A DNA stretch of 64,000 nucleotides from Halegenticoccus soli (GTDB taxonomy: Archaea > Halobacteriota > Halobacteria > Halobacteriales > Haloferacaceae): NCBI RefSeq assembly GCF_002844195.1, contig NZ_PEND01000006.1, forward strand, positions 186,001 to 250,000. Reading direction: 5' to 3'. Position numbers and translations under genes: made by a program. Of this stretch, positions 1 to 64,000 are shown one piece after another (position 1 is the first letter of the stretch; each line of letters starts with the position of its first letter). The notes under the pieces were generated by a model that was not told where the DNA came from, did not search any database, and saw nothing but the letters and a program-made list of their open reading frames with translations.

Positions 1-663
1 TTTTCGGGGCTCGATCTCGACTGGAGCCTCGTCCGCGAGCCGGAGCCGCTCGAAGCCGGCCACCGCGTGATGATCCCGGACTTCGCGTTCGACTACCGCC
101 ACGCCGACTTCCGGGTCTACTTCGAGATCATGGGCTTCTGGATGCCCGAGTACGTCGAGAAGAAGCTCGACCAGCTCGCCACCGTCGAGGACGTTGAGCT
201 GCTCGTCGCGGTCGACGAGTCGCTGGCGGTGAGCGAGGAGATCGAGGCGGCCGACCACCGGGCGATCCCCTACCGCGGGACCGTCCGCGTCAAGGACGTG
301 GTCGACGCGCTGCGGCGGTACGAACGCGATCTCGTCGCCGACGCGGCCGCGGAACTCCCGGACGAACTCGAACCCGACGCGGACGTCGTCTCGCTCGACG
401 CGCTCGCCGCCGCCCGTGGCGTGAGCGTCGAGGCAATCGAGGAGAAGCGGTTTCCGGCGCACGAGCGCCTCGGCAGGACGCTCGTCCGCCCGACGGTCCT
501 CGACGCCCTCCGCGACGAGATCGAACCGGGCATGTCGCTCGGCGAGGCGGAGTCGGCGCTCGAAGCGCGGGGCGTCGACGACGCGAGCGCGGCGCTGTCC
601 GCGCTCGGCTACCGGGTCGAGTGGCGGGGGCTCGGCGGCGGGACGGTGAGACGGAAGGAATGA
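1..663 (+). CDS. DUF790/Bax1-family nuclease, 3' part (5' truncated by window)
   Basis: The reading frame is open from the first base, so the gene begins upstream of the window; 220 residues are visible. The segment MIPDFAFDY (from position 70), followed by FEIMGFWMPEYVEKKL, is typical of the DUF790 (Bax1) family. These are PD-(D/E)xK-type nucleases that, in archaea, partner with the XPB/Rad25 helicase in processing damaged DNA. The D of PDFAF and the E of FEIMGFW are the probable metal-binding residues. The remaining ~140 residues are an acidic C-terminal region. The XPB helicase gene would be expected just upstream, outside the window. The family call is firm from the motif; the function is known from the family. 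Confidence 0.8.
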   Translation, partial: FSGLDLDWSLVREPEPLEAGHRVMIPDFAFDYRHADFRVYFEIMGFWMPEYVEKKLDQLATVEDVELLVAVDESLAVSEEIEAADHRAIPYRGTVRVKDVVDALRRYERDLVADAAAELPDELEPDADVVSLDALAAARGVSVEAIEEKRFPAHERLGRTLVRPTVLDALRDEIEPGMSLGEAESALEARGVDDASAALSALGYRVEWRGLGGGTVRRKE

Positions 664-765
664 CCGCCCGTCCGGTCTGCTGGGCGTCGGGGGCGTCGGA
701 TTCGACCGAGCGAACAGGCACTCGCCGGCACTCCATTTTTGTCGTTCGCGCCCCAACGTGATCCC

Positions 766-972
766 ATGGTACTGAAGAAGCTCCTCGGTTCGAAGTGGTC
801 CCGCCGCCTCAGCGCCCTGTCGTTCGTCGCGCAGGCGGTTTCGGCCCTGAAGCGCGGAAAGACCAAGCTCGCCGTCGCGCTCGTCACCGCCGCGGCGATC
901 GCCTACCGGTCGAGCGTGGCCGGCATCGTCATCGAACTGCTGCTCCGCGGCTACCGGCGCAAAGCCGCGTAG
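766..972 (+). CDS. Small basic hypothetical protein, possible membrane helix
   Basis: A 68-residue protein starting at ATG 766; a TTG nine codons upstream is less likely. It has a basic N-terminus (LKKLLGSKWSRRL), two moderately hydrophobic stretches (about residues 15-25 and 33-58) and a basic C-terminal tail (LLRGYRRKAA). The basic charge is unusual for a halophile and suggests membrane or nucleic-acid association. I do not recognise the family. The stop codon lies only a few bases before the right end of a TnpB remnant, so the transposon inserted between this gene and the convergent DUF7122 gene without breaking either. Confidence 0.6.
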   Translation: MVLKKLLGSKWSRRLSALSFVAQAVSALKRGKTKLAVALVTAAAIAYRSSVAGIVIELLLRGYRRKAA

Positions 973-976
973 CTGG

Positions 977-1025
977 TTTGACATCCTCCCGCGCCTGAAG
1001 ACGCGGGAATCCCGAGCGTTGGGAT
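977..1025 (-). repeat. Right end of IS1341/TnpB-type element (hairpins, omega-RNA region)
   Basis: Two adjacent perfect hairpins lie just past the stop codon of the TnpB remnant. The first has a 7-bp stem TCCCGCG (987-993) / CGCGGGA (1002-1008) with an 8-nt loop. The second has a 5-bp stem ATCCC (1009-1013) / GGGAT (1021-1025). The flanking TTTGACATCCTCCC is the typical right end of haloarchaeal IS1341/IS605-group elements. In intact TnpB systems this region is the 3' scaffold of the omega-RNA, with the guide taken from the next bases outward (here leftward, toward position 976). Confidence 0.7.
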
Positions 1026-1026
1026 A

Positions 1027-1620
1027 TTACGGTTTGCAGTCTACCACCTCTGTCCGAGGTTGGAATCCTCGGGAGAGGTCATGAAGGTAGACTCCTGGCT
1101 GTGCCAACCAGCCGGTACTCCTATCCTCGGGCAACTGCCCGGAAGACTCGGAGTTACTTTGAGTCAAGTCAAGACGGATGTTCTCCGCCCCATTCACATC
1201 AGCGTTGAACGCCGCATCACACGGCTCACACACGTACAAGCCGCGTTCGACACGCTGATTCTCGTCTTCCGGCTCTGACTTGTTGCAGGTTTTCAACCGT
1301 GACTTCGGGGCGAGCCTCGTATTCAACGAGGATATAGTCCCAGTCTCTCGGGTGGTCTTTGTGGTTCGCACCCTTCGAGAGTCCGACACGGTTGTGTTTG
1401 GTGTCGTGACGGATGCCTTTCTGCTTCCACGTCACCGTAGAACGCGGGTGTTCTTCGTGGACACGGTGGCCTTGTGAGTCGTAGTAGTTTTTCTTGCGGT
1501 AGCCGGGCGGATTCGCACGAGAATCGTTCTTGCGCTTTTGTTTCCACGTTGGGATTAGAACGTGGAATATCCCGCCGGGCTATCGAACGGCGGGTGGTGT
1601 AGTGTATTGTCGGATTCATC
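1027..1620 (-). pseudogene. TnpB (IS1341-type OrfB) remnant with internal deletion
   Basis: Read on the minus strand, the upstream part (about 1560-1285) encodes a TnpB-like segment containing NPPGYRKKNYYDSQGHRVHE, TKHNRVGLSKGANHK and a run ending VTVENLQQV. The frame then shifts near 1270-1290. The second frame (to 1027) encodes the C-terminal zinc-ribbon end, with ERGLYVCEPCDAAFNADV, GAENIRL and GWLAQPGVYLHDLSRGFQP, and stops at 1027. The start, the N-terminal domain and the RuvC core between LQQV and the zinc ribbon are missing, so the protein cannot be an active nuclease. The 3' end and right-end hairpins remain. Members of this family are RNA-guided nucleases encoded by IS200/IS605-group transposons. 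Confidence 0.8.
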
Positions 1621-1672
1621 CTGACCCTAAAAGGTCAAGTATTCTCCTTGATTCCGTATAGCTACCGCATTC

Positions 1673-2185
1673 TCACAGCTCGGCCAGCGACTCCCGCCGC
1701 CCCTTGGGAATCGTCGAGCGGAGCTCGCCGTGGAGGTACAGCCCGACGCCGATCGGTTCGAGGTCGCCGGCGAGTTCGTGGGCGACGACGAGGTAGCCCC
1801 AGTCGCCGTCCCACTCCACCTCCTGGTCCTCGCCGGCGGCGAAGCGCGCGGCCCGCTCGCCGTCGAGTTCGAGCACGTTCCTCGTCGCCGCGCGGCCGAA
1901 CCGCTGGACGGCGTTCGTCGTCGGCTTCCAGTGCTCTTGGCGGGTACGCAGGAACGCCATGCCGAGCCCCTCGACAGCGATGGGGTCGGCAACGTCGCCG
2001 CTCAGGATCCAGATCTTCCCCGCGCCCTTCTCCCAGAAGGTGTACCCGTCGAAGCGGTTCGGATCGACCCCGAAGCGCTCGGCCCACCACTCGACGACCT
2101 CCTCGCGGCTGGCGCGGCCGGGGACCTCGCGATCGTCGGGCGTCTCCGGCAGGCGATCGAACACCTGCCCGTCGTTCTCGCTCAC
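1673..2185 (-). CDS. DUF7122-like partner of RNA m5C methyltransferase
   Basis: A 170-residue protein. The GTG start (2185-2183) overlaps the TGA of the upstream methyltransferase gene in a GTGA arrangement, and a strong GGAGGTGA ribosome-binding site lies just before it; this fixes the start and implies translational coupling. The sequence resembles the small PUA-like domain found at the C-terminus of some Nop2/Sun-type methyltransferases (features: FDGYTFWEKGAGKIWI, VGLYLHGELRSTIPKGRRESL). Here it is a separate protein. I infer it helps the methyltransferase bind RNA. The family name is from memory and the role is inferred from coupling and fold similarity. Confidence 0.65.
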   Translation of the reverse strand: MSENDGQVFDRLPETPDDREVPGRASREEVVEWWAERFGVDPNRFDGYTFWEKGAGKIWILSGDVADPIAVEGLGMAFLRTRQEHWKPTTNAVQRFGRAATRNVLELDGERAARFAAGEDQEVEWDGDWGYLVVAHELAGDLEPIGVGLYLHGELRSTIPKGRRESLAEL

Positions 2186-3240
2186 GCCGTCACCTCCAGC
2201 TTCGCGCAGAAAAAGCCGCCCGTGTCGTTCTGGTGGGGGTAGACGCGGTGCGCCCGCTCGACGCTCGGGTCGTACTCCTCGCCGTCCCACTCGGTCACGC
2301 CCGGCGACGTTTCGAGCGGCGCGTCGAACTCGACGAGCCGGCAGGCTTCCTCGCGTAGGACGTGGTTGAGGACGGCCTCGTTCTCCTCCGGCGCGAAGGT
2401 GCAGGTTGAGTAGACGACCGTCCCGCCGGGCTTCGTCGCCTGGACGGCCCGCCGGAGGATCCCCTTCTGGATGCCGGCGACGCTTCGCACGTGGTCCATC
2501 GTCCACTCATCCAGCGCGTCGGGGTTCTTCCGGCAGGTGCCCTCGCAGGAGCAGGGCGCGTCGACGAGGGCGCGGTCGAACGCGGAGAAGGACGGGTCTG
2601 CGGGCTTCTCGCCGTCGGCACCCTCCCCTCCATCTCCGTTCCCGTTTCCGCCGCCGCCCGCGTCACCGTCTCCGCTTCCGTCCCCGCCCCCGTCCCCGCG
2701 TCCATTTTCGCCTCTCCCCCGGTGCCCGTCTCTCGCGCCCTCGAACGGCTTCAGGGAGAAGTTCCGCGCGTCCTGGTTCGTCACGGCGAGGTTCGTCACG
2801 CCGAGGCGCTCGGCGTTCGACCGCAGCGCGGACAGGCGGCCGAGGTTGTTGTCGTTGCCGACGACCAGGCCGCGGTCGTCCATCAGCGCCGACAGCTGGG
2901 TCGTCTTGCTCCCCGGCGCGGCGCAGGCGTCCCAGACGCGCTCGCCGGGCCGCGGATCGAGCACGAGCGCCGGGAACGCGGAGACCTCCTCCTGGCCGTG
3001 GAGCCAGCCGTGGAAGTACGGCCACGTCGCGCCGGCGCTCCCGCGATCCAGCCGGAGAAGTCCGGGGTGCCAGTCCGCCGGTTCGTAGCCGACGCCCTCC
3101 CCGTCGAGGGCGGCGCGGGCCCGTTCGACGCTCGCCTTGATCGTGTTGACGCGGACGACGTACGGCAGCGGCCGCTCGCAGGCCGCGAGGAACGCCTCCT
3201 CGTCGTCGACGAGCGGCAGGTACCGCTTCAGCGGGTTCAT
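2182..3240 (-). CDS. RsmB/NOP-family RNA m5C methyltransferase
   Basis: A 352-residue S-adenosylmethionine-dependent cytosine-5 RNA methyltransferase of the RsmB/Nop2/Trm4 type; the exact RNA target is not predictable. The SAM-binding motif DACAAPGSKTTQLSALM, the DAPCSCEGT motif (motif IV) and YSTCTFAPEENE (motif VI, nucleophilic Cys) are all present. The start is the ATG at 3240 giving MNPLKRYLPLVDD. Between the SAM domain and motif IV sits a ~45-residue Gly/Asp/Asn-rich insertion (2600-2748) that is unlikely to be structured. The gene overlaps the downstream DUF7122-like gene by 4 nt, forming an operon. Confidence 0.88.
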   Translation of the reverse strand: MNPLKRYLPLVDDEEAFLAACERPLPYVVRVNTIKASVERARAALDGEGVGYEPADWHPGLLRLDRGSAGATWPYFHGWLHGQEEVSAFPALVLDPRPGERVWDACAAPGSKTTQLSALMDDRGLVVGNDNNLGRLSALRSNAERLGVTNLAVTNQDARNFSLKPFEGARDGHRGRGENGRGDGGGDGSGDGDAGGGGNGNGDGGEGADGEKPADPSFSAFDRALVDAPCSCEGTCRKNPDALDEWTMDHVRSVAGIQKGILRRAVQATKPGGTVVYSTCTFAPEENEAVLNHVLREEACRLVEFDAPLETSPGVTEWDGEEYDPSVERAHRVYPHQNDTGGFFCAKLEVTA

Positions 3241-3389
3241 CGACGACACTTCCTGTCGCGGTCGCTTGTCGGTTTCGGAGTCCCGCCGTCGGTTTCGGGG
3301 TCTCTTCGCCGGATTTGACGTCCCGCCGCCGGATCCGCCAACGGCACCGTTGCTCGGGCCCCCAACGACTCCGCTCACACCCGCCAACG

Positions 3390-3398
3390 GCTTTACTA
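3390..3398 (+). promoter_or_regulatory. TATA box of the PAC2 gene
   Basis: GCTTTACTA is centred about 28 nt before ATG 3422, the spacing expected for a leaderless haloarchaeal transcript. Confidence 0.5.
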
Positions 3399-3421
3399 CG
3401 CCGCCGTCCGTCGTCACGGAC

Positions 3422-4162
3422 ATGGCTCACGTCAACATCCTGGACGAGGACCTCGCGCTCGACTCGCCGATGCTGGTCGAGGGGCTGCCGGGCGTCGGAC
3501 TGGTGGGCAAGATCGCGACGGACCACCTGGTGAGCGAGTTCGAGATGACCCACTACGCGAACGTCCACTGCGAGGGGATCCCGCACGTCGCGGTCTACGC
3601 CGACGGCGACCCGGGACTCCACACGCCCGTCCGGCTGTACGCGGACGAGGAGCGAGACCTCCTCGCGCTCCGGAGCGACGTCCCGATCTCGCCGGCCGCC
3701 GCGACCGAGTTCGCCGACTGCGTCGCCGACTGGTTCGACGAGAACGACGTGACGCCGATCTTCGTGAGCGGCATCCCGCGGGAGAACTCCTCCGACGTCC
3801 CGTCGCTGTACGGCGTCTCGACCGGCTCGGGCGACGAACTGCTCGCCGACGCGGGCATCGACAGCCCGAGTGAGGCCGGTCTCGTCTCGGGTCCCACCGG
3901 GGCGCTGATGAGCTTCGCGGTGGAGCACGGCCGCACGTCCGTCGGCCTCATCGTCGAGTCCGACCCGCAGTTCCCCGACCCCCAGGCGGCGCGGACGCTC
4001 ATCAAGGGCGGCGTCGAACCGCTCGCCGGGATCGACGTGCCGACCGACGAACTCGTCGACCGGGCCGAGGAGATCCGCGAGGCGAGAGAGCGACTCGTCC
4101 AGCGCCTCCAGGAGGCGGGAGACGAGAGCACGCAGGCGCAGCCGCTCCGGATGTATCAGTAA
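3422..4162 (+). CDS. PAC2-family protein (proteasome assembly chaperone-like)
   Basis: A 246-residue PAC2-domain protein. The N-terminal segment MLVEGLPGVGLVGKIATDHLV is the typical PAC2 opening with a glycine-rich loop; PTGALMSFAVEHGRTSVGLI and DPQAARTLIKGG are also family-like. The C-terminus (about residues 205-240) is a charged helix. PAC2 proteins are related to eukaryotic proteasome-assembly chaperones, but their function in archaea is not settled. The start at ATG 3422 matches a TATA box 28 nt upstream. It is divergent from the m5C methyltransferase gene. Confidence 0.85.
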   Translation: MAHVNILDEDLALDSPMLVEGLPGVGLVGKIATDHLVSEFEMTHYANVHCEGIPHVAVYADGDPGLHTPVRLYADEERDLLALRSDVPISPAAATEFADCVADWFDENDVTPIFVSGIPRENSSDVPSLYGVSTGSGDELLADAGIDSPSEAGLVSGPTGALMSFAVEHGRTSVGLIVESDPQFPDPQAARTLIKGGVEPLAGIDVPTDELVDRAEEIREARERLVQRLQEAGDESTQAQPLRMYQ

Positions 4163-4187
4163 GAATAGAACGGAGGACGGAACCGCC

Positions 4188-5189
4188 CTACCGGTTCCGC
4201 GAGCCGAACCGCAGCAGCCCCGGGAAGTCCGAGATGACGCCGTCGACGCCGACGGCGCGGAGCCGTTCGGCCTCGTACCAGCTCCGAGTCGTCCAGACGT
4301 TGACCGTTCGATCCTCCTCGTGGGCGACGCTGATGAGGTCGACGTCCTCGACGCCGCCGGCCCACGCGTCCCCGAAGAAGGGCGTCCCCTTGATCAGGTA
4401 CAGCGGCGGGTGGAGCGCCTCGCAGTCGTACTCGCGGGTGATGTCGAGGCCGTCCTCGATGGAGTCCCAGAAGAGGAACGCGACCGGCACGCTCGGGTCG
4501 GTCTCGCGGACCGTGGCGATCGCGGCCTCGTAGAACGACGAGACGAGGATCTCGTTCTCGTACTCGGCGGCGATCTCCAGCGCCTTCTCGGTGAACGGCC
4601 GCCAGAGGTCCTTCTGCGCCTCCAGCGCGTCGCCCTCCAGGTTCTCCGCGAACCGGACGTCCTTCGAGCCCGGATTCTTGAACTCGAGGTTGACGCCGAC
4701 CGACGGCGGGATGGCGTCCATGACCTCCGTCAGGAGCGGCACCGTCTCGCCGCTTTCGAGCACTTCCGCCGACAGCACCTCCTCGGTGGGCGTCTCCCAG
4801 ACGATGCCCTCCTTGTCGGTCAGCCCGCGCTCGCCGCCGTCGCGCTCGGCCAGTCCGTCGTCGTGGAAGACGACGATGTCGCCGTCGCCGGTCGGGACGA
4901 TGTCGATCTCGATCATGTCCGCGCCGCGGACGCGGGCGTCGTTCGACCGGCCGCCCCGCGCGGACGCGCGAACCGCGCCGACCGTGTTCTCCGGGTAGAC
5001 GCCGGCGAACCCGCGGTGTGCGATGACCGCGGGTTCGTCGCCGTCGGGGCGACGCCCCTTCATCTCGGCTTCGGCCGCGTCTCCGTCGCCCGCGGCGGCC
5101 GGTCCGGCTCCCAGAGCCGTCCCGGCGACCGCGACGCCCGTCCCTTGCAGAAACCGCCGTCGATCGATCTCGCGTGAGTCGTCACCCAT
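4188..5189 (-). CDS. Glycerophosphodiester phosphodiesterase, Tat-exported
   Basis: A 333-residue secreted enzyme that hydrolyses glycerophosphodiesters to glycerol-3-phosphate and an alcohol. The N-terminus carries a twin-arginine signal (DRRRFLQG, then a hydrophobic stretch to AGPAAAG, about residue 33), so it is exported folded. The GDPD signature is visible: AHRGFAGVYPENTVGA (catalytic His), MIEIDIVPTGDGDIVVFHDD (metal-binding Glu/Asp and second His), NLEFKNP, and near the end WTTRSW and GVDGVISDFP. The start at ATG 5189 places the RR motif at residues 10-11. It is a single gene with an AT-rich upstream region. Confidence 0.9.
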   Translation of the reverse strand: MGDDSREIDRRRFLQGTGVAVAGTALGAGPAAAGDGDAAEAEMKGRRPDGDEPAVIAHRGFAGVYPENTVGAVRASARGGRSNDARVRGADMIEIDIVPTGDGDIVVFHDDGLAERDGGERGLTDKEGIVWETPTEEVLSAEVLESGETVPLLTEVMDAIPPSVGVNLEFKNPGSKDVRFAENLEGDALEAQKDLWRPFTEKALEIAAEYENEILVSSFYEAAIATVRETDPSVPVAFLFWDSIEDGLDITREYDCEALHPPLYLIKGTPFFGDAWAGGVEDVDLISVAHEEDRTVNVWTTRSWYEAERLRAVGVDGVISDFPGLLRFGSRNR

Positions 5190-5208
5190 GACGACTCTCT
5201 CTGCGCGA

Positions 5209-5245
5209 ACAAAAGATTAATATTTTTATAATAATATCAGATATC
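5209..5245. promoter_or_regulatory. AT-rich promoter region upstream of GDPD gene
   Basis: A 37-bp stretch of almost pure A/T in otherwise ~68% GC surroundings, containing TTAATATTTTTATAATAAT. Its near edge lies about 25-30 nt from ATG 5189, fitting a minus-strand TATA element for the phosphodiesterase gene. A plus-strand role is not evident because grpE starts 200 nt away. Confidence 0.5.
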
Positions 5246-5411
5246 ACACAACGTATATCGGGTGCGAATCGATCGCGTCCGAAGCGGTACGAGGCGGTAC
5301 GTACCGCTCCGGAGCGTGCGGACTGGCGGGGATGCGGATCGGTTCGATCGGGCGCGACCGTCGAGCGGTCCCCGAACGGACGACGCCAGCGACCCGAACC
5401 GCTTCTACAAG

Positions 5412-5419
5412 CCTTATAC
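5412..5419 (+). promoter_or_regulatory. TATA box of grpE
   Basis: CCTTATAC is centred about 27 nt before ATG 5443, consistent with a leaderless or nearly leaderless mRNA. Confidence 0.55.
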
Positions 5420-5442
5420 TCCGCGGGCGATTTCCTCCGGGT

Positions 5443-6180
5443 ATGACAGACGACGCTGGCGAGGCCCGCGGAACCGAGTCCGAGCAGCTCGACGACGCGC
5501 CGGAGGAGGACGCCGTCGGCGCGAGCGACGGCGAGGCCGCCTCCACCGACGAGGACGCGGCCGGTGGATCCGGCGGCGCAGCGGCCGAGCACTCCGGCGA
5601 CGAGGAGGCCGGCGGATCCGAGGCGGTCGAACGGGAGCCCGCCGAGGAGGCGCTCGCCTCCCGCGTCGCCGAGCACGACGACGAGCTCGCGTCGGCGGTC
5701 CGCGAGCTTCAGACCTGCGCCGACGAACTCGAATCGGAGCTGGCGGAGCGCGACGAGCGGATCTCCGACCTCCGGAACCGCCTGAAGCGATCGCAGGCGG
5801 ACTTCCAGAACTACAAGAAGCGGGCGAAAAAGCGACAGGAGCAGCTCCGCGAGCGCGCGACGGAGGACCTCGTAGAGCGGCTCGTGACCGTCAGGGACAA
5901 CCTGGTGCGCGCGCTGGAGCAGGACGAGAACGCCGACATCCGCGACGGCGTGCGGGCGACGCTCGACGAGTTCGACCGCGTCCTCGCCGACGAGAACGTC
6001 ACGCCGATCGAGCCCGAACCCGGCGAGGACGTCGACCCTCAGCGACACGAGGTGATGATGCGCGTCGAGAGCGACCAGCCCGAGGACACGATCGCCGACG
6101 TGTACCAGCCGGGGTACGAGATCGCGGACAGGGTACTCCGCGCGGCGCAGGTCACGGTGAGCAAGAGCGACGACGAGTGA
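5443..6180 (+). CDS. grpE: GrpE, nucleotide exchange factor of DnaK
   Basis: A 245-residue cytoplasmic protein that releases ADP from DnaK. The first ~85 residues are a highly acidic, low-complexity extension (EDAVGASDGEAASTDEDAAG and similar). A long helical coiled-coil segment follows (about 90-150, with RLKRSQADFQNYKKRAKKRQ) and then the C-terminal beta domain ending VYQPGYEIADRVLRAAQVTV, which is the GrpE signature. The start at ATG 5443 fits a TATA box 27 nt upstream. It precedes dnaK in the same direction but has its own 273-nt spacer to it, so dnaK probably has its own promoter as well. Confidence 0.95.
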   Translation: MTDDAGEARGTESEQLDDAPEEDAVGASDGEAASTDEDAAGGSGGAAAEHSGDEEAGGSEAVEREPAEEALASRVAEHDDELASAVRELQTCADELESELAERDERISDLRNRLKRSQADFQNYKKRAKKRQEQLRERATEDLVERLVTVRDNLVRALEQDENADIRDGVRATLDEFDRVLADENVTPIEPEPGEDVDPQRHEVMMRVESDQPEDTIADVYQPGYEIADRVLRAAQVTVSKSDDE

Positions 6181-6453
6181 GCTGACTGAACCCCTCCGAT
6201 CCTCCGGCGGACCGGTCGGGTCCGGCGACCCTTCCACCTCACCGGTCTGCCGGCCCGTCCGCCTCTCCGTTCCGACGGCCCCTCCGCCTCGCCGCCCCGC
6301 CGGCCGAACGGATTGATTGCGGTTGGTTTAAACGCACCGACCTGCGGGCGATCGGTTCGGCGAAAAACGCGAGACAGAGTCGAGGTCGTCCGCGGTCCGA
6401 ACTCGGGGCGACTAGTAACCTTTAACCGACACAAGGCGGTAAATCCGTCAAAG
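6181..6453 (+). other. grpE-dnaK spacer with two possible dnaK promoters
   Basis: 273 nt without a gene. The first ~120 nt are a pyrimidine-rich stretch on the plus strand (repeated CCTCC/CGCC-type words). TTGGTTTAAACG at about 6323-6334 and CCTTTAAC at 6419-6426 are TATA-like; the second is about 31 nt before the dnaK ATG and is the better candidate. I see no obvious operator. Confidence 0.4.
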
Positions 6454-8340
6454 ATGGCGAGCAACAAGATTCTGGGTATCGACCTCGGTACCACGAACAG
6501 CGCGTTCGCGGTGATGGAAGGTGGCGACCCGGAGATCATCGTGAACGCCGAGGGCGATCGGACGACGCCCTCCGTCGTCGCGTTCACCGATGACGGGGAG
6601 CGACTCGTCGGCAAACCGGCGAAGAACCAGGCGATTCAGAACCCCGACCGGACCTTCCGCTCCATCAAGCGCCACATGGGCGAGGAGGGGTACACGGTCG
6701 AGGTGGAGGGCGAGGAGTACACGCCCGAGCAGATCTCCGCGATGATCCTCCAGAAGATCAAGCGGGACGCCGAGGACTACCTCGGCGACGAGGTCGAGAA
6801 AGCCGTCATCACGGTCCCGGCGTACTTCAACGACCGCCAGCGCCAGGCGACGAAGGACGCCGGGGAGATCGCCGGCTTCGAGGTCGAGCGGATCATCAAC
6901 GAGCCGACGGCCGCGTCGATGGCCTACGGGCTCGACGACGACTCCGATCAGACCGTGCTCGTCTACGACCTCGGCGGCGGCACGTTCGACGTCTCCATCC
7001 TCGACCTGGGCGGCGGCGTCTACGAGGTCGTCGCCACCAACGGCGACAACCAGCTCGGGGGCGACGACTGGGACGAGGCGATCATCGACTACCTCGCCGA
7101 GGAGTTCCGGAACGACCACGGGATCGACCTCCGGGAGGACCGCCAGGCCCTCCAGCGCCTGAAGGACGCCGCCGAGGAGGCGAAGATCGAACTGTCCAGC
7201 CGGAAGGAGACGGACATCAACCTCCCGTTCATCACGGCGACGGACTCCGGGCCGGTCCACCTGGAGAGTTCGCTCACCCGCGCGAAGTTCGAGAGCCTCA
7301 CGAAGGACCTCATCGACCGGACCGTCGAACCGACGGAGCAGGCGCTCTCGGACGCCGGCTACTCGAAGGACGACATCGACGAGGTGATCCTCGTCGGCGG
7401 GTCGACCCGGATGCCGCAGGTGCAGGAGAAGGTCGAGGAACTCGTCGGACAGGACCCGAAGAAGAACGTCAACCCCGACGAGGCGGTCGCGCTCGGCGCG
7501 GCCATCCAGGGCGGCGTCCTCGGCGGCGAGGTCGACGACATCGTCCTGCTCGACGTGACGCCGCTCTCGCTCGGAATAGAGGTCAAGGGCGGCCTGTTCG
7601 AGCGCCTCATCGAGAAGAACACGACGATCCCGACCGAGGAGTCGAAGATCTTCACCACGGCGGCGGACAACCAGACCTCCGTGCAGGTGCGCGTCTTCCA
7701 GGGCGAGCGCGAGATCGCGAACAAGAACGAGCTGCTCGGCGAGTTCCAGCTCTCGGGCATCCCGCCGGCCCCGGCCGGCACCCCGCAGATCGAGGTGACG
7801 TTCAACATCGACGAGAACGGCATCGTCAACGTCTCCGCCGAGGACAAGGGCTCCGGCAACGCCGAGTCGATCACCATCGAGGGCGGCGCGGGCCTCTCCG
7901 ACGAGGAGATCGACCGCATGCAGGAGGAGGCCGAACAGCACGCGGAGGAGGACAAAAAGCGCCGCGAGCGCATCGAGGCCCGCAACGAGGCCGAAAGCGC
8001 GGTCCAGCGCGCCGAGACGCTGCTGGAGGAGAACGAGGAGAACGTCGACGACGAGCTCCGCGAGGACATCGAGGCCGCCATCGCGGACGTGGAGGAGACG
8101 CTCGAAGACGACGACGCCACGACCGAGGAGCTGGAGGCCGCGACGGAGTCGCTCGCCAAGCAGCTACAGGAGATCGGCAAGCGCATGTACCAGCAGCAGG
8201 CCCAGGCGCAGGCCGGCCCCGGCGGCGCCGGCGCTGCCGGCGGTCCCGGTGGCATGGGCGGTCAGGATCCCAACGCCGACAGCGACGGCGACGAGTACGT
8301 CGACGCCGACTTCGAGGACGTTCAAGACGACGACGAGTAG
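6454..8340 (+). CDS. dnaK: DnaK (Hsp70) chaperone
   Basis: A 628-residue Hsp70. The ATPase domain (1-~365) shows [17 protein letters not shown], the phosphate-loop [19 protein letters not shown] and the adenosine motif [14 protein letters not shown]. The substrate domain begins at [16 protein letters not shown]. The helical lid (about 490-600) is charged. The tail is a Gly/Ala/Met-rich linker ending in a strongly acidic run, [20 protein letters not shown]. It works with GrpE upstream and DnaJ downstream. ATG 6454 gives the standard [12 protein letters not shown] start; upstream in-frame codons are not family-like. Its stop codon lies inside a perfect inverted repeat. Confidence 0.97.
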
Positions 8341-8483
8341 TCGTCGTCTTGAGCCAATCAGAACGCGAAGCGTTCTGATGACGTGGACGAGAGCGACGAG
8401 TAGCCGCTCTCGTTCGGCGGATCCGGACGCCCGAGCGGGGCCGCGCACCCGCCTTCGGCGGACCCGGTCTCGGTTTGCGAGAC
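8324..8483 (+). repeat. Array of five inverted repeats downstream of dnaK
   Basis: Five perfect stem-loops follow each other: (1) AAGACGACGA 8324-8333 / TCGTCGTCTT 8341-8350, flanking the dnaK stop; (2) TCAGAACGC 8358-8366 / GCGTTCTGA 8370-8378, loop GAA; (3) CGAGAGCG 8388-8395 / CGCTCTCG 8405-8412; (4) CCGCC 8449-8453 / GGCGG 8457-8461; (5) GTCTCG 8467-8472 / CGAGAC 8478-8483. Loops 1 and 3 both contain CGAGTAG. There is no poly-T run after any stem. This may be a transcription-end or mRNA-stability region between dnaK and the next gene. Confidence 0.75.
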
Positions 8484-8513
8484 ACGGACACGCGGATTTC
8501 TCGGCCAGAGGAC

Positions 8514-8521
8514 GTATATAC
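8514..8521 (+). promoter_or_regulatory. TATA box of the ATP-grasp gene
   Basis: GTATATAC is centred about 25 nt before GTG 8543, which supports that start and a leaderless transcript. The gene therefore has its own promoter inside the dnaK-dnaJ region. Confidence 0.65.
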
Positions 8522-8542
8522 GGATTTCACGTACACCGGAGC

Positions 8543-9721
8543 GTGAATATCCGGGACGTCTACCTGTCGGCGCGGAAGCTGTACGAGCTCGTCGAGGAGG
8601 AGGCGACCTCGCTTTCGACGTACGACCGCCCGCTTCGGCGTCGGCTCTGGCTGTGGCGGCGGGGCTTTCTCAGCAAGTCGGACTTCCTGTACGACCTCGA
8701 CGAGTCGAGCTACCGCCGGTACCTGACGGACTTCGAGCGGTTCGTCCGGACGAAGCAGATCAACGGCCAGTGGGCCATCGCGCTGGACAACAAGCTGTTC
8801 TTCCACCACATGCTCCAACCGTTCGACGAACACCGACCGGCCGTCTTCGGGATGATCCGCGACGGTCGCTTCCTCCCCGTCGACCGGCTCGAACCCGCGG
8901 CGACGGACGGCGGCGTTCCGACCGGGGCGACCACCGACGCGCCGGAAGGGATCGACGAGCCGGTCGGATCCGACGCGCCCGAACGGAACGACGGTCGCGT
9001 CTCGGAGGCCGGCCCTCGCGTCTCGGCGCTCCTCGAAGCCGAGGGGGAGCTCGTCCTCAAGTGGATCAAAGGCGGCGGGGGGAACAACGTCCTCCTGTGT
9101 TCGTGGGACGACGGCGCGTGCGTCGTCAACGGCGATCGGATGGGCCGCGGGGCGTTCGAATCGCTCGTGGGAGAGCGGAACGAGTACCTCGTCTGCGAGT
9201 TCGTCGAACAGGGCGCGTTCGGCGCGCGGCTGTTCCCGAAGACGCCCAACACGATCCGGATCGTCACGATGTACGACGACGAGCGCGAGGAGGCGTTCGC
9301 CCCCATCGCGATCCACCGCATCGGCTCCGAGCGCTCCCTGCCGATGGACAACTTCACGCAGGGCGGGCTCAACGCCGAGATCGACGTGGAGACCGGCGAA
9401 CTGGGCAAGGCCGTCCAGCTCCCGCGGGAGACGGAGCTCGTCCGGCACGCGACGCACCCCGACACGGGGGCGGAGATCGAGGGGACGACCGTTCCGTCGT
9501 GGGACGCCGTCCGGGACCGGGTGCTGGAGATTGCGGCGTCGTACCCGCACGTCCCCTACGTCGGGTGGGACGTCGTGCCGACCGACGGCGACGGCGGGTT
9601 CCGGATCATCGAGGCGAACAGCTACCCCGGGACGAACTCCCTCCAGGTGCACCGCCCGCTCCTCGCCGACGAGCGCGCGAAGCGCTTTTACGACCGTCAC
9701 GGCGCGCTCCGGCGGGACTGA
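8543..9721 (+). CDS. Sugar-transfer-associated ATP-grasp domain protein
   Basis: A 392-residue protein related to the ATP-grasp family often found in polysaccharide or teichuronic acid gene clusters. Visible ATP-grasp features are LVLKWIKGGGGNNVLLCSW (glycine-rich ATP loop, ~residue 175), YLVCEFVEQGAF, NTIRIVTMYDD and, at the end, the metal-binding FRIIEANSYPGTNSLQVHRP. The N-terminal ~100 residues are basic for a halophile (RPLRRRLWLWRRGFLSKSDF). A low-complexity insertion (about 115-165) interrupts the protein. The start is set by the TATA box 25 nt upstream. Its placement between dnaK and dnaJ is odd. The substrate is unknown; amide or ester ligation is the generic family reaction. Confidence 0.75.
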   Translation: MNIRDVYLSARKLYELVEEEATSLSTYDRPLRRRLWLWRRGFLSKSDFLYDLDESSYRRYLTDFERFVRTKQINGQWAIALDNKLFFHHMLQPFDEHRPAVFGMIRDGRFLPVDRLEPAATDGGVPTGATTDAPEGIDEPVGSDAPERNDGRVSEAGPRVSALLEAEGELVLKWIKGGGGNNVLLCSWDDGACVVNGDRMGRGAFESLVGERNEYLVCEFVEQGAFGARLFPKTPNTIRIVTMYDDEREEAFAPIAIHRIGSERSLPMDNFTQGGLNAEIDVETGELGKAVQLPRETELVRHATHPDTGAEIEGTTVPSWDAVRDRVLEIAASYPHVPYVGWDVVPTDGDGGFRIIEANSYPGTNSLQVHRPLLADERAKRFYDRHGALRRD

Positions 9722-9777
9722 GGGATCGGAAAGCCGCGCTTTTCAAGTAGCTCGCCCGAGTACACGTTCGACAACCG

Positions 9778-10911
9778 ATGAGCGAGGACTTCTACGACGT
9801 GCTCGGGGTGTCGAAGGACGCGACCGAGGACGAGATCAAAAAGGCCTACCGGAAGAAGGCGGCCCAATATCACCCGGACGTCAGCGACGACCCTGACGCC
9901 GAGGAGAAGTTCAAGAAGGTCAAGAAGGCGAAGGAGGTCCTCAGCGACGAAGAAAAGCGCGCGGCCTACGACCGGCTCGGCCACGAGCGCTTCGAGCAGG
10001 CCGAAAAGCGCGGCGGCGCGGGCTCGGCCGGACAGGATCCGTTCGGCGGCGCCGGGGGCGGCGTAGGCGGCTTCGAGGACCTGTTCAACCAGTTCTTCGG
10101 CGGCGCGCGCGGCGACGGACGCGATCGGCCGCGCCAGGGCCCCGATCTGCGCACGAGCGTCGCGCTCGACCTCGAAGAGGCCTACGAGGGCGTCGAAAAG
10201 CGGATCACGATCGCCCGCCCTGAGCGGTGCCCCGACTGCGACGGCAGCGGCCACCCGCCGGACGCGGAGGTTCGGACGTGTCCCGAGTGCAACGGCCGGG
10301 GGCAGACGACCCGCGTCCAGCAGACCCCGTTCGGTCGGATGCAACAGACGCAGACGTGCCGCCGCTGCGGCGGCGAGGGGCAGCTGTACGACGCGACCTG
10401 TTCGACCTGCGGCGGCGACGGCCGGGTCCGCAACGAGGCGACCCTGTCAGTCGAGATCCCCGCGGGCATCCGCGACGGGCAGACGCTCCGGATGGAGCGC
10501 GAGGGCGCGCCGGGCGAGAACGGCGGCCCCAACGGCGACCTGCTGATCGAGGTCGCGGTGCGCGATCACGAGCAGTTCGAGCGCGACGGCGACGACCTCC
10601 ACTTCCGGCAGCCCATCTCCTTCCCGCAGGCCGTCTTCGGCGCCACGGTCGAGATCCCGACGCTCGGCGGGAGCGTCGAGATGGAGATCCCGGACGGGAC
10701 CCAGAGCGGCGAGACGTTCCGCCTCCGGGGCAAGGGGATGCCCCGCCTGCGCGGCCGGGGGAGCGGCGACCTCTACGTCCGAGTGCAGGTCGTCACGCCG
10801 GAGAACCTGAACCGGGAGCAGCGCGAGGCGCTCGAGGCGTTCGCCGAGGCGGGCGGCGAGGAGGTCGAGGTGAAGGAGGGCTTCTTCGAGAAGATAAAGC
10901 GGAGCTTCTGA
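9778..10911 (+). CDS. dnaJ: DnaJ (Hsp40) co-chaperone
   Basis: A 377-residue type I J-protein that stimulates DnaK ATPase. The J domain (residues 1-70) has the HPD motif in YHPDVSDDP. A Gly-rich linker follows (GGAGSAGQDPFGGAGGGVGG). The zinc domain has the four expected CxxCxGxG repeats: CPDCDGSG, CPECNGRG, CRRCGGEG and CSTCGGDG (about residues 145-215). The C-terminal substrate-binding domain follows. Start ATG 9778 (MSEDFYDVLGVS). It stands last in the grpE-dnaK-ATP-grasp-dnaJ group. Confidence 0.97.
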   Translation: MSEDFYDVLGVSKDATEDEIKKAYRKKAAQYHPDVSDDPDAEEKFKKVKKAKEVLSDEEKRAAYDRLGHERFEQAEKRGGAGSAGQDPFGGAGGGVGGFEDLFNQFFGGARGDGRDRPRQGPDLRTSVALDLEEAYEGVEKRITIARPERCPDCDGSGHPPDAEVRTCPECNGRGQTTRVQQTPFGRMQQTQTCRRCGGEGQLYDATCSTCGGDGRVRNEATLSVEIPAGIRDGQTLRMEREGAPGENGGPNGDLLIEVAVRDHEQFERDGDDLHFRQPISFPQAVFGATVEIPTLGGSVEMEIPDGTQSGETFRLRGKGMPRLRGRGSGDLYVRVQVVTPENLNREQREALEAFAEAGGEEVEVKEGFFEKIKRSF

Positions 10912-10923
10912 GGGCCCGGCGGC

Positions 10924-11487
10924 TCACGGCTCCGCGTCGCCCTCGCGGAGCACCGACGCGCCGCCCCCCGACGGCTTCGTCACGCCCGGAAGCGCGGTGA
11001 GCCACCCGTTCCGCGCGAGTTCGCGCCCGAGCCCGAACGCGCCGACGCCGACGACGAACAGCGCCACGTTGACGTGCGGATCCCGCGAGTAGACGAGCGC
11101 GAGCGTGACGGTCGCGTCGGACAGCGGGTACAGGGGCCGAAGCCCCATCGGCGTGACCACGTCCCCGGCGAGGTGCGATCCGATCCCGAGAACGCCGACC
11201 ACGGCGCCGAACCGCGCAGACTCCCCCGCGGATCGCGGGCCGCGGCGGCCGAGCGCCAATCCGACGACGGCGCCGAGGGCGCCGAGGGCGATCGCCATCC
11301 AGAGCGTGTGCGTCACCCCTCGGTGCATCAGCTGGGCGACGTACAGGTCGGCGTCGGGGGCGGCGGCGCAGAAGAGCACCCCCGCGGTCCCCGCGCGGCG
11401 CGCCCGAACGCGGCCTCTGTGGGTGAGGTACGCCGCGGCTGGGGCGTAACAGAGGAGCGCGAGTCCGATGTGGCCCGGCGCGTACAC
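10924..11487 (-). CDS. DUF457/YdjM-type membrane metal-dependent hydrolase
   Basis: A 187-residue polytopic membrane protein of the DUF457 family. Family motifs are an early GHIGLALL, a PDADLY loop, HRGVTHTLWM and SHLAGDVVTPMGLRPLYP, whose His/Asp residues are the likely metal ligands. About five hydrophobic segments are visible. The start codon is GTG 11487, supported by a TATA element 25 nt upstream. It is convergent with dnaJ (12 nt between the stops). Physiological function is unknown for this family. Confidence 0.85.
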   Translation of the reverse strand: MYAPGHIGLALLCYAPAAAYLTHRGRVRARRAGTAGVLFCAAAPDADLYVAQLMHRGVTHTLWMAIALGALGAVVGLALGRRGPRSAGESARFGAVVGVLGIGSHLAGDVVTPMGLRPLYPLSDATVTLALVYSRDPHVNVALFVVGVGAFGLGRELARNGWLTALPGVTKPSGGGASVLREGDAEP

Positions 11488-11508
11488 ACCCTATGGATTC
11501 CGTTCTCC

Positions 11509-11516
11509 TATAAAAA
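11509..11516 (-). promoter_or_regulatory. TATA box of the DUF457 gene
   Basis: TTTTTATA (minus strand) is centred 25 nt before GTG 11487, matching a leaderless start. Confidence 0.6.
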
Positions 11517-11718
11517 TTCCCGGCAACGGGTCAGTGATCCGACCCGATAACTTCGTCGTTACCGACGGTTCGGGTGGCGGTAGGATCCGCTTACGGCCGG
11601 TGCTCGCTGTTCTCCCGCGATTCGTCACCGTTCGCGCACAACCCGTTTTGTCACTGCCAGCCCGCCGTTCGCCGGCGATGTCGGCGCACTTTTCGCCCGC
11701 GGATCGAAACGGTGAGGC

Positions 11719-12435
11719 ATGGAGACGCTCTGCGATCTCGTCGCGCGCGACCGGCGGAGCGAGCGCCCGGCGCTCCGGATCGCCGGTTCGACCCCGTACA
11801 GCTACCGCGACTTCTGTACGACCGCGTGGAAGGCGAGCCACGCCCTGCGGTACCTCGGCGTCGGCCGCGGTCGGCGGGTCGAACTCGACGACGACCCGTC
11901 CCCGGCACCGATTCTGACGTTCCTCGGCGCGGTCCTGCTCGGCGCGGAGGCGGGTTTCGTCCCCGGCGAGGGGGACGCCCGGGCCGTCGTCGTCCCGCGC
12001 TCCCGCGAGGGCGAGTTCGACCTCCCGCCGGGGCGAAAACTCGTCGTCTACGGCGGGCGGCCGTCGTCGCCGAACGCGACGCACTGGGAGCGCGACGTCT
12101 GGAGCGAGAACCCGACGTTTCCCCCCGTCGGCGTCGAGCCGGGAGATCCCGCGCTCGTCACGGGCGGCAGCGCGTACACCCACGCGGACCTCCTGTCGGC
12201 CGCTCGGAGCGTCGCGGATCGCTTCGACCTCGACGCCGACGGCGAGGTCGCGGTTCGCTCGCCCCTGCGCCGTCCGGGAACCGTCGCGGCCGGGCTCGTC
12301 GCGCCGCTCCTGGCGGGGGGGACGATCGTCTCTCCCGGCGCTGACTCGGAGGAAGCGACGGTCTGCGATCTTGGCGTCGGCTCCGACTGTCCGGACGACG
12401 CCGAGATCGCGCCGGACGAGGTCGGCCTCGCCTGA
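11719..12435 (+). CDS. Truncated acyl-CoA synthetase-like (AMP-ligase N-domain) protein
   Basis: A 238-residue protein resembling the N-terminal half of acyl-CoA synthetases: an opening METLCDLVARDRRSERPALRI and SYRDFCTTAWKASHALRYLGV like the start of that fold, then a segment with YTHADLLSAARSVADRF and a VAAGLVAPLLAGGTIV motif like the region before the ATP loop. The AMP-binding signature (SGTTGxPKG), the hinge and the catalytic Lys are absent, so it cannot be a working ligase. It stands next to, and converges on, a full-length acyl-CoA synthetase gene. It may be a regulator or lid protein, or a degenerate copy. Function unknown. Confidence 0.6.
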   Translation: METLCDLVARDRRSERPALRIAGSTPYSYRDFCTTAWKASHALRYLGVGRGRRVELDDDPSPAPILTFLGAVLLGAEAGFVPGEGDARAVVVPRSREGEFDLPPGRKLVVYGGRPSSPNATHWERDVWSENPTFPPVGVEPGDPALVTGGSAYTHADLLSAARSVADRFDLDADGEVAVRSPLRRPGTVAAGLVAPLLAGGTIVSPGADSEEATVCDLGVGSDCPDDAEIAPDEVGLA

Positions 12436-12465
12436 CCGGCTCGATCACTTCGTCGTCTGGATCTA

Positions 12466-14457
12466 CTACTTCGCCGCCTGGATCTTTTCGAGCGCGTCCG
12501 GGTTCTCGATGCTGCTCATGTCGCCGAGCTCCTCCCCGGCGTAGATCGAGGCGATGGCCCGGCGGATGATCTTCCCGCTCTGCGTTTTGGGAAACTCGTC
12601 GACGAACAGCACCTCGCGCGGGCGGAACGGCTTGCCGAGCTCCTCGCCGACGAGCTCACGCAGCTCCTCGCGGAGCGCGTCGCTCACGGCGTGGCCCTCC
12701 TCCAGCACGACGTAGGCGACGACCGCCGTCCCGGTGGTGTCGTCGGGGACGCCGACCGCGGCGGCCTGGTTGACCGCGTCGTGTTCGATGAGCGCGCCCT
12801 CGACCTCGGCGGGACCGACCTTCCGTCCGGCGACGTTCAGGGCGTCGTCGGCCCGGCCGTGGAGGAACCAGAAGCCGTCCTCGTCCTTCTGCGCCCAGTC
12901 GCCGTGGTCCCACAGCGGCGGCTCCTCGAAGGTCGACCAGTACTCCTCCAGGTAGCGCTCGTCGCCGTCCCAGAGGCTCTTGGTCATCGAGGGGCAGGAG
13001 TCGCGCGCGACGAGGAACCCGCGTTCGTGGACGTCCGCGATCGACTCGCCGGCCGAGTTCACGATGTCGACCGCCATCCCGAGGCCGGGGCCGCCGAGGG
13101 TACAGGGCTTGAGCGGCTGGGTCGGCATCGGCATGAGGAAGCAGCCGCAGATCTCGGTGCCGCCGGAGATGTTGATGATCGGCGCCTCGCCCCCGCCGAC
13201 GTTCTCGTAGAACCACATCCACGACTCGGGGTCCCACGGCTCGCCGGTCGACCCGAGCAGCCGGAGGCTGGAGAGGTTGTGCCCGTCGAGCCACTCGTCG
13301 CCGTGCTTGCGGAGCGCCCGGATCGCGGTCGGGGAGATGCCGAACACGGTGAGCCCGTGGCGGTCGATCATCTCCCAGAAACGGTCCGGGTCGGGGTAGT
13401 CCGGCGCGCCCTCGTACATGAAGATCGTCCCGCCGAAGGTGTGGTTGCCGATGAGCGTCCACGGCCCCATCATCCAGCCGATGTCCGACACCCAGAAGAA
13501 GCGGTCCCACGGCTTGTGGTCGAATCCGAAGTAGATCTCCTTGGCGCACTGCATCTGGACGCCCGCGTGAGTGTGGACGATCCCCTTCGGCTTGCCCGTC
13601 GTCCCCGACGAGTACAGGAGCATCGACTCCTGCTCCGAGGGGAGCGCCTTCGTCTCGTACCCGTCGTCCGCGCGCTCGACGGTCTCGTGCCACCACTCGT
13701 CCCGTCCGTCCTCCCAGGGGACGTCGACGCCGCTCTCGGGATCGCTCGCCCCGAGGCGGTCGAAGACGATCGCGTGCTCGACGTGGCCGGCCGCCTCGAT
13801 GGCCTCGTCGGCGGTGTCCTTCAGGACGATCTCGCCGCCCCGGCGGTAGAACCCGTCCCCCGTGAACAGCACGGAGCACTCCGCGTCCTCGATTCGGGTG
13901 GCGACGGCGTCCACGCCGAACCCCGAGAAGATCGGCACGGCGATCGCGCCGACCTTGAAACAGCCGTAGAGGATCGAGATGACCTCGGGGACCATGGGCA
14001 TGTAGAGGCCGACGGTGTCGCCGGTGCCGACGCCGCGCTCTTCGAGCGCGTTCGCCACCTTGTTCGCCTGGCGGTGGAGCTCGTGGAAGGTGATCTCCCG
14101 CACCTCGCCGGGTTCGCCCTCCCAGATGCACGCCACCTTGTTGCGCGTCTCGCTTTCGGGGGCGGCGTGCCGGTCGACGACGTTGTGCGCGACGTTGATC
14201 CGGCCGCCGGGGTACCAGCGGGTGAACTGCGGGCCGTCCGCGTCGTCGCGCACCTCGTCGTAGCCCTCGTAGAACTCGACGCCGAGGTAGTCGGGCAGTT
14301 CGTCCCAGAACCAGTCTACCTCGCCGCAGGTCCGCTCTATCAGCCCGTCGTAGTCGTCGATCCCGTACTCCTGCATGAACGCGTACACGTTGGTGGACTC
14401 GACGAACTCCCGGCTCGGTTCGTGGACCACCTCGTCCGTGTCGGGTACTGTTTCCAT
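12466..14457 (-). CDS. Acyl-CoA (acetyl-CoA-like) synthetase
   Basis: A 663-residue AMP-forming ligase that activates a carboxylic acid to its CoA thioester. Motifs: WYPGGRINVAHNVVDRHA (ACS N-domain), ATP loop LLYSSGTTGKPKGIVHTH (~285), GTEICG, HGDWAQKDEDGFWFLHGRAD (hinge Asp), GRKVGPAEVE and the catalytic Lys in FPKTQSGKIIRRAI near the C-terminus. The length fits the ACS family. The acid used is not predictable from sequence; the neighbourhood (kinase, acyl-CoA dehydrogenase, SDR, two carboxylate transporters) suggests a short- or medium-chain oxo/hydroxy acid. A possible minus-strand TATA (TAAAAATTA, 14494-14502) lies 41 nt before the start. Confidence 0.9.
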   Translation of the reverse strand: METVPDTDEVVHEPSREFVESTNVYAFMQEYGIDDYDGLIERTCGEVDWFWDELPDYLGVEFYEGYDEVRDDADGPQFTRWYPGGRINVAHNVVDRHAAPESETRNKVACIWEGEPGEVREITFHELHRQANKVANALEERGVGTGDTVGLYMPMVPEVISILYGCFKVGAIAVPIFSGFGVDAVATRIEDAECSVLFTGDGFYRRGGEIVLKDTADEAIEAAGHVEHAIVFDRLGASDPESGVDVPWEDGRDEWWHETVERADDGYETKALPSEQESMLLYSSGTTGKPKGIVHTHAGVQMQCAKEIYFGFDHKPWDRFFWVSDIGWMMGPWTLIGNHTFGGTIFMYEGAPDYPDPDRFWEMIDRHGLTVFGISPTAIRALRKHGDEWLDGHNLSSLRLLGSTGEPWDPESWMWFYENVGGGEAPIINISGGTEICGCFLMPMPTQPLKPCTLGGPGLGMAVDIVNSAGESIADVHERGFLVARDSCPSMTKSLWDGDERYLEEYWSTFEEPPLWDHGDWAQKDEDGFWFLHGRADDALNVAGRKVGPAEVEGALIEHDAVNQAAAVGVPDDTTGTAVVAYVVLEEGHAVSDALREELRELVGEELGKPFRPREVLFVDEFPKTQSGKIIRRAIASIYAGEELGDMSSIENPDALEKIQAAK

Positions 14458-14555
14458 GGGACGGTCTCGGTGGCACTACAGCGCAGGGCGACGTAATTTT
14501 TACCCAATCGATCACCAACGTCGGGGGCGAAACCGGCGGCCGGCGGTCGGTCCGC

Positions 14556-15680
14556 TCACAGTTCCTCGTCGCCGTCGACGATCCGAACCGCCCGGTCCGC
14601 CAGCGCCGGGACGCCCGCGCCCATCTTCGGGTACAGCGGGTCGCTGCTGTTGCCCTCCAGGTGCCGCCTGAGGAACATCTCGCCGAGCGCCGCCAGCTTG
14701 TAGACGGCGAGCGCCCGGTAGAAGCGGTCGTTCTCGAACGCGATTCCCGTCCGCTCCTCGTACCGCTCTGCGAGTTCGCGCCGCGTCGGGTACCCCTCGC
14801 GCGCCATGAACGTCGGCATGAGCTCGGGAACCGCCGGTTCCGGGTCGCCCTCGTCGCGCCAGAACGCGAGCAGCCAGCCGAGATCCGAGAGCGGGTCGCC
14901 GAGCGTCGACAGCTCCCAGTCGAAGACGGCGACGATTTCGGGCTCGGCGGCCCCGCGCGCGCCGCCCGCGCCCCCGTTCCCCGACGCGTATCGACCCGCG
15001 GGCGCGAACATCACGTTGTCGAGCTTGTAGTCGCCGTGGACGAGCGTCTCGGGGTGCGACTCGGGGACGTTGTCCGCGAGCCACTCGCCGACCGCCTCCA
15101 GCGCGGGCACTTCGCGCTCCTCCCGCGTCCGCTCGAAGGCCCACGCGAGCTGTTTCCGCCAGCGTTCGACCTGTCGCTCGGTGTAGCCCGCCGGCCGGCC
15201 GAAGTCGCCCAGGCCGACGGCCTCGTAGTCCACGCCGTGGATCGTCGCCAGCGCGTCGACGAGCTCCTCGCCGATCCGCCGTCGAGCGCCGGGAGCGGCG
15301 AACCGCTCCGGCTCCGACTCGCGGAGCACGTCGCCCTCGACCCGCTCCATGACGTAGAAGTCGCAGCCGAGCACGCCGTGATCCTCGCAGGCGAGCACCG
15401 TCGGGGGAACCGGGACCTCGGTTCCCTGTAGCGCGTCCACGACGCGGTACTCGCGGAGCACGTCGTGCGCCGTCTCCGCGACCTCGCCCGGCGGCGGGCG
15501 GCGGATCACGAGGTCGCGGTCGCCCCACGTCGCGAACAGCGTCTCGTTCGAGTGCCCCGCGTCGTGTCGCTCGACCGCGAACGGCTCCGCCTCGCCGAGC
15601 TCGCCCGCGAGGTACGATCGCAGGGCGTCCTCGTCCACGAGGCGTTCGAAGTACCCGTCGGGCCGATCCGCGTCGCTCAC
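14556..15680 (-). CDS. ACAD10/11-type phosphotransferase (LvaA-like kinase)
   Basis: A 374-residue kinase-fold protein of the aminoglycoside-phosphotransferase superfamily, in the subgroup related to the N-terminal domain of mammalian ACAD10/11 and bacterial LvaA. Seen: the nucleotide-loop region GHSNETLFATWGDRDLVIRR followed by PPP, the catalytic loop HGDYKLDN (residues 215-222) and the metal motif DWELSTLGDPLSDLGW (from 254). Members phosphorylate the 4-hydroxyl of 4-hydroxyacyl-CoAs. An Asn/Gly/Ala-rich insert (230-245) separates the loops. It lies downstream of no promoter of its own that I can place with certainty, and is divergent from the acyl-CoA dehydrogenase gene (214 nt between starts). 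Subfamily firm; substrate inferred. Confidence 0.82.
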   Translation of the reverse strand: MSDADRPDGYFERLVDEDALRSYLAGELGEAEPFAVERHDAGHSNETLFATWGDRDLVIRRPPPGEVAETAHDVLREYRVVDALQGTEVPVPPTVLACEDHGVLGCDFYVMERVEGDVLRESEPERFAAPGARRRIGEELVDALATIHGVDYEAVGLGDFGRPAGYTERQVERWRKQLAWAFERTREEREVPALEAVGEWLADNVPESHPETLVHGDYKLDNVMFAPAGRYASGNGGAGGARGAAEPEIVAVFDWELSTLGDPLSDLGWLLAFWRDEGDPEPAVPELMPTFMAREGYPTRRELAERYEERTGIAFENDRFYRALAVYKLAALGEMFLRRHLEGNSSDPLYPKMGAGVPALADRAVRIVDGDEEL

Positions 15681-15894
15681 GATTCGGTCGACCCCCGTCG
15701 CGTCGCTCGGACCATGGCTGTGCGGTACGGCATCGCCCTACAATTATGTACCGTCGACCGCGCCGCCGGCCGGTACTTCTGGACGCCGCCGCGCGGTCGT
15801 CCTCCCCCGCGCCTCTTCGGTTCCGGCGGCGGCGCTTCGGCGCGAGATTTCCCCCGCACGAGACTTTTTGACGCGACGCCCGCATCTGTGACCT

Positions 15895-17112
15895 ATGAGG
15901 TACGATGACTCGGATCGCGCGCGCGAGGTCGCCGCCCGGACGCGCGAGTTCGTCGACGAGGTGGTGATCCCCGTCGAGCGCGATCACCTCGGCCGCGAAC
16001 CGGCGTCGGACGGGACGATCGCCGACCTCCGGGAGCGAGCGCGGGAGTACGGCGTGTACGGTCCGCAGATTCCCGAGGCGTACGGCGGCATGGGGATGAG
16101 CTACCGGGACGTACTCCCGGTTTTCGAGGAGGCGGGCCGGAGTCTCCTCGCCCCGGCGGCCCTTCGCGTCGACGCCCCCGACGAGGGGAACATGCACACG
16201 CTCGCACTCGTCGGGACGGACGAGCAGAAGGAAGCGTGGCTCCGCCCCCTCGCGGCGGGCGAGATCAGCTCCGGCTTCTGCATGACCGAACCGATCCAGG
16301 GCGGCGGATCGGACCCGAAGATGCTCCGCACGCGCGCCGAACGGGACGGCGACGAATGGGTCGTCACCGGGCACAAGTGGTGGACGACGAACGGCGCGGA
16401 GGCGGACGTGTTCCTCGTGATGGTGCGGACGGACCCGGACGCACACCCGTACGAGGGCTGCTCGATCGTTCTCGTCCCGGCGGACGCTCCGGGCGTCGAG
16501 GTGAAGCGAGCGATCCCGCACACCGGCGGCGACGTGACCGGCCAGAGCCACGCAGAGATCCTGTTCGACGGCGCCAGGGTGCCCACCGAGAATCTCCTGG
16601 GCGAGGAGAACGCCGGGTTCGAGATCGCCCAGCGGCGACTCGGACCGGCCCGGCTGACCCACTGCATGCGCTACTCCGGCATGGCGGAACGGGCGCTCGA
16701 CATCGCGAAGGCGTACGCGTCCGAACGCGAGGCGTTCGGTTCGTCGCTCGCGGAGAAGCAGGCGCTCCGGTTCGGGCTGGCGGAGGCGGAGACGCGGCTC
16801 CACGCCGTCCGCTGTATGGTCCGACACGCCGCCCGGCGGATCGAGGCCGGCGACGAAGCGCGCGTCGAGGTGTCGATGAGCAAGCTGTACGCCTCGAACG
16901 TGGTGCAGGAGACCGTCGACGCGGCGATGCAGGTGTGCGGGGCGAACGCCGTCGGGAAGGACCTCCCGCTGGCGGACTTCTACGAGAACGTCCGGCAGTT
17001 CCGCTTCGTCGACGGCGCCGACGAGGTACACAAGCGCGTCATCGCCCGCGACGCCTTCTCGGACGTCGATCCCGGGGAGTTGGCGAACATCACGCGGTAC
17101 GACGAGCCCTGA
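15895..17112 (+). CDS. Acyl-CoA dehydrogenase, ACAD10/11 (LvaC)-like
   Basis: A 405-residue flavoenzyme of the acyl-CoA dehydrogenase fold. Typical segments: YGGMGMSYRDVLPVFEEAGR, GFCMTEPIQGGGSDPKML (FAD/substrate loop), GHKWWTTNGAEAD, RLGPARLTHCMRYSGMAERA and QVCGANAVGKDLPLADFYEN. The C-terminal segment is FVDGADEVHKRVIARDAF (371-388). Ordinary dehydrogenases have YEGT with the catalytic Glu here; the DG-x-DEVH form is typical of the ACAD10/11 group, which removes phosphate from 4-phosphoacyl-CoA. It is divergent from the kinase gene, consistent with joint regulation. A weak TATA (ACTTTTTGAC, 15862-15871) is 28 nt upstream. Confidence 0.88.
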   Translation: MRYDDSDRAREVAARTREFVDEVVIPVERDHLGREPASDGTIADLRERAREYGVYGPQIPEAYGGMGMSYRDVLPVFEEAGRSLLAPAALRVDAPDEGNMHTLALVGTDEQKEAWLRPLAAGEISSGFCMTEPIQGGGSDPKMLRTRAERDGDEWVVTGHKWWTTNGAEADVFLVMVRTDPDAHPYEGCSIVLVPADAPGVEVKRAIPHTGGDVTGQSHAEILFDGARVPTENLLGEENAGFEIAQRRLGPARLTHCMRYSGMAERALDIAKAYASEREAFGSSLAEKQALRFGLAEAETRLHAVRCMVRHAARRIEAGDEARVEVSMSKLYASNVVQETVDAAMQVCGANAVGKDLPLADFYENVRQFRFVDGADEVHKRVIARDAFSDVDPGELANITRYDEP

Positions 17113-17275
17113 GCGGACTCGACCCCGGATGCGCTCGGTCGGTCGGGTTCGGGAGCGGCGATATCCGGACCTTCGCCCGGCAGCCACGATCGATCGCTGC
17201 GACCGATCCCGATCGTCGTCGCCCGATCGCCGCACGACCCGTCACCGCGTGAAATCCGAACCCCGTCGGCCGAAC

Positions 17276-17285
17276 CGTTATATCT
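17276..17285 (+). promoter_or_regulatory. TATA box of the MFS transporter gene
   Basis: CGTTATATCT is centred 26 nt before ATG 17306; it selects this internal ATG over codons upstream in the same open frame. Confidence 0.65.
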
Positions 17286-17305
17286 CCGACGTGAGATCCG
17301 AGGGT

Positions 17306-18562
17306 ATGCGACCGCGCCTCGGGTACCCCGGTTATTACGGCTGGGTCGTCGTCGTCGCGTGTTTCCTGGGCTCGCTCGTCGTCTTCGGCATCTCGTACTC
17401 CTTCGGGGTGTTCTTCGACCGGATGCTCGCCGAGTTCGGTCGATCGCGCGGCGAGACCTCGCTCGTCTTCGCTATCCAGACGTTCGTCGTGTACGTCGGC
17501 GCGGCCGCCGTCGGCTGGTTAGTCGACAGGTACGGGACCCGACGCCTCCTGTTGGCCGGGGCGGTGCTGATCGCCCTGGGCCTCGGGGGCGCCGCCGTGA
17601 GCGACACGCTCTGGGGCGTGATCGTCTCGTACGGCGTCGTCGCGGCGCTCGGGTTGAGCGTTGTCTACGTCGTCTCCTACGCGACGGTACCGAAGTGGTT
17701 CGAGCGGCGTCGGGGGTTCGCTGGCGGCGTCGCGTCCTCCGGGCTCGGAATCGGCATGCTCGTCGTCGCTCCGACCGCCTCGATGCTCATCTCCGCCTAC
17801 GGGTGGCGCTTGACGTACCTGCTCGTGCTCGTCCTGTCGACCGCGCTCCTGACGATCGCGGCGGTCCTCGTCGCCGACAGTCCGCGCCGACTCGGCGTGG
17901 ACGCGTCCGAGGAGTTTCCCGAGGGGTACGACGACGGGTCGGAGCGGCGCCGACTGACGCCGCGCGAGCAGCTTCGAGAGACGCTCGCGGTTGCCCGTTC
18001 GGGGTCGTTCCTGCTCGTGTTCTTCGGGTGGGTCTGCATCTACGCCACGCTGTACGTCGTGTTCGCCCACCTGGTCCTCTTCACCGCCGACGCCGGGATC
18101 GGACGGTGGGTCGGCGTCTGGGCGCTCGGCGTCGTCGGGGGCGTCACGAGCCTCGCGCGCCTCGCCATCGGCCACCTCTCCGACCGCCTCGGCCGGGCGC
18201 GCGTTTTCGTCGCGTGCTCCACGGCGATGGGGCTCGCGACCGTCGCCCTCGCGTTCGCGACGACGCCGCTCGCCGTCTTCGCCTTCGCCGTCGTTTTCGG
18301 CGCGGCGTACGGCGGGAACGGCGCGCTCCTCTCGCCGCTCACGGCGGACCTGTTCGGCACCGCCAACATCAACGTCCTGTTCGGTCTCGTCTCGACCGCG
18401 TTCGCCGTCTCCGGCCTCCTCGCTCCGTTCGCAGCCGGCGTCGCCTACGATGCGCTGGCCACGTACGTCCCGGCGTTCGTCGCCGCCGGATCGCTCGCCG
18501 TCTTCGGCGCGGGGCTGGTCGCGTGGGCCGGCCGGCGCGAGCGCGCGCTCGGCGGCGCGTAG
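17306..18562 (+). CDS. MFS transporter, monocarboxylate (MCT/OFA)-like
   Basis: A 418-residue transporter with twelve predicted hydrophobic segments split by a central charged loop (about residues 195-225, ESPRRLG and EGYDDGSERRRL region). The opening GYYGWVVVVACFLGSLVVFG and SFGVFFDRMLAEFGRSRGET is characteristic of monocarboxylate/oxalate-formate porters. Loop motifs GWLVDRYGTRR (2-3) and GHLSDRLGRAR (8-9) fit the MFS pattern. It is inferred to import (or export) an organic acid, in keeping with its catabolic neighbours. The ATG at 17306 is set by the TATA box 26 nt upstream. Confidence 0.85.
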   Translation: MRPRLGYPGYYGWVVVVACFLGSLVVFGISYSFGVFFDRMLAEFGRSRGETSLVFAIQTFVVYVGAAAVGWLVDRYGTRRLLLAGAVLIALGLGGAAVSDTLWGVIVSYGVVAALGLSVVYVVSYATVPKWFERRRGFAGGVASSGLGIGMLVVAPTASMLISAYGWRLTYLLVLVLSTALLTIAAVLVADSPRRLGVDASEEFPEGYDDGSERRRLTPREQLRETLAVARSGSFLLVFFGWVCIYATLYVVFAHLVLFTADAGIGRWVGVWALGVVGGVTSLARLAIGHLSDRLGRARVFVACSTAMGLATVALAFATTPLAVFAFAVVFGAAYGGNGALLSPLTADLFGTANINVLFGLVSTAFAVSGLLAPFAAGVAYDALATYVPAFVAAGSLAVFGAGLVAWAGRRERALGGA

Positions 18563-18757
18563 TCGCACCGCTCGCGGATCCGTTCCCTCCGGACGTTCCG
18601 AGGAGGACGTGCGCCGTGCCAACATACATGTGTTGTCTTTCCGTAGCCTCTCCTCGTGCGAATCCAGGATTCACCAATCGCTCGCGGCGTGCGTCCGCTC
18701 GGGGCGGGCTTTCCGACAGGCTCTGCCCGACGGACTCGACGGCGGGGGGCGGTCTGA

Positions 18758-19531
18758 GTGTCCGTCCTCGACTCGTTCGACCTCTCCGGTCGGGTTGCGG
18801 TCGTCACCGGCGGGACGCGCGGCATCGGTCGGGCCATCGCGGTGGGGTTGGCGGAGGCGGGCGCGGACGTGGTCCCGACGTCGCGCACCCGCGGGGACGT
18901 GGCGGCCGCCGCGGAGGCCGTGCGCGAGCGCGGCGGGGAATCGATCGTCGTCCCGACGGACGTGACCGACGACCGCGACGTGACGGACCTGTTCGAGCGG
19001 ACGGCGGCCGAACTCGGCGGCGTCGACGTGGTCGTCAACAACGCCGGCGTCAATCCGGCCGCGGCGCTGGGCCGACCCGAACGGGTGGAGATGGCGGGGT
19101 TCGACCGGACGCTCGACGTGAATCTCCGCGCCGCGTTCCGCTGTTCGCGGGCCGCCGCCGAGTTCCTGCGCGAGAGCGACGGCGGGTCGGTGATCAACGT
19201 CGCCAGCGTCGGCGGCGTCGTCGGCCTCCCGCGCCAGCACCCCTACGTGGCGTCGAAGCACGGGCTCGTCGGGCTGACGAAGAGCATGGCGCTGGACTGG
19301 GCACCCGAGATCCGGGTCAACGCCATCGCGCCGGGCTACGTCGCGACTGAGCTGACCGAGGAGGTTCGGGGGAACGAGGATCTCCGGCGGTCCATCGTCG
19401 ATCGAACGCCGCTGGAGCGCTTCGCGGATCCGGAGGAACTCGCCGCTCCGGCGGTGTTCCTCGCGGGCGACGCTGGATCCTTCGTCACCGGCGCCTGTCT
19501 GACCGTCGACGGCGGATGGACGGCGCGGTGA
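18758..19531 (+). CDS. SDR-family oxidoreductase (FabG-like)
   Basis: A 257-residue classical short-chain dehydrogenase. The cofactor motif TGGTRGIGRAIA and NNAG are present; the catalytic Ser is in NVASVGG, with Tyr/Lys in YVASKHG. The end PEELAAPAVFLAGDAGSFVTG and TVDGGW is the usual C-terminus. It interconverts a keto and a hydroxy group with NAD(P)H. Next to an acyl-CoA synthetase, an ACAD10/11-type kinase and a dehydrogenase, a natural role would be reduction of a 4-oxoacyl-CoA, as LvaD does in Pseudomonas; this is inference. The start is GTG 18758 (VSVLDSFDLSGR). Confidence 0.88.
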   Translation: MSVLDSFDLSGRVAVVTGGTRGIGRAIAVGLAEAGADVVPTSRTRGDVAAAAEAVRERGGESIVVPTDVTDDRDVTDLFERTAAELGGVDVVVNNAGVNPAAALGRPERVEMAGFDRTLDVNLRAAFRCSRAAAEFLRESDGGSVINVASVGGVVGLPRQHPYVASKHGLVGLTKSMALDWAPEIRVNAIAPGYVATELTEEVRGNEDLRRSIVDRTPLERFADPEELAAPAVFLAGDAGSFVTGACLTVDGGWTAR

Positions 19532-19796
19532 CGGCGAGCCCGACGTTCTCGGAGAGCCGGCGCGGCGCGCGGGAACGCGTATTGAGGGTAGCTAACAGAC
19601 GACACGGTCGGCGCGCGAAGTGGCGTGTCGCACTCCCGCGGAGCACTTCGCGGTAACGCGTCAGGTCACGGGCGATCTGGTCCCGCCTTCGTACATGAAT
19701 CTCCGCTTCGGGGCGATCTCGGGTTCCCGGCGTCGAGCCGCGTTCGGGAGAGCGTAACTAACACACTTTTGGGGTGCCGGGGAAAATCGGCATCGT

Positions 19797-20480
19797 GTGA
19801 CACTCGACACCTCCCGCGTCGAGACGGTGACGTTCGACTCCTACAGCACGATCGTGGACGTGGATGCGGTCGAGAGCGTCCTCGCCGATCACGTCTCGGA
19901 CCCCGAACCCGTCTCGGCGCTGTGGCGGACCCGGTCGCTGGAGTACGCGATGGTGAGCAACTTCGTCGACGCGTACCAGCCGTTCTACGAGATGAACCGC
20001 GACGCGATGGAGTACGCGCTGGCGGTACACGGCGTCGACCTGAGCGCCGACGAGAAGGACGAGATACTCTCGGCGTACCACGACCTCGATGTGTTCGACG
20101 ACGTCCGGGACGGGATGGCGCGCCTCGTCGAGGCGGGGTTCGAACTCTACGTCGTCTCGAACGGGAACCCCGAGATGCTCGACTCGATGGTCCGCGGCGC
20201 GGAGGTGGGCGATCTCCTGACGGACACGATCAGCGCCGACGAGGTGGAGACGTACAAGCCCGCCGCCGAACTCTACCGGCACGCGGCGGCCCGAACCGGC
20301 ACCCCGATCGATCGCATCGCGCACGTGAGCGCCGGGTGGTTCGACGTCCACGGCGCGATGCACGCCGGGATGCAGGGCGTCTGGGTCGATCGAAAAGGGA
20401 CCCCGTGGGAGCCCTTCGGAGATGCGCCGGACCTGACCGTCGAGACGTTCCACGACCTGGCCGACGAACTCGGCGCGTAG
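19797..20480 (+). CDS. HAD hydrolase, haloacid dehalogenase type II-like
   Basis: A 227-residue protein resembling L-2-haloacid dehalogenases. The nucleophile Asp14 is in TFDSYSTIVDV, the Arg of WRTRSLEY is residue 44, Ser121/Asn122 are in VVSNGN, Lys154 in VETYKP and Asp183 in SAGWFDVHGA. The loop Gly of the usual DAYGT is Ser, and the position of the substrate-binding Asn177 of the type enzyme appears to be Gly180. It may therefore act on a phosphorylated or other substrate rather than a haloacid. The start is GTG 19797, with weak CACTTTT upstream. It lies between the SDR and the fatty acid permease. Confidence 0.75.
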   Translation: MTLDTSRVETVTFDSYSTIVDVDAVESVLADHVSDPEPVSALWRTRSLEYAMVSNFVDAYQPFYEMNRDAMEYALAVHGVDLSADEKDEILSAYHDLDVFDDVRDGMARLVEAGFELYVVSNGNPEMLDSMVRGAEVGDLLTDTISADEVETYKPAAELYRHAAARTGTPIDRIAHVSAGWFDVHGAMHAGMQGVWVDRKGTPWEPFGDAPDLTVETFHDLADELGA

Positions 20481-20601
20481 GTCCGCCGCCGGCGCGACCC
20501 GCGGCGTCCGGGGTGGCGCGGTCGGCCGATCCGAGGACGAACGGCCGTACTAGACGCGAACTAAAGTTTATGCGCCCTCGCGGTATCTGCCGAACCGGAT
20601 T

Positions 20602-22047
20602 ATGGCAACCGATTCCAGCGGAACGATCATACAGCGGTTCGGCCGGCGGGTGTCCGGCGTCGTCGAGGAAGTGATGCCGAGCCCGTTCCTGTTCGCGATC
20701 CTCCTGACGTACGTCGTCTTCGTCGCCGGCGTCGCGGTGGAGGGGACCGGGCCCGGCGCGATGGTCGGGTACTGGGCCGACGGGTTCTGGGCGCTCCTGG
20801 AGTTCGCGATGCAGATGGTGCTCATCCTCGTGACGGGGTACGCGCTCGCGTACCACCCGTGGGTCAGACGGGCGATCGCGCGGCTGACGGCCGCGCCGCG
20901 GAACGGGGCGCAGGCGGTCGTGCTCGTCGGCGTCATCGCGATGGTCGTCTCGTGGATCCAGTGGGGGCTCGGCCTGATCGTCGGGGCCGTCCTGGCGCGG
21001 GAGATGGGACGGCAGGCGCACGAGCGTGGGATGGCCGTCCACTACCCGCTCCTCTGCGTCGCGGGCTACATGGGGCTCGGCCTGACGTGGCACTGGGGGC
21101 TCGCCGGCTCCGCGCCGCTGCTCATGAACACGCCGAACAACGTCTTCATCGAGCAGGGCGTCGTCGACGGGCTGATCTCGACCTCGCGGACGATCTTCTC
21201 CACGTACTCGCTCGCGCTGACGGCGCTCGGAATCGCCTACAGCGCCGTCGCCCTGTACCTGCTCTCGCCGCCCGCCGAACACAGCGAGGGGATCGAGGAG
21301 TTCGTCCCGGCGTCGCAACTCGGCGGCGCGGGAGACGGCGGAACGTCGGCGAACGGCGGAACGCGGGCGGACGGCGGCGTCGAGACGACGTCCGTCGGGG
21401 ACAGCCGCGACTTCGACACCTTCGGCGAGCGCATCGACAACAGTCGGCTCGTCGGCTTCGTCATCGCGGCCACGGGCGTCGGGATCGCCCTCTACGCCTT
21501 CGCGGAACAGGGGCTCGGCGCGCTGAACCTCGACAGCGTCAACTTCCTGTTCCTCTTTCTCGGCCTGCTCCTGTTTCTCCGGCCGACCGCGTACCGCGAG
21601 CAGTTCTACGACGCCGTCTCCTCGACCGGCGGAATCATCCTCCAGTTCCCCTTTTACGCCGGCATCATGGGGATGATGAACTCGTCCGGACTGTCGCAGA
21701 CGCTCGCGGAGACCATCGTCTCCGTGTCGACGCCGCAGACGTTCCCCGCGGTCGCCTGGATCACCGCGGGCATCGTCAACTTCTTCGTCCCCTCCGGCGG
21801 CGGCGAGTGGACCGTCATCGGCGGCACGATCCTGAGCGCGGCGGCGGACCTGGGCGTGCCGCCCGGCAAGGCGGTCGTCGCCTACGCGGTCGGCGACGCC
21901 CACACCAACCTCTTCCAGCCGTTCTGGGCGCTCCCGCTGCTCGGCATCACCGGGGTCCGCGCCCGGGACATGTTCGGCTACGCGGCGACGATGCTCCTGC
22001 TCCTGATTCCGTTCCTCGCGCTGGCGCTGACGTTCATCCCGTACTGA
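20602..22047 (+). CDS. Short-chain fatty acid permease, AtoE family
   Basis: A 481-residue membrane protein of the AtoE / TIGR00366 short-chain fatty acid transporter family. Family features include FLFAILLTYVVFVAGVAVEG, GYALAYHPWVRRAI, WIQWGLGLIVGAVLAREMG, HWGLAGSAPLLMNTPNN and NFFVPSGGGEWTVIGGTI, followed by YAVGDAHTNLFQPFWALPLLG. A central hydrophilic loop (about 228-275) carries a Gly/Thr-rich low-complexity stretch. About ten to twelve transmembrane segments. It would move acetate, butyrate or similar acids across the membrane. The last gene of the carboxylic-acid block; TATA-like AGTTTATG (20565-20572) is about 33 nt upstream. Confidence 0.88.
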   Translation: MATDSSGTIIQRFGRRVSGVVEEVMPSPFLFAILLTYVVFVAGVAVEGTGPGAMVGYWADGFWALLEFAMQMVLILVTGYALAYHPWVRRAIARLTAAPRNGAQAVVLVGVIAMVVSWIQWGLGLIVGAVLAREMGRQAHERGMAVHYPLLCVAGYMGLGLTWHWGLAGSAPLLMNTPNNVFIEQGVVDGLISTSRTIFSTYSLALTALGIAYSAVALYLLSPPAEHSEGIEEFVPASQLGGAGDGGTSANGGTRADGGVETTSVGDSRDFDTFGERIDNSRLVGFVIAATGVGIALYAFAEQGLGALNLDSVNFLFLFLGLLLFLRPTAYREQFYDAVSSTGGIILQFPFYAGIMGMMNSSGLSQTLAETIVSVSTPQTFPAVAWITAGIVNFFVPSGGGEWTVIGGTILSAAADLGVPPGKAVVAYAVGDAHTNLFQPFWALPLLGITGVRARDMFGYAATMLLLLIPFLALALTFIPY

Positions 22048-22078
22048 TCGGGGCGGACTCGCCGCCGTCGCGGGAAAC

Positions 22079-22086
22079 GCTTTATG
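22079..22086 (+). promoter_or_regulatory. TATA box of the GNAT gene
   Basis: GCTTTATG is centred 28 nt before ATG 22111 and so favours that start over the in-frame ATG at 22084, which overlaps the box. Confidence 0.6.
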
Positions 22087-22110
22087 CCCCACTGGGGACA
22101 ACTCTCCGTC

Positions 22111-22695
22111 ATGTACGTCCGCGATGCGAAAAACCGCGACGAGGTCTGGTTACTGGACCACATCGAGGCCATGGGGCTCGACGACGCCGCCTTCCGCTCC
22201 CGGGACTACGTCATCGCGGTCGACGAGGAGACGAACGAGCGGGCCGGGTTCGGGCGGATCCGAATCCACAAGACGGACGACGGGGAGCTCTGTGAGCTGA
22301 CGGGCATCGGCGTTCTGAGCGCCTGGCGGGGGCAGGGCGTCGGCGCGCACGTCGTGGAACGGCTCGTTCACGAGGCGGGCGACGCCGGCTTCCAGACGGT
22401 GTACGCGCTCACCGACGAGCCCGGCTACCTGGCCCAGTTCGGGTTCGAGCCCGTCGAGACCGACGACCTCCCGGAAACGCTCCGGGAGCGACTGGCCGAA
22501 AAGCGCGACGCCGTCGACGAGGACGCCGTCGGCACGGTCCTCCGGGTCGACGAGTTCGTCATGCCGCCGCGGCTCCGCGAGGCGTTCAAGGTCGCCGCCC
22601 CGGCCAACGACGCGGAAGCCGAGCCCGAGGAGACGCCCGAGGACTTCGGAATCGACCCGGACGAGGCCACATACAAGTACGACACCGGGCGCTGA
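22111..22695 (+). CDS. GNAT-family N-acetyltransferase
   Basis: A 194-residue acetyl-CoA-dependent acetyltransferase. The acetyl-CoA binding motif is GIGVLSAWRGQGVGAHVVERLVH (about residues 72-94), and YLAQFGFEPV marks the C-terminal part of the fold. The last ~60 residues (from RLAEKRDAVD) are an acidic tail with TPEDFGIDPDEATYKYDTGR, seen in several haloarchaeal GNATs. The start MYVRDAKNRDEVW at 22111 fits a leaderless transcript. The substrate is unknown. Confidence 0.8.
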   Translation: MYVRDAKNRDEVWLLDHIEAMGLDDAAFRSRDYVIAVDEETNERAGFGRIRIHKTDDGELCELTGIGVLSAWRGQGVGAHVVERLVHEAGDAGFQTVYALTDEPGYLAQFGFEPVETDDLPETLRERLAEKRDAVDEDAVGTVLRVDEFVMPPRLREAFKVAAPANDAEAEPEETPEDFGIDPDEATYKYDTGR

Positions 22696-23044
22696 TCGCG
22701 GCGACGCGTCCGGTCCACCTGACGCTTCCGGCGTTGCCCGCGGCGTCGGCCCGAACCGGTTTCTCCACTCGGCTCTCGGCGACAGTCAGGTCTCGCCGGA
22801 AAGGGAACCGAGCCGTTCGGTCCCTTCAGGGGAGAGTGATGCCGCGGCGCGACTCGACCGGGACCGGCGGGACGAACCGGGGAACGGACGGCGGGAGCCG
22901 GGGCCCGCGCGGAGCAGGTCGCTCCGACGGCGATTCCTTGAACTTCCTTCTGCGGCGGGCCCGGGCGACCAGTGGCCGTGCGAGGAACGCGGCGACATCC
23001 CGGCCGGCTCGAAGAAGTACCTCTACCGAGGAAGATTCGCCGTC
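22696..23044. other. 349-nt spacer without a gene
   Basis: No credible coding region: the long plus-strand frame through it is rich in Arg/Gly/Pro and has no family features. It contains one imperfect hairpin at 22801-22826 (AAGGGA..TCCCTT outer stem, then CCGA/TCGG with one bulged A). It separates the GNAT gene from the end of the convergent small-membrane-protein operon and may hold termination signals. Confidence 0.5.
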
Positions 23045-23356
23045 TCAGCTCCGGCCTTCGAGGAAGTCGGTGCTGAAGACGATCCACGCCAGCACCGTAC
23101 AGAACAGGATGGGCGGGAGAATCGCGAAGGCCCAGAGGGGTTCGATTCCCCAGAACAGGAGCAGGACCAGGTCGAAGAGGCCGATTGCGAGGAAGGGAAG
23201 CACCGCGAGGAACGCCCGCTTGCGGTTGCGGCCGCCGCCCTCGCCCGGCGGACCGTGGCTGCGTTCGTCCGGCGATCTCGGGCCGCGATCGCTCGACGAC
23301 CCGCGGTCGCCCCCGCCGGCGGGGTCCCGGTCGCCCTCCGTCGTGCTCGTGGCCAT
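23045..23356 (-). CDS. Small two-helix membrane protein
   Basis: A 103-residue protein. The first ~45 residues are polar and low in complexity (GDRDPAGGGDRGSSSDRGP); then come two transmembrane helices (about 49-67 and 71-95, sequence LPFLAIGLFDLVLLLFWGI / PLWAFAILPPILFCTVLAWI) and a short charged end. It is the second gene of an operon with the DUF7520-like gene, 37 nt after that gene's stop. Haloarchaea carry similar small membrane proteins near cytochrome oxidase genes, but none is in this window. Function unknown. Confidence 0.6.
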   Translation of the reverse strand: MATSTTEGDRDPAGGGDRGSSSDRGPRSPDERSHGPPGEGGGRNRKRAFLAVLPFLAIGLFDLVLLLFWGIEPLWAFAILPPILFCTVLAWIVFSTDFLEGRS

Positions 23357-23393
23357 ACCCGTACTCCGATCCGGAGCCTGAAAAGCGACCCGC

Positions 23394-23648
23394 TTAGGCG
23401 CGGTTTTCGAGGTTCGACGCGTACTCCACCGCCGCGAACAGGCCGCCGAGGACGACGAGCGCGAGGAGGCTCCCGTACAGCGCCAGCGCCCCCGGCGTCG
23501 TCGGGAGCGTCAGGAGGCCGAAGACTTCGATCTCGGGCACTCGCTCGGCCCCGTTGGCGCCGACGAACAGACCGACGAGCCCGGAGAGGAGGACGACGAT
23601 CGCGCCGAGGGCCAGCATGATCGGTCGGCCGCGTGGTCCGTCGCTCAC
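23394..23648 (-). CDS. DUF7520-like ('cox cluster') small membrane protein
   Basis: An 84-residue protein with two hydrophobic helices (MLALGAIVVLLSGLVGLFVG and the segment LYGSLLALVVLGGLFAAVEY), the layout of the haloarchaeal family annotated as cox cluster protein / DUF7520. The start at ATG 23648 fits a TATA box 26 nt upstream (minus strand). It is the first gene of a two-gene membrane-protein operon. It is divergent from cytidine deaminase. The family name is from memory; function is unknown. Confidence 0.6.
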   Translation of the reverse strand: MSDGPRGRPIMLALGAIVVLLSGLVGLFVGANGAERVPEIEVFGLLTLPTTPGALALYGSLLALVVLGGLFAAVEYASNLENRA

Positions 23649-23670
23649 GGGCGTGAGTGAGTCGCGGCCG

Positions 23671-23678
23671 GTATAGAC
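23671..23678 (-). promoter_or_regulatory. TATA box of the small membrane-protein operon
   Basis: GTCTATAC on the minus strand is centred 26 nt before ATG 23648. Confidence 0.6.
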
Positions 23679-23784
23679 TCTTTCCTTCGCCGGCGTCCGT
23701 CCGCGGCCGCGGCGCGCTGCGGGGCCGATCCGGGCGCGCCGTTCGACGCGGTGCGAGACTCGCCCCGACGCGTCGGAGACGGGA

Positions 23785-23792
23785 GGTATAAG
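23785..23792 (+). promoter_or_regulatory. TATA box of cytidine deaminase gene
   Basis: GGTATAAG is centred 28 nt before ATG 23817, supporting that start and leaderless transcription. Confidence 0.6.
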
Positions 23793-23816
23793 CGACTCCT
23801 CGCGCTATCGATCGGC

Positions 23817-24230
23817 ATGCCCGACGATCTCGTCCAGCAGGCCCGCGACGCGCTCGACAGCGCCTACGTCCCGTACTCGGAGTACCGCGTCGGCGCGGCG
23901 CTGCGGACGGCCGACGGAACGGTCTTCGTCGGCTGCAACATCGAGAACGCGAACTACAGCAACAGCCTCCACGCGGAGGAGGTGGCGATCGCCGAGGCGA
24001 TCAAGAACGGCCACACCGAGTTCGACCGACTCGCCGTCTCCTCGGGGGTCAGAGACGGGGTGACGCCGTGCGGGATGTGCCGGCAGACGCTCGCGGAGTT
24101 CTGCGACGAGGCGTTCCCGATCGTCTGCGACGAGGGCGGCGAGGAGACGACCGAGTACGCCCTCGGCGAACTTCTGCCGAACACGATCTCCCTGGACACG
24201 CTGGACGCGGCGAGGGGGCGGCGGGAGTGA
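23817..24230 (+). CDS. cdd: Cytidine deaminase
   Basis: A 137-residue homotetrameric-type cytidine deaminase converting cytidine and deoxycytidine to uridine and deoxyuridine. Visible: PYSEYRVGAALRTADG, FVGCNIENANYSNSLHAEEVAI (zinc His and catalytic Glu in HAE), and the zinc cysteines in PCGMCRQ. Length is normal for the family. The start at 23817 is set by the TATA box 28 nt upstream; upstream codons in the same frame are not family-like. It is followed by uridine phosphorylase on the same strand, forming a pyrimidine salvage pair. Confidence 0.93.
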   Translation: MPDDLVQQARDALDSAYVPYSEYRVGAALRTADGTVFVGCNIENANYSNSLHAEEVAIAEAIKNGHTEFDRLAVSSGVRDGVTPCGMCRQTLAEFCDEAFPIVCDEGGEETTEYALGELLPNTISLDTLDAARGRRE

Positions 24231-24305
24231 TCTGCCGGCGGGTGAGAGCGTCCCGAACGTCCGGGCCGTCCATCGCGTCGGCGTCTGCTGCCGCCGAGCG
24301 CGGGA

Positions 24306-24313
24306 GCTATATG
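24306..24313 (+). promoter_or_regulatory. TATA box of uridine phosphorylase gene
   Basis: GCTATATG is centred 27 nt before GTG 24337. The gene is therefore probably transcribed on its own as well as with cdd. Confidence 0.55.
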
Positions 24314-24336
24314 AGTCCTCGGGGGAAAGTCCGCCT

Positions 24337-25155
24337 GTGACCGACGACAGCGAAGACCCGAACGACGAGGTGCAGTACCACATCGGGGCGCGCGAGGGGG
24401 AGGTCGCCGACTCGGTCCTCCTCCCGGGGAACCCCGAGCGCGTCGACAAGATCACCGCCCTCTGGGACGACTACGCCGAGGTCGCGCGCCACCGGGAGTA
24501 CCGGACCGCGACGGGGACGTACGACGGCACGCCGATCTCCGTCACCTCGACCGGGATCGGCAGCCCGTCGGCGGCCATCGCGGTCGAAGAGCTCGCGCGG
24601 ATCGGCGCGGACACGTTCGTCCGCGTCGGCTCCTGCGGGGCGATCCAGCCCGGAATGGACGTGGGCGACCTCGTGATCACCTCCGGCGCGGTCCGCCAGG
24701 AGGGGACGAGCCACGAGTACGTCAGGGGCGACTACCCGGCGGTCGCCTCCCACGAGGTCGTCTCCGCGCTCGTCGCCGCCGCGGAGCGGCTGGGCCACGA
24801 CTACCACGTCGGCCTGACGATGAGCGCCGACAGCTTCTACGCGGGACAGGGTCGCCCCGGATTCCGGGACTTCCGGGCGGCGGGGAGCGAGTCGCTGATC
24901 GAGGACCTGCGCGAGGCGAACGTGAAGAACGTCGAGATGGAGGCCAGCGCCCTCCTCACGATCGCGAACGTGTACGGCCTCCGGGCCGGCGCCGTGTGCA
25001 CCGTCTACGCCAACCGCGTCACCGGCGAGTTCCGGACGGAGGGGGAGTCGAGAGCCGCCGAGACGGCCAGCCTCGCCGTCGCGCTGCTCGCCCGCATGGA
25101 CGAGGTGAAGCGCGAGGCGGGCGCGGATCACTGGCACGCCGGCCTCTCGCTCTAG
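24337..25155 (+). CDS. udp: Nucleoside phosphorylase (uridine phosphorylase-like)
   Basis: A 272-residue member of the PNP/UDP family. Characteristic segments: LLPGNPERVDKI (phosphate-binding Arg), STGIGSPSAAIAVEELARIG, FVRVGSCGAIQPGMDVGDLVI and VKNVEMEASALLTIANVYGLRAG (Glu-Met-Glu at the sugar site). It cleaves uridine with phosphate to uracil and ribose-1-phosphate; the neighbouring cytidine deaminase would supply uridine. The start is GTG 24337. Purine nucleoside phosphorylase activity cannot be excluded from the motifs alone. Confidence 0.85.
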   Translation: MTDDSEDPNDEVQYHIGAREGEVADSVLLPGNPERVDKITALWDDYAEVARHREYRTATGTYDGTPISVTSTGIGSPSAAIAVEELARIGADTFVRVGSCGAIQPGMDVGDLVITSGAVRQEGTSHEYVRGDYPAVASHEVVSALVAAAERLGHDYHVGLTMSADSFYAGQGRPGFRDFRAAGSESLIEDLREANVKNVEMEASALLTIANVYGLRAGAVCTVYANRVTGEFRTEGESRAAETASLAVALLARMDEVKREAGADHWHAGLSL

Positions 25156-25397
25156 CCGGCTCCGAACCCGGCTGGCTCGATTCGAACCGATCGAGGGGAG
25201 GGGAGCGCGGCGCGGCGAAGGGGGGGTACAAAGACGCGACGGAACAACGCGAGAACGGAGGTGGCGAGACGAAGGGGGAACACGACACGGAGGCGACGGG
25301 CGGCGGAGACGGGGGACGGGATGACGAGACGACCCGGGGAGAGCCGACGGCACCGTTATGCCGATCGGGAACCACGTTAGCACACCGAACGCCGCGC
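25156..25397 (+). other. Purine-rich spacer before the UspA gene
   Basis: 242 nt. From about 25190 to 25345 the plus strand is strongly G/A-rich with GGGG and GACGA-type words, and the uspA reading frame is open through it. I treat it as non-coding because the UspA fold starts only at ATG 25398. A TATA-like GTTATGCC at about 25354-25361 is ~40 nt before that ATG. Confidence 0.4.
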
Positions 25398-25823
25398 ATG
25401 TTCGAACGCATACTCGTCCCGACCGACGGGAGCCGAGCCGTGGAGCGCGCCGTCGAGGTGGGGCTGCGGATGGCGAGCACCGACGGCGCGACGGTCCACG
25501 CCCTGTTCGTGGTCGAGACGCGGGAGGAGTGGGACTTCGCCGTCGAGCGGCGGGAACGCGAGGGCGAGCGGGCGGTCGAGGCGGTCGAGGGCCGCGGCGA
25601 CGAACTGGGCGTCCCAGTGATCAAGGCGTTCAGGTACGGCCTCCCGCACGAGGAGATCGTCGACTACGCCGACGCGCACGGGATCGACCTCGTCGTGGTG
25701 GGGTCCCACGGTCGGACGGGGTTCGGCCGGTTCGTCCACGCCGGGAGCGTCGCGGAGCACGTCGTCCGCCGATCGCGTGTACCCGTGCTCGTCGTTCGGG
25801 GCGAACCGCGTTCGTCGGAGTGA
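25398..25823 (+). CDS. Universal stress protein (UspA family)
   Basis: A 141-residue single-domain UspA protein. The opening MFERILVPTDGSRAVERAVE and the ATP-binding end VVGSHGRTGFGRFVHAGSVAEHVVRRSRVPVLVVR (split here: G-2x-G-9x-G-S pattern) mark an ATP-binding member. Such proteins act in stress survival in the cytoplasm; the specific role is unknown. The start at ATG 25398 is the family-typical position. It is followed 71 nt later by an NDH-2-like oxidoreductase gene with its own TATA box. Confidence 0.9.
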   Translation: MFERILVPTDGSRAVERAVEVGLRMASTDGATVHALFVVETREEWDFAVERREREGERAVEAVEGRGDELGVPVIKAFRYGLPHEEIVDYADAHGIDLVVVGSHGRTGFGRFVHAGSVAEHVVRRSRVPVLVVRGEPRSSE

Positions 25824-25864
25824 CACGATCTTTCCGGTAAGACAGTCGTGTCCGTTTCAAAGGC

Positions 25865-25872
25865 CTCTTATC
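25865..25872 (+). promoter_or_regulatory. TATA box of the NDH-2-like gene
   Basis: CTCTTATC is centred 26 nt before ATG 25895. Confidence 0.5.
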
Positions 25873-25894
25873 GGATGCCTTCGGAGTACGCCGT

Positions 25895-27076
25895 ATGCCT
25901 AAGCAGGTCGTCGTCCTCGGTGCGGGCTACGCCGGGGCGGGTGCGGTCAAATCGTTCGAGAAGGAGATCGACGACGGCGAGGCGGAACTCACGTGGATCT
26001 CCGAGCACGATTACCACCTCGTCCTCCACGAGGTCCACCGCGCCATCCGGAACCCGAGCGTCGAGTCGAAGATCGCGCTGCCGATCGACGACATCAAGTC
26101 TCCGGAGACCGACTTCGTCAAGGGCCACGTCTCGAACGTCGACACCGACGAGCGCGTCGTCGAACTCGACGACGACCGGACGGTCGAGTACGACTACCTC
26201 CTCGTCGCGCTCGGCAGCGCGACGGCCTTCTACGGGATCGACGGCCTCCGCGAGTACTCGTTCACGCTCAAGAGCCTCGACGACGCGCGAGAGATCCACG
26301 AGGCGATCAAGTCGGCGGCCGCCGCCGGGTCGCGGAGCGATCCGGCGCAGGTCGTCGTCGGCGGGGCCGGGCTCTCCGGCATCCAGGCCGCCGGCGAGAT
26401 CGCCGAGTACCGCGACGAACACCGCGCGCCGATCGAGATCAAACTCGTCGAGGGGCTCGACGAGGTCTTCCCGGGACAGGACCCCGAGGTGCAGGGTGCG
26501 CTCCGCAAGCGCCTCCTGGAGAAGGACATCGAGATCCTCACGGGTGACTTCATCTCGAAGGTCGACGAGGAGACGATCTACCTCGGCGGCGGCGAGGACG
26601 AAGCGCCCGACGAACTCGCCTACGACGTCCTGATCTGGACCGGCGGCATCACCGGGCACGAGGAGGTCTCCGAGGCGAACGTCGACAAGGACGAGCGGAG
26701 CAACCGCATCTTCGCGGACGCGGACTTCCGGACGAGCGACGAGCGCGTCTTCGCCATCGGGGATTCGGCGCTCGTCGACCAGGGCAACGAGGCCGTCGCG
26801 CCGCCGACCGCGCAGGCCGCCTGGCAGGCCGCGAAGGTCGCCGGCGAGAACCTCGCGCGCGCCGTCCGCGGCGCGCCGCTCGAGTCCTGGACCCACGAGG
26901 ACCGCGGGACCGTCATCTCCGTCGGCGAGAAGGCCGTCGCCCACGACGTGAAGGGCGTCCCGATCAACACCTTCGGGGGTCCCGGCGCGAAGGTTCTGAA
27001 GAAGGGGATCGCCACGCGGTGGATCGCCGACATCACCTCGGTCCGCCGGGCGATCGACGCCTGGGAGTACATGTGA
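25895..27076 (+). CDS. NAD(P)/FAD-dependent oxidoreductase, NDH-2-like
   Basis: A 393-residue two-dinucleotide-domain flavoprotein of the type II NADH dehydrogenase / sulfide-quinone reductase superfamily. The FAD motif is VVLGAGYAGAGAVKSFEK (residues 5-22), the NAD motif VVVGGAGLSGIQAAGEIAEY (~150), and FAIGDSALVDQ (~286) is the FAD-binding GD motif, followed by PPTAQAAWQAAKVAGENLA. The C-terminus (TRWIADITSVRRAIDAWEYM) is membrane-associating in NDH-2. No Cys pairs typical of SQR are visible, favouring NADH:quinone reduction at the membrane. Confidence 0.85.
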   Translation: MPKQVVVLGAGYAGAGAVKSFEKEIDDGEAELTWISEHDYHLVLHEVHRAIRNPSVESKIALPIDDIKSPETDFVKGHVSNVDTDERVVELDDDRTVEYDYLLVALGSATAFYGIDGLREYSFTLKSLDDAREIHEAIKSAAAAGSRSDPAQVVVGGAGLSGIQAAGEIAEYRDEHRAPIEIKLVEGLDEVFPGQDPEVQGALRKRLLEKDIEILTGDFISKVDEETIYLGGGEDEAPDELAYDVLIWTGGITGHEEVSEANVDKDERSNRIFADADFRTSDERVFAIGDSALVDQGNEAVAPPTAQAAWQAAKVAGENLARAVRGAPLESWTHEDRGTVISVGEKAVAHDVKGVPINTFGGPGAKVLKKGIATRWIADITSVRRAIDAWEYM

Positions 27077-27302
27077 GCCGATCGGTGACTCTCGCGACCG
27101 GTGAGCGACCGGTCTCGAACGCGTGACGCGAGCCGATCGCTCGGGTGCGGAACATGTCAACGACTAATGTTTATTTTCCGCACCCTGACGGGCGTATGAG
27201 AAACGATTAAATCCGATCGCCATTCAGTTCCACCCGTGAGGGCAGAACGCGCGAGGCGGCGACGAGCGTTCAAATCAGGTACTGTGGGGTGAAATTGAAG
27301 CA
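27077..27302 (+). other. Spacer before Bat-type regulator gene
   Basis: 226 nt. TATA-like words are ATGTTTATTTTC (27166-27177) and GATTAAATCC (27204-27213). Neither sits at the standard distance from ATG 27303, so the regulator mRNA probably has a leader of about 60-100 nt or uses a weaker box. Confidence 0.35.
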
Positions 27303-27968
27303 ATGATCACGGCCGAATTTTCGATCGAGGTACCGTTCCTCCGGGAGTCGCTCGCCGCGGTTCCGGACATGACGCTGACCATCGAACCGGGTCAGTTCCC
27401 GTTCGTCGGGGAGAAGAACGCCAAGCTCCTCGTCTGGGCGAGCGGGGACGATTTCGAGCGCTTCGAGGCGGCCGCCGAGGACGATCCGACCGTCGCCGAA
27501 CTGTCCTCGCTCGCGACCCAGGACTCGAAGCGGCTCTACCGCGTGGAGTTCGCGAGGAACGAGCTGGAGTCGCTCTTCGCCACCCTGTTTTACGATCACG
27601 ACACGCTCCTCGTCGAGGGGACCGTCACGGCTTCGGGGTGGCTACTCCGGATGCGGGCGCTGGAAAAGAGCGCGATCTCGACCATCTACGACCGGTTGCG
27701 GGAGCGGGAGATCCCCGTTCACTTCAACTCCATCTTCTCGGAGTCGGACAGCCACGCTTTCAGCACGGATCTCTCAGAAGAGCAGTACGAAGCGCTCTCG
27801 GTCGCGTTCGAGCGCGGGTACTTCGAAGTTCCGCGACGGACGAACCTGACCGAGCTGGCGGAGGAGTTCCCGGTTTCGAGCCAGGCGCTCTCTGAACGCC
27901 TCCGCCGCGCGACGGCGACCGTGCTTGAGGAGGCGCTGGACGGTCCCGAAGCGGACTCGGCCGAGTGA
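27303..27968 (+). CDS. Bat-type HTH_10 transcriptional regulator
   Basis: A 221-residue protein: an N-terminal bacterio-opsin-activator-type sensor domain (about 1-155) and a C-terminal HTH_10 DNA-binding domain, with LSEEQYEALSVAFERGYFEV, then TNLTELAEEFPVSSQALSERLRRA. The family controls a range of haloarchaeal genes; its target here cannot be predicted. It follows the NDH-2 gene by 226 nt and may be independent of it. Confidence 0.88.
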   Translation: MITAEFSIEVPFLRESLAAVPDMTLTIEPGQFPFVGEKNAKLLVWASGDDFERFEAAAEDDPTVAELSSLATQDSKRLYRVEFARNELESLFATLFYDHDTLLVEGTVTASGWLLRMRALEKSAISTIYDRLREREIPVHFNSIFSESDSHAFSTDLSEEQYEALSVAFERGYFEVPRRTNLTELAEEFPVSSQALSERLRRATATVLEEALDGPEADSAE

Positions 27969-28093
27969 GCGCGCGGAGGGGTCACTCGAAGCGTTCCGGA
28001 ACGAAAAGCGCCGTCCGCGGTCAGTGCGTTCCGTACCCGAGGCTCGCGTCGTCCGCGCCGACCGCCCGGTCGGCGCGGAAAAACCGAAGGAGC

Positions 28094-28108
28094 GAGAGAG
28101 AGAGAGAG
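28094..28108 (+). repeat. (GA)7 microsatellite
   Basis: A run of 15 bases of alternating G and A (extended imperfectly to 28090-28115), between the converging ends of the Bat-type regulator and the winged-helix gene. Such simple repeats are rare in the window. Confidence 0.85.
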
Positions 28109-28119
28109 CGAGAGCCGAG

Positions 28120-28653
28120 TCAGTGAGCCGGCTCCTCGGCCGGCGCGACCATGTCCTCGATGCGGAGGATGAGGATGTTGCTCGTGTCGTCCTTGCCGTC
28201 GACGATGCCTTCGATCACGAGCTTCGAAAGCGGCGTCGGGCCGACGGTGACGGTGTCGCCCTCGTGGAAGTCGCGGACGGACCCCTGGAGGTGGATCTCG
28301 GCCCGACAGAGCTCGGGGTGGTGGACGCTCGAGAGGTCGATCTCCTCGACGTTCGCCCCCTCGACGGCCTCGTCGTTGTGGAAGAGCGGCACCGACGCGG
28401 GCTCGTCCATCTGATCGACGTCGAGCGCCTCGTACGCGTTCGCGGTCGGCTTGTAGCCGCCCTTCGGGCCCGGTACCCCCTCGACCAGCTGCAGCGCCTT
28501 CAGGCTCTGCATCTGGTTCCGGATGGTGCCGGGGTTCCGGTTTACCTCCTCCGCGATGTCTTCGCCCTTCACCGCGTCCTCCGTTTTTCGATAGAGGTTT
28601 ATGAGCGCGGTGAGGATCGTTTTCTGACTCGGCGTCAGCTCGATTGATGACAT
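28120..28653 (-). CDS. Winged-helix (Rrf2-like) transcriptional regulator
   Basis: A 177-residue protein. Residues 1-70 form a winged helix: LTPSQKTILTALINLYRK, then VKGEDIAEEVNRNPGTIRNQMQSLKALQLVEGVPGPKGGYKPT, where the recognition helix and wing are visible. The C-terminal ~100 residues (VHHPELCRAEIHLQGSVRDF, then GDTVTVGPTPLSKLVIEG) form a beta-rich domain of unknown ligand. Haloarchaeal relatives are annotated as Rrf2-family regulators, but there are no Fe-S cysteines of the IscR type. The start at ATG 28653 has a TATA element 27 nt upstream. Divergent from the epimerase gene, a likely target. Confidence 0.75.
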   Translation of the reverse strand: MSSIELTPSQKTILTALINLYRKTEDAVKGEDIAEEVNRNPGTIRNQMQSLKALQLVEGVPGPKGGYKPTANAYEALDVDQMDEPASVPLFHNDEAVEGANVEEIDLSSVHHPELCRAEIHLQGSVRDFHEGDTVTVGPTPLSKLVIEGIVDGKDDTSNILILRIEDMVAPAEEPAH

Positions 28654-28676
28654 GCCGAATCCTTCGTAATAGATGT

Positions 28677-28684
28677 CCTTAAAT
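28677..28684 (-). promoter_or_regulatory. TATA box of the winged-helix regulator gene
   Basis: ATTTAAGG on the minus strand is centred 27 nt before ATG 28653. Confidence 0.55.
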
Positions 28685-28848
28685 GCGATGGATACTCGGC
28701 AGCCGTTGACCGGCTCTCGAACGCCTTCGTCCGATTTTCCCGCGGTCGGCGCGACGTCCCCTGTTTCTGTCTGGCTGATAGGAACGACAGCTGATACTGT
28801 TCGAACGGATAAGATAACTCTTTGTTTCGGGGCTTTGGCTTCTCAGAT

Positions 28849-29760
28849 ATGCAGGGAAAACGAGTCCTCGTGACCGGCGGCGCAGGGTTCATCGGCTCGA
28901 ACCTCGCTAACCACCTCGCGGCCGAAAACGAGGTCATCGCCCTCGACGACCTGTACCTGGGCACGCCCGAGAACCTCGACGACGCCGTCGAGTTCGTCCG
29001 GGGAAGCGTGCTCGACGACGACCTGCCGTCCGAGGTCGACGTGCTGTTTCACCTCGCGGCGCTTTCGTCCTACAAGATGCACGAGGAGAACCCGCGGCTC
29101 GGCGCGCGCGTGAACGTCGAGGGGTTCGTCAACGCCGTCGATCAGGTCCGCCAGGACGGCTGCGACACCGTCGTCTACGCCTCCACCTCGTCCATCTACG
29201 GCAGTCGAACGGAGCCCTCCCCTGAGGACATGGAGGTCGAGGCCAGAACCGGGTACGAGGCGTCGAAGCTCGCCCGCGAGCGCTACGCCGAGTACTTCCA
29301 CCACCACTACGGGATGAGACTGGCCGGGATGCGGTTCTTCTCGGTCTACCAGGGCTACGCCGGTAACGAGGAGCACAAGGGCGAGTACGCGAACACCGTC
29401 GCGCAGTTCACCGACGAGATCGCGAACGGTGAGCGGCCGGAGCTCTTCGGCGACGGCACCCAGACGCGCGATTTTACCCACGTCGACGACGTCGTCCGGG
29501 GGCTGGAACTGGCCGCCGACCACCGCCTCGACGGCGTCTACAACCTCGGCACCGGCGAGAGCTACGACTTCAACACGATGGTCGACATGATAAACGAGGA
29601 GCTGGGGACGGATGTCGAACCGGTGTACGTCGAGAATCCCTTCGACGTGTACGTCCACGACACCATGGCCGACCCGACGAAGATGAAGGAGGCGACCGGA
29701 TGGGAACCCGAGATCAGCTTCGAGGAGGGCGTCCGGCGGGTGTGCGAGCCGTACCTGTGA
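28849..29760 (+). CDS. NAD-dependent sugar-nucleotide epimerase/dehydratase
   Basis: A 303-residue extended-SDR enzyme of the UDP-glucose 4-epimerase type. The NAD motif is VLVTGGAGFIGSNLANHL; the catalytic Ser/Thr is in YASTSSIYGS, and Tyr-x3-Lys in YEASKLARERYAEYFHHHYG. RFFSVYQGYAG and VDDVVRGLELA follow the family. It acts on a nucleotide sugar, for cell-surface glycans; the sugar is not predictable. ATG 28849 is preferred to ATG/GTG codons upstream because it gives the standard MQGKRVLVTGG opening. Confidence 0.88.
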   Translation: MQGKRVLVTGGAGFIGSNLANHLAAENEVIALDDLYLGTPENLDDAVEFVRGSVLDDDLPSEVDVLFHLAALSSYKMHEENPRLGARVNVEGFVNAVDQVRQDGCDTVVYASTSSIYGSRTEPSPEDMEVEARTGYEASKLARERYAEYFHHHYGMRLAGMRFFSVYQGYAGNEEHKGEYANTVAQFTDEIANGERPELFGDGTQTRDFTHVDDVVRGLELAADHRLDGVYNLGTGESYDFNTMVDMINEELGTDVEPVYVENPFDVYVHDTMADPTKMKEATGWEPEISFEEGVRRVCEPYL

Positions 29761-29802
29761 CGCGGTACGGAGGGTCGATCCCCGGTCCCTTTCGGACTCC
29801 TC

Positions 29803-30261
29803 TCACAGCAGGCCCAGCACCGAAACCGAGAACAGGACGACGTTGAGTATCGTCAGCGCGATCAACGGGATCTCCCACCTCCGCGACGACACGGCGAGGT
29901 AAGGCGCGAGTTTCCACGCGTTCGCTCCGGGGACGAGAGCGCCCGCGCCCTCGTCGAACCGGACGACCCCGTACACCTCCAGTTTCGGCAGGTGCGTCTG
30001 GTGCAGCGAGACGTACACGCTCTTGTACGCGCGTTCGTTTTCCGCCCCCTCCGCCTCGGCGACGTGCTCGGCTAGCTCTCTCCTCGTCGCGTCGCCGTTC
30101 TGCAGCAGGTAATCGACCACCAGCCGCCGCCGTTCGTTTCCCAGCAGCTGAAAAATCGCGGTTTCGGTGAGCGGCTCGTCGTCCCGTGAGGTGCCGTTCT
30201 CCGCGTAGTGCTGGTTCGCGCCGATCCGCCGTTCCACGGACCTCTCCCACTTCGCCCTCAT
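29803..30261 (-). CDS. DUF7344 winged-helix protein with C-terminal membrane helix
   Basis: A 152-residue protein. A DUF7344-type winged helix occupies about 30-110 (TAIFQLLGNERRRLVVDYLL, RRELAEHVAEAE, and SLHQTHLPKLEVYGVVRFD), and a transmembrane helix ends the protein (IPLIALTILNVVLFSVSVLG). Haloarchaea have many such membrane-tethered winged-helix proteins of unknown role. It is convergent with the epimerase gene (42 nt between stops). Confidence 0.8.
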   Translation of the reverse strand: MRAKWERSVERRIGANQHYAENGTSRDDEPLTETAIFQLLGNERRRLVVDYLLQNGDATRRELAEHVAEAEGAENERAYKSVYVSLHQTHLPKLEVYGVVRFDEGAGALVPGANAWKLAPYLAVSSRRWEIPLIALTILNVVLFSVSVLGLL

Positions 30262-30627
30262 GGACGTGTTAGTTCTGTGCGGCGCGACACATACGAGGTG
30301 GGTCTACGTAGTTAGAGTCGGCACAGCGACCTGATCGTGGGGGGGAGATCCCGGCGTTGCGGGAGGTAGCGGTTCGAGACCATACGTTCGCGGCGGAGGA
30401 TCGGGCACTAAACGGAACTGATCACGCGCGCGTACAATCGGAGTCCGAGGGACGATACCGACACCGAGCGCGGCTGTCCCGACGGCGGGAATCGGACGTT
30501 CGCCGCCCGGAACCGCCCGGCGGCGGTCACCGGCTCCGCGGTCCGGCTGTCGGATCGCCCTCCGTCCGCTCTCGCGGAGCGCGCTGCGTTTAAAAAGACG
30601 ACTCTAAGTGATTAGCTATCGCACCGA
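30262..30627. other. 366-nt spacer without a gene
   Basis: No supported gene. TTTAAAAAG (30590-30598) is TATA-like on the plus strand, with no plus-strand gene after it. TTAGAGTCG (about 30312-30320) and CGACTCTAA (30599-30607) form a distant 9-bp inverted repeat. A plus-strand open frame (30357-30593) is Arg-rich and probably meaningless. Confidence 0.4.
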
Positions 30628-33600
30628 CTACGCCGGACCTCCGTCGACGAACGCCGTGACGAGTTTCCGCTCGGCCGCCCGCAGGTGGTAGTGGAACGTC
30701 GGCGGCGTGATCCCCATCGAGGCCGAGACGTCCTCGGCGGTGCTGTCGCGCGGCCATTTGAAGTACCCGGCGTGGAACGCGGTTCGGAGCGCCTCCCGTT
30801 GCCGAGCCGTCAATCCGACGTCGTCAGCCGCTGTCGCCGCGATCGACGGGGGCGCGGGCGAGCGTTTCACGTCCCGCTTCGAAACGAACTCGACGGACGC
30901 GAAGGCGCGCCCGAGCCGGTCGATCGTCGCTCGGACGTCCGTTCCCTGTGGAACGCGGACCGCGAGGGTGCCGGCTCCGCGGCGCCCGACGGCGGCGTCG
31001 ATCTCTATTCCGTACTCGGCGACGGTCGTTATCGGAGACGAACTTCCGAGGATCAGCTCCACCTTCCCCCCCGCCTCCGCGTCCGCGAGCGTCCGCGTCC
31101 GCTCCACCTCGGACGAGTTGGACGCCAGATCCACGATTCGCTCCGGGGAGGTCCCCTCGACCTCGAGGTACGCCAGGTACGTTCCGTCTTCGAGCGGGAG
31201 AACGTGTTCGAGGGTGAGAGAGCAGTCGGCCGCGTCGGACGCGTACAGGATGAAGGCGTCCGGGTCGGCGATCCGAAGCTCCAGTTCCGTGACGACGTTC
31301 GCGTACAGGAGCTGCCTGTTTCGGACGACGGCGAGCGCGAATCCGATCGTCCGGCCCAGCTCCTCCAGGAGGACGACCTCGTCGCGATCGAACGCGAACG
31401 GGCGCGCGGCGTACAGGCTGAGAACCCCGTAGACGGCGTTGTTGTACGAGAGCGGAACGAACGCGACGGCGCGAAAGCCCGGGCCGTCGTCGTTCGACTC
31501 GGCGACGTTCTGCAGAACCTGGACGGTTCGGGTCTCCGCCGCCGTCGAACCGAGGCTCGCGTGGACCTCCTCCCCGAATGGGCCGTTCAGGAGGGCGTCG
31601 AGCTCCTCCCTCTCGACGCCGGCCCACGTCCGCGGTGAGAACTGGTCCGCGCCCGGGGAGAAGTCGCCGACGACGGCGAACAGACGCGAATCGAACGCGG
31701 CGAAGGTCTCGCAGACGGCTCGCTCGATCCCCTCGACGGTCGACTTGTCGGCGACGGTGCGGACGAGTCGGCGGACGACGGTGCTGTACCGGTCGAGCGG
31801 TTTGAGCGACCTGAGCTTGCGCTGTAACTCCCGTTCGCGCCGTTTTCGCTCGGTGACGTCCTCCGCCGCGAGGACGACGTGGGTCGTCTCCCCCTCGTCG
31901 TCCGCGATCGGCGCGGCGTTGATCGAGACCCAGAGACTGCCACCGTCGCCCCGCTCGAACTTTCCCTCCCAGTCGCGGATCGGCTCGCCCGTCTCCAGCG
32001 TCCGGTTGACGGGGTGATCCTGCGCCGGAACGGGGTGATCGTCCCCGTCGTAGAGGCGCCACTCGGCGGAATCGTAGCGCCGTCCCACCAACTCGCCCTC
32101 GTCGGTGCCGAAGACCGCCTCGATGCTGGCGTTCGCGCGGACGAACTCGCCCTCGCCGTCGAGGACGGCGATCCCGACCGGGTTCGTCTCCAGCATTCGG
32201 TCGCTCAGGTTCCGTTCCTCGCGCAACTCCCGTTCGCGCTCCTTGCGGTCGGTGATGTCGCGCCCCTCGGGGATGAGTAGAACGACGTCCCCCTGCCCGT
32301 TCGTGATCGGCTTTATCGAGAAGTCTATCGTCGCGGTTCCCGTCTCCCCGCGGACATCGACCTCGTAGCGGACGAACTCTCCGGCCGCGGCCCGCCCGAT
32401 CGCGCGCCGTAGTCGCTCCCGCGTCTCGGTCGAGAGCGTCCACCAGCGGGCCTCCCAGAACGGCTTTCCGATCACGTCCTCGCGCTCGATCCCGCCGAAC
32501 CGGAGCGCGGTCTCGTTGGCCTCGACGAGCGTCCCGTCGGGTTCCATGAGCCCGGTGAACTGGTAGGTGTGATTGAATATCGCTTCGAAGCGCCGTCGGC
32601 GCTCCTTGCGATCGGTGACGTCCTGAACCGTGCCGCGAAGCGAGACGACCTCCCCGTCCTGACGGTGCGGCTCGCCGACGATTCGCACCCACCGCTCGTT
32701 CCCCTCGGCGGTGACGAGACGAAGCTCGTGATCGAACGCCTCCCCTCGCTCGATCGCCCGGTCGATCGCCGCGCGGATCGTCTCCCTGTCGTCCGGATGG
32801 TAGAACTCGAGCGCCGCGGCGAAGCTGGGCTCGTAATCGGCTGGGACCTCGTGGATGCGACGCGTCTCGTCGGTCCACCGGAGCTCGCCCGTCGGAACGT
32901 CGAACTCCACCCCCCCGACGTGGGCGATCTGTTGGGTCTTTTCGAGGAGGTCGCGGCTGCGTTCGAGTTCGCGGTGGGCCCGGGTCCGGCTCAGTTCGTG
33001 CCCGATCCACTGGGCCATCAACCGGGCGAGGGTGAGTTCGGCGTCCGTCACGGGCGACTCCCGCGGCGACGGGCTCCAGAAGTCGAGCGTGCCGTAGCGC
33101 TCGCCGTCGACCGTGACCGGCACGCCGAGGTACGACTCGGCGCGCCGCGCTCGGCTCGCGCGGTGCGCTCGCTTCCCGGCGTCGGCCGCGTTCGCGAAGC
33201 TCCGCGCCTCGCCTCTTTCGACGACGTCCTCGCAGAGCGTCTCGGCCAGGTCGAACCGATCGCCGCGTTCGACGGCTCCGTCGGGGGCGTGGACGGCGCG
33301 CACCTCGTACGTCGACTCCTCGACGCGGGAGAGGACGCCGACGTCGAACGACAGCCGCTCGCAGCCCGCCGCCAAGAGCCGTCGCACCTTCCCGTCGAAC
33401 GCGGCGGCGTCGGTCGTCACCTCGTAGAACGACCTGAGGTACGCGGCGTCGCTGCGGAGCCGGCGCTCGCGCTCCTTCCGGGTCGAGATGTCGCGGCCGA
33501 CCCCGGCGAGTCCGACGACGGACCCGTCCTCGTCGGCGACCCTGGATCCGGTGAACTCGTAGGGGATCCGCTCGCCGTCTTTCGTCACGAGCGCCGACTC

Positions 33601-34614
33601 CACGACGCGCTTCGTCCCGTCGAACACGTCGGCGATCGCCTCGGCGATGAGCCCCGCGTGCTCGTCCGGGACGAAGTCCAGCGGGTGCATGTCGGCGATC
33701 TCCTCGTCCGCGTACCCGGTGACGTCGGCCAACTGGTCGTTCCACCGGAGGAACGTCCCCGACTCGTCGAACAGGTAGAAGACGTCGGACTGCGCGTCGA
33801 GCGTCGACTCCGTGATCGCCCGCTGTTCGCGCAGTTCGCGCTCGCGCTCCTTGCGCTCCGTGATCTCCCGCGAGTAGATGGAGAGCCCGTTCTCGTCTGG
33901 GTAGACGCTCACCTCGATCCAGTACTCGAACGGTTCGAGGTACGTCTCGAACGAGACCGCCCGCCGCGTGCGCATCGCTTCCCTGTACCGGTCTTCCAGT
34001 TCCGTCCCGCGTATCGCGGGGAAGGCTTCCCACAGGATCTCGCCGGTCACCTCCTCGGCCGACCGCCCCGTCCGGTCGGCCATCCTCGAGTTCCAGTAGA
34101 CGATCCGCCACTCGCCGTCGACGGCGTACACGGCGTCTGTGACCCGTTCGAGCGTTTCCCGGAACCGGCGGTCGCCCTCGGACGCCTCCCCCTCCGTCCG
34201 GTACTCCCCGACGAACGCCTCGATTCGGTTGCCCACGACCCGCGGTTCGCGCGTTTCGATCCCGGAACCGGTACAGTCCGTCAGACCCGCGTCGGCCAAC
34301 TCGCCCACCGGGGGTTGCTCCCCGTTGCCCGCCCGCAGGAGCACCGGGAGGTCGGCGTCGAGGCCGCGGATCGCCGCGAGGAGTTCGGTCGCCGTCCCGT
34401 CGGCGAGCGGGGGATCGGCGACGACGCACGCGACGCCGTCGGTCGCGAGGCGGCGTCGGGCCTCCGCGACGCTCCGCGCGGCGTCGATCCCGAACGCCGT
34501 TTCCCGATCTTCGAGCGCGGCTTCGAGCCACCCGCTCGCGTCGGCGTCCTGGCCGACGTACAGCACGCGAACGGGGTCGTCGGTGCGAGCGTACGCTTCG
34601 CCCGAGAGTCGCAT
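30628..34614 (-). CDS. Giant REC-PAS-GAF sensor with Bat-type HTH output
   Basis: A 1328-residue regulator. Approximate order: receiver-like domain (10-125, candidate phospho-Asp in VVADPPLADG); PAS (150-262, ending with a DITERKERE-like linker); PAS (275-395); GAF (405-560); PAS (575-690); PAS (692-815); PAS (825-930); GAF (935-1107); bacterio-opsin-activator sensor domain (1108-1260); HTH_10 (1268-1325, with LTARQREALRTAFHAGYFKW and MGITPPTFHYHLRAAERKL). There is no histidine kinase or ATPase domain, so it couples many sensory domains directly to DNA binding. It probably senses redox, light or a small molecule in the cytoplasm. The start is ATG 34614; an ATG six codons upstream is possible. 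Confidence 0.85.
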   Translation of the reverse strand: MRLSGEAYARTDDPVRVLYVGQDADASGWLEAALEDRETAFGIDAARSVAEARRRLATDGVACVVADPPLADGTATELLAAIRGLDADLPVLLRAGNGEQPPVGELADAGLTDCTGSGIETREPRVVGNRIEAFVGEYRTEGEASEGDRRFRETLERVTDAVYAVDGEWRIVYWNSRMADRTGRSAEEVTGEILWEAFPAIRGTELEDRYREAMRTRRAVSFETYLEPFEYWIEVSVYPDENGLSIYSREITERKERERELREQRAITESTLDAQSDVFYLFDESGTFLRWNDQLADVTGYADEEIADMHPLDFVPDEHAGLIAEAIADVFDGTKRVVESALVTKDGERIPYEFTGSRVADEDGSVVGLAGVGRDISTRKERERRLRSDAAYLRSFYEVTTDAAAFDGKVRRLLAAGCERLSFDVGVLSRVEESTYEVRAVHAPDGAVERGDRFDLAETLCEDVVERGEARSFANAADAGKRAHRASRARRAESYLGVPVTVDGERYGTLDFWSPSPRESPVTDAELTLARLMAQWIGHELSRTRAHRELERSRDLLEKTQQIAHVGGVEFDVPTGELRWTDETRRIHEVPADYEPSFAAALEFYHPDDRETIRAAIDRAIERGEAFDHELRLVTAEGNERWVRIVGEPHRQDGEVVSLRGTVQDVTDRKERRRRFEAIFNHTYQFTGLMEPDGTLVEANETALRFGGIEREDVIGKPFWEARWWTLSTETRERLRRAIGRAAAGEFVRYEVDVRGETGTATIDFSIKPITNGQGDVVLLIPEGRDITDRKERERELREERNLSDRMLETNPVGIAVLDGEGEFVRANASIEAVFGTDEGELVGRRYDSAEWRLYDGDDHPVPAQDHPVNRTLETGEPIRDWEGKFERGDGGSLWVSINAAPIADDEGETTHVVLAAEDVTERKRRERELQRKLRSLKPLDRYSTVVRRLVRTVADKSTVEGIERAVCETFAAFDSRLFAVVGDFSPGADQFSPRTWAGVEREELDALLNGPFGEEVHASLGSTAAETRTVQVLQNVAESNDDGPGFRAVAFVPLSYNNAVYGVLSLYAARPFAFDRDEVVLLEELGRTIGFALAVVRNRQLLYANVVTELELRIADPDAFILYASDAADCSLTLEHVLPLEDGTYLAYLEVEGTSPERIVDLASNSSEVERTRTLADAEAGGKVELILGSSSPITTVAEYGIEIDAAVGRRGAGTLAVRVPQGTDVRATIDRLGRAFASVEFVSKRDVKRSPAPPSIAATAADDVGLTARQREALRTAFHAGYFKWPRDSTAEDVSASMGITPPTFHYHLRAAERKLVTAFVDGGPA

Positions 34615-34764
34615 GGTCGAGGATGGTAGCACCGTTACTTCAGCGTTACAGCGTCCGCCCCGCGCGAACGTCGCGGCGGTCGATCAGTCCGGCGATCCGG
34701 ACTGCGGCTGAGCGGACCCCCGATCGGACTGTGATCGGTCCCTCCTCCGGCCGAGACGCCGGCC

Positions 34765-34833
34765 GGTCAATCCCCTCGGCCTGGCTGGGTCAATCCCCCC
34801 GGCCCGACTGGGTCAATCCCCTCGCCCCGATTG
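34765..34833. repeat. Three tandem 23-bp repeats at the end of a DUF389 gene
   Basis: Copies at 34765-34787, 34788-34810 and 34811-34833, with consensus GGTCAATCCCC(T/C)CGGCC then a variable end. On the minus strand each copy reads as codons for Q(S/P)GRGD followed by TGA. The third copy is the true C-terminus of the DUF389 gene; the other two lie downstream of its stop. Since 23 is not a multiple of 3, the copies are in different frames. Confidence 0.9.
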
Positions 34834-36117
34834 GTTCCGATCGACGAACTCCACCGTGACCGTCACCCGCTTTCCCGTCCGCACCGCGACCTCCCCGCCG
34901 ATCTCGTCGGCCAGCGACGGGTACGCGCTCCCGTCCGGGCGCGCGACGGTGACCGTCACCTCGCGCCTCGTTTCGACGGGGCCGACGCCCCCGAACTCGA
35001 CGTGGACGGAGCGCAGTTCGAGTTCGTCGTACTCCTGGGCGAGGAGGTCCTGCACGGTGGTCTTGGCGTCGTTCTCGAACGAGATCTGACCGGCCATGAC
35101 GGTCCCGGGGCCGACGAGGAGGACGAGGAGGCCGACGACGAGCGCGACGGCGGTCGGCGACCGGGCGAGCATGGCGGCCCGTCCCGCGCGGTCGCGCTCG
35201 TCCCAGCCGTCCGGCCGGTAGCCGAGGTACCAGAAGACGGCGAAGGCGGCGAGGTTTATCGAGACGACGTTCGCGATCACCACGACGAGCGCGCCGAGGG
35301 CGACCGCCGGGAGCGCCCACGCGACGCCGATGCCGACCGCCGCGGCGGCGGGGATGAGGGCCGCGGCGACCGCGACGCCGACCAGCGAGACGGGGAACTC
35401 CGTGGCGAGGCCGAACGCCCCGGCCGCGCCGGCGCAGACGCCGACCACGAGCGTCAGGAGGCCGGGCGAGGTCCGGCCGCTTATCTGGCTGACCGTCTCG
35501 ACGGAGAGCGCGGGCGGCACGAACTGCGCCGTCTTGAGGAACCAGCCGAAGGCTGCGGCGGCGAGGATGGCCGCCAGCAGGCTGAACGCCTGCGACCGCA
35601 CGCCGCCGACGAGCATCCGGCGGTCGCCGAGCGTCGTCCCGACGCTGGCCGTGAGCGCCGAGCCGACCTGCGGGGCGATCACCATCGAGCCGACCACGAC
35701 CGCCGGCGAGTCGAGCAACAGCCCCGCCGTCGCGACGAACGCGCTCAGGAGCGTCATCGCGTAGTACGTCAGCCGGTCGGGCGTCATCCGCTTTGCCTTC
35801 GCCCTGATCTCGTCGTTCGAGATGCTCTCGTCCTCCTCGCGGCCGTCGACGAACCGCTCTTCGAGCTTCTCGTAGTCCGGGGTGATCGCCGTCTCCGCGT
35901 TCGCGATCACCGTGTACCCGTCTTCGTCGAGCCCGGTCGCCCGGAGGTCCTCGAGGACGGCGTCGACCGCCTGCGTCGGCAGGGGGAAGTAGAGGACGAC
36001 CGACTCCCCGTCGCCGTCCGCCTCCCGCGTGGCGACGTAGTCGATGTCCTCCTCCCCGAGGAGTTCCCGGACCGCCTCCAACCGGTCCGTCGGCACCAAC
36101 AGCTGAATGAGCCGCAT
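34813..36117 (-). CDS. DUF389/TIGR00341 membrane protein, copy 1
   Basis: A 434-residue protein. The N-terminal soluble domain (1-115; MRLIQLLVPTDRLEAVRELL, FPLPTQAVDAVLEDLRATGL) is followed by about six transmembrane helices with the core motif [20 protein letters not shown] (the '[13 protein letters not shown]' hallmark of DUF389), and ends with a soluble tail (VTVARPDGSAYPSLADEIGG). Function is unknown. The start at ATG 36117 fits a TATA box 24 nt upstream. It is paralogous to the protein at 37260 and divergent from arginase. Its final codons lie in a 23-bp tandem repeat. Confidence 0.85.
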   Translation of the reverse strand: MRLIQLLVPTDRLEAVRELLGEEDIDYVATREADGDGESVVLYFPLPTQAVDAVLEDLRATGLDEDGYTVIANAETAITPDYEKLEERFVDGREEDESISNDEIRAKAKRMTPDRLTYYAMTLLSAFVATAGLLLDSPAVVVGSMVIAPQVGSALTASVGTTLGDRRMLVGGVRSQAFSLLAAILAAAAFGWFLKTAQFVPPALSVETVSQISGRTSPGLLTLVVGVCAGAAGAFGLATEFPVSLVGVAVAAALIPAAAAVGIGVAWALPAVALGALVVVIANVVSINLAAFAVFWYLGYRPDGWDERDRAGRAAMLARSPTAVALVVGLLVLLVGPGTVMAGQISFENDAKTTVQDLLAQEYDELELRSVHVEFGGVGPVETRREVTVTVARPDGSAYPSLADEIGGEVAVRTGKRVTVTVEFVDRNQSGRGD

Positions 36118-36137
36118 ACGTCCGGTCTCGCCGCCGA

Positions 36138-36145
36138 ACATATAG
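36138..36145 (-). promoter_or_regulatory. TATA box of DUF389 copy 1
   Basis: CTATATGT on the minus strand is centred 24 nt before ATG 36117. Confidence 0.55.
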
Positions 36146-36262
36146 CCCTGTATGACGGTGGTCGGAGCCGCCGAGTCGACGGGTCAGAATCGGACGGGGA
36201 AGCGCCGCACGAGGAGTCGACCCGCCGAATCCGACGAGATTCGCCGCGATCGAATCGGATCC

Positions 36263-36270
36263 GATAAGTA
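36263..36270 (+). promoter_or_regulatory. TATA box of arginase gene
   Basis: GATAAGTA is centred 27 nt before ATG 36293. Confidence 0.45.
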
Positions 36271-36292
36271 GCGGGCGGCAACATTTGCGCCC

Positions 36293-37201
36293 ATGACACG
36301 GTCGGTCCGCATCATCGGAGCCCCGGCGGACTACGGGGCGAACCGCCGCGGCGTGGACATGGGTCCCTCGGCGATCCGCTACGCGGGGCTCGCCGACGAA
36401 CTCGAACGGTCGGGCGTCCCTGCGAGAGACGCGGGCGACCTCGCCGTCCCGCGCGCCGAGGAGCGCGACCCCGACGCGACCGCGCCGCCCGCGGGCAAGG
36501 CCAAGTTCCTCCGCGAGACGGAGGAGGTCTGCACCCGCCTCGCCGACGAGGTCGCCGACGCGCTCGCCGACGGGGAGACGCCGCTCGTCCTCGGGGGCGA
36601 CCACTCCATCGCCATCGGAACGGTCGCCGGGTCCGCCCGCGACGCCGACGTCGGCGCCGTCTGGTTCGACGCCCACGGCGACCTGAACACGCCGACAACC
36701 TCCCCCAGCGGGAACGTCCACGGGATGCCCCTCGCGGCCGCGCTGGGCGTGGGAGAGTTCGCCGACCTCGGCTGGGCGAACGTCCCCGGCCTGCGCGAGC
36801 GGAACGTCGCGCTCGTCGGCCTCCGCTCCCTCGACGCGGCGGAAAAGGAGGTCATCCGCGGGGGAGACCTCACCGCCTTCACCATGTCCGACATCGACGA
36901 ACGCGGGATCACGGACGTCGTCGAGGAGGCGCTCGCGGTGGCGACAGACGGGACCGACGGCGTACACGTCAGCCTGGACCTCGACTGGCTCGACCCGAAG
37001 GAAGCGCCGGGTGTCGGAACCCCCGTCCGCGGGGGCGTCACCTACCGCGAGGCGCACTCGGCGATGGAAACGGTCGCGGAGTCCGGCGCGATGCGATCGC
37101 TCGAACTCGTCGAGGTGAACCCGATCCTGGACGAGCACAACGAGACCGCCGCGCTGGCGACGGAACTCGCGGCCAGCGCGCTCGGAAAGACGATCCTCTG
37201 A
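36293..37201 (+). CDS. rocF: Arginase/agmatinase-family ureohydrolase (arginase)
   Basis: A 302-residue binuclear Mn enzyme. Metal ligands are in GGDHS (His104), WFDAHGDLNTP (Asp126, His128, Asp130) and SLDLDWLDPKEAPGVGTPVRGG. The substrate loop SGNVHGMPLAAALG matches arginases better than agmatinases. It hydrolyses arginine to ornithine and urea. It sits between two paralogous DUF389 membrane-protein genes; a functional link is not established. The start at ATG 36293 has a TATA element 27 nt upstream. Confidence 0.9.
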   Translation: MTRSVRIIGAPADYGANRRGVDMGPSAIRYAGLADELERSGVPARDAGDLAVPRAEERDPDATAPPAGKAKFLRETEEVCTRLADEVADALADGETPLVLGGDHSIAIGTVAGSARDADVGAVWFDAHGDLNTPTTSPSGNVHGMPLAAALGVGEFADLGWANVPGLRERNVALVGLRSLDAAEKEVIRGGDLTAFTMSDIDERGITDVVEEALAVATDGTDGVHVSLDLDWLDPKEAPGVGTPVRGGVTYREAHSAMETVAESGAMRSLELVEVNPILDEHNETAALATELAASALGKTIL

Positions 37202-37259
37202 TCCGCGGACCGGTATATTCAGGGACCGCTCTTTCCCGCCCCCGCATCGTACGGTCGCT

Positions 37260-38735
37260 GTGAGACTCGTCCAGGTTTTCGTTTCGGACGACGAGCTGGA
37301 GTCGGTCCGCAGCACGCTCGAAGAGCGCGACGTCGATTACGTGACGACGAGCGGCAGCGACGACCAGGTCGAGCACACGCTCGTCCAGTTTCCGCTCCCG
37401 ACCGACGCCGTGGGGGACGTGCTCGGCGCCCTGTCCGAGGCGGGCGTCGACGAGCGGGCGTACACGGTCGTCGGCAGCGCCGAGAGCGCGATGACCCCGA
37501 ACATGGAGACGCTCATCTCCCGCTACGCCTCGGACTACACGCCGCTCGCGTCCTTCGAGCTGAGTTCGAAGGCGCGCTCTCTCAGCCGCGACACCTACTC
37601 GTTCGTCTGGATGATCCTCCTGAGCGCGATCATCGCCACGGCCGGCCTGCTCATCGACTCGCCGGCCATCGTCGTCGGCTCGATGGTCATCGCGCCCATC
37701 GTCGGTCCCGTTCTCACCGCGAGCGTCGGCGCGGCGGTGGGCGACTGGAAGATGATGACCGCGGGCGTCAAACAGCAGGTGATCGGCCTCGCGGTCGCCA
37801 TCGCCGGGGCGGCCGTCACGGCCCTGTTCCTGAAGGAGCTCTACTTCGTCACGCCCGTCATCGAGCCGAGTTCGATCGAGCTCATGACGGTTCGACTCGC
37901 GCCCAGCGCCACCGCCGTCCTCGTCGGGGTGGCCGCCGCCGGGGCCGCGGCGTTCGGCGTCACGACGAAGGGCCCGCTGTCGCTCATCGGCGTGATGATC
38001 GCGGCGGCGCTCATCCCCGCCGCCGCGGCGGTCGGTATCGGCATCGCGTGGGGATCGCCGGTCGTCGCCCTCGGGACGCTCCTCCTCCTCCTCGTCACCA
38101 TCGTCGTCATCGACCTCGTCCTGTTCTCCTCGCTGTGGCTCCTCGGCTATCGGTCCGCTCCCGGCCTTCGCTCCGTCCTCCGAGGTGGAACCGGACGGAC
38201 CGTCGGCGTCGTCCTCGCCGCGGTCCTGCTCGCCGCGGTCGTCGGCGTCGTCTTCGTCGGGACCGCAGAGCAGATAGCGTACCAGCGGGAGGTTCACCGG
38301 GAGGTGTCGGAGGTCGTCTCTCAGCCGCAGTACGACGAACTGAGCGTCACCGGGGTCTCCGTCGAGTACGCCTACCCGCCCGTCTTCTCGCAGCCCGAGA
38401 CGGTGACTGTCACCGTCAACAAACCCGCGGATCAGTCCACCGGGTCGCTCTCGGACGAACTCGCCGCGGCGATCGCGGACCGGACGGGCGAGCGCCCGGT
38501 CGTGCGCGTCCGTTACCAGAACTACGAGCAGGCGCGGCCGGCCGCTGAAGCGCGCTCGAACCCGGGGCTACTCGTCCCCTTCGCCGACGCGCTCGGCCGG
38601 AATCACGTCGACCGAAGCGACGCGGTCGCCGGCGTCGAGATCCATCACGATGACGCCCATGGTGTTTCGGCCGACCGTCGAGATGCCGTCCACCGGGGTT
38701 CGCATGATCTGGCCGCCCTCGCTCATCACGAGTAG
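37260..38735 (+). CDS. DUF389/TIGR00341 membrane protein, copy 2 (extended, overlaps gyrA)
   Basis: A 491-residue paralogue of the protein at 34813, with the same N-terminal domain ([20 protein letters not shown]), six or so membrane helices and the hallmark [20 protein letters not shown]. It starts at GTG 37260. The conserved region ends near [11 protein letters not shown] (about residue 424); the last ~65 residues have no counterpart in copy 1, and the last 56 codons (38568-38735) run antisense into the 3' end of gyrA. The stop may have been lost in this lineage. Function of the family unknown. Confidence 0.82.
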
Positions 38736-41042
38736 GTGGTCGCCGGGGCCGACGGCCTCGATCGCGCAGGTCGGGCCGTTGCGCTCGTTCGCCTTGATGT
38801 CGATGAGCCCCTTCCCGTTGCGCGACTGCTTCCGGTAGTCGCCGATGTCGGTTCGCTTGCCGTAGCCGTTCTTCGTGACCGTGAGCAGCCAGCTGTGCCG
38901 CTCCCCGTTCACGGCGGCCACGCCGGCGACACTGTCGTCGCCCTGAAGTTCGATGCCGCGGACGCCGCGCGCGGACCGCCCCATCGCCCGGACCTCCGAC
39001 TCGTCGAACCGGATGCTCATCCCGCCCTCGGTGGCGACGACGAGGTCGCGCTCGCCGTCCGTCACCTCGACGTCGACCAGCGCGTCGCCGTCCTCGAGCC
39101 TGATCGCCCGAATTCCGGTCGAGAGGATGTTCCCGAAGTCGTCGACGGCGGTGCGCTTTACGTACCCGTCGCGGGTCACCATCGTGAGGAACTCGTCCTC
39201 GTCCATGTCGTCGGTGTTGACGACGGCGGTGATCTCCTCGCCGTCGTCGAGGTCGATGACGTTCACCGCCGACTTCCCGCGGGCGGTTCGGCTCATCTCC
39301 GGGATCTGGTACGCCTTCAGCTGGTAGACCTGCCCGCGGTTGGTGAAACAGAGCAGGTAGTCGTGGCTGTTGGCGAAGAACACGGAGGAGACCCTGTCGC
39401 CGTCCTTGAGGTCTGTGCCGATGATGCCCTTGCCGCCGCGGTTCTGCGCGCGGAACGTCGACGCGGGCATCCGCTTTATGTAGTCCGACTCAGACATGAC
39501 CACGACGACGTCCTCCTCGGGGATGAGGTCCTCGCGGGTGACGGTGCCGGCGTCCTCCACGATCTCCGTCCGGCGCTCGTCGGCGTACTCCTCCTTGATC
39601 TCCAGGAGCTCCGACTCGATGACGCCGAGGAGCTCCGACTCGTCGCTCAGGATCTCGTTGAGCCGCTCGATGGTCGCCTGGACCTCCCCGTACTCGTCCT
39701 CGATGGCGGCCGCCTCCATGGAGGTGAGGCTGCCGAGCTGCATCGAGACGATGTGTTCGACCTGCGCCTGGCTGAAGTCGTACGCCTCCGCGAGCGCCGC
39801 CTTGGCGGCGTCGCGGTCCTCCGCGTCGCGGATGACGTCGACCACGTCGTCGACGTTTTCGAGCGCCGTGAGCCGCCCTTCGAGGATGTGCGCGCGGTCT
39901 TCGGCCTCGGCGAGGTCGTACTCGCTGCGCCGCCGGACGACCTCGCGGCGGTGGTTCAGGTACTCCCGGAGGGTCTCCTTGAGGTCGAGCACCTTCGGCT
40001 GCCCGTCGACCAGCGCGAGGTTGATGACGCCGAAGGTGGATTCGAGGTGGTGTTCGAGCAGCTGGTTCTTCACCACCTCCGCCATCGCCCCGCGCTTGAG
40101 CTCGATCACGACGCGGATGCCGTCGCGGTCGGACTCGTCGCGCAGGTCGCGGATGCCCTCGATCTTCCCCTCGTTCACGTCGTCGGCGATCCGCTCTATG
40201 AGCCGCGCCTTGTTCTCCTGGAAGGGGAGTTCGGTGACGACGATGCGCTCGTCGTCCTCGCCCTCGTTTTCGATCTCGAACTCGGCCCGGACGCGGAGCC
40301 GGCCCCGCCCGGTCTTGTACGCCTGGTAGATCTCGTTCCGGCCGACGATCTTCGCCCCGGTCGGGAAGTCGGGGCCCTTGACGTGCTCCATCAGGTCCTC
40401 GACCTCGCAGTCCGGGTTGTTGATGAGGTGGACCGTCGCGTCGATCACCTCGCCGAGGTTGTGCGGCGGGACGTTCGTGCTCATCCCGACGGCGATGCCC
40501 GACGAGCCGTTCACGAGCAGGTTCGGGAACGCCGCGGGGAGCACCTCGGGCTCTTCGAGGCGATCGTCGTAGTTCGGCGCGAAGTCGACCGTGTCCTTCT
40601 CGATGTCCGCGAGCAGCTCCTCCGCGATGGGCGACATGCGGGCCTCCGTGTACCGCATCGCCGCCGGCGGGTCGCCGTCGACGGAGCCGAAGTTGCCCTG
40701 CCCGTCGACGAGCGGGTAGCGCATCGAGAAGTCCTGCGCCATCCGCGCGAGCGTGTCGTAGATGGCGGAGTCGCCGTGGGGGTGGAAGTCGCCCATCGTC
40801 TCGCCGACGATCGAGGAGGACTTCCGGTGGGAGGCTCGGCTCGTGACGCCGGCCTGGTGCATCGCGTAGAGAATGCGCCGGTGGACCGGCTTCAGCCCGT
40901 CGCGCGCGTCCGGGAGCGCCCGGCCGGCGATGACGGACATCGCGTAATCGATGTACGACTGCTCCATCTCGTCTTCGATGCGAGCGGTCGTGACCTGTGC
41001 CGCTTCGACTGCGTCTTCCGGGTTCGGGATGTCTGAACTCAT
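38568..41042 (-). CDS. gyrA: DNA gyrase subunit A
   Basis: An 824-residue type IIA topoisomerase subunit that cuts and rejoins DNA for negative supercoiling. The catalytic Tyr is in [10 protein letters not shown] (~residue 130). [31 protein letters not shown]-type and the GyrA-box variant [13 protein letters not shown] (~550) are visible; the C-terminal beta-pinwheel repeats follow to the end ([17 protein letters not shown]). Start ATG 41042. It follows gyrB by 117 nt, forming the gyrBA operon. Its last 168 nt overlap the DUF389 copy 2 gene in antisense. Confidence 0.97.
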
Positions 41043-41159
41043 CGTGTCTCTTTCGTTCGTTCGATGGTGGCGCGCCGTCGGCTCGGCGCGCGAGGCCGCG
41101 CGGGTTCCGCGCGGGCGTCTCTGCTACGTGCGGCGGCGGGTCGACCTCTCATGTCGCCT

Positions 41160-43268
<2,109 letters not shown>

Positions 43269-45695
43269 ATGACGTCGTTCCAGTCGACACTCGGCGACGA
43301 GCCGGGGATCGCAGAGGAGCTGGCCGAGAGCCAGCGGGAGATCTCCATCGCCGAGTTCTTCGAGAAAAACAAGCACATGCTCGGGTTCGACAGCGGAGCC
43401 CGAGGGCTTGTAACCGCCGTGAAGGAGGCGGTCGACAACGCGCTCGACGCCACCGAGGAGGCGGGCATCGCCCCCGACATCTACGTCGAGATCGCCGAGG
43501 TCGGCGACTACTACCGGCTCGTCGTCGAGGACAACGGCCCGGGTATCACCAAAGAGCAGGTCCCCAAGGTCTTCGGGAAGCTCCTCTACGGGTCTCGTTT
43601 TCACGTCAGAGAGCAGAACCGCGGTCAACAGGGAATCGGGATCTCGGCCGCGGTGTTGTACTCACAGCTGACGAGCGGGAAGCCGGCGAAGATCACGAGC
43701 CGAACCCAGGGGAGCGCCGAGGCCGAGTACTTCGAACTCATCATCGACACCGACAGGAACGAACCGGAGATCAAAGACTCCCGGACGACCTCCTGGGACC
43801 GGCCGCACGGGACGCGCATCGAACTGGAGATGGAGGCGAACATGCGCGCCCGCCAGCAGCTCCACAGCTACGTCAAGCACACGGCGGTCGTCAACCCCCA
43901 CGCGCGGATCGAACTCCGCGAGCCGGGGCTCGACGCGCCGCTGAAGTTCGAGCGGGCGACGGATCAGCTCCCCCAGGAGACGGAAGAGATCCGCCCGCAC
44001 CCCCACGGGGTCGAACTCGGGACGCTCATCAAGATGCTCGGCGCGACGAACTCGCACTCCGTCTCCGGGTTCCTCCAGGAGGAGTTCACCCGCGTCGGCA
44101 AGAAGACGGCCGACAAGATCGTCGACAACTTCCGCGACCGACACTTCGGCCGCGAGATGGCCTGGAGCGGCCCGCCGTCGCACGACGGGGCCGACCTGGA
44201 GTCCGCCATCGTCGGCGCCGTCTCGAACAAGGGGCGCGACCCCACCGAGGCGTTCGCGGCGGAGGTCGTCGAGGTGGTCTCGAACCGGGAGCGGACCTCC
44301 CATCAGGAGCTCCGGTTCATCGTCGGGAACGCCGCCGAGACGGCGTCGGATCAGTTCGAGGTGACGTTCGGCGAGACGGTCCGCGAGAACGCGCTGGAGG
44401 CGGCCTGGGGCGGGCTCACCGCGCACGACGCCGAGGAGGAGGTCGACCTCCTGACCCCCTCGCTGTACGCGCTCGTCGACGAGGCGACGAGCACCCGGAA
44501 GGACGACGCCACCGTCGAGGCGCTCGCGGAGCGGCTGGCCCGCAAGTTCGCCGGCGTCGAGGACCCCCGCCACCGGGTGACGAAGCGCGAGCTCCGGGAG
44601 TTCGTCGACGGCGCGGCCGACGCGACGCAGGAGTACGACGACGTCACCGTCGGCGACACGGCGCGCGAGAACATCACCGAGGCCGTCTGGTCGGTCATGC
44701 GGACCGTCTCGGACGCCCCCCCGAAGGTCGCCGAGGTCGCCGAGAGCCGCGACACGGCCTCGCAGCTCCTGGAGGCGATGCGCGAGACGGACATCCTCGC
44801 GCCGCCGACGGACTGCCTGTCGCCGATCACGGACGAACTCGTCGAGGCGGGCCTGCGCAAGGAGTACGACGCCGACTTCTACGCCGCCGCGACCCGCGAC
44901 GCGGAGGTCCACGGCGGCGACCCGTTCATCGTCGAGGCCGGCATCGCCTACGGCGGCGACCTCCCGGCCGAGGGGAGCGTGGACCTTCTGCGCTTCGCCA
45001 ACCGCGTCCCGCTCGTCTACCAGCGCGGGGCGTGCGCCACGACCGACGTGGTGAAGCGGATCGGGTGGCGGAACTACGGGCTCGACCAGCCCGGCGGCAG
45101 CGGAATGCCGAACGGGCCGGCGGTCATCATGGTCCACGTCGCCTCGACCAACGTCCCGTTCACCAGCGAGTCGAAGGACGCGCTCGCGAACATCCCGGTC
45201 ATCGAAGACGAGATCGAACTCGCCATCCGGGAGGCCGCGCGCGAACTCAAATCCTACCTGAACAAGCGCCGGTCGATGCAGAAGCGTCGGAAGAAACAGG
45301 ACGTGCTCGGGCGGATCCTCCCGCAGATGGCGGACAAGGTGGCCGAGGTGACCGGCCGCGAGCGGCCGAACATCGACGGCGCGCTGGCGCGGATCATGAA
45401 CAACGTCAGCGTCGAGCGCGAGTTCGACGGCGGGACGGTCACCCTCATGGTCGAGAACCACTCCGACCGGTCCGAGGCGCTGGACGTCACGGACATCGTC
45501 TCGGAGGAACCGACCGACGTGGAGGCGGACGGCGAGACGACCGTCGTCGACCTCGACGGCGAGTGGTTCGTGAAGTGGGCCCCGTCGGTGTCGGCGGGCG
45601 AGACGGCGACCCTCACCTACGCGGTGAGCGAGGACGCGTCGTTCGACGTCAACGTCGACGGCGTCGAGGCGGAGAAACTCACGGTGCACGCGTAA
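43269..45695 (+). CDS. top6B: DNA topoisomerase VI subunit B
   Basis: An 808-residue GHKL ATPase of the archaeal/plant type IIB topoisomerase, which passes DNA through double-strand breaks. Motifs: [20 protein letters not shown] (Asn), [40 protein letters not shown] (ATP lid), then the helix-two-turns-helix region and the transducer with [20 protein letters not shown]. The C-terminal Ig-like domain (about 700-808) ends [13 protein letters not shown]. The start at ATG 43269 has TTTTAACC 30 nt upstream. Stop and the next start are adjacent, so top6A is coupled to it. Confidence 0.96.
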
Positions 45696-46796
45696 ATGAG
45701 TTCGAACACGAAGATCCAGGACGAGCGGGCGCGCGAGCGCCTCATCGACCTCGCGGCGGAGTTCTACGACCAGTTCGCCGGGGGGCAGATCCCCGAGATG
45801 CGGCTGCCCACCCGGACGAAGAGCAACATCGAGTACGACGAGGACGCGGAGGTGTGGGTGTACGGCGACCGGACCAGCACCCGCAGCGCCAACAGCGTCC
45901 GCGGGGCGCGAAAGCTCCTCAAGGCGGTGTACACCATCGACTTCCTCGCGAAGCAGCTGGAGGAGGACCGCTCGTCAACCCTCCGTGAGCTGTACTACCT
46001 CTCGGAGTCGTGGGACACGAAGGAGGCGCACTTCTCCGACCAGGACGAGTCGAACCAGCTCGTCGAGGACCTGGAGATCGTCTCCGAGGTCACCCGCGAG
46101 GACTTCCACATGCGCCCCGAGGAGTCCGGCGCGACGCTCATGGGCCCGCTCCTCCTCCGCGAACAGACCCGGAGGGGAGAGCGCGAGATCCACTGCCAGG
46201 AGGACGTCGGCGAGGGCGGCTACCAGATCCCGAACAACCCCGACACCATCGAGTTCCTTGATCACGACATCGACTTCGTCCTCTGCGTCGAGACCGGCGG
46301 GATGCGGGACCGGCTCATCGAGAACGGCTTCGACGAGGACTTCAACGCCCTCATCGTCCACCTCAAGGGGCAGCCGGCCCGGGCGACCCGCCGCATCACA
46401 AAGCGGATGCACGACGAGCTCGATCTCCCCGTGGTGGTCTTCACGGACGGCGACCCGTGGTCGTACCGGATCTACGGCTCCGTCGCGTACGGGTCGATCA
46501 AGAGCGCGCACCTCTCCGAGTACCTGGCGACCCCCGAGGCGAAGTTCGTCGGCATCCAGCCGCAGGACATCGTCGATTACGACCTGCCGACCGATCCCCT
46601 CTCGGACTCGGACGTCAACGCCCTCCAGAGCGAGCTGGAGGACCCGCGGTTCAAGACCGACTACTGGAAGGAGCAGATCGAACTCCAGCTCGACATCGAG
46701 AAGAAGGCCGAACAGCAGGCGCTCGCCTCCCGCGGGCTCGACTTCGTGACCGACACGTACCTCCCCGAGCGCCTCGGCGAGATGGGCGTCCTCTGA
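45696..46796 (+). CDS. top6A: DNA topoisomerase VI subunit A (Spo11-like)
   Basis: A 366-residue catalytic subunit. The active-site Tyr is in [12 protein letters not shown] (~residue 103). Toprim residues are in [20 protein letters not shown] (Glu) and [22 protein letters not shown] (DxD). The ATG directly follows the top6B stop with no gap. Heterotetramer with Top6B. The final residues [14 protein letters not shown] are usual for the family. Confidence 0.97.
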
Positions 46797-46922
46797 CCGG
46801 TCGAACGGCCGGCGTCCGGCGCTCCGAGCCTTCGCCCCGCGCCCTCGACTCCGCCGCGCGGCACATGTACCCCCTGAGTATCCCAGGTCCACGACTACGA
46901 AATTCCCGGCTCGTCGTACGAC

Positions 46923-48365
46923 ATGCCGAACGGAAGACGAGCGTTCCTCGGCGCGCTCGCCGGCGTCGGGACGGTCGCGAGCCTGGTCGACGGTCGCGTC
47001 TCCGGGGTACGGCGCGCGCAGACGCGGCGATCGGACGGTTCGACGGGGTACTTTCCGCCCGGGCCGACCGTCCGGGCCGACGCCGTCGCGGAGGGGGTGA
47101 CCGCACCGACCGACGCGGCGGTCGCGTCGCCGGGCGACGATCGCCTGTTCGTCGCGGAACAGCCCGGACGGGTCGTCGCGGTCGATCCGACCGACGGCCG
47201 AGTCGAACCCTTCGTGGACGTTCGAAACCGGCTCGTGGCGCTCAACCCCTCGTTCGACGAGCGGGGGTTGACGGGGATCGAGTTCCACCCGGCGTTCGAG
47301 GAGAACGGCCGCTTCTTCCTCCACTACAGCGCGCCGCCGCGGGCGGACGCCCCGCCGAACTTCGACCACACGGAGGTGATCTCGGAGTTCGAGGCGACGA
47401 CGGACCGCTCCGCCGGACTCCCCGGATCCGAGCGCGCGCTCATGGAGATTCCGCACCCGCAGTCGACGCACAACGCGGGGCCGATGGCGTTCGGCCCCGA
47501 CGGTTACCTCTACGTTCCGATGGGCGACGGGGGCGGGGCGAACGACGACGACCCCGGCCACCTGTCGGACTGGTACGCGCGGAACGCCGGCGGAAACGCC
47601 CAGAACGTCTCCACGCTCCTCGGAAAGGTGCTCCGGGTCGACGTCGACGGCCGGGAGGAGGGAAAGCCCTACGCGATCCCCGACGACAACCCGCTCGTCG
47701 GACGGCCCGGCCGCGACGAGCTCTACGCGTGGGGCTTTCGCAACCCCTGGGGGATCTCCTTCGACGACCGCGGCCGGCTCTTCGTCGCCGACGTCGGACA
47801 GCAACTGTACGAGGAGGTGAACCTCGTCGAGAAGGGCGGCAACTACGGGTGGAACGTCCGCGAGGGGACCCACTGCTTCGACGCGGAGAACGCGGAGGAA
47901 CCACCGGCCGACTGCCCGACCTCGACGCCCCCGGACGTCCGCGGCGGCGAACCGCTCCGCGATCCGATCTTCGAGTACCCCCACCGCTACCGCGGGGAGA
48001 CCGTCGGCAACGCCGTCGTCGGCGGGTACTTCTACCGGACCGACGGCGGCCCCGACTTCTACGCGTTCGGCGACTACGCGGGCGACGTCGAACGATCGTC
48101 GGGCCGGCTGTTCGTCGCGTTTCCGCCCGAGGAGGCGGCCCCGCCGCCCGGTTCGCCGCAGCGGGAGGTGCCGAACGCGCCGATCTGGCGCGCGGAGGAA
48201 CTGCGGGTGCGGAGAGCCGGAACCGCCGGACTCGGCGCCTTCCTCCGGGCGATCGGGCGGGGGCCCGACGGCGACCTCTACCTCCTCTGCAGCCGCGACG
48301 CGGGGCTGGCCGCCGGGAACGGGACGGTTCTCCGACTCGCCCGCCCGTTCCCGAGCGACGGCTGA
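46923..48365 (+). CDS. PQQ-dependent sugar dehydrogenase, Tat-exported
   Basis: A 480-residue secreted protein of the soluble glucose/aldose dehydrogenase (Asd/YliI) beta-propeller family. The N-terminus NGRRAFLGALAGVGTVASLV is a twin-arginine signal with a cleavage region near residue 28-35. Propeller motifs: DDRLFVAEQPGRVVAVDP, ERGLTGIEFHPAFEENGRFF, GPDGYLYVPMGDGGG and YAWGFRNPWGISFDDRGRLF, then DVGQQLYEEVNLVEKGGNYG. It oxidises sugars outside the cell with PQQ as cofactor, passing electrons to the respiratory chain; PQQ synthesis genes are not in the window. Confidence 0.85.
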   Translation: MPNGRRAFLGALAGVGTVASLVDGRVSGVRRAQTRRSDGSTGYFPPGPTVRADAVAEGVTAPTDAAVASPGDDRLFVAEQPGRVVAVDPTDGRVEPFVDVRNRLVALNPSFDERGLTGIEFHPAFEENGRFFLHYSAPPRADAPPNFDHTEVISEFEATTDRSAGLPGSERALMEIPHPQSTHNAGPMAFGPDGYLYVPMGDGGGANDDDPGHLSDWYARNAGGNAQNVSTLLGKVLRVDVDGREEGKPYAIPDDNPLVGRPGRDELYAWGFRNPWGISFDDRGRLFVADVGQQLYEEVNLVEKGGNYGWNVREGTHCFDAENAEEPPADCPTSTPPDVRGGEPLRDPIFEYPHRYRGETVGNAVVGGYFYRTDGGPDFYAFGDYAGDVERSSGRLFVAFPPEEAAPPPGSPQREVPNAPIWRAEELRVRRAGTAGLGAFLRAIGRGPDGDLYLLCSRDAGLAAGNGTVLRLARPFPSDG

Positions 48366-48451
48366 CGTCCGCCCGATCTCCGTCGTCGACGCGCGCCGGG
48401 CGGTATCGGCCGCGCTCGCGGAAACCGCGGTTCGCCGGCAGAATTTTAACA

Positions 48452-48459
48452 ATAAATAA
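48452..48459 (+). promoter_or_regulatory. TATA element of the zinc micro-protein gene
   Basis: An A/T-rich run AATAAATA in TTTTAACAATAAATAACG is centred about 31 nt before ATG 48487. Confidence 0.4.
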
Positions 48460-48486
48460 CGTCTTTTCCGTCGGTGGAGACACCGC

Positions 48487-48609
48487 ATGTCGACCACCAA
48501 CGTGGCCAGCTGTCCGAACTGCGATTGGACCGGAACGCCCGACGAACTGGACGACAGACACGGTCGGCCGGCGTGTCCGAACTGCGGCCGGCGGGTGACG
48601 CTGGCGTAG
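48487..48609 (+). CDS. 40-residue zinc-ribbon micro-protein
   Basis: A 40-residue protein, too short for usual gene calling. It has two CPNC knuckles, SCPNCDWTG and ACPNCGRRV, separated by a short acidic segment (DELDDRHGR); four Cys can bind one zinc. Haloarchaea are known to express many such CPxCG-type small zinc-finger proteins, some with regulatory phenotypes. Support: strong Cys pattern, ATG, AT-rich promoter-like region just upstream. Its target is unknown. A second micro-protein follows at 48748. Confidence 0.75.
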   Translation: MSTTNVASCPNCDWTGTPDELDDRHGRPACPNCGRRVTLA

Positions 48610-48747
48610 GCGGGCGCGAACCCCGGCCGACCGGCATCGTTCTTTGCGTCGGACCGGAGTTCCGACCGAACGGACGATCCAGGTCCGCCTGCGGTCGGCC
48701 ACAAGCGCTACGGGCGAACCGCCCGTCGGTACCGACGGTGACGAATC

Positions 48748-48888
48748 ATGGCCGAGTGTCCCGTCTGCGGCGCGTACGTGGACGAGCACAACCCGCCCGT
48801 CCAGGGTAACTACCGGGGCGAAACCGAGTACTTCTGCGGCGTGGCGCACAAGGAGGAGTTCGAAGAGGACTACGTCCAGCGGACGTAG
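48748..48888 (+). CDS. 46-residue Cys-rich (TRASH/YHS-like) micro-protein
   Basis: A 46-residue protein starting with AECPVCGAYVDEHN, with a second Cys in TEYFCGVAHKEEFEEDY. The CPVCG.. plus FC..H/KEEF pattern resembles YHS/TRASH metal-binding domains, which bind heavy metals or zinc in regulators and transporters. It starts at ATG 48748 and ends at 48888, convergent with the alpha/beta hydrolase gene 12 nt away. It probably buffers or senses metal, or is a partner module; this is inferred. Confidence 0.72.
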   Translation: MAECPVCGAYVDEHNPPVQGNYRGETEYFCGVAHKEEFEEDYVQRT

Positions 48889-48900
48889 CGGGCGTCGCTC

Positions 48901-49719
48901 TCAGTCGAGGTCCGCGTCCAGGAAGCGGCGGACGGTCGCGTCGAACCGTCGTTTTCGCTCCTCGAAGGCGCCGTGTCCCGCGCCCCCGAGCAGCGCGATC
49001 CGCGCGTCGGGGATCGCGGCCGCCGTCTCGCGGAGGATCGCCTCCGGGAAGAAGTGATCGAGCGCCCCGACGACGACGAGCGTCGGGGCCCCGACGCCGC
49101 CGAGGCGTCCGCGCGCGTCGTGATCGAGGCAGGCCCGACAGGAGACGACGACGTCGGAGCGGTTCGCGGGCTCCGGGAGGACCGCGCCGCCGAAGGCGCG
49201 GAACAGCGGCGGGTACAGCCAGCGACGGTAGCCGAGGTACGTGTGCGGGACGCTGTCGAGGTAGATCTCCCGCCACTCCCCGCGTTCGGCCCACGCCTCC
49301 CAGCGGGCGATCGTCTCGCGCCCGCCGTCGCCGAGCCGGTACCCGGCCGCTCCGAGGACGAGCCGCTCGACGCGCGCCGGGTAGTCGACGGCGAGGTGCT
49401 GGGCGACGAGCCCGCCCATCGAGAGCCCGAGAACCGACGCGGGCCCGATCCCCCCGAGCGCGTCGGCGTACTCCGCCGCCATGTCGCGGGTGGAAAACCC
49501 CTCCGGCATCCCGCGGGGCCGCCCCACCACCCAGACCGCGTGGCCGTCGACGTAGGGGCGGTAGTAGTACCGCGCGAGGAGTTCGGCGACGAGCCTCGTC
49601 GGTTCGGCTCCCTGAAGGGCGTCGCTCAGCCCGGGGAGGACGACGAGCGGGCGCGGGCCGTCGCCGATCCGGTAGTAGGGAAAGCGGTCGTCCAGCAGGC
49701 CGTAGTCGACGCGGGGCAC
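48901..49719 (-). CDS. Alpha/beta-fold hydrolase
   Basis: A 272-residue alpha/beta hydrolase. The nucleophile Ser is in GLSMGGLVAQHLAVDYP (~residue 99), the catalytic Asp region is in LVVVGALDHFFPE and His in GGAGHGAFEERKR near the C-terminus. LPGLSDALQG is the oxyanion loop. Esterase, lipase or other carboxylic hydrolase; the substrate is not predictable. It is followed 13 nt after by the MBL-fold gene start region on the same strand, so it is probably the distal gene of that operon. Confidence 0.82.
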   Translation of the reverse strand: MPRVDYGLLDDRFPYYRIGDGPRPLVVLPGLSDALQGAEPTRLVAELLARYYYRPYVDGHAVWVVGRPRGMPEGFSTRDMAAEYADALGGIGPASVLGLSMGGLVAQHLAVDYPARVERLVLGAAGYRLGDGGRETIARWEAWAERGEWREIYLDSVPHTYLGYRRWLYPPLFRAFGGAVLPEPANRSDVVVSCRACLDHDARGRLGGVGAPTLVVVGALDHFFPEAILRETAAAIPDARIALLGGAGHGAFEERKRRFDATVRRFLDADLD

Positions 49720-49732
49720 GGTCGAACCGCCG

Positions 49733-50446
49733 CTACTGGTTCGCGCCCCGCTCGTCGAGGACGACGGGGACGCCGCGCTTCGCCACGTCGGCCGCGAACG
49801 CCGCCGAGTCGGCGGCCAGCAGGTCGAACGTGTCGTAGTGGATCGGGAGCACGAGATCCGGGTCCAGCGCCTCGGCGAGGTCCGCGGCCTCGTGCCGGTC
49901 CATCACGACCGACCCGCCGATGTTGGCGAGGAACAGCGACGCGTCGAGTTCGCGGAAGCCGTCGAGCGCGTCCGAGTCGCCCGGCCAGAAGACCGTCGCG
50001 TCACCCAGCGAGAGCAGGAAGGCGACGCCGAACCCCTTCGGGTGGTACGGTTCGCCGTCCTCGTCGACGTGCGGGCCGTCCGGCTCGTTGTACGCCGGCA
50101 TCGACCACGCGTCGACCCCGCCCGCGGCGTAGTGGTCCTCCTCGCCGATCCGGACGACCTCGTAGGGCAGATCGTCGACCGGTGTGACGTCGCGGTCCGT
50201 ATCGTTCGCGTCCACTCCCTCGTAGACGACGACCGTCGCGTCCTCCTTCGCCACGCGCCCGATCCCGTCGGAGTCGTAGTGGTGGACGTGCGTGACGCAG
50301 ACGAGGTCGCCGTCGCGCGCGTCGTAGCCGTCGAGGACGCCGTACCGCCCCGGATCGAGGTAGGCGACGAAGCCGTCCTCGGTCTCCAGCCGCGCCGTCG
50401 CGTAGCCGAGCCACTCGACGAGCAGCCCGTCGTGTCGGACAGTCAT
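49733..50446 (-). CDS. MBL-fold metal-dependent hydrolase (UPF0173-like)
   Basis: A 237-residue metallo-beta-lactamase-fold protein. The metal loop THVHHYDSDGIG is a variant of HxHxDH (extra His/Tyr). Other ligands: WPGDSDALDGF (Asp) and VLPIHYDTFDLL (His). NIGGSVVMDRHEAADLAEAL matches the UPF0173 group. The start ATG 50446 gives MTVRHDGLLVEWLGYATARL. The upstream gene of the pair with the alpha/beta hydrolase (13 nt gap). Substrate unknown. Confidence 0.8.
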   Translation of the reverse strand: MTVRHDGLLVEWLGYATARLETEDGFVAYLDPGRYGVLDGYDARDGDLVCVTHVHHYDSDGIGRVAKEDATVVVYEGVDANDTDRDVTPVDDLPYEVVRIGEEDHYAAGGVDAWSMPAYNEPDGPHVDEDGEPYHPKGFGVAFLLSLGDATVFWPGDSDALDGFRELDASLFLANIGGSVVMDRHEAADLAEALDPDLVLPIHYDTFDLLAADSAAFAADVAKRGVPVVLDERGANQ

Positions 50447-50572
50447 GAGGACGGGTACGAGAGGACCCCCTAACGTCCTTTCGGTGCCGGAAGCGATCGC
50501 GGCGCGGGTCGCGGGGATCCGTCTCGTCGGCCAACTCGCTTCGACGGCCGACACGCTTCGACGGCCGACGGG

Positions 50573-51904
50573 CTACGACAGGTACGACTCCGTGACGTCG
50601 CCGCGGAACGCCCGGATCCGTTCGAGGTACTCCTCGGGGCTCGGCTTCGCCTCGCGGGCGCGGCGGAGCGCCCGGCGGCTCTCCGCGTCGGTCATGAGGT
50701 CGACGAGCGCGCAGGCGGTGATCTTCGCCGGGAGCACGTACGCCATCTCCTCGTCGACGACGCGGAACTCGCGGGAGTGGACGCTCCCCTCGAAGCCGCC
50801 GACCCAGGGGTGGATCCCGGGGACGATCTGCGTCACGTCGCCCATGTCGGTCGACCCGGCGAGGTGGGGGTTCCCCTCCGTCAGGACCCCCTCGCCGAGG
50901 ATCGACCGGACGTTCCGGTCGTACGCCTCCACGATGGTCGGGTCGGTCCGAAGCGGCATGTAGCCCGGGTAGTCTTCGATCTCGATCTCGCCCCCCACGG
51001 CCATCGCGCCCGAGGCGAGCGCGCGGTTCACCTTCGCGTTGGCGTCGACCATCGCGTCGACGGTCCGCGCGCGGACGTACGACTCCATCGTCACCTCGCT
51101 CGGAACGACGTTGACGCCCTCGCCCCCCTTCGTGACGATCGGGTGGACGCGGACGGCGTCCTCGTCGGGGAACGTCTCCCGCTGGGCGTGGATGGCGTTC
51201 GCTCCGAGCACGGCGGCGTTGAGCGCGTTGACGCCCTCCTCCGGCGCGGCGCCCGCGTGCGCCTCCTTCCCGCGGTAAGTGACGAACTTGCCGACGAAGC
51301 CGTTCGTCGAGAAGTCGCTCGTGATCCGCCGCTCCGGCACGTCGCTGCCCGCGTGGATCATCACCGCGGCGTCGACGCCGTCGAGTTCCCCCCGGCGGAT
51401 GAGTTCCTGCTTGCCGCCGAAGAACTCGATCTCGCCGGCCTCGACGAGCGACCGGCGGTAGTCCAGGTCGAGGTACTCCTCGGCCGGCACGGCGACGAAG
51501 TCGACCGACCCGCCGAGGTCGTCGATCGCGCCGCCGCCGACCAGCCCGAAGGCGGTTCCGACGAGGTGCGCGATCTGGGCGTGGTGACCGCAGGCGTGGC
51601 ACGCGCCCGTCTCAGGGTCCGCGAGCGGGTGCTCCGGGTTGACGAGCGCGTCGAGTTCGCCGAACACCGCCGCGCGGAACGAGTCGTTCGACCCGAGCCG
51701 CGCCCGCGCGCCCGTCACGGCGATGTTCTCCCGGACCGGGAGCCCCACGCTCTCGAAGGCCGAGACGACCTTCTCGGTCGTCCTCTCCTCCTTGAATCCG
51801 AGCTCCGGTTCAGCCTGGATCGACTTCGCGAGCGCGACGATCTCGTCGGCCCGCTCGTCGATCGCGTCGCACACCCTCCGTTTCAGCGTCTCTGTGTCGG
51901 TCAC
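50573..51904 (-). CDS. M20-family amidohydrolase (AbgB/aminoacylase-like)
   Basis: A 443-residue M20/M28-type metal amidohydrolase. Zinc-binding motifs include ACHACGHHAQIAHLVG (residues ~99-114), followed by VPAEEYLDLDYR (Glu base) and HAGSDVPERR; the dimerisation domain starts at TNGFVGKFVTYRGKEAHAGA, and AGSTDMGDVTQIVPGIHPWV holds the distal ligand. It resembles the AbgB group (aminobenzoyl-glutamate hydrolase) and indole-acetyl amino acid hydrolases; the amide substrate is not known. Confidence 0.83.
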   Translation of the reverse strand: MTDTETLKRRVCDAIDERADEIVALAKSIQAEPELGFKEERTTEKVVSAFESVGLPVRENIAVTGARARLGSNDSFRAAVFGELDALVNPEHPLADPETGACHACGHHAQIAHLVGTAFGLVGGGAIDDLGGSVDFVAVPAEEYLDLDYRRSLVEAGEIEFFGGKQELIRRGELDGVDAAVMIHAGSDVPERRITSDFSTNGFVGKFVTYRGKEAHAGAAPEEGVNALNAAVLGANAIHAQRETFPDEDAVRVHPIVTKGGEGVNVVPSEVTMESYVRARTVDAMVDANAKVNRALASGAMAVGGEIEIEDYPGYMPLRTDPTIVEAYDRNVRSILGEGVLTEGNPHLAGSTDMGDVTQIVPGIHPWVGGFEGSVHSREFRVVDEEMAYVLPAKITACALVDLMTDAESRRALRRAREAKPSPEEYLERIRAFRGDVTESYLS

Positions 51905-51999
51905 GCGATATCACGCCTCACGATACTCCCCCGGAGGCGAACCCGCACGATAAGTGCTCCCAATCGCCCGAGCGTCCGAACACGCGCCGGCGCTGCGAC

Positions 52000-52905
52000 T
52001 CACGGCCCCGTCCGCCGTCCCGCGGCGTCGACCGTCGACGCGTACGCCGGAAGCGTCCGGACGACTCCCCGAGCGGGCCCCCGGTTGAACCGCCGGAACA
52101 GCCACTGTACGCCGTCGATCGTCTCCCCGTCGAACCCGACGCCTCGCAGGTCCTCGGGCGCGAGGCGCGGTCGGTAGGGCGTCGAACGGACGAACCGGTC
52201 CAGCCGGTCGTCGACGCGCTCCCCGGCGGCGTCGAACTCGTCGGACCGGAAGACCGGTTCGAGGTCCCCCCAGGCCCTCGTCAGGTACCCGGGCCACTGA
52301 GCGAGACACCGGTACACGCTCGGAAGCTGGTCGCCCAGGCCGTGGAACGCCTCGATCGCGTCCACCGTCTCCTCGAGTTCGTCCGGGACGCCGTCGGGGG
52401 CGACCATCGTCGGCGGGAGGCCGCGGTCGCGGTCGAACCACTCGGGGAACGGCTCCGTCGCCACCCGCGCCTCGTCCGGCCCTGCACCGACGGCTTCGTC
52501 CGGCCCCGCGCCGACGGGCTCGCCCCGGAGCGACCGATCCATCACCTCGAACAGCGCGGCGAGCCGCGGGCCGACGGCGTCGAACGTCGCCAGCTGGCCG
52601 CGGAGTTCCCGGTACTCCGCCGGACGGAGCTCGAGTTCCTCACAGCGGTACGTCGGTAGCTCGCGGGCGTCCCCGACCGAGAGCAGTTCGTCGTGGTAGG
52701 CGGCCGAGAAGCGCGCGAACCCCCGCGTCTCGAAGATGGGCTTCACCTGCCCCCAGGCGTACCGCAGGAACGCCGGCTCGTTCGCCATCGTCGTCCGGAA
52801 GATCCAGTTGACGAACGGCGCGCGGAACGTCCGCTTCACGTCCTCGTACAGCCCCCGCTTCCACCCCGTCGCCTCGGTCTCGTACAGCTGTTCGCTCGTG
52901 TCCAT
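52000..52905 (-). CDS. DehI-like halocarboxylic acid dehalogenase family protein
   Basis: A 301-residue protein of two similar helical halves as in DehI, a type I 2-haloacid dehalogenase. The opening YEDVKRTFRAPFVNWIFRTT, then ANEPAFLRYAWGQVKPIFET, is repeated in the second half as YRCLAQWPGYLTRAWGDLEP. DehI acts on D- and L-2-haloacids. The catalytic Asp cannot be fixed by eye. A 24-bp tandem duplication (52470-52517) creates a repeated VGAGPDEA between the halves. It could also be a broader-specificity hydrolase. Start ATG 52905. It overlaps nothing; DNA ligase is upstream on the same strand with a 44-nt gap. Confidence 0.72.
   Translation of the reverse strand: MDTSEQLYETEATGWKRGLYEDVKRTFRAPFVNWIFRTTMANEPAFLRYAWGQVKPIFETRGFARFSAAYHDELLSVGDARELPTYRCEELELRPAEYRELRGQLATFDAVGPRLAALFEVMDRSLRGEPVGAGPDEAVGAGPDEARVATEPFPEWFDRDRGLPPTMVAPDGVPDELEETVDAIEAFHGLGDQLPSVYRCLAQWPGYLTRAWGDLEPVFRSDEFDAAGERVDDRLDRFVRSTPYRPRLAPEDLRGVGFDGETIDGVQWLFRRFNRGPARGVVRTLPAYASTVDAAGRRTGP
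52470..52517. repeat. 24-bp tandem duplication in the DehI-like gene
   Basis: Two copies, 52470-52493 and 52494-52517, share CGTCCGGCCC and CCGACGG with a few substitutions. They encode VGAGPDEA twice in frame, at the linker between the two half-domains. Confidence 0.85.
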
Positions 52906-52949
52906 GGCGGACGATGCGCCGGCAGCGAGTTCAGCCTTTGCCCGGCCGT

Positions 52950-54626
52950 TCAGGTAGCGTTCGACGAGCCGGCCAACCGTTCGACCCGCTCCAGGGTATC
53001 CGCGTCGTCGGGGTCCTTGTCCTCTCTGACCGCGACGAAGCGCGGGAAGCGCAGGGCGTAGCCAGACGAGTACGTCGGCGACCGCTGGATCTCCTCGTAG
53101 CCGACCTCGAACACCACCGACGGGCGGATCGTCACGTCCTTGCCGTCCTGCGCCTCGATCTCGGGTTCGAGCAGCCCCGTGAGCTCCGCGAGCTTCTCGT
53201 CCGTGATCCCGGTCGCCACCTTGCCGATGGTCTCGTACCCCGACTCCGTCCGCGCCGACAGGAGGAACGTCCCGAGGAACTTCGCCCGGCGGCCCTCGCC
53301 CCACTCCGCGCCGGTGACGACCAGGTCGAGCGTCTCCACGTCCGGCTTCCGCTTCAGCCAGTTCTTCCCGCGCCGGCCCGGCGTGTACTCCGACTCGGGG
53401 TTCTTGAGCATGATCCCCTCGTGGCCGTCCTCCAGCGCCGCGGCCTCGACGGCCGCGATCTCCTCGGAGTCGTCCGTGAGGGTGAGCTTCGAGACGCCGC
53501 CGTCGAGAACCTCCGTCAGCCGCTCGTACCGCTCCGTGAGGGGCGCTTCGAGGAGGTCCTCGCCGTCGGCGTGGAGGCAGTCGAACGCGTGGAGCCACAG
53601 GGTCACCTCGCCGCGCATCCGCCCCACGTCGTGCTTGCGTCGGAACCGCCGGAGCACCTCCTGGAACGGCAGGGGCCGGACGCCGTCGCCCTCCTCCCGC
53701 GGCTCGACGGCGACGACCTCGCCGTCGAGGATGGCCGGGGGGCCGACGTTCTCCTCGACGAACTCGACGATCTCCGGGAGCGCGTCGGTCACGTCCTCCA
53801 TGTTGCGCGAGAAGACGGAGACCGCCTCGCCGTCGTAGTGCACCTGGACGCGCGCGCCGTCGTACTTCGTCTCCACGGCGACCGTCCCCCACGCCTCCAG
53901 CGCGTCGCCGACGGTGCCGGCCTGCGCGAGCATCGCCTGCACCGGCCGGCCGATTTCCAGCTGCACGCCTTCGAGCCCGGCCTCGCCCTCCTCGCGGGCC
54001 AGTTCGGCGACCCGTCCGTAGTCGTTCGACACCTGCAGCGCCCGCTCCACGGCCGCGACGGGCGCGTCGAACGCCTCGGCGATCGCGTCGCGGACGGTCC
54101 CCTCGCCGACGCCGATCCGCATCTCCGAGAGGACGAGGCGCGCGAGGTACCGCGCCTCCGCGGGGGACGAGCGGTTGAACAGCCCGAAGAGGACGTCGAG
54201 CTTGCGGTCCCGGCTGCCCGATCCCTCCGCCGCCGCGAGGTCGCGCAGCGAGCGATCGACCTCGGAGACGGTCAGGCCGTCCCGCCCGCCGCCGGCGAAC
54301 GACGCGAGCCCCCGCTGTCCGCCGAACTCGTAGCTCGCCGCCACCTCCCCGATCTCGCCCGTCTCCGCCAGCCGATCTTCCACGTCCGCGGCCGTCACGT
54401 TCGGCCCGGCCGCGCGGGCGATGGCCTCGTAACAGAGGTTCGGACCGATGTCGAGGGTCGTCGAGTCCCAGGCCGGGAACACGCGACCCTGGACGAACCG
54501 GGCGACGATCGGGAGGTCGTCGTTCGACTCCTCGAACAGGTCGCGGACGAGCGCCGTGATCTCGAGGTCGGCGCTCTCGGCCTCGATCTCCTCGGCGCGG
54601 GCGGCGAAGTCGGCGAAGTCCATCAC
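52950..54626 (-). CDS. lig: ATP-dependent DNA ligase
   Basis: A 558-residue archaeal replicative DNA ligase. The nucleotidyl-Lys is in VETKYDGARVQVHYDG (motif I, ~residue 252); DGEVVAVE (III), EGIMLKNPES (IV) and WLKRKPDVETLDLVV (V) follow. The N-terminal ~210 residues are the DNA-binding domain (FAARAEEIEAESADLEITAL), and the C-terminal OB-fold has the IRPSVVFEVGYEEIQ segment. Start ATG 54626. It seals nicks in Okazaki fragments using ATP. Confidence 0.95.
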   Translation of the reverse strand: MMDFADFAARAEEIEAESADLEITALVRDLFEESNDDLPIVARFVQGRVFPAWDSTTLDIGPNLCYEAIARAAGPNVTAADVEDRLAETGEIGEVAASYEFGGQRGLASFAGGGRDGLTVSEVDRSLRDLAAAEGSGSRDRKLDVLFGLFNRSSPAEARYLARLVLSEMRIGVGEGTVRDAIAEAFDAPVAAVERALQVSNDYGRVAELAREEGEAGLEGVQLEIGRPVQAMLAQAGTVGDALEAWGTVAVETKYDGARVQVHYDGEAVSVFSRNMEDVTDALPEIVEFVEENVGPPAILDGEVVAVEPREEGDGVRPLPFQEVLRRFRRKHDVGRMRGEVTLWLHAFDCLHADGEDLLEAPLTERYERLTEVLDGGVSKLTLTDDSEEIAAVEAAALEDGHEGIMLKNPESEYTPGRRGKNWLKRKPDVETLDLVVTGAEWGEGRRAKFLGTFLLSARTESGYETIGKVATGITDEKLAELTGLLEPEIEAQDGKDVTIRPSVVFEVGYEEIQRSPTYSSGYALRFPRFVAVREDKDPDDADTLERVERLAGSSNAT

Positions 54627-54779
54627 GCCGTCGTAGTGGGCTGGCCGTGTTAAGCGCCGCGGATCGACCGCCGATCGACCGCCGACGGCCGACCGAGTCG
54701 CGCCCCGCGAGCGCGACGGGCGGCCGAGCGACCGAACCGCGCTCCGCGGGTGCGACGGCCGACCCGCCCGTCCCGACCG

Positions 54780-54929
54780 CTACTGTTCTCGGGGCACGCT
54801 GATGTTCTTCATCCGTCCGCCGCACTCCGGACACTCCACGGGCTGGGACTCGGCCTCCGTCCGGTACCCGCACTCGGTGCACTCGTAGGTGTACGGCGGC
54901 TCGACGTCGTGGGGGTCCTCGGGGGTCAT
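54780..54929 (-). CDS. Rubrerythrin-like zinc-ribbon micro-protein
   Basis: A 49-residue protein with two Cys pairs, YECTECGYRTEAESQP and ECPECGGRMKNISVPRE, forming a rubredoxin-like metal site. Haloarchaea carry many homologues annotated as rubrerythrin-like domain proteins. Start ATG 54929, with CTATAG/AATAAAC (54955-54966) about 28-32 nt upstream. Bound metal and role are unknown. Confidence 0.78.
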   Translation of the reverse strand: MTPEDPHDVEPPYTYECTECGYRTEAESQPVECPECGGRMKNISVPREQ

Positions 54930-54954
54930 GCGTGTTGATGTGTGTCGCACACGG

Positions 54955-54966
54955 CTATAGTTTATT
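54955..54966 (-). promoter_or_regulatory. TATA element of the rubrerythrin-like gene
   Basis: AATAAACTATAG on the minus strand is 26-37 nt before ATG 54929. Confidence 0.5.
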
Positions 54967-55027
54967 GCCGCGGGGGCGAGCGTCCCGACCCGTCGCATTG
55001 AAGGCCGTCGGTAGCGCACACGACCGC

Positions 55028-56578
55028 ATGGCAGAAGACCTCGCGGCGCAGGTCGAAGCGGTGCTCTCCGTCGACGCCGAGGCGTTTCAGGCGGAGGCGG
55101 AGGCGGACGCCGAGGTCGTGAAGTCGGCGCTCCGCGAGGGCGCGTTCGACAACCACCAGTCGATCGTCGGACTGGAGTACGAGTTCTACGCGGTCGCCGA
55201 CGCGAGCGGGCGGTGGGCCGAGTCCGACGAGGGCGACGCCGACAACGTCTACGCGCTGACGCGCGTGCCGCGCCGCCTGCTCGAACTCATCGGCTTCGAG
55301 AAGGAGCTGGGCCTGCACAACGCCGAGATGAGCACGAGCCCGCAGCCGTTCAACCCCCACGGCCTCCGCGCTCAGGAGTCCGAGGTGCTCGCGCGGCTCA
55401 GCGCGGCGCTCGACTGCACGCGCGCCGAGGAGATGCGCCTCGTCAGCGACGCCGTGTGGACGATTCCCCCCGCAGGCGAGACGGCCGGGAGGTACCTCTC
55501 CGACAGCATCGTCGACGAGGGCGTCCGGATCGCGACCAACATGAGCGACGCCGTCCGCTACCACGCGATGGCGAACGGGGAGAACGCGGGCGAGACGCTC
55601 TCCGTCGAGGCCCCCCACGTGTCGCTCGACGCGGACACGGTGATGCCGGAGAGCCTCATCACCTCCATCCAGCCGCACTACCAGGTTTCGCACGCCGCCG
55701 ACCTGCCGGCGTACTTCAACTACGCGCTCCGGGTGGCCGGCCCCCTCCTCGCGCTCGGGGTCAACTCGCCCTTCTTCCCGCCGGACCTCTACGAGGACGT
55801 CCCCGCCGAGGAGATCCTCGCCGACGCGTGGGACGAGGGGCGGATCTCCGTGTTCGAGTCGGTGCTCAACAGCGGCGGGGGGCCGGACAAGGTCACGTTC
55901 CCGCGCGACCTCGAAACCGTGGAGGAGGCCGTCGACCGCGTCGTCGCCGACGAGATCATGGTCCCGATGCCGGTCGAGCGCGGCGACCGCTTCGACGACG
56001 AGTTCGCCACCCTGCGGACCAAACACGGGACGTACTGGCGGTGGGTTCGGCCGGTGTTCGACGGCGCGACGCGCTCTTCTGCGAACGCCCGCATCGAGTT
56101 CCGCCCGATCCCGGCGCAGCCGACCGTCCGCGATTCGATCGCCTTCCAGGCGGCGTTCGCCGGCCTGATGGAGAGCCTCCCGCGGCGCGAGCACCCCGTC
56201 GTCGACCAGGAGTGGGAAACCGCCCGCGAGAACTTCTACGCCGCCGCCCGCGACGGGCTGGCGAGCGGCCAGCGGTGGATCACGAACGACGGACAGGAGA
56301 CGACCGACCCGGTCGAGGTGTACGACGACCTCCTCGCGCACGCGGCGGACGGGCTCACCTCCGCGGGCTGCTCGGCGTCCGAGGCGGACCGGTACGTCTC
56401 CCCGCTCAGGTCGCGCGTCGAGGCGGCGCGAACCCCGGCCGACTGGAAACGCGATCGGGTGCGGGCGCGGCTCGACGACGGCGCGAATCTGGCCGACGCG
56501 ATCGTCGGGATGCAGCGGACGTACATCGAGCGCCAGACGGAGACGCTGCTCGACGGGAGATTCGTCGACTGGGTGTGA
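55028..56578 (+). CDS. Glutamate-cysteine ligase (GCS2)-like carboxylate-amine ligase
   Basis: A 516-residue protein resembling GCS2/YbdK-type glutamate-cysteine ligases. Features: SIVGLEYEFYAVADASGRWA (the Glu-x-Glu metal/ATP motif form), LGLHNAEMSTSPQPFNPHGL (substrate region), LALGVNSPFFPPDLY and NARIEFRPIPAQPTVRDSIA. The core matches the fold, but it is ~150 residues longer than the typical haloarchaeal GshA and the EYEF motif differs from EEEF. It may form gamma-glutamylcysteine or another amide. Start ATG 55028. Divergent from the rubrerythrin-like gene. Confidence 0.72.
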   Translation: MAEDLAAQVEAVLSVDAEAFQAEAEADAEVVKSALREGAFDNHQSIVGLEYEFYAVADASGRWAESDEGDADNVYALTRVPRRLLELIGFEKELGLHNAEMSTSPQPFNPHGLRAQESEVLARLSAALDCTRAEEMRLVSDAVWTIPPAGETAGRYLSDSIVDEGVRIATNMSDAVRYHAMANGENAGETLSVEAPHVSLDADTVMPESLITSIQPHYQVSHAADLPAYFNYALRVAGPLLALGVNSPFFPPDLYEDVPAEEILADAWDEGRISVFESVLNSGGGPDKVTFPRDLETVEEAVDRVVADEIMVPMPVERGDRFDDEFATLRTKHGTYWRWVRPVFDGATRSSANARIEFRPIPAQPTVRDSIAFQAAFAGLMESLPRREHPVVDQEWETARENFYAAARDGLASGQRWITNDGQETTDPVEVYDDLLAHAADGLTSAGCSASEADRYVSPLRSRVEAARTPADWKRDRVRARLDDGANLADAIVGMQRTYIERQTETLLDGRFVDWV

Positions 56579-56635
56579 GAAGGCGGCACCGCGCTTCGGT
56601 TCGCCGGGCGGATCTACGGGTTCACCGATTCGCCG

Positions 56636-57364
56636 CTACAGCAGTTCCTCGATGTCCTTGCGGCGGTCGATCTCGACGCCGTCGGCGGTGACGACGGCCA
56701 CGTTGATACCGTTGCCCGAGGCGAGGTCGCGCTCGACCGCGGACTTGATCGCGCGGGCGGCGACCGTCCGCGCCTCGTCGACGGCGAGGTCGTCGCCGTA
56801 GTCCTGTTCGAGCACGCCGAGCGCGTACTGGCTGCCGGAGCCGCTGACCGTGTAGTCCTCCTCCATCGTGCCGCCGGCTGGATCGATGCTGTAGACGTGT
56901 GGGCCCTCCTCGTCGACGCCGCCGAGGACCGGCTGGACGATGAAGAACGCGCCCGAGCGGAGGAAGTTCCCCACGAGCGTCGAGAGCGCCTGCATGCTCA
57001 TGTTCTCGCCGCGGCGGGCCTCGTAGAGGCTCGTTTCGGCCCGCAGCGAGCGGATGAGCGACTGCGCGGCCGAGACGGAGCCGGCGATGGTGAGCGCCGC
57101 GGTCGGGTGGATCTGCTCGACCTTCTGGACGTCCTTGCTGGCGACCATGTAGCCCGCGCTCGCGCGCATGTCGGTCGCGAGCACGACGCCGTCGTCGGCC
57201 CTGATGCCGACGGTCGTCGTGCCGGTCTTCATCTCCTTGTCGCCGGCCGACTCGCTCGCGCGCCGCTCGGCGTGGGGGAACTCGCCCAGCTCGGGGCCGA
57301 ACACGTTCGAGTGATCGCCGTTCAGGGGATCGAGATCGTCCGAGAAGTCGGTGGGGGTACGCAT
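56636..57364 (-). CDS. psmB: Proteasome beta subunit
   Basis: A 242-residue 20S proteasome catalytic subunit. A 49-residue acidic propeptide ends before the mature N-terminal Thr in EMKTGTTTVGIRADDGVVLA; Lys in LATDMRASAG-type and downstream SGSGSQYALGVLEQDYGDDL match the beta family. The processed Thr is the nucleophile. Start ATG 57364 with TATA GTATAAAT 27 nt upstream. It degrades proteins with the alpha subunits, which are not in the window. Confidence 0.95.
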   Translation of the reverse strand: MRTPTDFSDDLDPLNGDHSNVFGPELGEFPHAERRASESAGDKEMKTGTTTVGIRADDGVVLATDMRASAGYMVASKDVQKVEQIHPTAALTIAGSVSAAQSLIRSLRAETSLYEARRGENMSMQALSTLVGNFLRSGAFFIVQPVLGGVDEEGPHVYSIDPAGGTMEEDYTVSGSGSQYALGVLEQDYGDDLAVDEARTVAARAIKSAVERDLASGNGINVAVVTADGVEIDRRKDIEELL

Positions 57365-57385
57365 TGTCTGCTTTTGACCTGCGGC

Positions 57386-57395
57386 GCGTATAAAT
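57386..57395 (-). promoter_or_regulatory. TATA box of psmB
   Basis: ATTTATACGC on the minus strand is centred 27 nt before ATG 57364. Confidence 0.65.
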
Positions 57396-57542
57396 GCAAC
57401 CCTTCCCACTCGCATTGCCTCTGCCGACGCCGACCGCCTCGCGCGTCCGGACCGCGCGTCGGACCCGCTCGCGGCTGATCGGCCGCACAGCTCCTCGGAC
57501 GGGAACGAACGTCGAGGATCAGGTGGACGGCTCGCGCCGGAT

Positions 57543-57716
57543 TCAGCGCGAACTGGCGTTCTCGTAGGCGGTACCCAGGGTCTCCACGAGCCGGCCGACG
57601 GGGAACGGCAGACCCGCCCGCCGCGCGACCAACGCGAGCGGCAACAGCAGGATGCCGACGACGACCGCGAACTGGTACAGTGCGAACAGGCTGAACCGGT
57701 ACAGCGATTCGAACAT
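57543..57716 (-). CDS. 57-residue small membrane protein
   Basis: A 57-residue protein (57543-57716). One or two hydrophobic helices are visible in MFESLYRFSLFALYQFAVVV and then GILLLPLALV, followed by a polar end (PFPVGRLVETLGTAYENASS). It has an ATG, a TATA element (minus strand TATATACG, 57744-57751) and typical haloarchaeal composition, so I judge it real. I do not recognise the family. It lies upstream of psmB on the same strand with about 180 nt between. Confidence 0.6.
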   Translation of the reverse strand: MFESLYRFSLFALYQFAVVVGILLLPLALVARRAGLPFPVGRLVETLGTAYENASSR

Positions 57717-58013
57717 TTACTCACCCGGTTCTCCCACCACGCTCGTATATAAGCGTTTCCGCCCAGCGGTCAGAGGGAAGTCGACGCTGTCTATCGGTTC
57801 AACCGGAGTTGATCCCCGGACAACCCAACTTGTCGATCTCCTACCTACGGGGCACGTTCCGCGTGGTTGATTCGGGTACTATCCGTAAGTTATGGGGATA
57901 ATCGCCGGCGGATGCGCGCGGACGACCCGGCGGAATGAGAGATCGGAGACGCCGGGCGAGGGCTCGGAAGCGCGAACCACAAAGCACGAAACCCTCGCGT
58001 TCCTCTACCCCGT
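57717..58013. other. 297-nt spacer before the UPF0212 gene
   Basis: Contains the TATA element for the minus-strand small membrane gene (57744-57751) and GGGATAATCG near 57896. No tRNA-like T-arm or credible coding frame was seen. The UPF0212 gene has only a weak TATA candidate (ACAAAGCACG, 57978-57987). Confidence 0.4.
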
Positions 58014-58376
58014 ATGAGCAACTATCTCGTCGCGATGGAGGCGGCCTGGTTGGTCCGCGACGTCGACGACATCGACGACGCGATCGGCGTCGCCGTGAGC
58101 GAGGCGGGCAAGCGGCTGAACCAGAAGAACAAGGAGTTCGTCGAGGTGGACGTCGGCGTCACCGGTTGTCCGGCCTGCGGCGAACCGTTCGACTCGGCGT
58201 TCATCGCGGCGAACACCGCGCTCGTCGGCCTGCTGCTCGAAATCGAGGTGTTCAACGCCGACAGCGAACAGCACGCCTCGCGCATTGCGAAGAGCGAGGT
58301 CGGCGGCGCGCTCCGCGACGTTCCGCTGTCCGTGATCGAGATCGTCGAGACGGACGCCGAGGAAGCCGACGCCTGA
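58014..58376 (+). CDS. UPF0212 (DUF555) family protein
   Basis: A 120-residue conserved archaeal protein. Characteristic: MEAAWLVRDVDDIDDAIGVA, SEAGKRLNQKNKEFVEVDVG and the two-Cys segment VTGCPACGEPFDSAFIAANT, then LVGLLLEIEVFNADSEQHAS. The function of the family is unknown. It may bind metal via CPAC. It is followed 61 nt later by the XRE-CBS regulator in the same direction. Confidence 0.85.
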   Translation: MSNYLVAMEAAWLVRDVDDIDDAIGVAVSEAGKRLNQKNKEFVEVDVGVTGCPACGEPFDSAFIAANTALVGLLLEIEVFNADSEQHASRIAKSEVGGALRDVPLSVIEIVETDAEEADA

Positions 58377-58415
58377 GGCCCGACGCCCGGCCGCGCGTCG
58401 TCGAAAGCTTTTCTA

Positions 58416-58430
58416 ATAACCTGTGGTTAT
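58416..58430. promoter_or_regulatory. Palindromic operator candidate in the XRE-CBS promoter
   Basis: ATAACC-TGT-GGTTAT, a perfect inverted repeat of 6-bp arms with a 3-nt centre, ends 7 nt before ATG 58438 and overlaps the expected transcription start. A helix-turn-helix protein encoded just after such a palindrome often represses itself. Confidence 0.6.
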
Positions 58431-58437
58431 CAGGGGT

Positions 58438-58977
58438 ATGGAACTCCCGACGCCGCAGGACCTGCGCGAACGGCGCACGTCGCTGGAACTGACGCAGAGC
58501 GAACTCGCCGAGCGGGCCGGGGTCTCCCAGCCGCTCATCGCCCGGATCGAGGGCGGCGACGTCGACCCCCGGCTCTCGACGCTCCGCCGCATCGTCAACG
58601 CGCTCGACGAGGCAGAAGGGAGCGTCGTCCGCGCGGGCGACATCATGCACGAGGACGTCGTGAGCGTCGCCCCGGACGACTCGGTGCGCGAGGCCGTCCG
58701 GAAGATGGAAGAGGAGGCGTACTCGCAGCTGCCGGTGCTCCAGGGCGGCATCCCGGTCGGCAGCATCAGCCAGAGCGACGTCATCCACGCCGGGGACGGC
58801 GTCGGCGACCTCCCCGTGAGCGAGGTGATGAGCGAGTCGTTCCCCACGGTCGCGCGCGGCGCGACGGCCGACGAGGTCGGCAACCTGCTCGACCACTACA
58901 AGGCCGTGATGGTGACGCAGGGCGGCGAGACGCTCGGCATCATCACCGAAGCGGACATCGCGAAGCGGCTCTCGTAG
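58438..58977 (+). CDS. XRE-family HTH regulator with CBS pair
   Basis: A 179-residue protein: an XRE/Cro-type HTH (8-60; LRERRTSLELTQSELAERAG, then VSQPLIARIEGGDVDPRLST) and two CBS domains (65-179; IMHEDVVSVAPDDSVREAVR and VMSESFPTVARGATADEVGN). CBS pairs bind adenosyl nucleotides (AMP, ATP, SAM), so the regulator may sense energy or purine status. It precedes purM across a spacer with a candidate ncRNA. The start at ATG 58438 follows a palindrome and TTTTCTAA (58409-58416). Confidence 0.88.
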   Translation: MELPTPQDLRERRTSLELTQSELAERAGVSQPLIARIEGGDVDPRLSTLRRIVNALDEAEGSVVRAGDIMHEDVVSVAPDDSVREAVRKMEEEAYSQLPVLQGGIPVGSISQSDVIHAGDGVGDLPVSEVMSESFPTVARGATADEVGNLLDHYKAVMVTQGGETLGIITEADIAKRLS

Positions 58978-59072
58978 CACCGACTCGCCCGTCGCCCGCG
59001 TGCGTTCGTGTCCGAATTTTCCCCGCATCCCCGCCGCTTCGAGCGACGACCCGCGCGCCCCGAAGGTCCGGA

Positions 59073-59080
59073 GATTTATC
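59073..59080 (+). promoter_or_regulatory. Orphan TATA box
   Basis: GATTTATC lies about 28 nt before position 59104-59105. No real gene begins there: the ATG at 59105 is followed by CGC and TGA. Confidence 0.45.
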
Positions 59081-59103
59081 ACGGAAAACGGGACCACCGA
59101 CGG

Positions 59104-59165
59104 TATGCGCTGACCGACGACCGCGAAACGGCCAGCGGGAGCACGGCGCACCGTTTCGCGCGAGC
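59104..59165 (+). ncRNA. Candidate small RNA (orphan promoter plus 10-bp hairpin)
   Basis: Downstream of GATTTATC (59073-59080), a predicted transcript from about 59104 would hold the hairpin CGCGAAACGG 59122-59131 / CCGTTTCGCG 59151-59160, a perfect 10-bp stem with a 19-nt loop. It lies between the XRE-CBS stop (58977) and the convergent purM stop region (59248). It may instead be a bidirectional terminator. The 5' end and existence of the transcript are inferred. Confidence 0.35.
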
Positions 59166-59247
59166 GTTCGCGCCGTCTGTTCGCAACGCGGTAGGCGTCC
59201 CGATCACCGTCGCCGGAAGCGACGCCGACGGACGGAAACTCGCGGAC

Positions 59248-60225
59248 CTACAGCTCCAGTCCGCGGATCGCCACGCCCTCGCCCTCCTCGACGCGCCCGA
59301 CGACGCGCCCGTCCGTCTCCTCGGCCAGCGCCTCCGCCCGCTCGGGCGGGAGCGCGGCGACGAACCCGGTGCCCATGTTGAACGTCCGGTGCATCTCCTC
59401 GTCGGAGACGTTTCCCTCCGATCGGATGAACTCGAACACGGGCTGCGGCTCGAACGGCTCCTCGACGACGTAGCGGAAGTCGCCGAGGCGCGCGAGGTTC
59501 GTCCACCCGCCGCCGGTGACGTGCGCCGTGGCGCGGACGCCGCGCTCGCGCATCGGGTCGAGCAGGTCGGTGTAGATGCGCGTCGGCTCCAGGAGCGCCT
59601 CGCCGATCGTCTCGTACCCGTCGAACGGGCAGGGATCCGCGTACTCGTGGTTCAGCGTCGCGGCCTTCCGGGCGAGCGTCAGTCCGTTGGAGTGGACGCC
59701 CGACGAGCGGAAGCCGACGAGCGCGTCGCTCGCCTCCGCCTCGCCCGGAAACAGCGCGTCCTTCGCGGCCAGGCCGGCGCACGTGCCCGCCAGGTCCAGC
59801 CCCCTGATCACTTCGGGCATCACCGCCGTCTCGCCGCCGACGAGTTCGAGTTTCGCCCGCTCCGCTCCGGCGGCGAGTCCCCGTCCGATCTGCTCGGCGA
59901 ACGTCTCGTTCGGCTCGTCCACCGCCAGGTAGTCGACGAACGCGACCGGTCGCACGCCCGCGGCGACGAGGTCGTTCGCGTTCATCGCGATGCAGTCGAT
60001 GCCGATCGTCGAGTAGTCACCGAGCGCCTCCGCGACGAGGAGCTTCGTGCCGACGCCGTCGGTCGCCAGCGCCAGGTACCTGTCGCCGATGTCCAGGAGG
60101 CCCGCGTAGTCGCCCTCGCTCTCCCCCACGGCTCCGATGAGCGCCGCGGTCGCCGCCTCGCTCGCCTCGATGTCGACGCCCGAGTCGGCGTAGGTGAGTC
60201 CGTCGTCCGTGTCGTCCTCGCTCAT
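59248..60225 (-). CDS. purM: Phosphoribosylformylglycinamidine cyclo-ligase (AIR synthetase)
   Basis: A 325-residue purine biosynthesis enzyme that makes aminoimidazole ribonucleotide. Motifs: YADSGVDIEASEAATAALIG, LALATDGVGTKLLVAEAL (ATP loop), IGIDCIAMNANDLVAAGVRP, GGETAVMPEVI and AHVTGGGWTNLARLGDF. Start ATG 60225. A possible minus-strand TATA (CCTTTTTGC, 60249-60257) is about 28 nt upstream. It stands alone; neighbouring spacers hold hairpins that could regulate it. Confidence 0.95.
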   Translation of the reverse strand: MSEDDTDDGLTYADSGVDIEASEAATAALIGAVGESEGDYAGLLDIGDRYLALATDGVGTKLLVAEALGDYSTIGIDCIAMNANDLVAAGVRPVAFVDYLAVDEPNETFAEQIGRGLAAGAERAKLELVGGETAVMPEVIRGLDLAGTCAGLAAKDALFPGEAEASDALVGFRSSGVHSNGLTLARKAATLNHEYADPCPFDGYETIGEALLEPTRIYTDLLDPMRERGVRATAHVTGGGWTNLARLGDFRYVVEEPFEPQPVFEFIRSEGNVSDEEMHRTFNMGTGFVAALPPERAEALAEETDGRVVGRVEEGEGVAIRGLEL

Positions 60226-60577
60226 GTAGAAACCCGGGCGGGCGGTCCGCAAAAAGGCCACCGTTCGGACGCGCGGTCGTTATCCACTCGCTAACCGGGG
60301 GGACGTCTCCCCGTAATCAGGCGCTACCACCCCCGTAATCCGACGATGAGTCGTCGGTCTGATACCCTTCCGAGCCCGTTGACGCTCCCTACCATCGTCG
60401 GAGAAACCGCCGACGCGAAACGCCGCTATATCGGCCGATAAAACTTCTCGGCGGCGCAGAGCCGCCGATAAATGGACGAAAGAGCGGGACGCGACGAGTA
60501 AATCGTCCGAATCGACCGTAACGTTCGGGCCGTTATATACTGACTCGTGACGCATTCGCGTCCGGGTGTGCTATCTC
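60226..60577. other. 352-nt divergent regulatory spacer (purM / small membrane gene)
   Basis: No long gene. Contains a 7-bp perfect hairpin CCGACGA 60340-60346 / TCGTCGG 60351-60357, a repeated CCCCGTAATC word, two CCGATAAA words flanking a GGCGGC/GCCGCC hairpin (about 60450-60467), and TATA-like GCTATATC (60425-60432) and GTTATATA (60532-60539). A 9-codon frame MDERAGRDE (60472-60501) follows the first TATA at about the right distance; it may be a leader peptide or nothing. Confidence 0.45.
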
Positions 60578-60841
60578 ATGTCAGGTGCTTCCTCCACCGC
60601 CGCCGACCGACCGAACGCGGGCTCGGCCGAGGTGCCGGGTGCCGCCGCCTCCGTCCGTCGAATGGCCGCCGGCCCGGTCAGGTTCGTGAGCTTCTGGGCT
60701 GCCGTCGCCCTCCCCTTCCTGTACGTTCCGTTGCTACACGACGGGCTGTCGGGGAGTTCGGCGGTCGTCTTTCTGGTCCTGCTCGCGGCGAACGCCCTCG
60801 CGCTCGTCGCCGGACACGGCCACCGACGAGAAAGGAACTGA
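60578..60841 (+). CDS. Small two-helix membrane protein
   Basis: An 87-residue protein: a polar N-terminus (SGASSTAADRPNAGSAEVPG) and two transmembrane helices (about 35-55, VRFVSFWAAVALPFLYVPLL; 60-78, SSAVVFLVLLAANALALVAG), then a short basic end. The TATA box GTTATATA (60532-60539) would place the transcript start near 60563-60566, so an in-frame GTG at 60566 is also possible; ATG 60578 is the more family-like choice. Function unknown; similar small proteins are common in haloarchaea. Confidence 0.6.
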   Translation: MSGASSTAADRPNAGSAEVPGAAASVRRMAAGPVRFVSFWAAVALPFLYVPLLHDGLSGSSAVVFLVLLAANALALVAGHGHRRERN

Positions 60842-60871
60842 GCGGGCGCGCGGACGCGCCCGAACCGCACT

Positions 60872-62446
60872 TCAGGCGAGCGCAACCTCGACGAGCCGCG
60901 GCCCGTCGCTCTCGATCGATTCCGACAGCGCCTCGGCAAGCTCGTCCCACGATTCGGGCCGCCGAGCGGCCACGCCGAAGCTCTCCGCGAACGCGACGAA
61001 GTCCGGGTTCGTGAGCTTCGTCCCGAACGACTCGCCCGTGTGGCGCTCCTGGTTCTCGGAGATCAGCCCGTAGTCGTCGTCGTTGAACAGGACGACCGTG
61101 AAGTCGAGACCGAGCCGCGTCGCCGTCTCCAGTTCCGCGGCGTTCATCAGGAACCCGCCGTCCCCCGTCGCGACGACGACGTTCGAGTCGACCGCGAGGT
61201 CCGCGGCCACGCCGCCGGGGACCGCGATGCCCATGCTCGCCAGCCCGTTCGAGATGAGACAGGTGTTGGGCTCGTAAACGGGGAAGTACTTCGCGATGTC
61301 CATCTTGTGGCTCCCCACGTCGGAGATCAGCACGTCGTCGTCGGCCATCATCTCCCGGAGGATCGGCAGCGTCCGTCGGACGGAGAACGGCTCGTCGGGG
61401 TCGGGCTTCCGGCGCGCGTCGGTGAGGATGACCTCGTGGATGTCGGTGCACCACGTCTCCCGTCCCCCCTCGACCGCCTCCGTCAGCCGGCGGAGCCCCA
61501 TCGAGATGTCCGCGACGATCTCGATATCGGGGTTGTAGTGCTCGTACACCTCGGCCGGCTCGTGGTCGAGGTGGATCACCGTCTTCGTCCGGTCCGGATT
61601 CCAGCGCTTCGGGTCGTGCTCGGCGATGTCGTAGCCGACCGCGACGACGCAGTCGGCCTCGGCGACCGCGCCGGCGGCCTCGTCGTTCGGACCCGAGTCG
61701 AGCGTCATGAGCGACTGGGCGGCCCGGTCGGACACCGCACCCTTCCCCATGTACGTCGCGATCACCGGGGTTCGAGTGCGCTCGACGAACTCCCGGAGGC
61801 GTTCGGAGGCGTGGGTTCGCACGGCCCCGTTGCCCGCGAGCACGATCGGCCGCTCGGCGTCCGCCAGCAGCCCGGCGGCCCGTTCGACGGATTCCGCGTC
61901 GGGATCCGGCCGCCTGACCCTGTCGCGGCGGGGAAGCGGCTCCGCGTCCACCGGTTCGGCGGCGACGTCCTCGGGAATCTCCAGGTGCGTCGCGCCCGGC
62001 TTCTCGTACTCAGCGAGTTTGAACGCCTTGCGCACCGACTCGTTTATGATCTCGGTGTCGTTGAGCTGGGTGTTCCACTTCACGACGGGCTCGAACATGT
62101 GGACGACGTCGAGCGCCTGGTGGCTCTCCTTGTGGAGGCGCTCGCGGCCGCCCTGACCCGTGATGGCGACGAGCGGGGACTTGTCGAGGTGAGCGTCCGC
62201 GACGCCGGTGATGAGGTTCGTCGCGCCCGGGCCGAGCGTCGCGAGGCAGACGCCCGCCTCGCCGGTCAGTCGGCCGTGGACGTCGGCCATGAACGCCGCT
62301 CCCTGCTCGTGCCGCACCGGCACGAACTCGATCGACGAGTCCCGGAGGGCGAACAGCACGTCCTCCAGCTCCTCGCCGGGGACGCCGAACACGTACTCGA
62401 CGCCCTCGGCTTCCAGGCACGCGACCAGCAGGTCGGCTCCGTTCAT
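60872..62446 (-). CDS. ThDP-dependent decarboxylase, acetolactate-synthase-like (2-OG decarboxylase candidate)
   Basis: A 524-residue thiamine-diphosphate enzyme. The activating Glu47 is in VRHEQGAAFMADVHGRLTG; the ThDP/Mg motif runs GDGGFLMN (428-) to Asn455 in FTVVLFND. It is annotated-like acetolactate synthase, but the sequence (for example KESHQALDVVHMFEPVVKWN and AFKLAEYEKPGATHLEIPED) resembles the cyanobacterial 2-oxoglutarate decarboxylase. Its ATG overlaps the stop of the upstream aldehyde dehydrogenase gene by one base (62446), so the two are coupled. Possible reactions: 2-oxoglutarate to succinic semialdehyde plus CO2, or acetolactate synthesis. Confidence 0.8.
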   Translation of the reverse strand: MNGADLLVACLEAEGVEYVFGVPGEELEDVLFALRDSSIEFVPVRHEQGAAFMADVHGRLTGEAGVCLATLGPGATNLITGVADAHLDKSPLVAITGQGGRERLHKESHQALDVVHMFEPVVKWNTQLNDTEIINESVRKAFKLAEYEKPGATHLEIPEDVAAEPVDAEPLPRRDRVRRPDPDAESVERAAGLLADAERPIVLAGNGAVRTHASERLREFVERTRTPVIATYMGKGAVSDRAAQSLMTLDSGPNDEAAGAVAEADCVVAVGYDIAEHDPKRWNPDRTKTVIHLDHEPAEVYEHYNPDIEIVADISMGLRRLTEAVEGGRETWCTDIHEVILTDARRKPDPDEPFSVRRTLPILREMMADDDVLISDVGSHKMDIAKYFPVYEPNTCLISNGLASMGIAVPGGVAADLAVDSNVVVATGDGGFLMNAAELETATRLGLDFTVVLFNDDDYGLISENQERHTGESFGTKLTNPDFVAFAESFGVAARRPESWDELAEALSESIESDGPRLVEVALA

Positions 62447-63837
62447 CACTCGCCCAGGGAGATGGATCCGACGCCGTGCTGGACCCAGATCGTCTTCCGG
62501 TTGACGAACTCCCGGACGCCGGGGCGGCCGAGTTCGCGGCCGTACCCGGACGCCTTGACGCCGCCGAACGGGACCCGCGGATCCGACTTCACCATCTGGT
62601 TGACGAACGCCCCGCCGGACTCGAACTTCCGGGCGAACCGCTCGCCCCGTTCGAGGTCCTCGGTCCACACGCTCGCCCCGAGGCCGAACTTCATGTCGTT
62701 GGCCAGCTCGATCGCCTCCTCCTCGTCTGCGACCTCGAAGACCGCGGCGACGGGGCCGAACGTCTCCTCCCTCGCCGCGGGGGAGTCGCGCGGAATGTCC
62801 GTCAGCACGGTCGGCGGGTAGAACGCCCCCTCGCGGTCGAGCGGCTCGCCGCCCGTGTGGCACTGCGCGCCCGCCTCGACGGTCGCCTCGACCTGCTCGT
62901 GGAGGTCCTCCATCAGGTCCGGACGGGCCTGCGGGCCGATGTCCGTGTCCTCGTCGAGCGGGTCGCCGATCTCGTAGGACTCCAGCTCGTTTATGAAGCC
63001 GTCGAGGAACTCCTCGTAGGCGTCCTCGACGACGATGAACCGCTTCGCCGCGATGCAGGACTGCCCGGAGTTCTGCACCCGCGCCCAGGCGGCGCTCTCG
63101 ACCGTCTGCTCCATCGGCGCGTCGTCGAGGACGACGAACGGGTCGCTCCCGCCCAGTTCGAGCACCGTCTTCTTGAGGTTCCTCCCGGCGTTCTGCGCGA
63201 TCGATCGCCCCGCGCCCTCGCTGCCGGTGAGCGTCGCCGCCTTCACCCGGCCGTCGGCGAGGAGGTTCTCGACCTCGCTCGACCCCACGAGCAGCGACTG
63301 GAACGCCCCCTCGGGGAAGTCGGCGTCGCGGAACACCTCCTCGATGGCGAGCGCGCAGCCGGGGACGTTCGACGCGTGCTTGAGCAGGCCGACGTTCCCG
63401 GCGGCGAGGTTCGGCGCGGCGAAGCGGAACACCTGCCAGAACGGGAAGTTCCACGGCATCACCGCGAGCACCGGACCCAGCGGCTCGTAGCTCACGAGCG
63501 TGTGCGCGTTCGGTTCCGATCCGACGACCTCGTCCTGCAGGTGCTCTTCGGCGCGCTCGGCGTAGTACTCGCAGACCCACGCGCACTTTTCCACCTCGGA
63601 GCGCCCCTGCGTGATCGGCTTGCCCATCTCCTCCGCCATCAACTCGGCGTACTGGTCCGTCCGGCCGCGGAGCACGTCCGCCGCCTCGTTCATCAGCGTC
63701 CGCCGATCGGCGAACGACGTTTCCGCCCAGGAGTCGGCCGTCTGGGACGCCCGCCGGAGCGCTTCCTCGATGTCGTCGTCGCTCGGCTCCTCGTACGTAT
63801 CGACGACCTCGCCGGTCGCCGGGTTGATACTCTCCAT
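62446..63837 (-). CDS. NAD(P)-dependent aldehyde dehydrogenase, succinic-semialdehyde type
   Basis: A 463-residue ALDH. Catalytic Cys261 is in VQNSGQSCIAAKRF, Glu227 in VLELGGSDPF, and Asn130 in MPWNFPFW; the NAD loop is VKAATLTGSEGAGRSI. The ~460 length and sequence match the short succinic semialdehyde dehydrogenase (GabD-like, 7002-type) group. Start ATG 63837 with a TATA box 27 nt upstream; its TGA overlaps the next gene's ATG by one base. It would oxidise succinic semialdehyde to succinate. Confidence 0.85.
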   Translation of the reverse strand: MESINPATGEVVDTYEEPSDDDIEEALRRASQTADSWAETSFADRRTLMNEAADVLRGRTDQYAELMAEEMGKPITQGRSEVEKCAWVCEYYAERAEEHLQDEVVGSEPNAHTLVSYEPLGPVLAVMPWNFPFWQVFRFAAPNLAAGNVGLLKHASNVPGCALAIEEVFRDADFPEGAFQSLLVGSSEVENLLADGRVKAATLTGSEGAGRSIAQNAGRNLKKTVLELGGSDPFVVLDDAPMEQTVESAAWARVQNSGQSCIAAKRFIVVEDAYEEFLDGFINELESYEIGDPLDEDTDIGPQARPDLMEDLHEQVEATVEAGAQCHTGGEPLDREGAFYPPTVLTDIPRDSPAAREETFGPVAAVFEVADEEEAIELANDMKFGLGASVWTEDLERGERFARKFESGGAFVNQMVKSDPRVPFGGVKASGYGRELGRPGVREFVNRKTIWVQHGVGSISLGE

Positions 63838-63860
63838 GGTGTGTTTTGACACTCGCCAGC

Positions 63861-63868
63861 CGTATAGG
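63861..63868 (-). promoter_or_regulatory. TATA box of the aldehyde dehydrogenase operon
   Basis: CCTATACG on the minus strand is centred 27 nt before ATG 63837. Confidence 0.6.
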
Positions 63869-64000
63869 CGTTCGTGCCGCCGGGCTGATATCCGGCGCGA
63901 CGCGGACGGAAACGCGGTGGCGCGGGCGAACATTCGACGCCGCGCTGGTGGACGCTCGGCGACGCTGCGCGGGTAGACGCCCGGCGACGGCGGAGAAGAG

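Follow-up and report, generated by a model that had tools for sequence, protein, structure and literature searches.

Breakdown of 4-hydroxy acids through phosphorylation has been resolved enzyme by enzyme only recently, first in Pseudomonas and later in mammals. The Pseudomonas lva operon, for which the reference copy here is LvaR-LvaABCDEFG on plasmid p12939-PER, joins a kinase (LvaA), an acyl-CoA dehydrogenase (ACAD; LvaC) and a short-chain dehydrogenase/reductase (SDR; LvaD), together with LvaB, a member of Pfam family DUF6285. In mammalian ACAD10 and ACAD11, kinase and ACAD are parts of one fused protein, and ATP-dependent phosphorylation is followed by phosphate elimination to give a 2-enoyl-CoA. 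In ACAD11, the phosphate-binding R626, H634 and R637 and the catalytic D753, as well as R631 and H597, have been defined by structure and mutagenesis (PMC12440821). There are also bacterial two-gene pairs, in Rhodococcus, Chelatococcus, Georgenia and Sphingobium plasmids, with a separate kinase and ACAD, no DUF6285 and often an SDR or an acyl-CoA synthetase (ACS); Burkholderia orthologues of this type have been tested (PMC11342911). The kinase, ACAD and SDR families are joined both in the Pseudomonas plasmid lva operon and in loci of Thermus, Massilia, Cupriavidus, Georgenia and Rhodococcus. Archaea go unmentioned in both mammalian ACAD10/11 papers, and we found no prior archaeal description of a 4-phosphoacyl-CoA pathway in the literature searched, in agreement with an earlier note on the present DNA, made from its sequence alone, which knew of no such account for haloarchaea.

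The locus in Halegenticoccus soli

The window analysed is a stretch of 64,000 nucleotides from the haloarchaeon Halegenticoccus soli. Within it, the earlier note had named seven genes over 9.6 kb; all seven are present as open reading frames (ORFs) in place, with their families confirmed by HMM:

12466-14457, minus strand: ACS, short/medium-chain acyl-CoA synthetase of the ACS family (AMP-binding and ACAS_N domains)
14556-15680, minus strand: kinase (APH, PF01636), predicted 4-hydroxyacyl-CoA kinase of the ACAD10/11 N-domain type, module core
15681-15894, no strand: divergent promoter region of 214 bp, common to kinase and ACAD
15895-17112, plus strand: ACAD, predicted 4-phosphoacyl-CoA eliminase of the ACAD10/11-LvaC group, module core
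17129-18562, plus strand: MFS ORF, transporter of the MCT/lactate type
18758-19531, plus strand: SDR, predicted 4-oxoacyl-CoA reductase / 4-hydroxyacyl-CoA dehydrogenase (LvaD role)
19797-20480, plus strand: HAD type II, haloacid dehalogenase family, scoring above the TIGR01428 cut-off
20602-22047, plus strand: AtoE/SCFA_trans, carboxylate transporter, probable uptake

Intergenic gaps among the module genes are 30-265 bp. The MFS domain begins near residue 70 of its ORF, so the true start is probably at about 17306. The divergent promoter region contains an inverted repeat with 12-bp arms (15755-15766 and 15788-15799), which is too G+C-rich to interpret.

We consider it highly probable, from family, residues, clade, co-occurrence and gene adjacency, that the kinase and the ACAD form a haloarchaeal two-protein equivalent of ACAD10/11 and of LvaA/LvaC, degrading 4-hydroxy or 4-oxo acids.

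Kinase and dehydrogenase against their relatives

None of the NCBIfam models fits the kinase, LvaA, LvaC or LvaB, and membership was therefore judged by residues and trees. The best solved relatives of the kinase in a sequence search against the PDB are 9o56, 3dxp and the ACAD11 kinase domain, and the fold of its predicted model matches 3dxp with TM scores of 0.78/0.88. In the alignment, D217 corresponds to the catalytic D220 of ACAD11, N222 to N225 and R169 to the CoA-contacting R176, while R76-E77 form the Arg-Glu of helix alpha-C and D254 is the metal-binding Asp. The equivalents of D220, N225, R176 and the alpha-C Arg-Glu are invariant in all 42 haloarchaeal kinases compared. The earlier note had likened the kinase to both ACAD10/11 and Lva proteins, and the two halves of that likeness fared differently: R84 and R176 are kept and identity to ACAD10/11-type kinases is 33-39%, vs 26% to LvaA, which lies in a separate, DUF6285-linked clade that excludes the haloarchaeal kinase. 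The kinase tree has a very distant outgroup and bootstrap values that are not fully settled, and is used, with the identity figures, for the LvaA clade only. Residues and clade together assign the kinase to the ACAD10/11 type and not to the LvaA type; LvaB is thus not expected, and a search of this genome gave no significant LvaB match, just as the earlier note had seen no such protein, with DUF6285 found in none of 292 haloarchaeal genomes.

The evidence for the ACAD is of the same kind. Its best solved relatives are 4hr3 and ACAD11 (2wbi, 8v3u), ahead of every conventional ACAD, and its R248, R253, H256, R259 and D373 correspond to R626, R631, H634, R637 and D753 of ACAD11. Together with that of H597, the equivalents of these residues do not vary in any of the 26 haloarchaeal orthologues. 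The catalytic Asp is present in all 26 vs none of 18 paralogues, in which the base is Glu in 15 and never Asp, and the H634 position holds V, I, L or W; R626 is missing from every paralogue, and a single one retains R637. In the tree, a single clade (100/100) unites the haloarchaeal ACADs with LvaC, ACAD11 and bacterial relatives and leaves out 19 paralogues; inside it, placement of the haloarchaeal proteins relative to LvaC is weak (80/68), and the identities to characterised enzymes, 41% for LvaC and about 36% for ACAD11, are modest. Tree and residues place the protein in the ACAD10/11-LvaC group, apart from conventional ACADs, as the earlier note had proposed; that note had named in advance the phylogeny as able to overturn its central inference, which survives, the ACAD not lying outside this clade.

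As far as sequence comparison goes, the pair is best described as the counterpart, in two genes, of ACAD10/11 in mammals and LvaA/LvaC in bacteria. With the lva operon the locus shares a kinase, an LvaC-type ACAD, an SDR and carboxylate uptake nearby. Unlike that operon, it has a kinase of another clade, no LvaB/DUF6285, an ACS of the acetyl-CoA-synthetase family and AtoE in place of SSF/DUF485; its kinase and ACAD genes are divergent instead of forming one operon, and no PrpR-like gene of the LvaR type is found among the neighbours. Conserved dedicated equivalents of LvaE, LvaF, LvaG and LvaR are lacking altogether. With ACAD10 and ACAD11 it shares a kinase with D220, N225 and R176 and no LvaB, an ACAD with R626, H634, R637 and D753, and, by prediction, the sequence of phosphorylation and elimination; the archaeal proteins, however, are encoded by two separate divergent genes, fall in their own clade at about 34-36% identity, and the kinase lacks an ACAD10-like HAD domain. 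The bacterial two-gene pairs resemble it in their separate genes without DUF6285, but are on the same strand in the loci examined, with ACADs in other subclades.

The conserved unit across haloarchaea

The kinase occurs in 145 of 292 Halobacteria genomes, and the ACAD in the same 144 plus one (G131) in which it adjoins the kinase; none of the 292 has either gene alone. The two co-occur even where they lie far apart (e.g. G019, G118), and in many genomes, among them Natrialbaceae, they are non-adjacent. They are nonetheless within 2.5 kb in 80 of the 126 genomes for which both genes are listed, where about 0.3 would be expected, an adjacency far beyond chance, and the divergent head-to-head order is kept in 33 of 36 adjacent pairs. 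The SDR, with its nucleotide-binding GGTRGIG and catalytic YVASK motifs, has an orthologue in 98 of the 292, of which 90 also carry the kinase (Fisher p 6e-27, a value that overstates independence, as the counts take in related species); it lies within 2.5 kb of the ACAD in 38 genomes and of the kinase in 14. Its identity to the LvaD encoded in the plasmid lva operon is 41%, a level at which SDR identity does not fix substrate. Since kinase and ACAD co-occur one to one and the SDR strongly tracks both, the conserved module is kinase, ACAD and SDR, and not the 9.6-kb block.

It is unlikely, then, that the entire block including HAD and MFS forms one dedicated cluster for levulinate or halo-acid catabolism. 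Position, the two carboxylate transporters and a HAD of the haloacid-dehalogenase family would favour such a cluster; against it, ACS, HAD and AtoE have no counterpart beside the pair in 120 loci, and, outside this genome, AtoE orthologues never come within 2.5 kb of the kinase or the ACAD. The ACS is near-universal, occurring in 259 of 292 haloarchaea whether or not the module is there; 21 other genomes have orthologues of both ACS and AtoE, and in 10 of these the two genes adjoin. For the MFS transporter, membership is not supported beyond position, and the HAD is probably outside the pathway. An ACAD10-like identity was considered for the HAD and rejected: its match is to haloacid dehalogenase type II, and at other loci no relative accompanies the pair. 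HADs near kinases in other loci (RS18915 of Haloferax mediterranei and one further locus, L069) belong to another subfamily.

What can be kept of the earlier proposal of an archaeal route for 4-hydroxy and 4-oxo acids is its ACAD10/11-like core, in view of clade, residues and co-occurrence; an LvaA-type kinase and the block as a unit cannot. That this core is instead an ordinary ACAD beside an unrelated APH, resistance- or storage-like and adjacent by chance, is strongly contradicted and scarcely credible: database names are generic and haloarchaea carry many ACADs (nine matches in this genome), but one-to-one co-occurrence, divergent adjacency, the Asp base instead of Glu, the phosphate-binding Arg/His/Arg set and the tree position all oppose it. 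Alternatively, the substrate of the kinase might be some other hydroxylated CoA ester or an alcohol, such as a tertiary one of the sort phosphorylated by 25-hydroxysteroid kinase, with the ACAD taking the product; the kinase model matches that enzyme (9ft5/9fsg) as well (rank 2; E 3e-10 by sequence). We regard this as very improbable, since sequence comparison favours 3dxp and the ACAD11 kinase by far, the CoA-contacting Arg is kept and the partner enzyme, the ACAD, carries precisely the pocket for a 4-phospho group. A more serious possibility, though still one we would not favour, is that the same chemistry serves, in nature, 4-hydroxy acids of medium or long chain, products of lipid breakdown as with ACAD11, in place of levulinate or short acids. 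Longer-chain 4-hydroxy acids are what ACAD11 itself handles (PMC12440821), and many orthologous pairs adjoin general beta-oxidation genes (FadD-type ligases, 3-hydroxyacyl-CoA dehydrogenase, thiolase, MaoC, other ACADs); the neighbours in this window, on the other hand, are a short-chain-type ACS and AtoE, and H. mediterranei grows on levulinate.

Predicted pathway and its significance

For the ACAD10/11-like module, we propose uptake of a 4-oxo or 4-hydroxy acid, for which AtoE is the probable carrier at this locus, followed by activation to the CoA ester; the probable enzyme here is the ACS, with its opened acyl pocket, or else a different CoA ligase. A 4-oxoacyl-CoA would be reduced to the 4-hydroxyacyl-CoA by the SDR, the kinase would phosphorylate the 4-hydroxyl with ATP and no LvaB subunit, and the ACAD would remove the phosphate to give 2-enoyl-CoA, using FAD without net redox change. 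The product would enter ordinary beta-oxidation, and the genome also has enoyl-CoA hydratase / 3-hydroxyacyl-CoA dehydrogenase proteins, both fused and separate. These reactions, the direction of the SDR and the roles of ACS and AtoE are what we infer. The ACS does not reach the cut-offs of the models for acetate, propionate and acetoacetate ligases and, like ACS-family synthetases with an acyl-pocket Trp to Gly change, has a Gly (Gly432) at the acetate-restricting Trp position (W414 of Salmonella Acs); pocket mutants of 4-hydroxybutyrate-CoA synthetase were not found in the literature searched. At 25% identity to LvaE it is of the acetyl-CoA-synthetase family and not LvaE-type, and it probably activates the acid while not being dedicated to the pathway. 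In this genome the substrate is most likely levulinate, 4-hydroxyvalerate or 4-hydroxybutyrate. Both clades with tested members are distinct from the haloarchaeal one, whose substrate may therefore differ.

Levulinic acid is a biomass chemical that is fed to H. mediterranei for bioplastic production. Growth of the organism on it is reported, with rates reaching 0.097 per hour (PMC12455835); we found no genes assigned to this growth in the literature searched. Its kinase-ACAD pair is on pHME132, and E6P09_RS18925 (kinase) and E6P09_RS18920 (ACAD) are candidate genes for the trait. More tentatively, and on balance doubtfully, half of the sampled haloarchaea might share a distinct third clade of the pathway, with two divergent genes, an SDR and no LvaB, that would serve a substrate unused by the known systems, such as an archaeal hydroxylated acid, and also underlie levulinate growth in H. 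mediterranei. The same predicted active sites in about half of the sampled haloarchaea would extend the pathway to the third domain of life, in a simpler, LvaB-free architecture.

Gene content and the acyl-CoA dehydrogenase

The window lies on contig C6 of a 4.6-Mb haloarchaeal genome. All seven genes that the earlier note had named there are present as open frames, with their families confirmed, and the divergent kinase and dehydrogenase genes are 214 bp apart.

12466-14457, -, ACS-family acyl-CoA synthetase (ACS)
14556-15680, -, APH-type kinase
15895-17112, +, acyl-CoA dehydrogenase (ACAD)
17129-18562, +, MCT-like MFS protein
18758-19531, +, SDR
19797-20480, +, HAD, haloacid-dehalogenase type
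20602-22047, +, AtoE/SCFA transporter

Just downstream of ACS, and convergent with it, a 238-aa ORF (11719-12435) resembles AMP-binding enzymes (TIGR03089-like, with a score under the cut-off) in their N-terminal part alone.

In ACAD11, cryo-EM and mutants show that the 4-phosphate is held by R626, H634 and R637; the catalytic base is D753, where ordinary ACADs have Glu, and the study also names R631 and H597 (PMC12440821). These six correspond to R248, H256, R259, D373, R253 and H219 of the window ACAD and are invariant in it and 25 haloarchaeal orthologues (26/26). Among 18 paralogues drawn from the window genome and other haloarchaea, on the other hand, 15 have Glu as the base and none has Asp, the H634 position holds V, I, L or W, R626 is lost throughout and R637 is retained once. 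The proline region of the expanded pocket (APD...APDxGNM) is partly retained, its second Pro in 26/26 and its first in 15/26. By profile and by fold, the top PDB matches are 4hr3 and ACAD11.

In a maximum-likelihood tree, one clade (support 100/100) unites 18 haloarchaeal ACADs with LvaC, ACAD11, 4hr3 and eight further bacterial ACADs, and 19 paralogues fall outside it; the kinship proposed in the earlier note thus holds for the window ACAD. The haloarchaeal proteins are a separate subclade (100/99), with the LvaC subclade adjoining at weak support (80/68). The LvaC reference comes from Pseudomonas aeruginosa plasmid p12939-PER, whose lva operon was identified from gene order and an annotated lvaB, and not from P. 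putida KT2440. Judged by its sequence, the window ACAD is of the 4-phosphoacyl-CoA type. A second ACAD of this type, about 62% identical to it, is frequent in Natrialbaceae (L119, L132, L136, L143, L149 and other loci), where its usual neighbours are a thiolase and a MaoC dehydratase, not the kinase.

Kinase type and the absence of LvaB

The top PDB matches of the window kinase are 9o56, 3dxp and the ACAD11 kinase domain, and its predicted fold superposes on 3dxp with TM 0.78/0.88. Equivalents of catalytic D220 and N225, of CoA-contacting R176, and of the Arg beside the alpha-C Glu (R86 in paper numbering, residue 84 in the aligned chain) are invariant in 42/42 haloarchaeal kinases. Both arginines are missing from LvaA and from the Thermus and Massilia kinases. 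These three form one clade in the tree, and each is followed immediately by a gene of DUF6285 (PF19802), the Pfam family of LvaB itself.

L166 (Thermus), 7086-7436, DUF6285 gene
L170 (Massilia), 7963-8367, DUF6285 gene
L168, 4591-4947, LvaB

DUF6285 could thus be renamed as a kinase subunit. Identity of the window kinase to LvaA is 26%, against 33-39% to kinases without DUF6285, and by its sequence it is an ACAD10/11-type rather than an LvaA-type enzyme. DUF6285 was found in none of the 292 haloarchaeal genomes searched, in agreement with the earlier remark that no LvaB-like protein was seen. With a system that resembles ACAD10/11, which work without LvaB, no such subunit would be expected here, and its absence does not leave the pathway incomplete.

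Extent of the module

Across 292 Halobacteria genomes, kinase orthologues occur in 145 and ACAD orthologues in 144, three more genomes with weak kinase matches only being scored negative. The two sets are the same except for genome G131, in which the ACAD adjoins the kinase (L063); no genome has the ACAD orthologue without the kinase, and the sets agree even where the genes lie far apart. A sample of about 180 genomes from other classes of the phylum contained no copy of this ACAD. Of the 36 adjacent pairs in the loci read, 33 are divergent. The commonest neighbour family is SDR (29 loci), followed by 3-hydroxyacyl-CoA dehydrogenase, FadD-type ligases, thiolase and MaoC. The window SDR has orthologues in 98 genomes, and the kinase is present in 90 of these (Fisher p 6e-27, uncorrected for relatedness between species); 38 genomes place the SDR at most 2.5 kb from the ACAD, and 14 at most 2.5 kb from the kinase. 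The conserved unit is kinase, ACAD and SDR. In several haloarchaea the pair is plasmid-borne, which fits an accessory catabolic trait.

ACS, by comparison, has orthologues in 259/292 haloarchaea (76-85% identity among the matches listed) and is thus generic. The acetate-restricting Trp (W414 in Salmonella Acs) is Gly432 here, the state of enzymes accepting longer acids (PMC10455477). Twenty-one other genomes have orthologues of both ACS and AtoE; in 10 of them the two are no more than 2.5 kb apart. Four genomes have ACS close to the SDR, among them G146, where ACS, AtoE and SDR occur together. Because ACS and AtoE are linked elsewhere, we read the window as the core joined to a carboxylate uptake-and-activation pair, an arrangement that makes a short-chain substrate more likely here. 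For the HAD and MFS genes, nothing was found in support of pathway membership.

Three further observations concern the surroundings of the pair. A 170-aa protein family without Pfam match, resembling winged-helix/Lrp-type regulators (L044:7929-8441 and 12 other loci), is repeatedly encoded close to the pair and may regulate it. Several haloarchaea have a HAD of another subfamily (TIGR02253/TIGR02252-like) close to the kinase or the ACAD (L069:8487-9260, L073, L083, L085, L123, L164:9228-9950); in mammalian ACAD10, too, a HAD domain adjoins the kinase. On Sphingobium plasmid pTomTYG72a (L167), the run of ACAD, kinase, 3-hydroxyacyl-CoA dehydrogenase, epoxide hydrolase and cytochrome P450 suggests a different source of hydroxylated acids.

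Predicted pathway

By transfer from the lva pathway (PMC9399607) and ACAD10/11 (PMC12440821, PMC11342911), the acid would be taken up and activated with CoA, the 4-oxoacyl-CoA reduced by the SDR where needed, and the 4-hydroxyacyl-CoA phosphorylated by the kinase; the ACAD would then remove phosphate in an FAD-dependent, redox-neutral step, giving a 2-enoyl-CoA for beta-oxidation enzymes encoded elsewhere in the genome.

Haloferax mediterranei carries the pair on pHME132 (E6P09_RS18925 and RS18920), beside HAD, SDR and FadB-type genes. It has a growth rate on levulinic acid of up to 0.097 per hour (PMC12455835, where the lva operon appears among the references and nowhere else) and, according to work cited in PMC10970112, has been fed levulinic acid for PHBV production. 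In a non-exhaustive literature search, no paper joined ACAD11, 4-hydroxy acids and archaea.

The core inference of the earlier note, an archaeal route for 4-hydroxy or 4-oxo acids, is thus very probably correct; what changes is the kinase type, the set of genes that make up the module and the part played by ACS. The module is a new form, in archaea, of an established pathway, with a 4-oxo or 4-hydroxy acid as its putative substrate. The same genome encodes a class III PHA synthase (C1:302095-303114, above the NCBIfam cut-off), through which 3-hydroxyacyl-CoAs from the predicted pathway could feed bioplastic synthesis.
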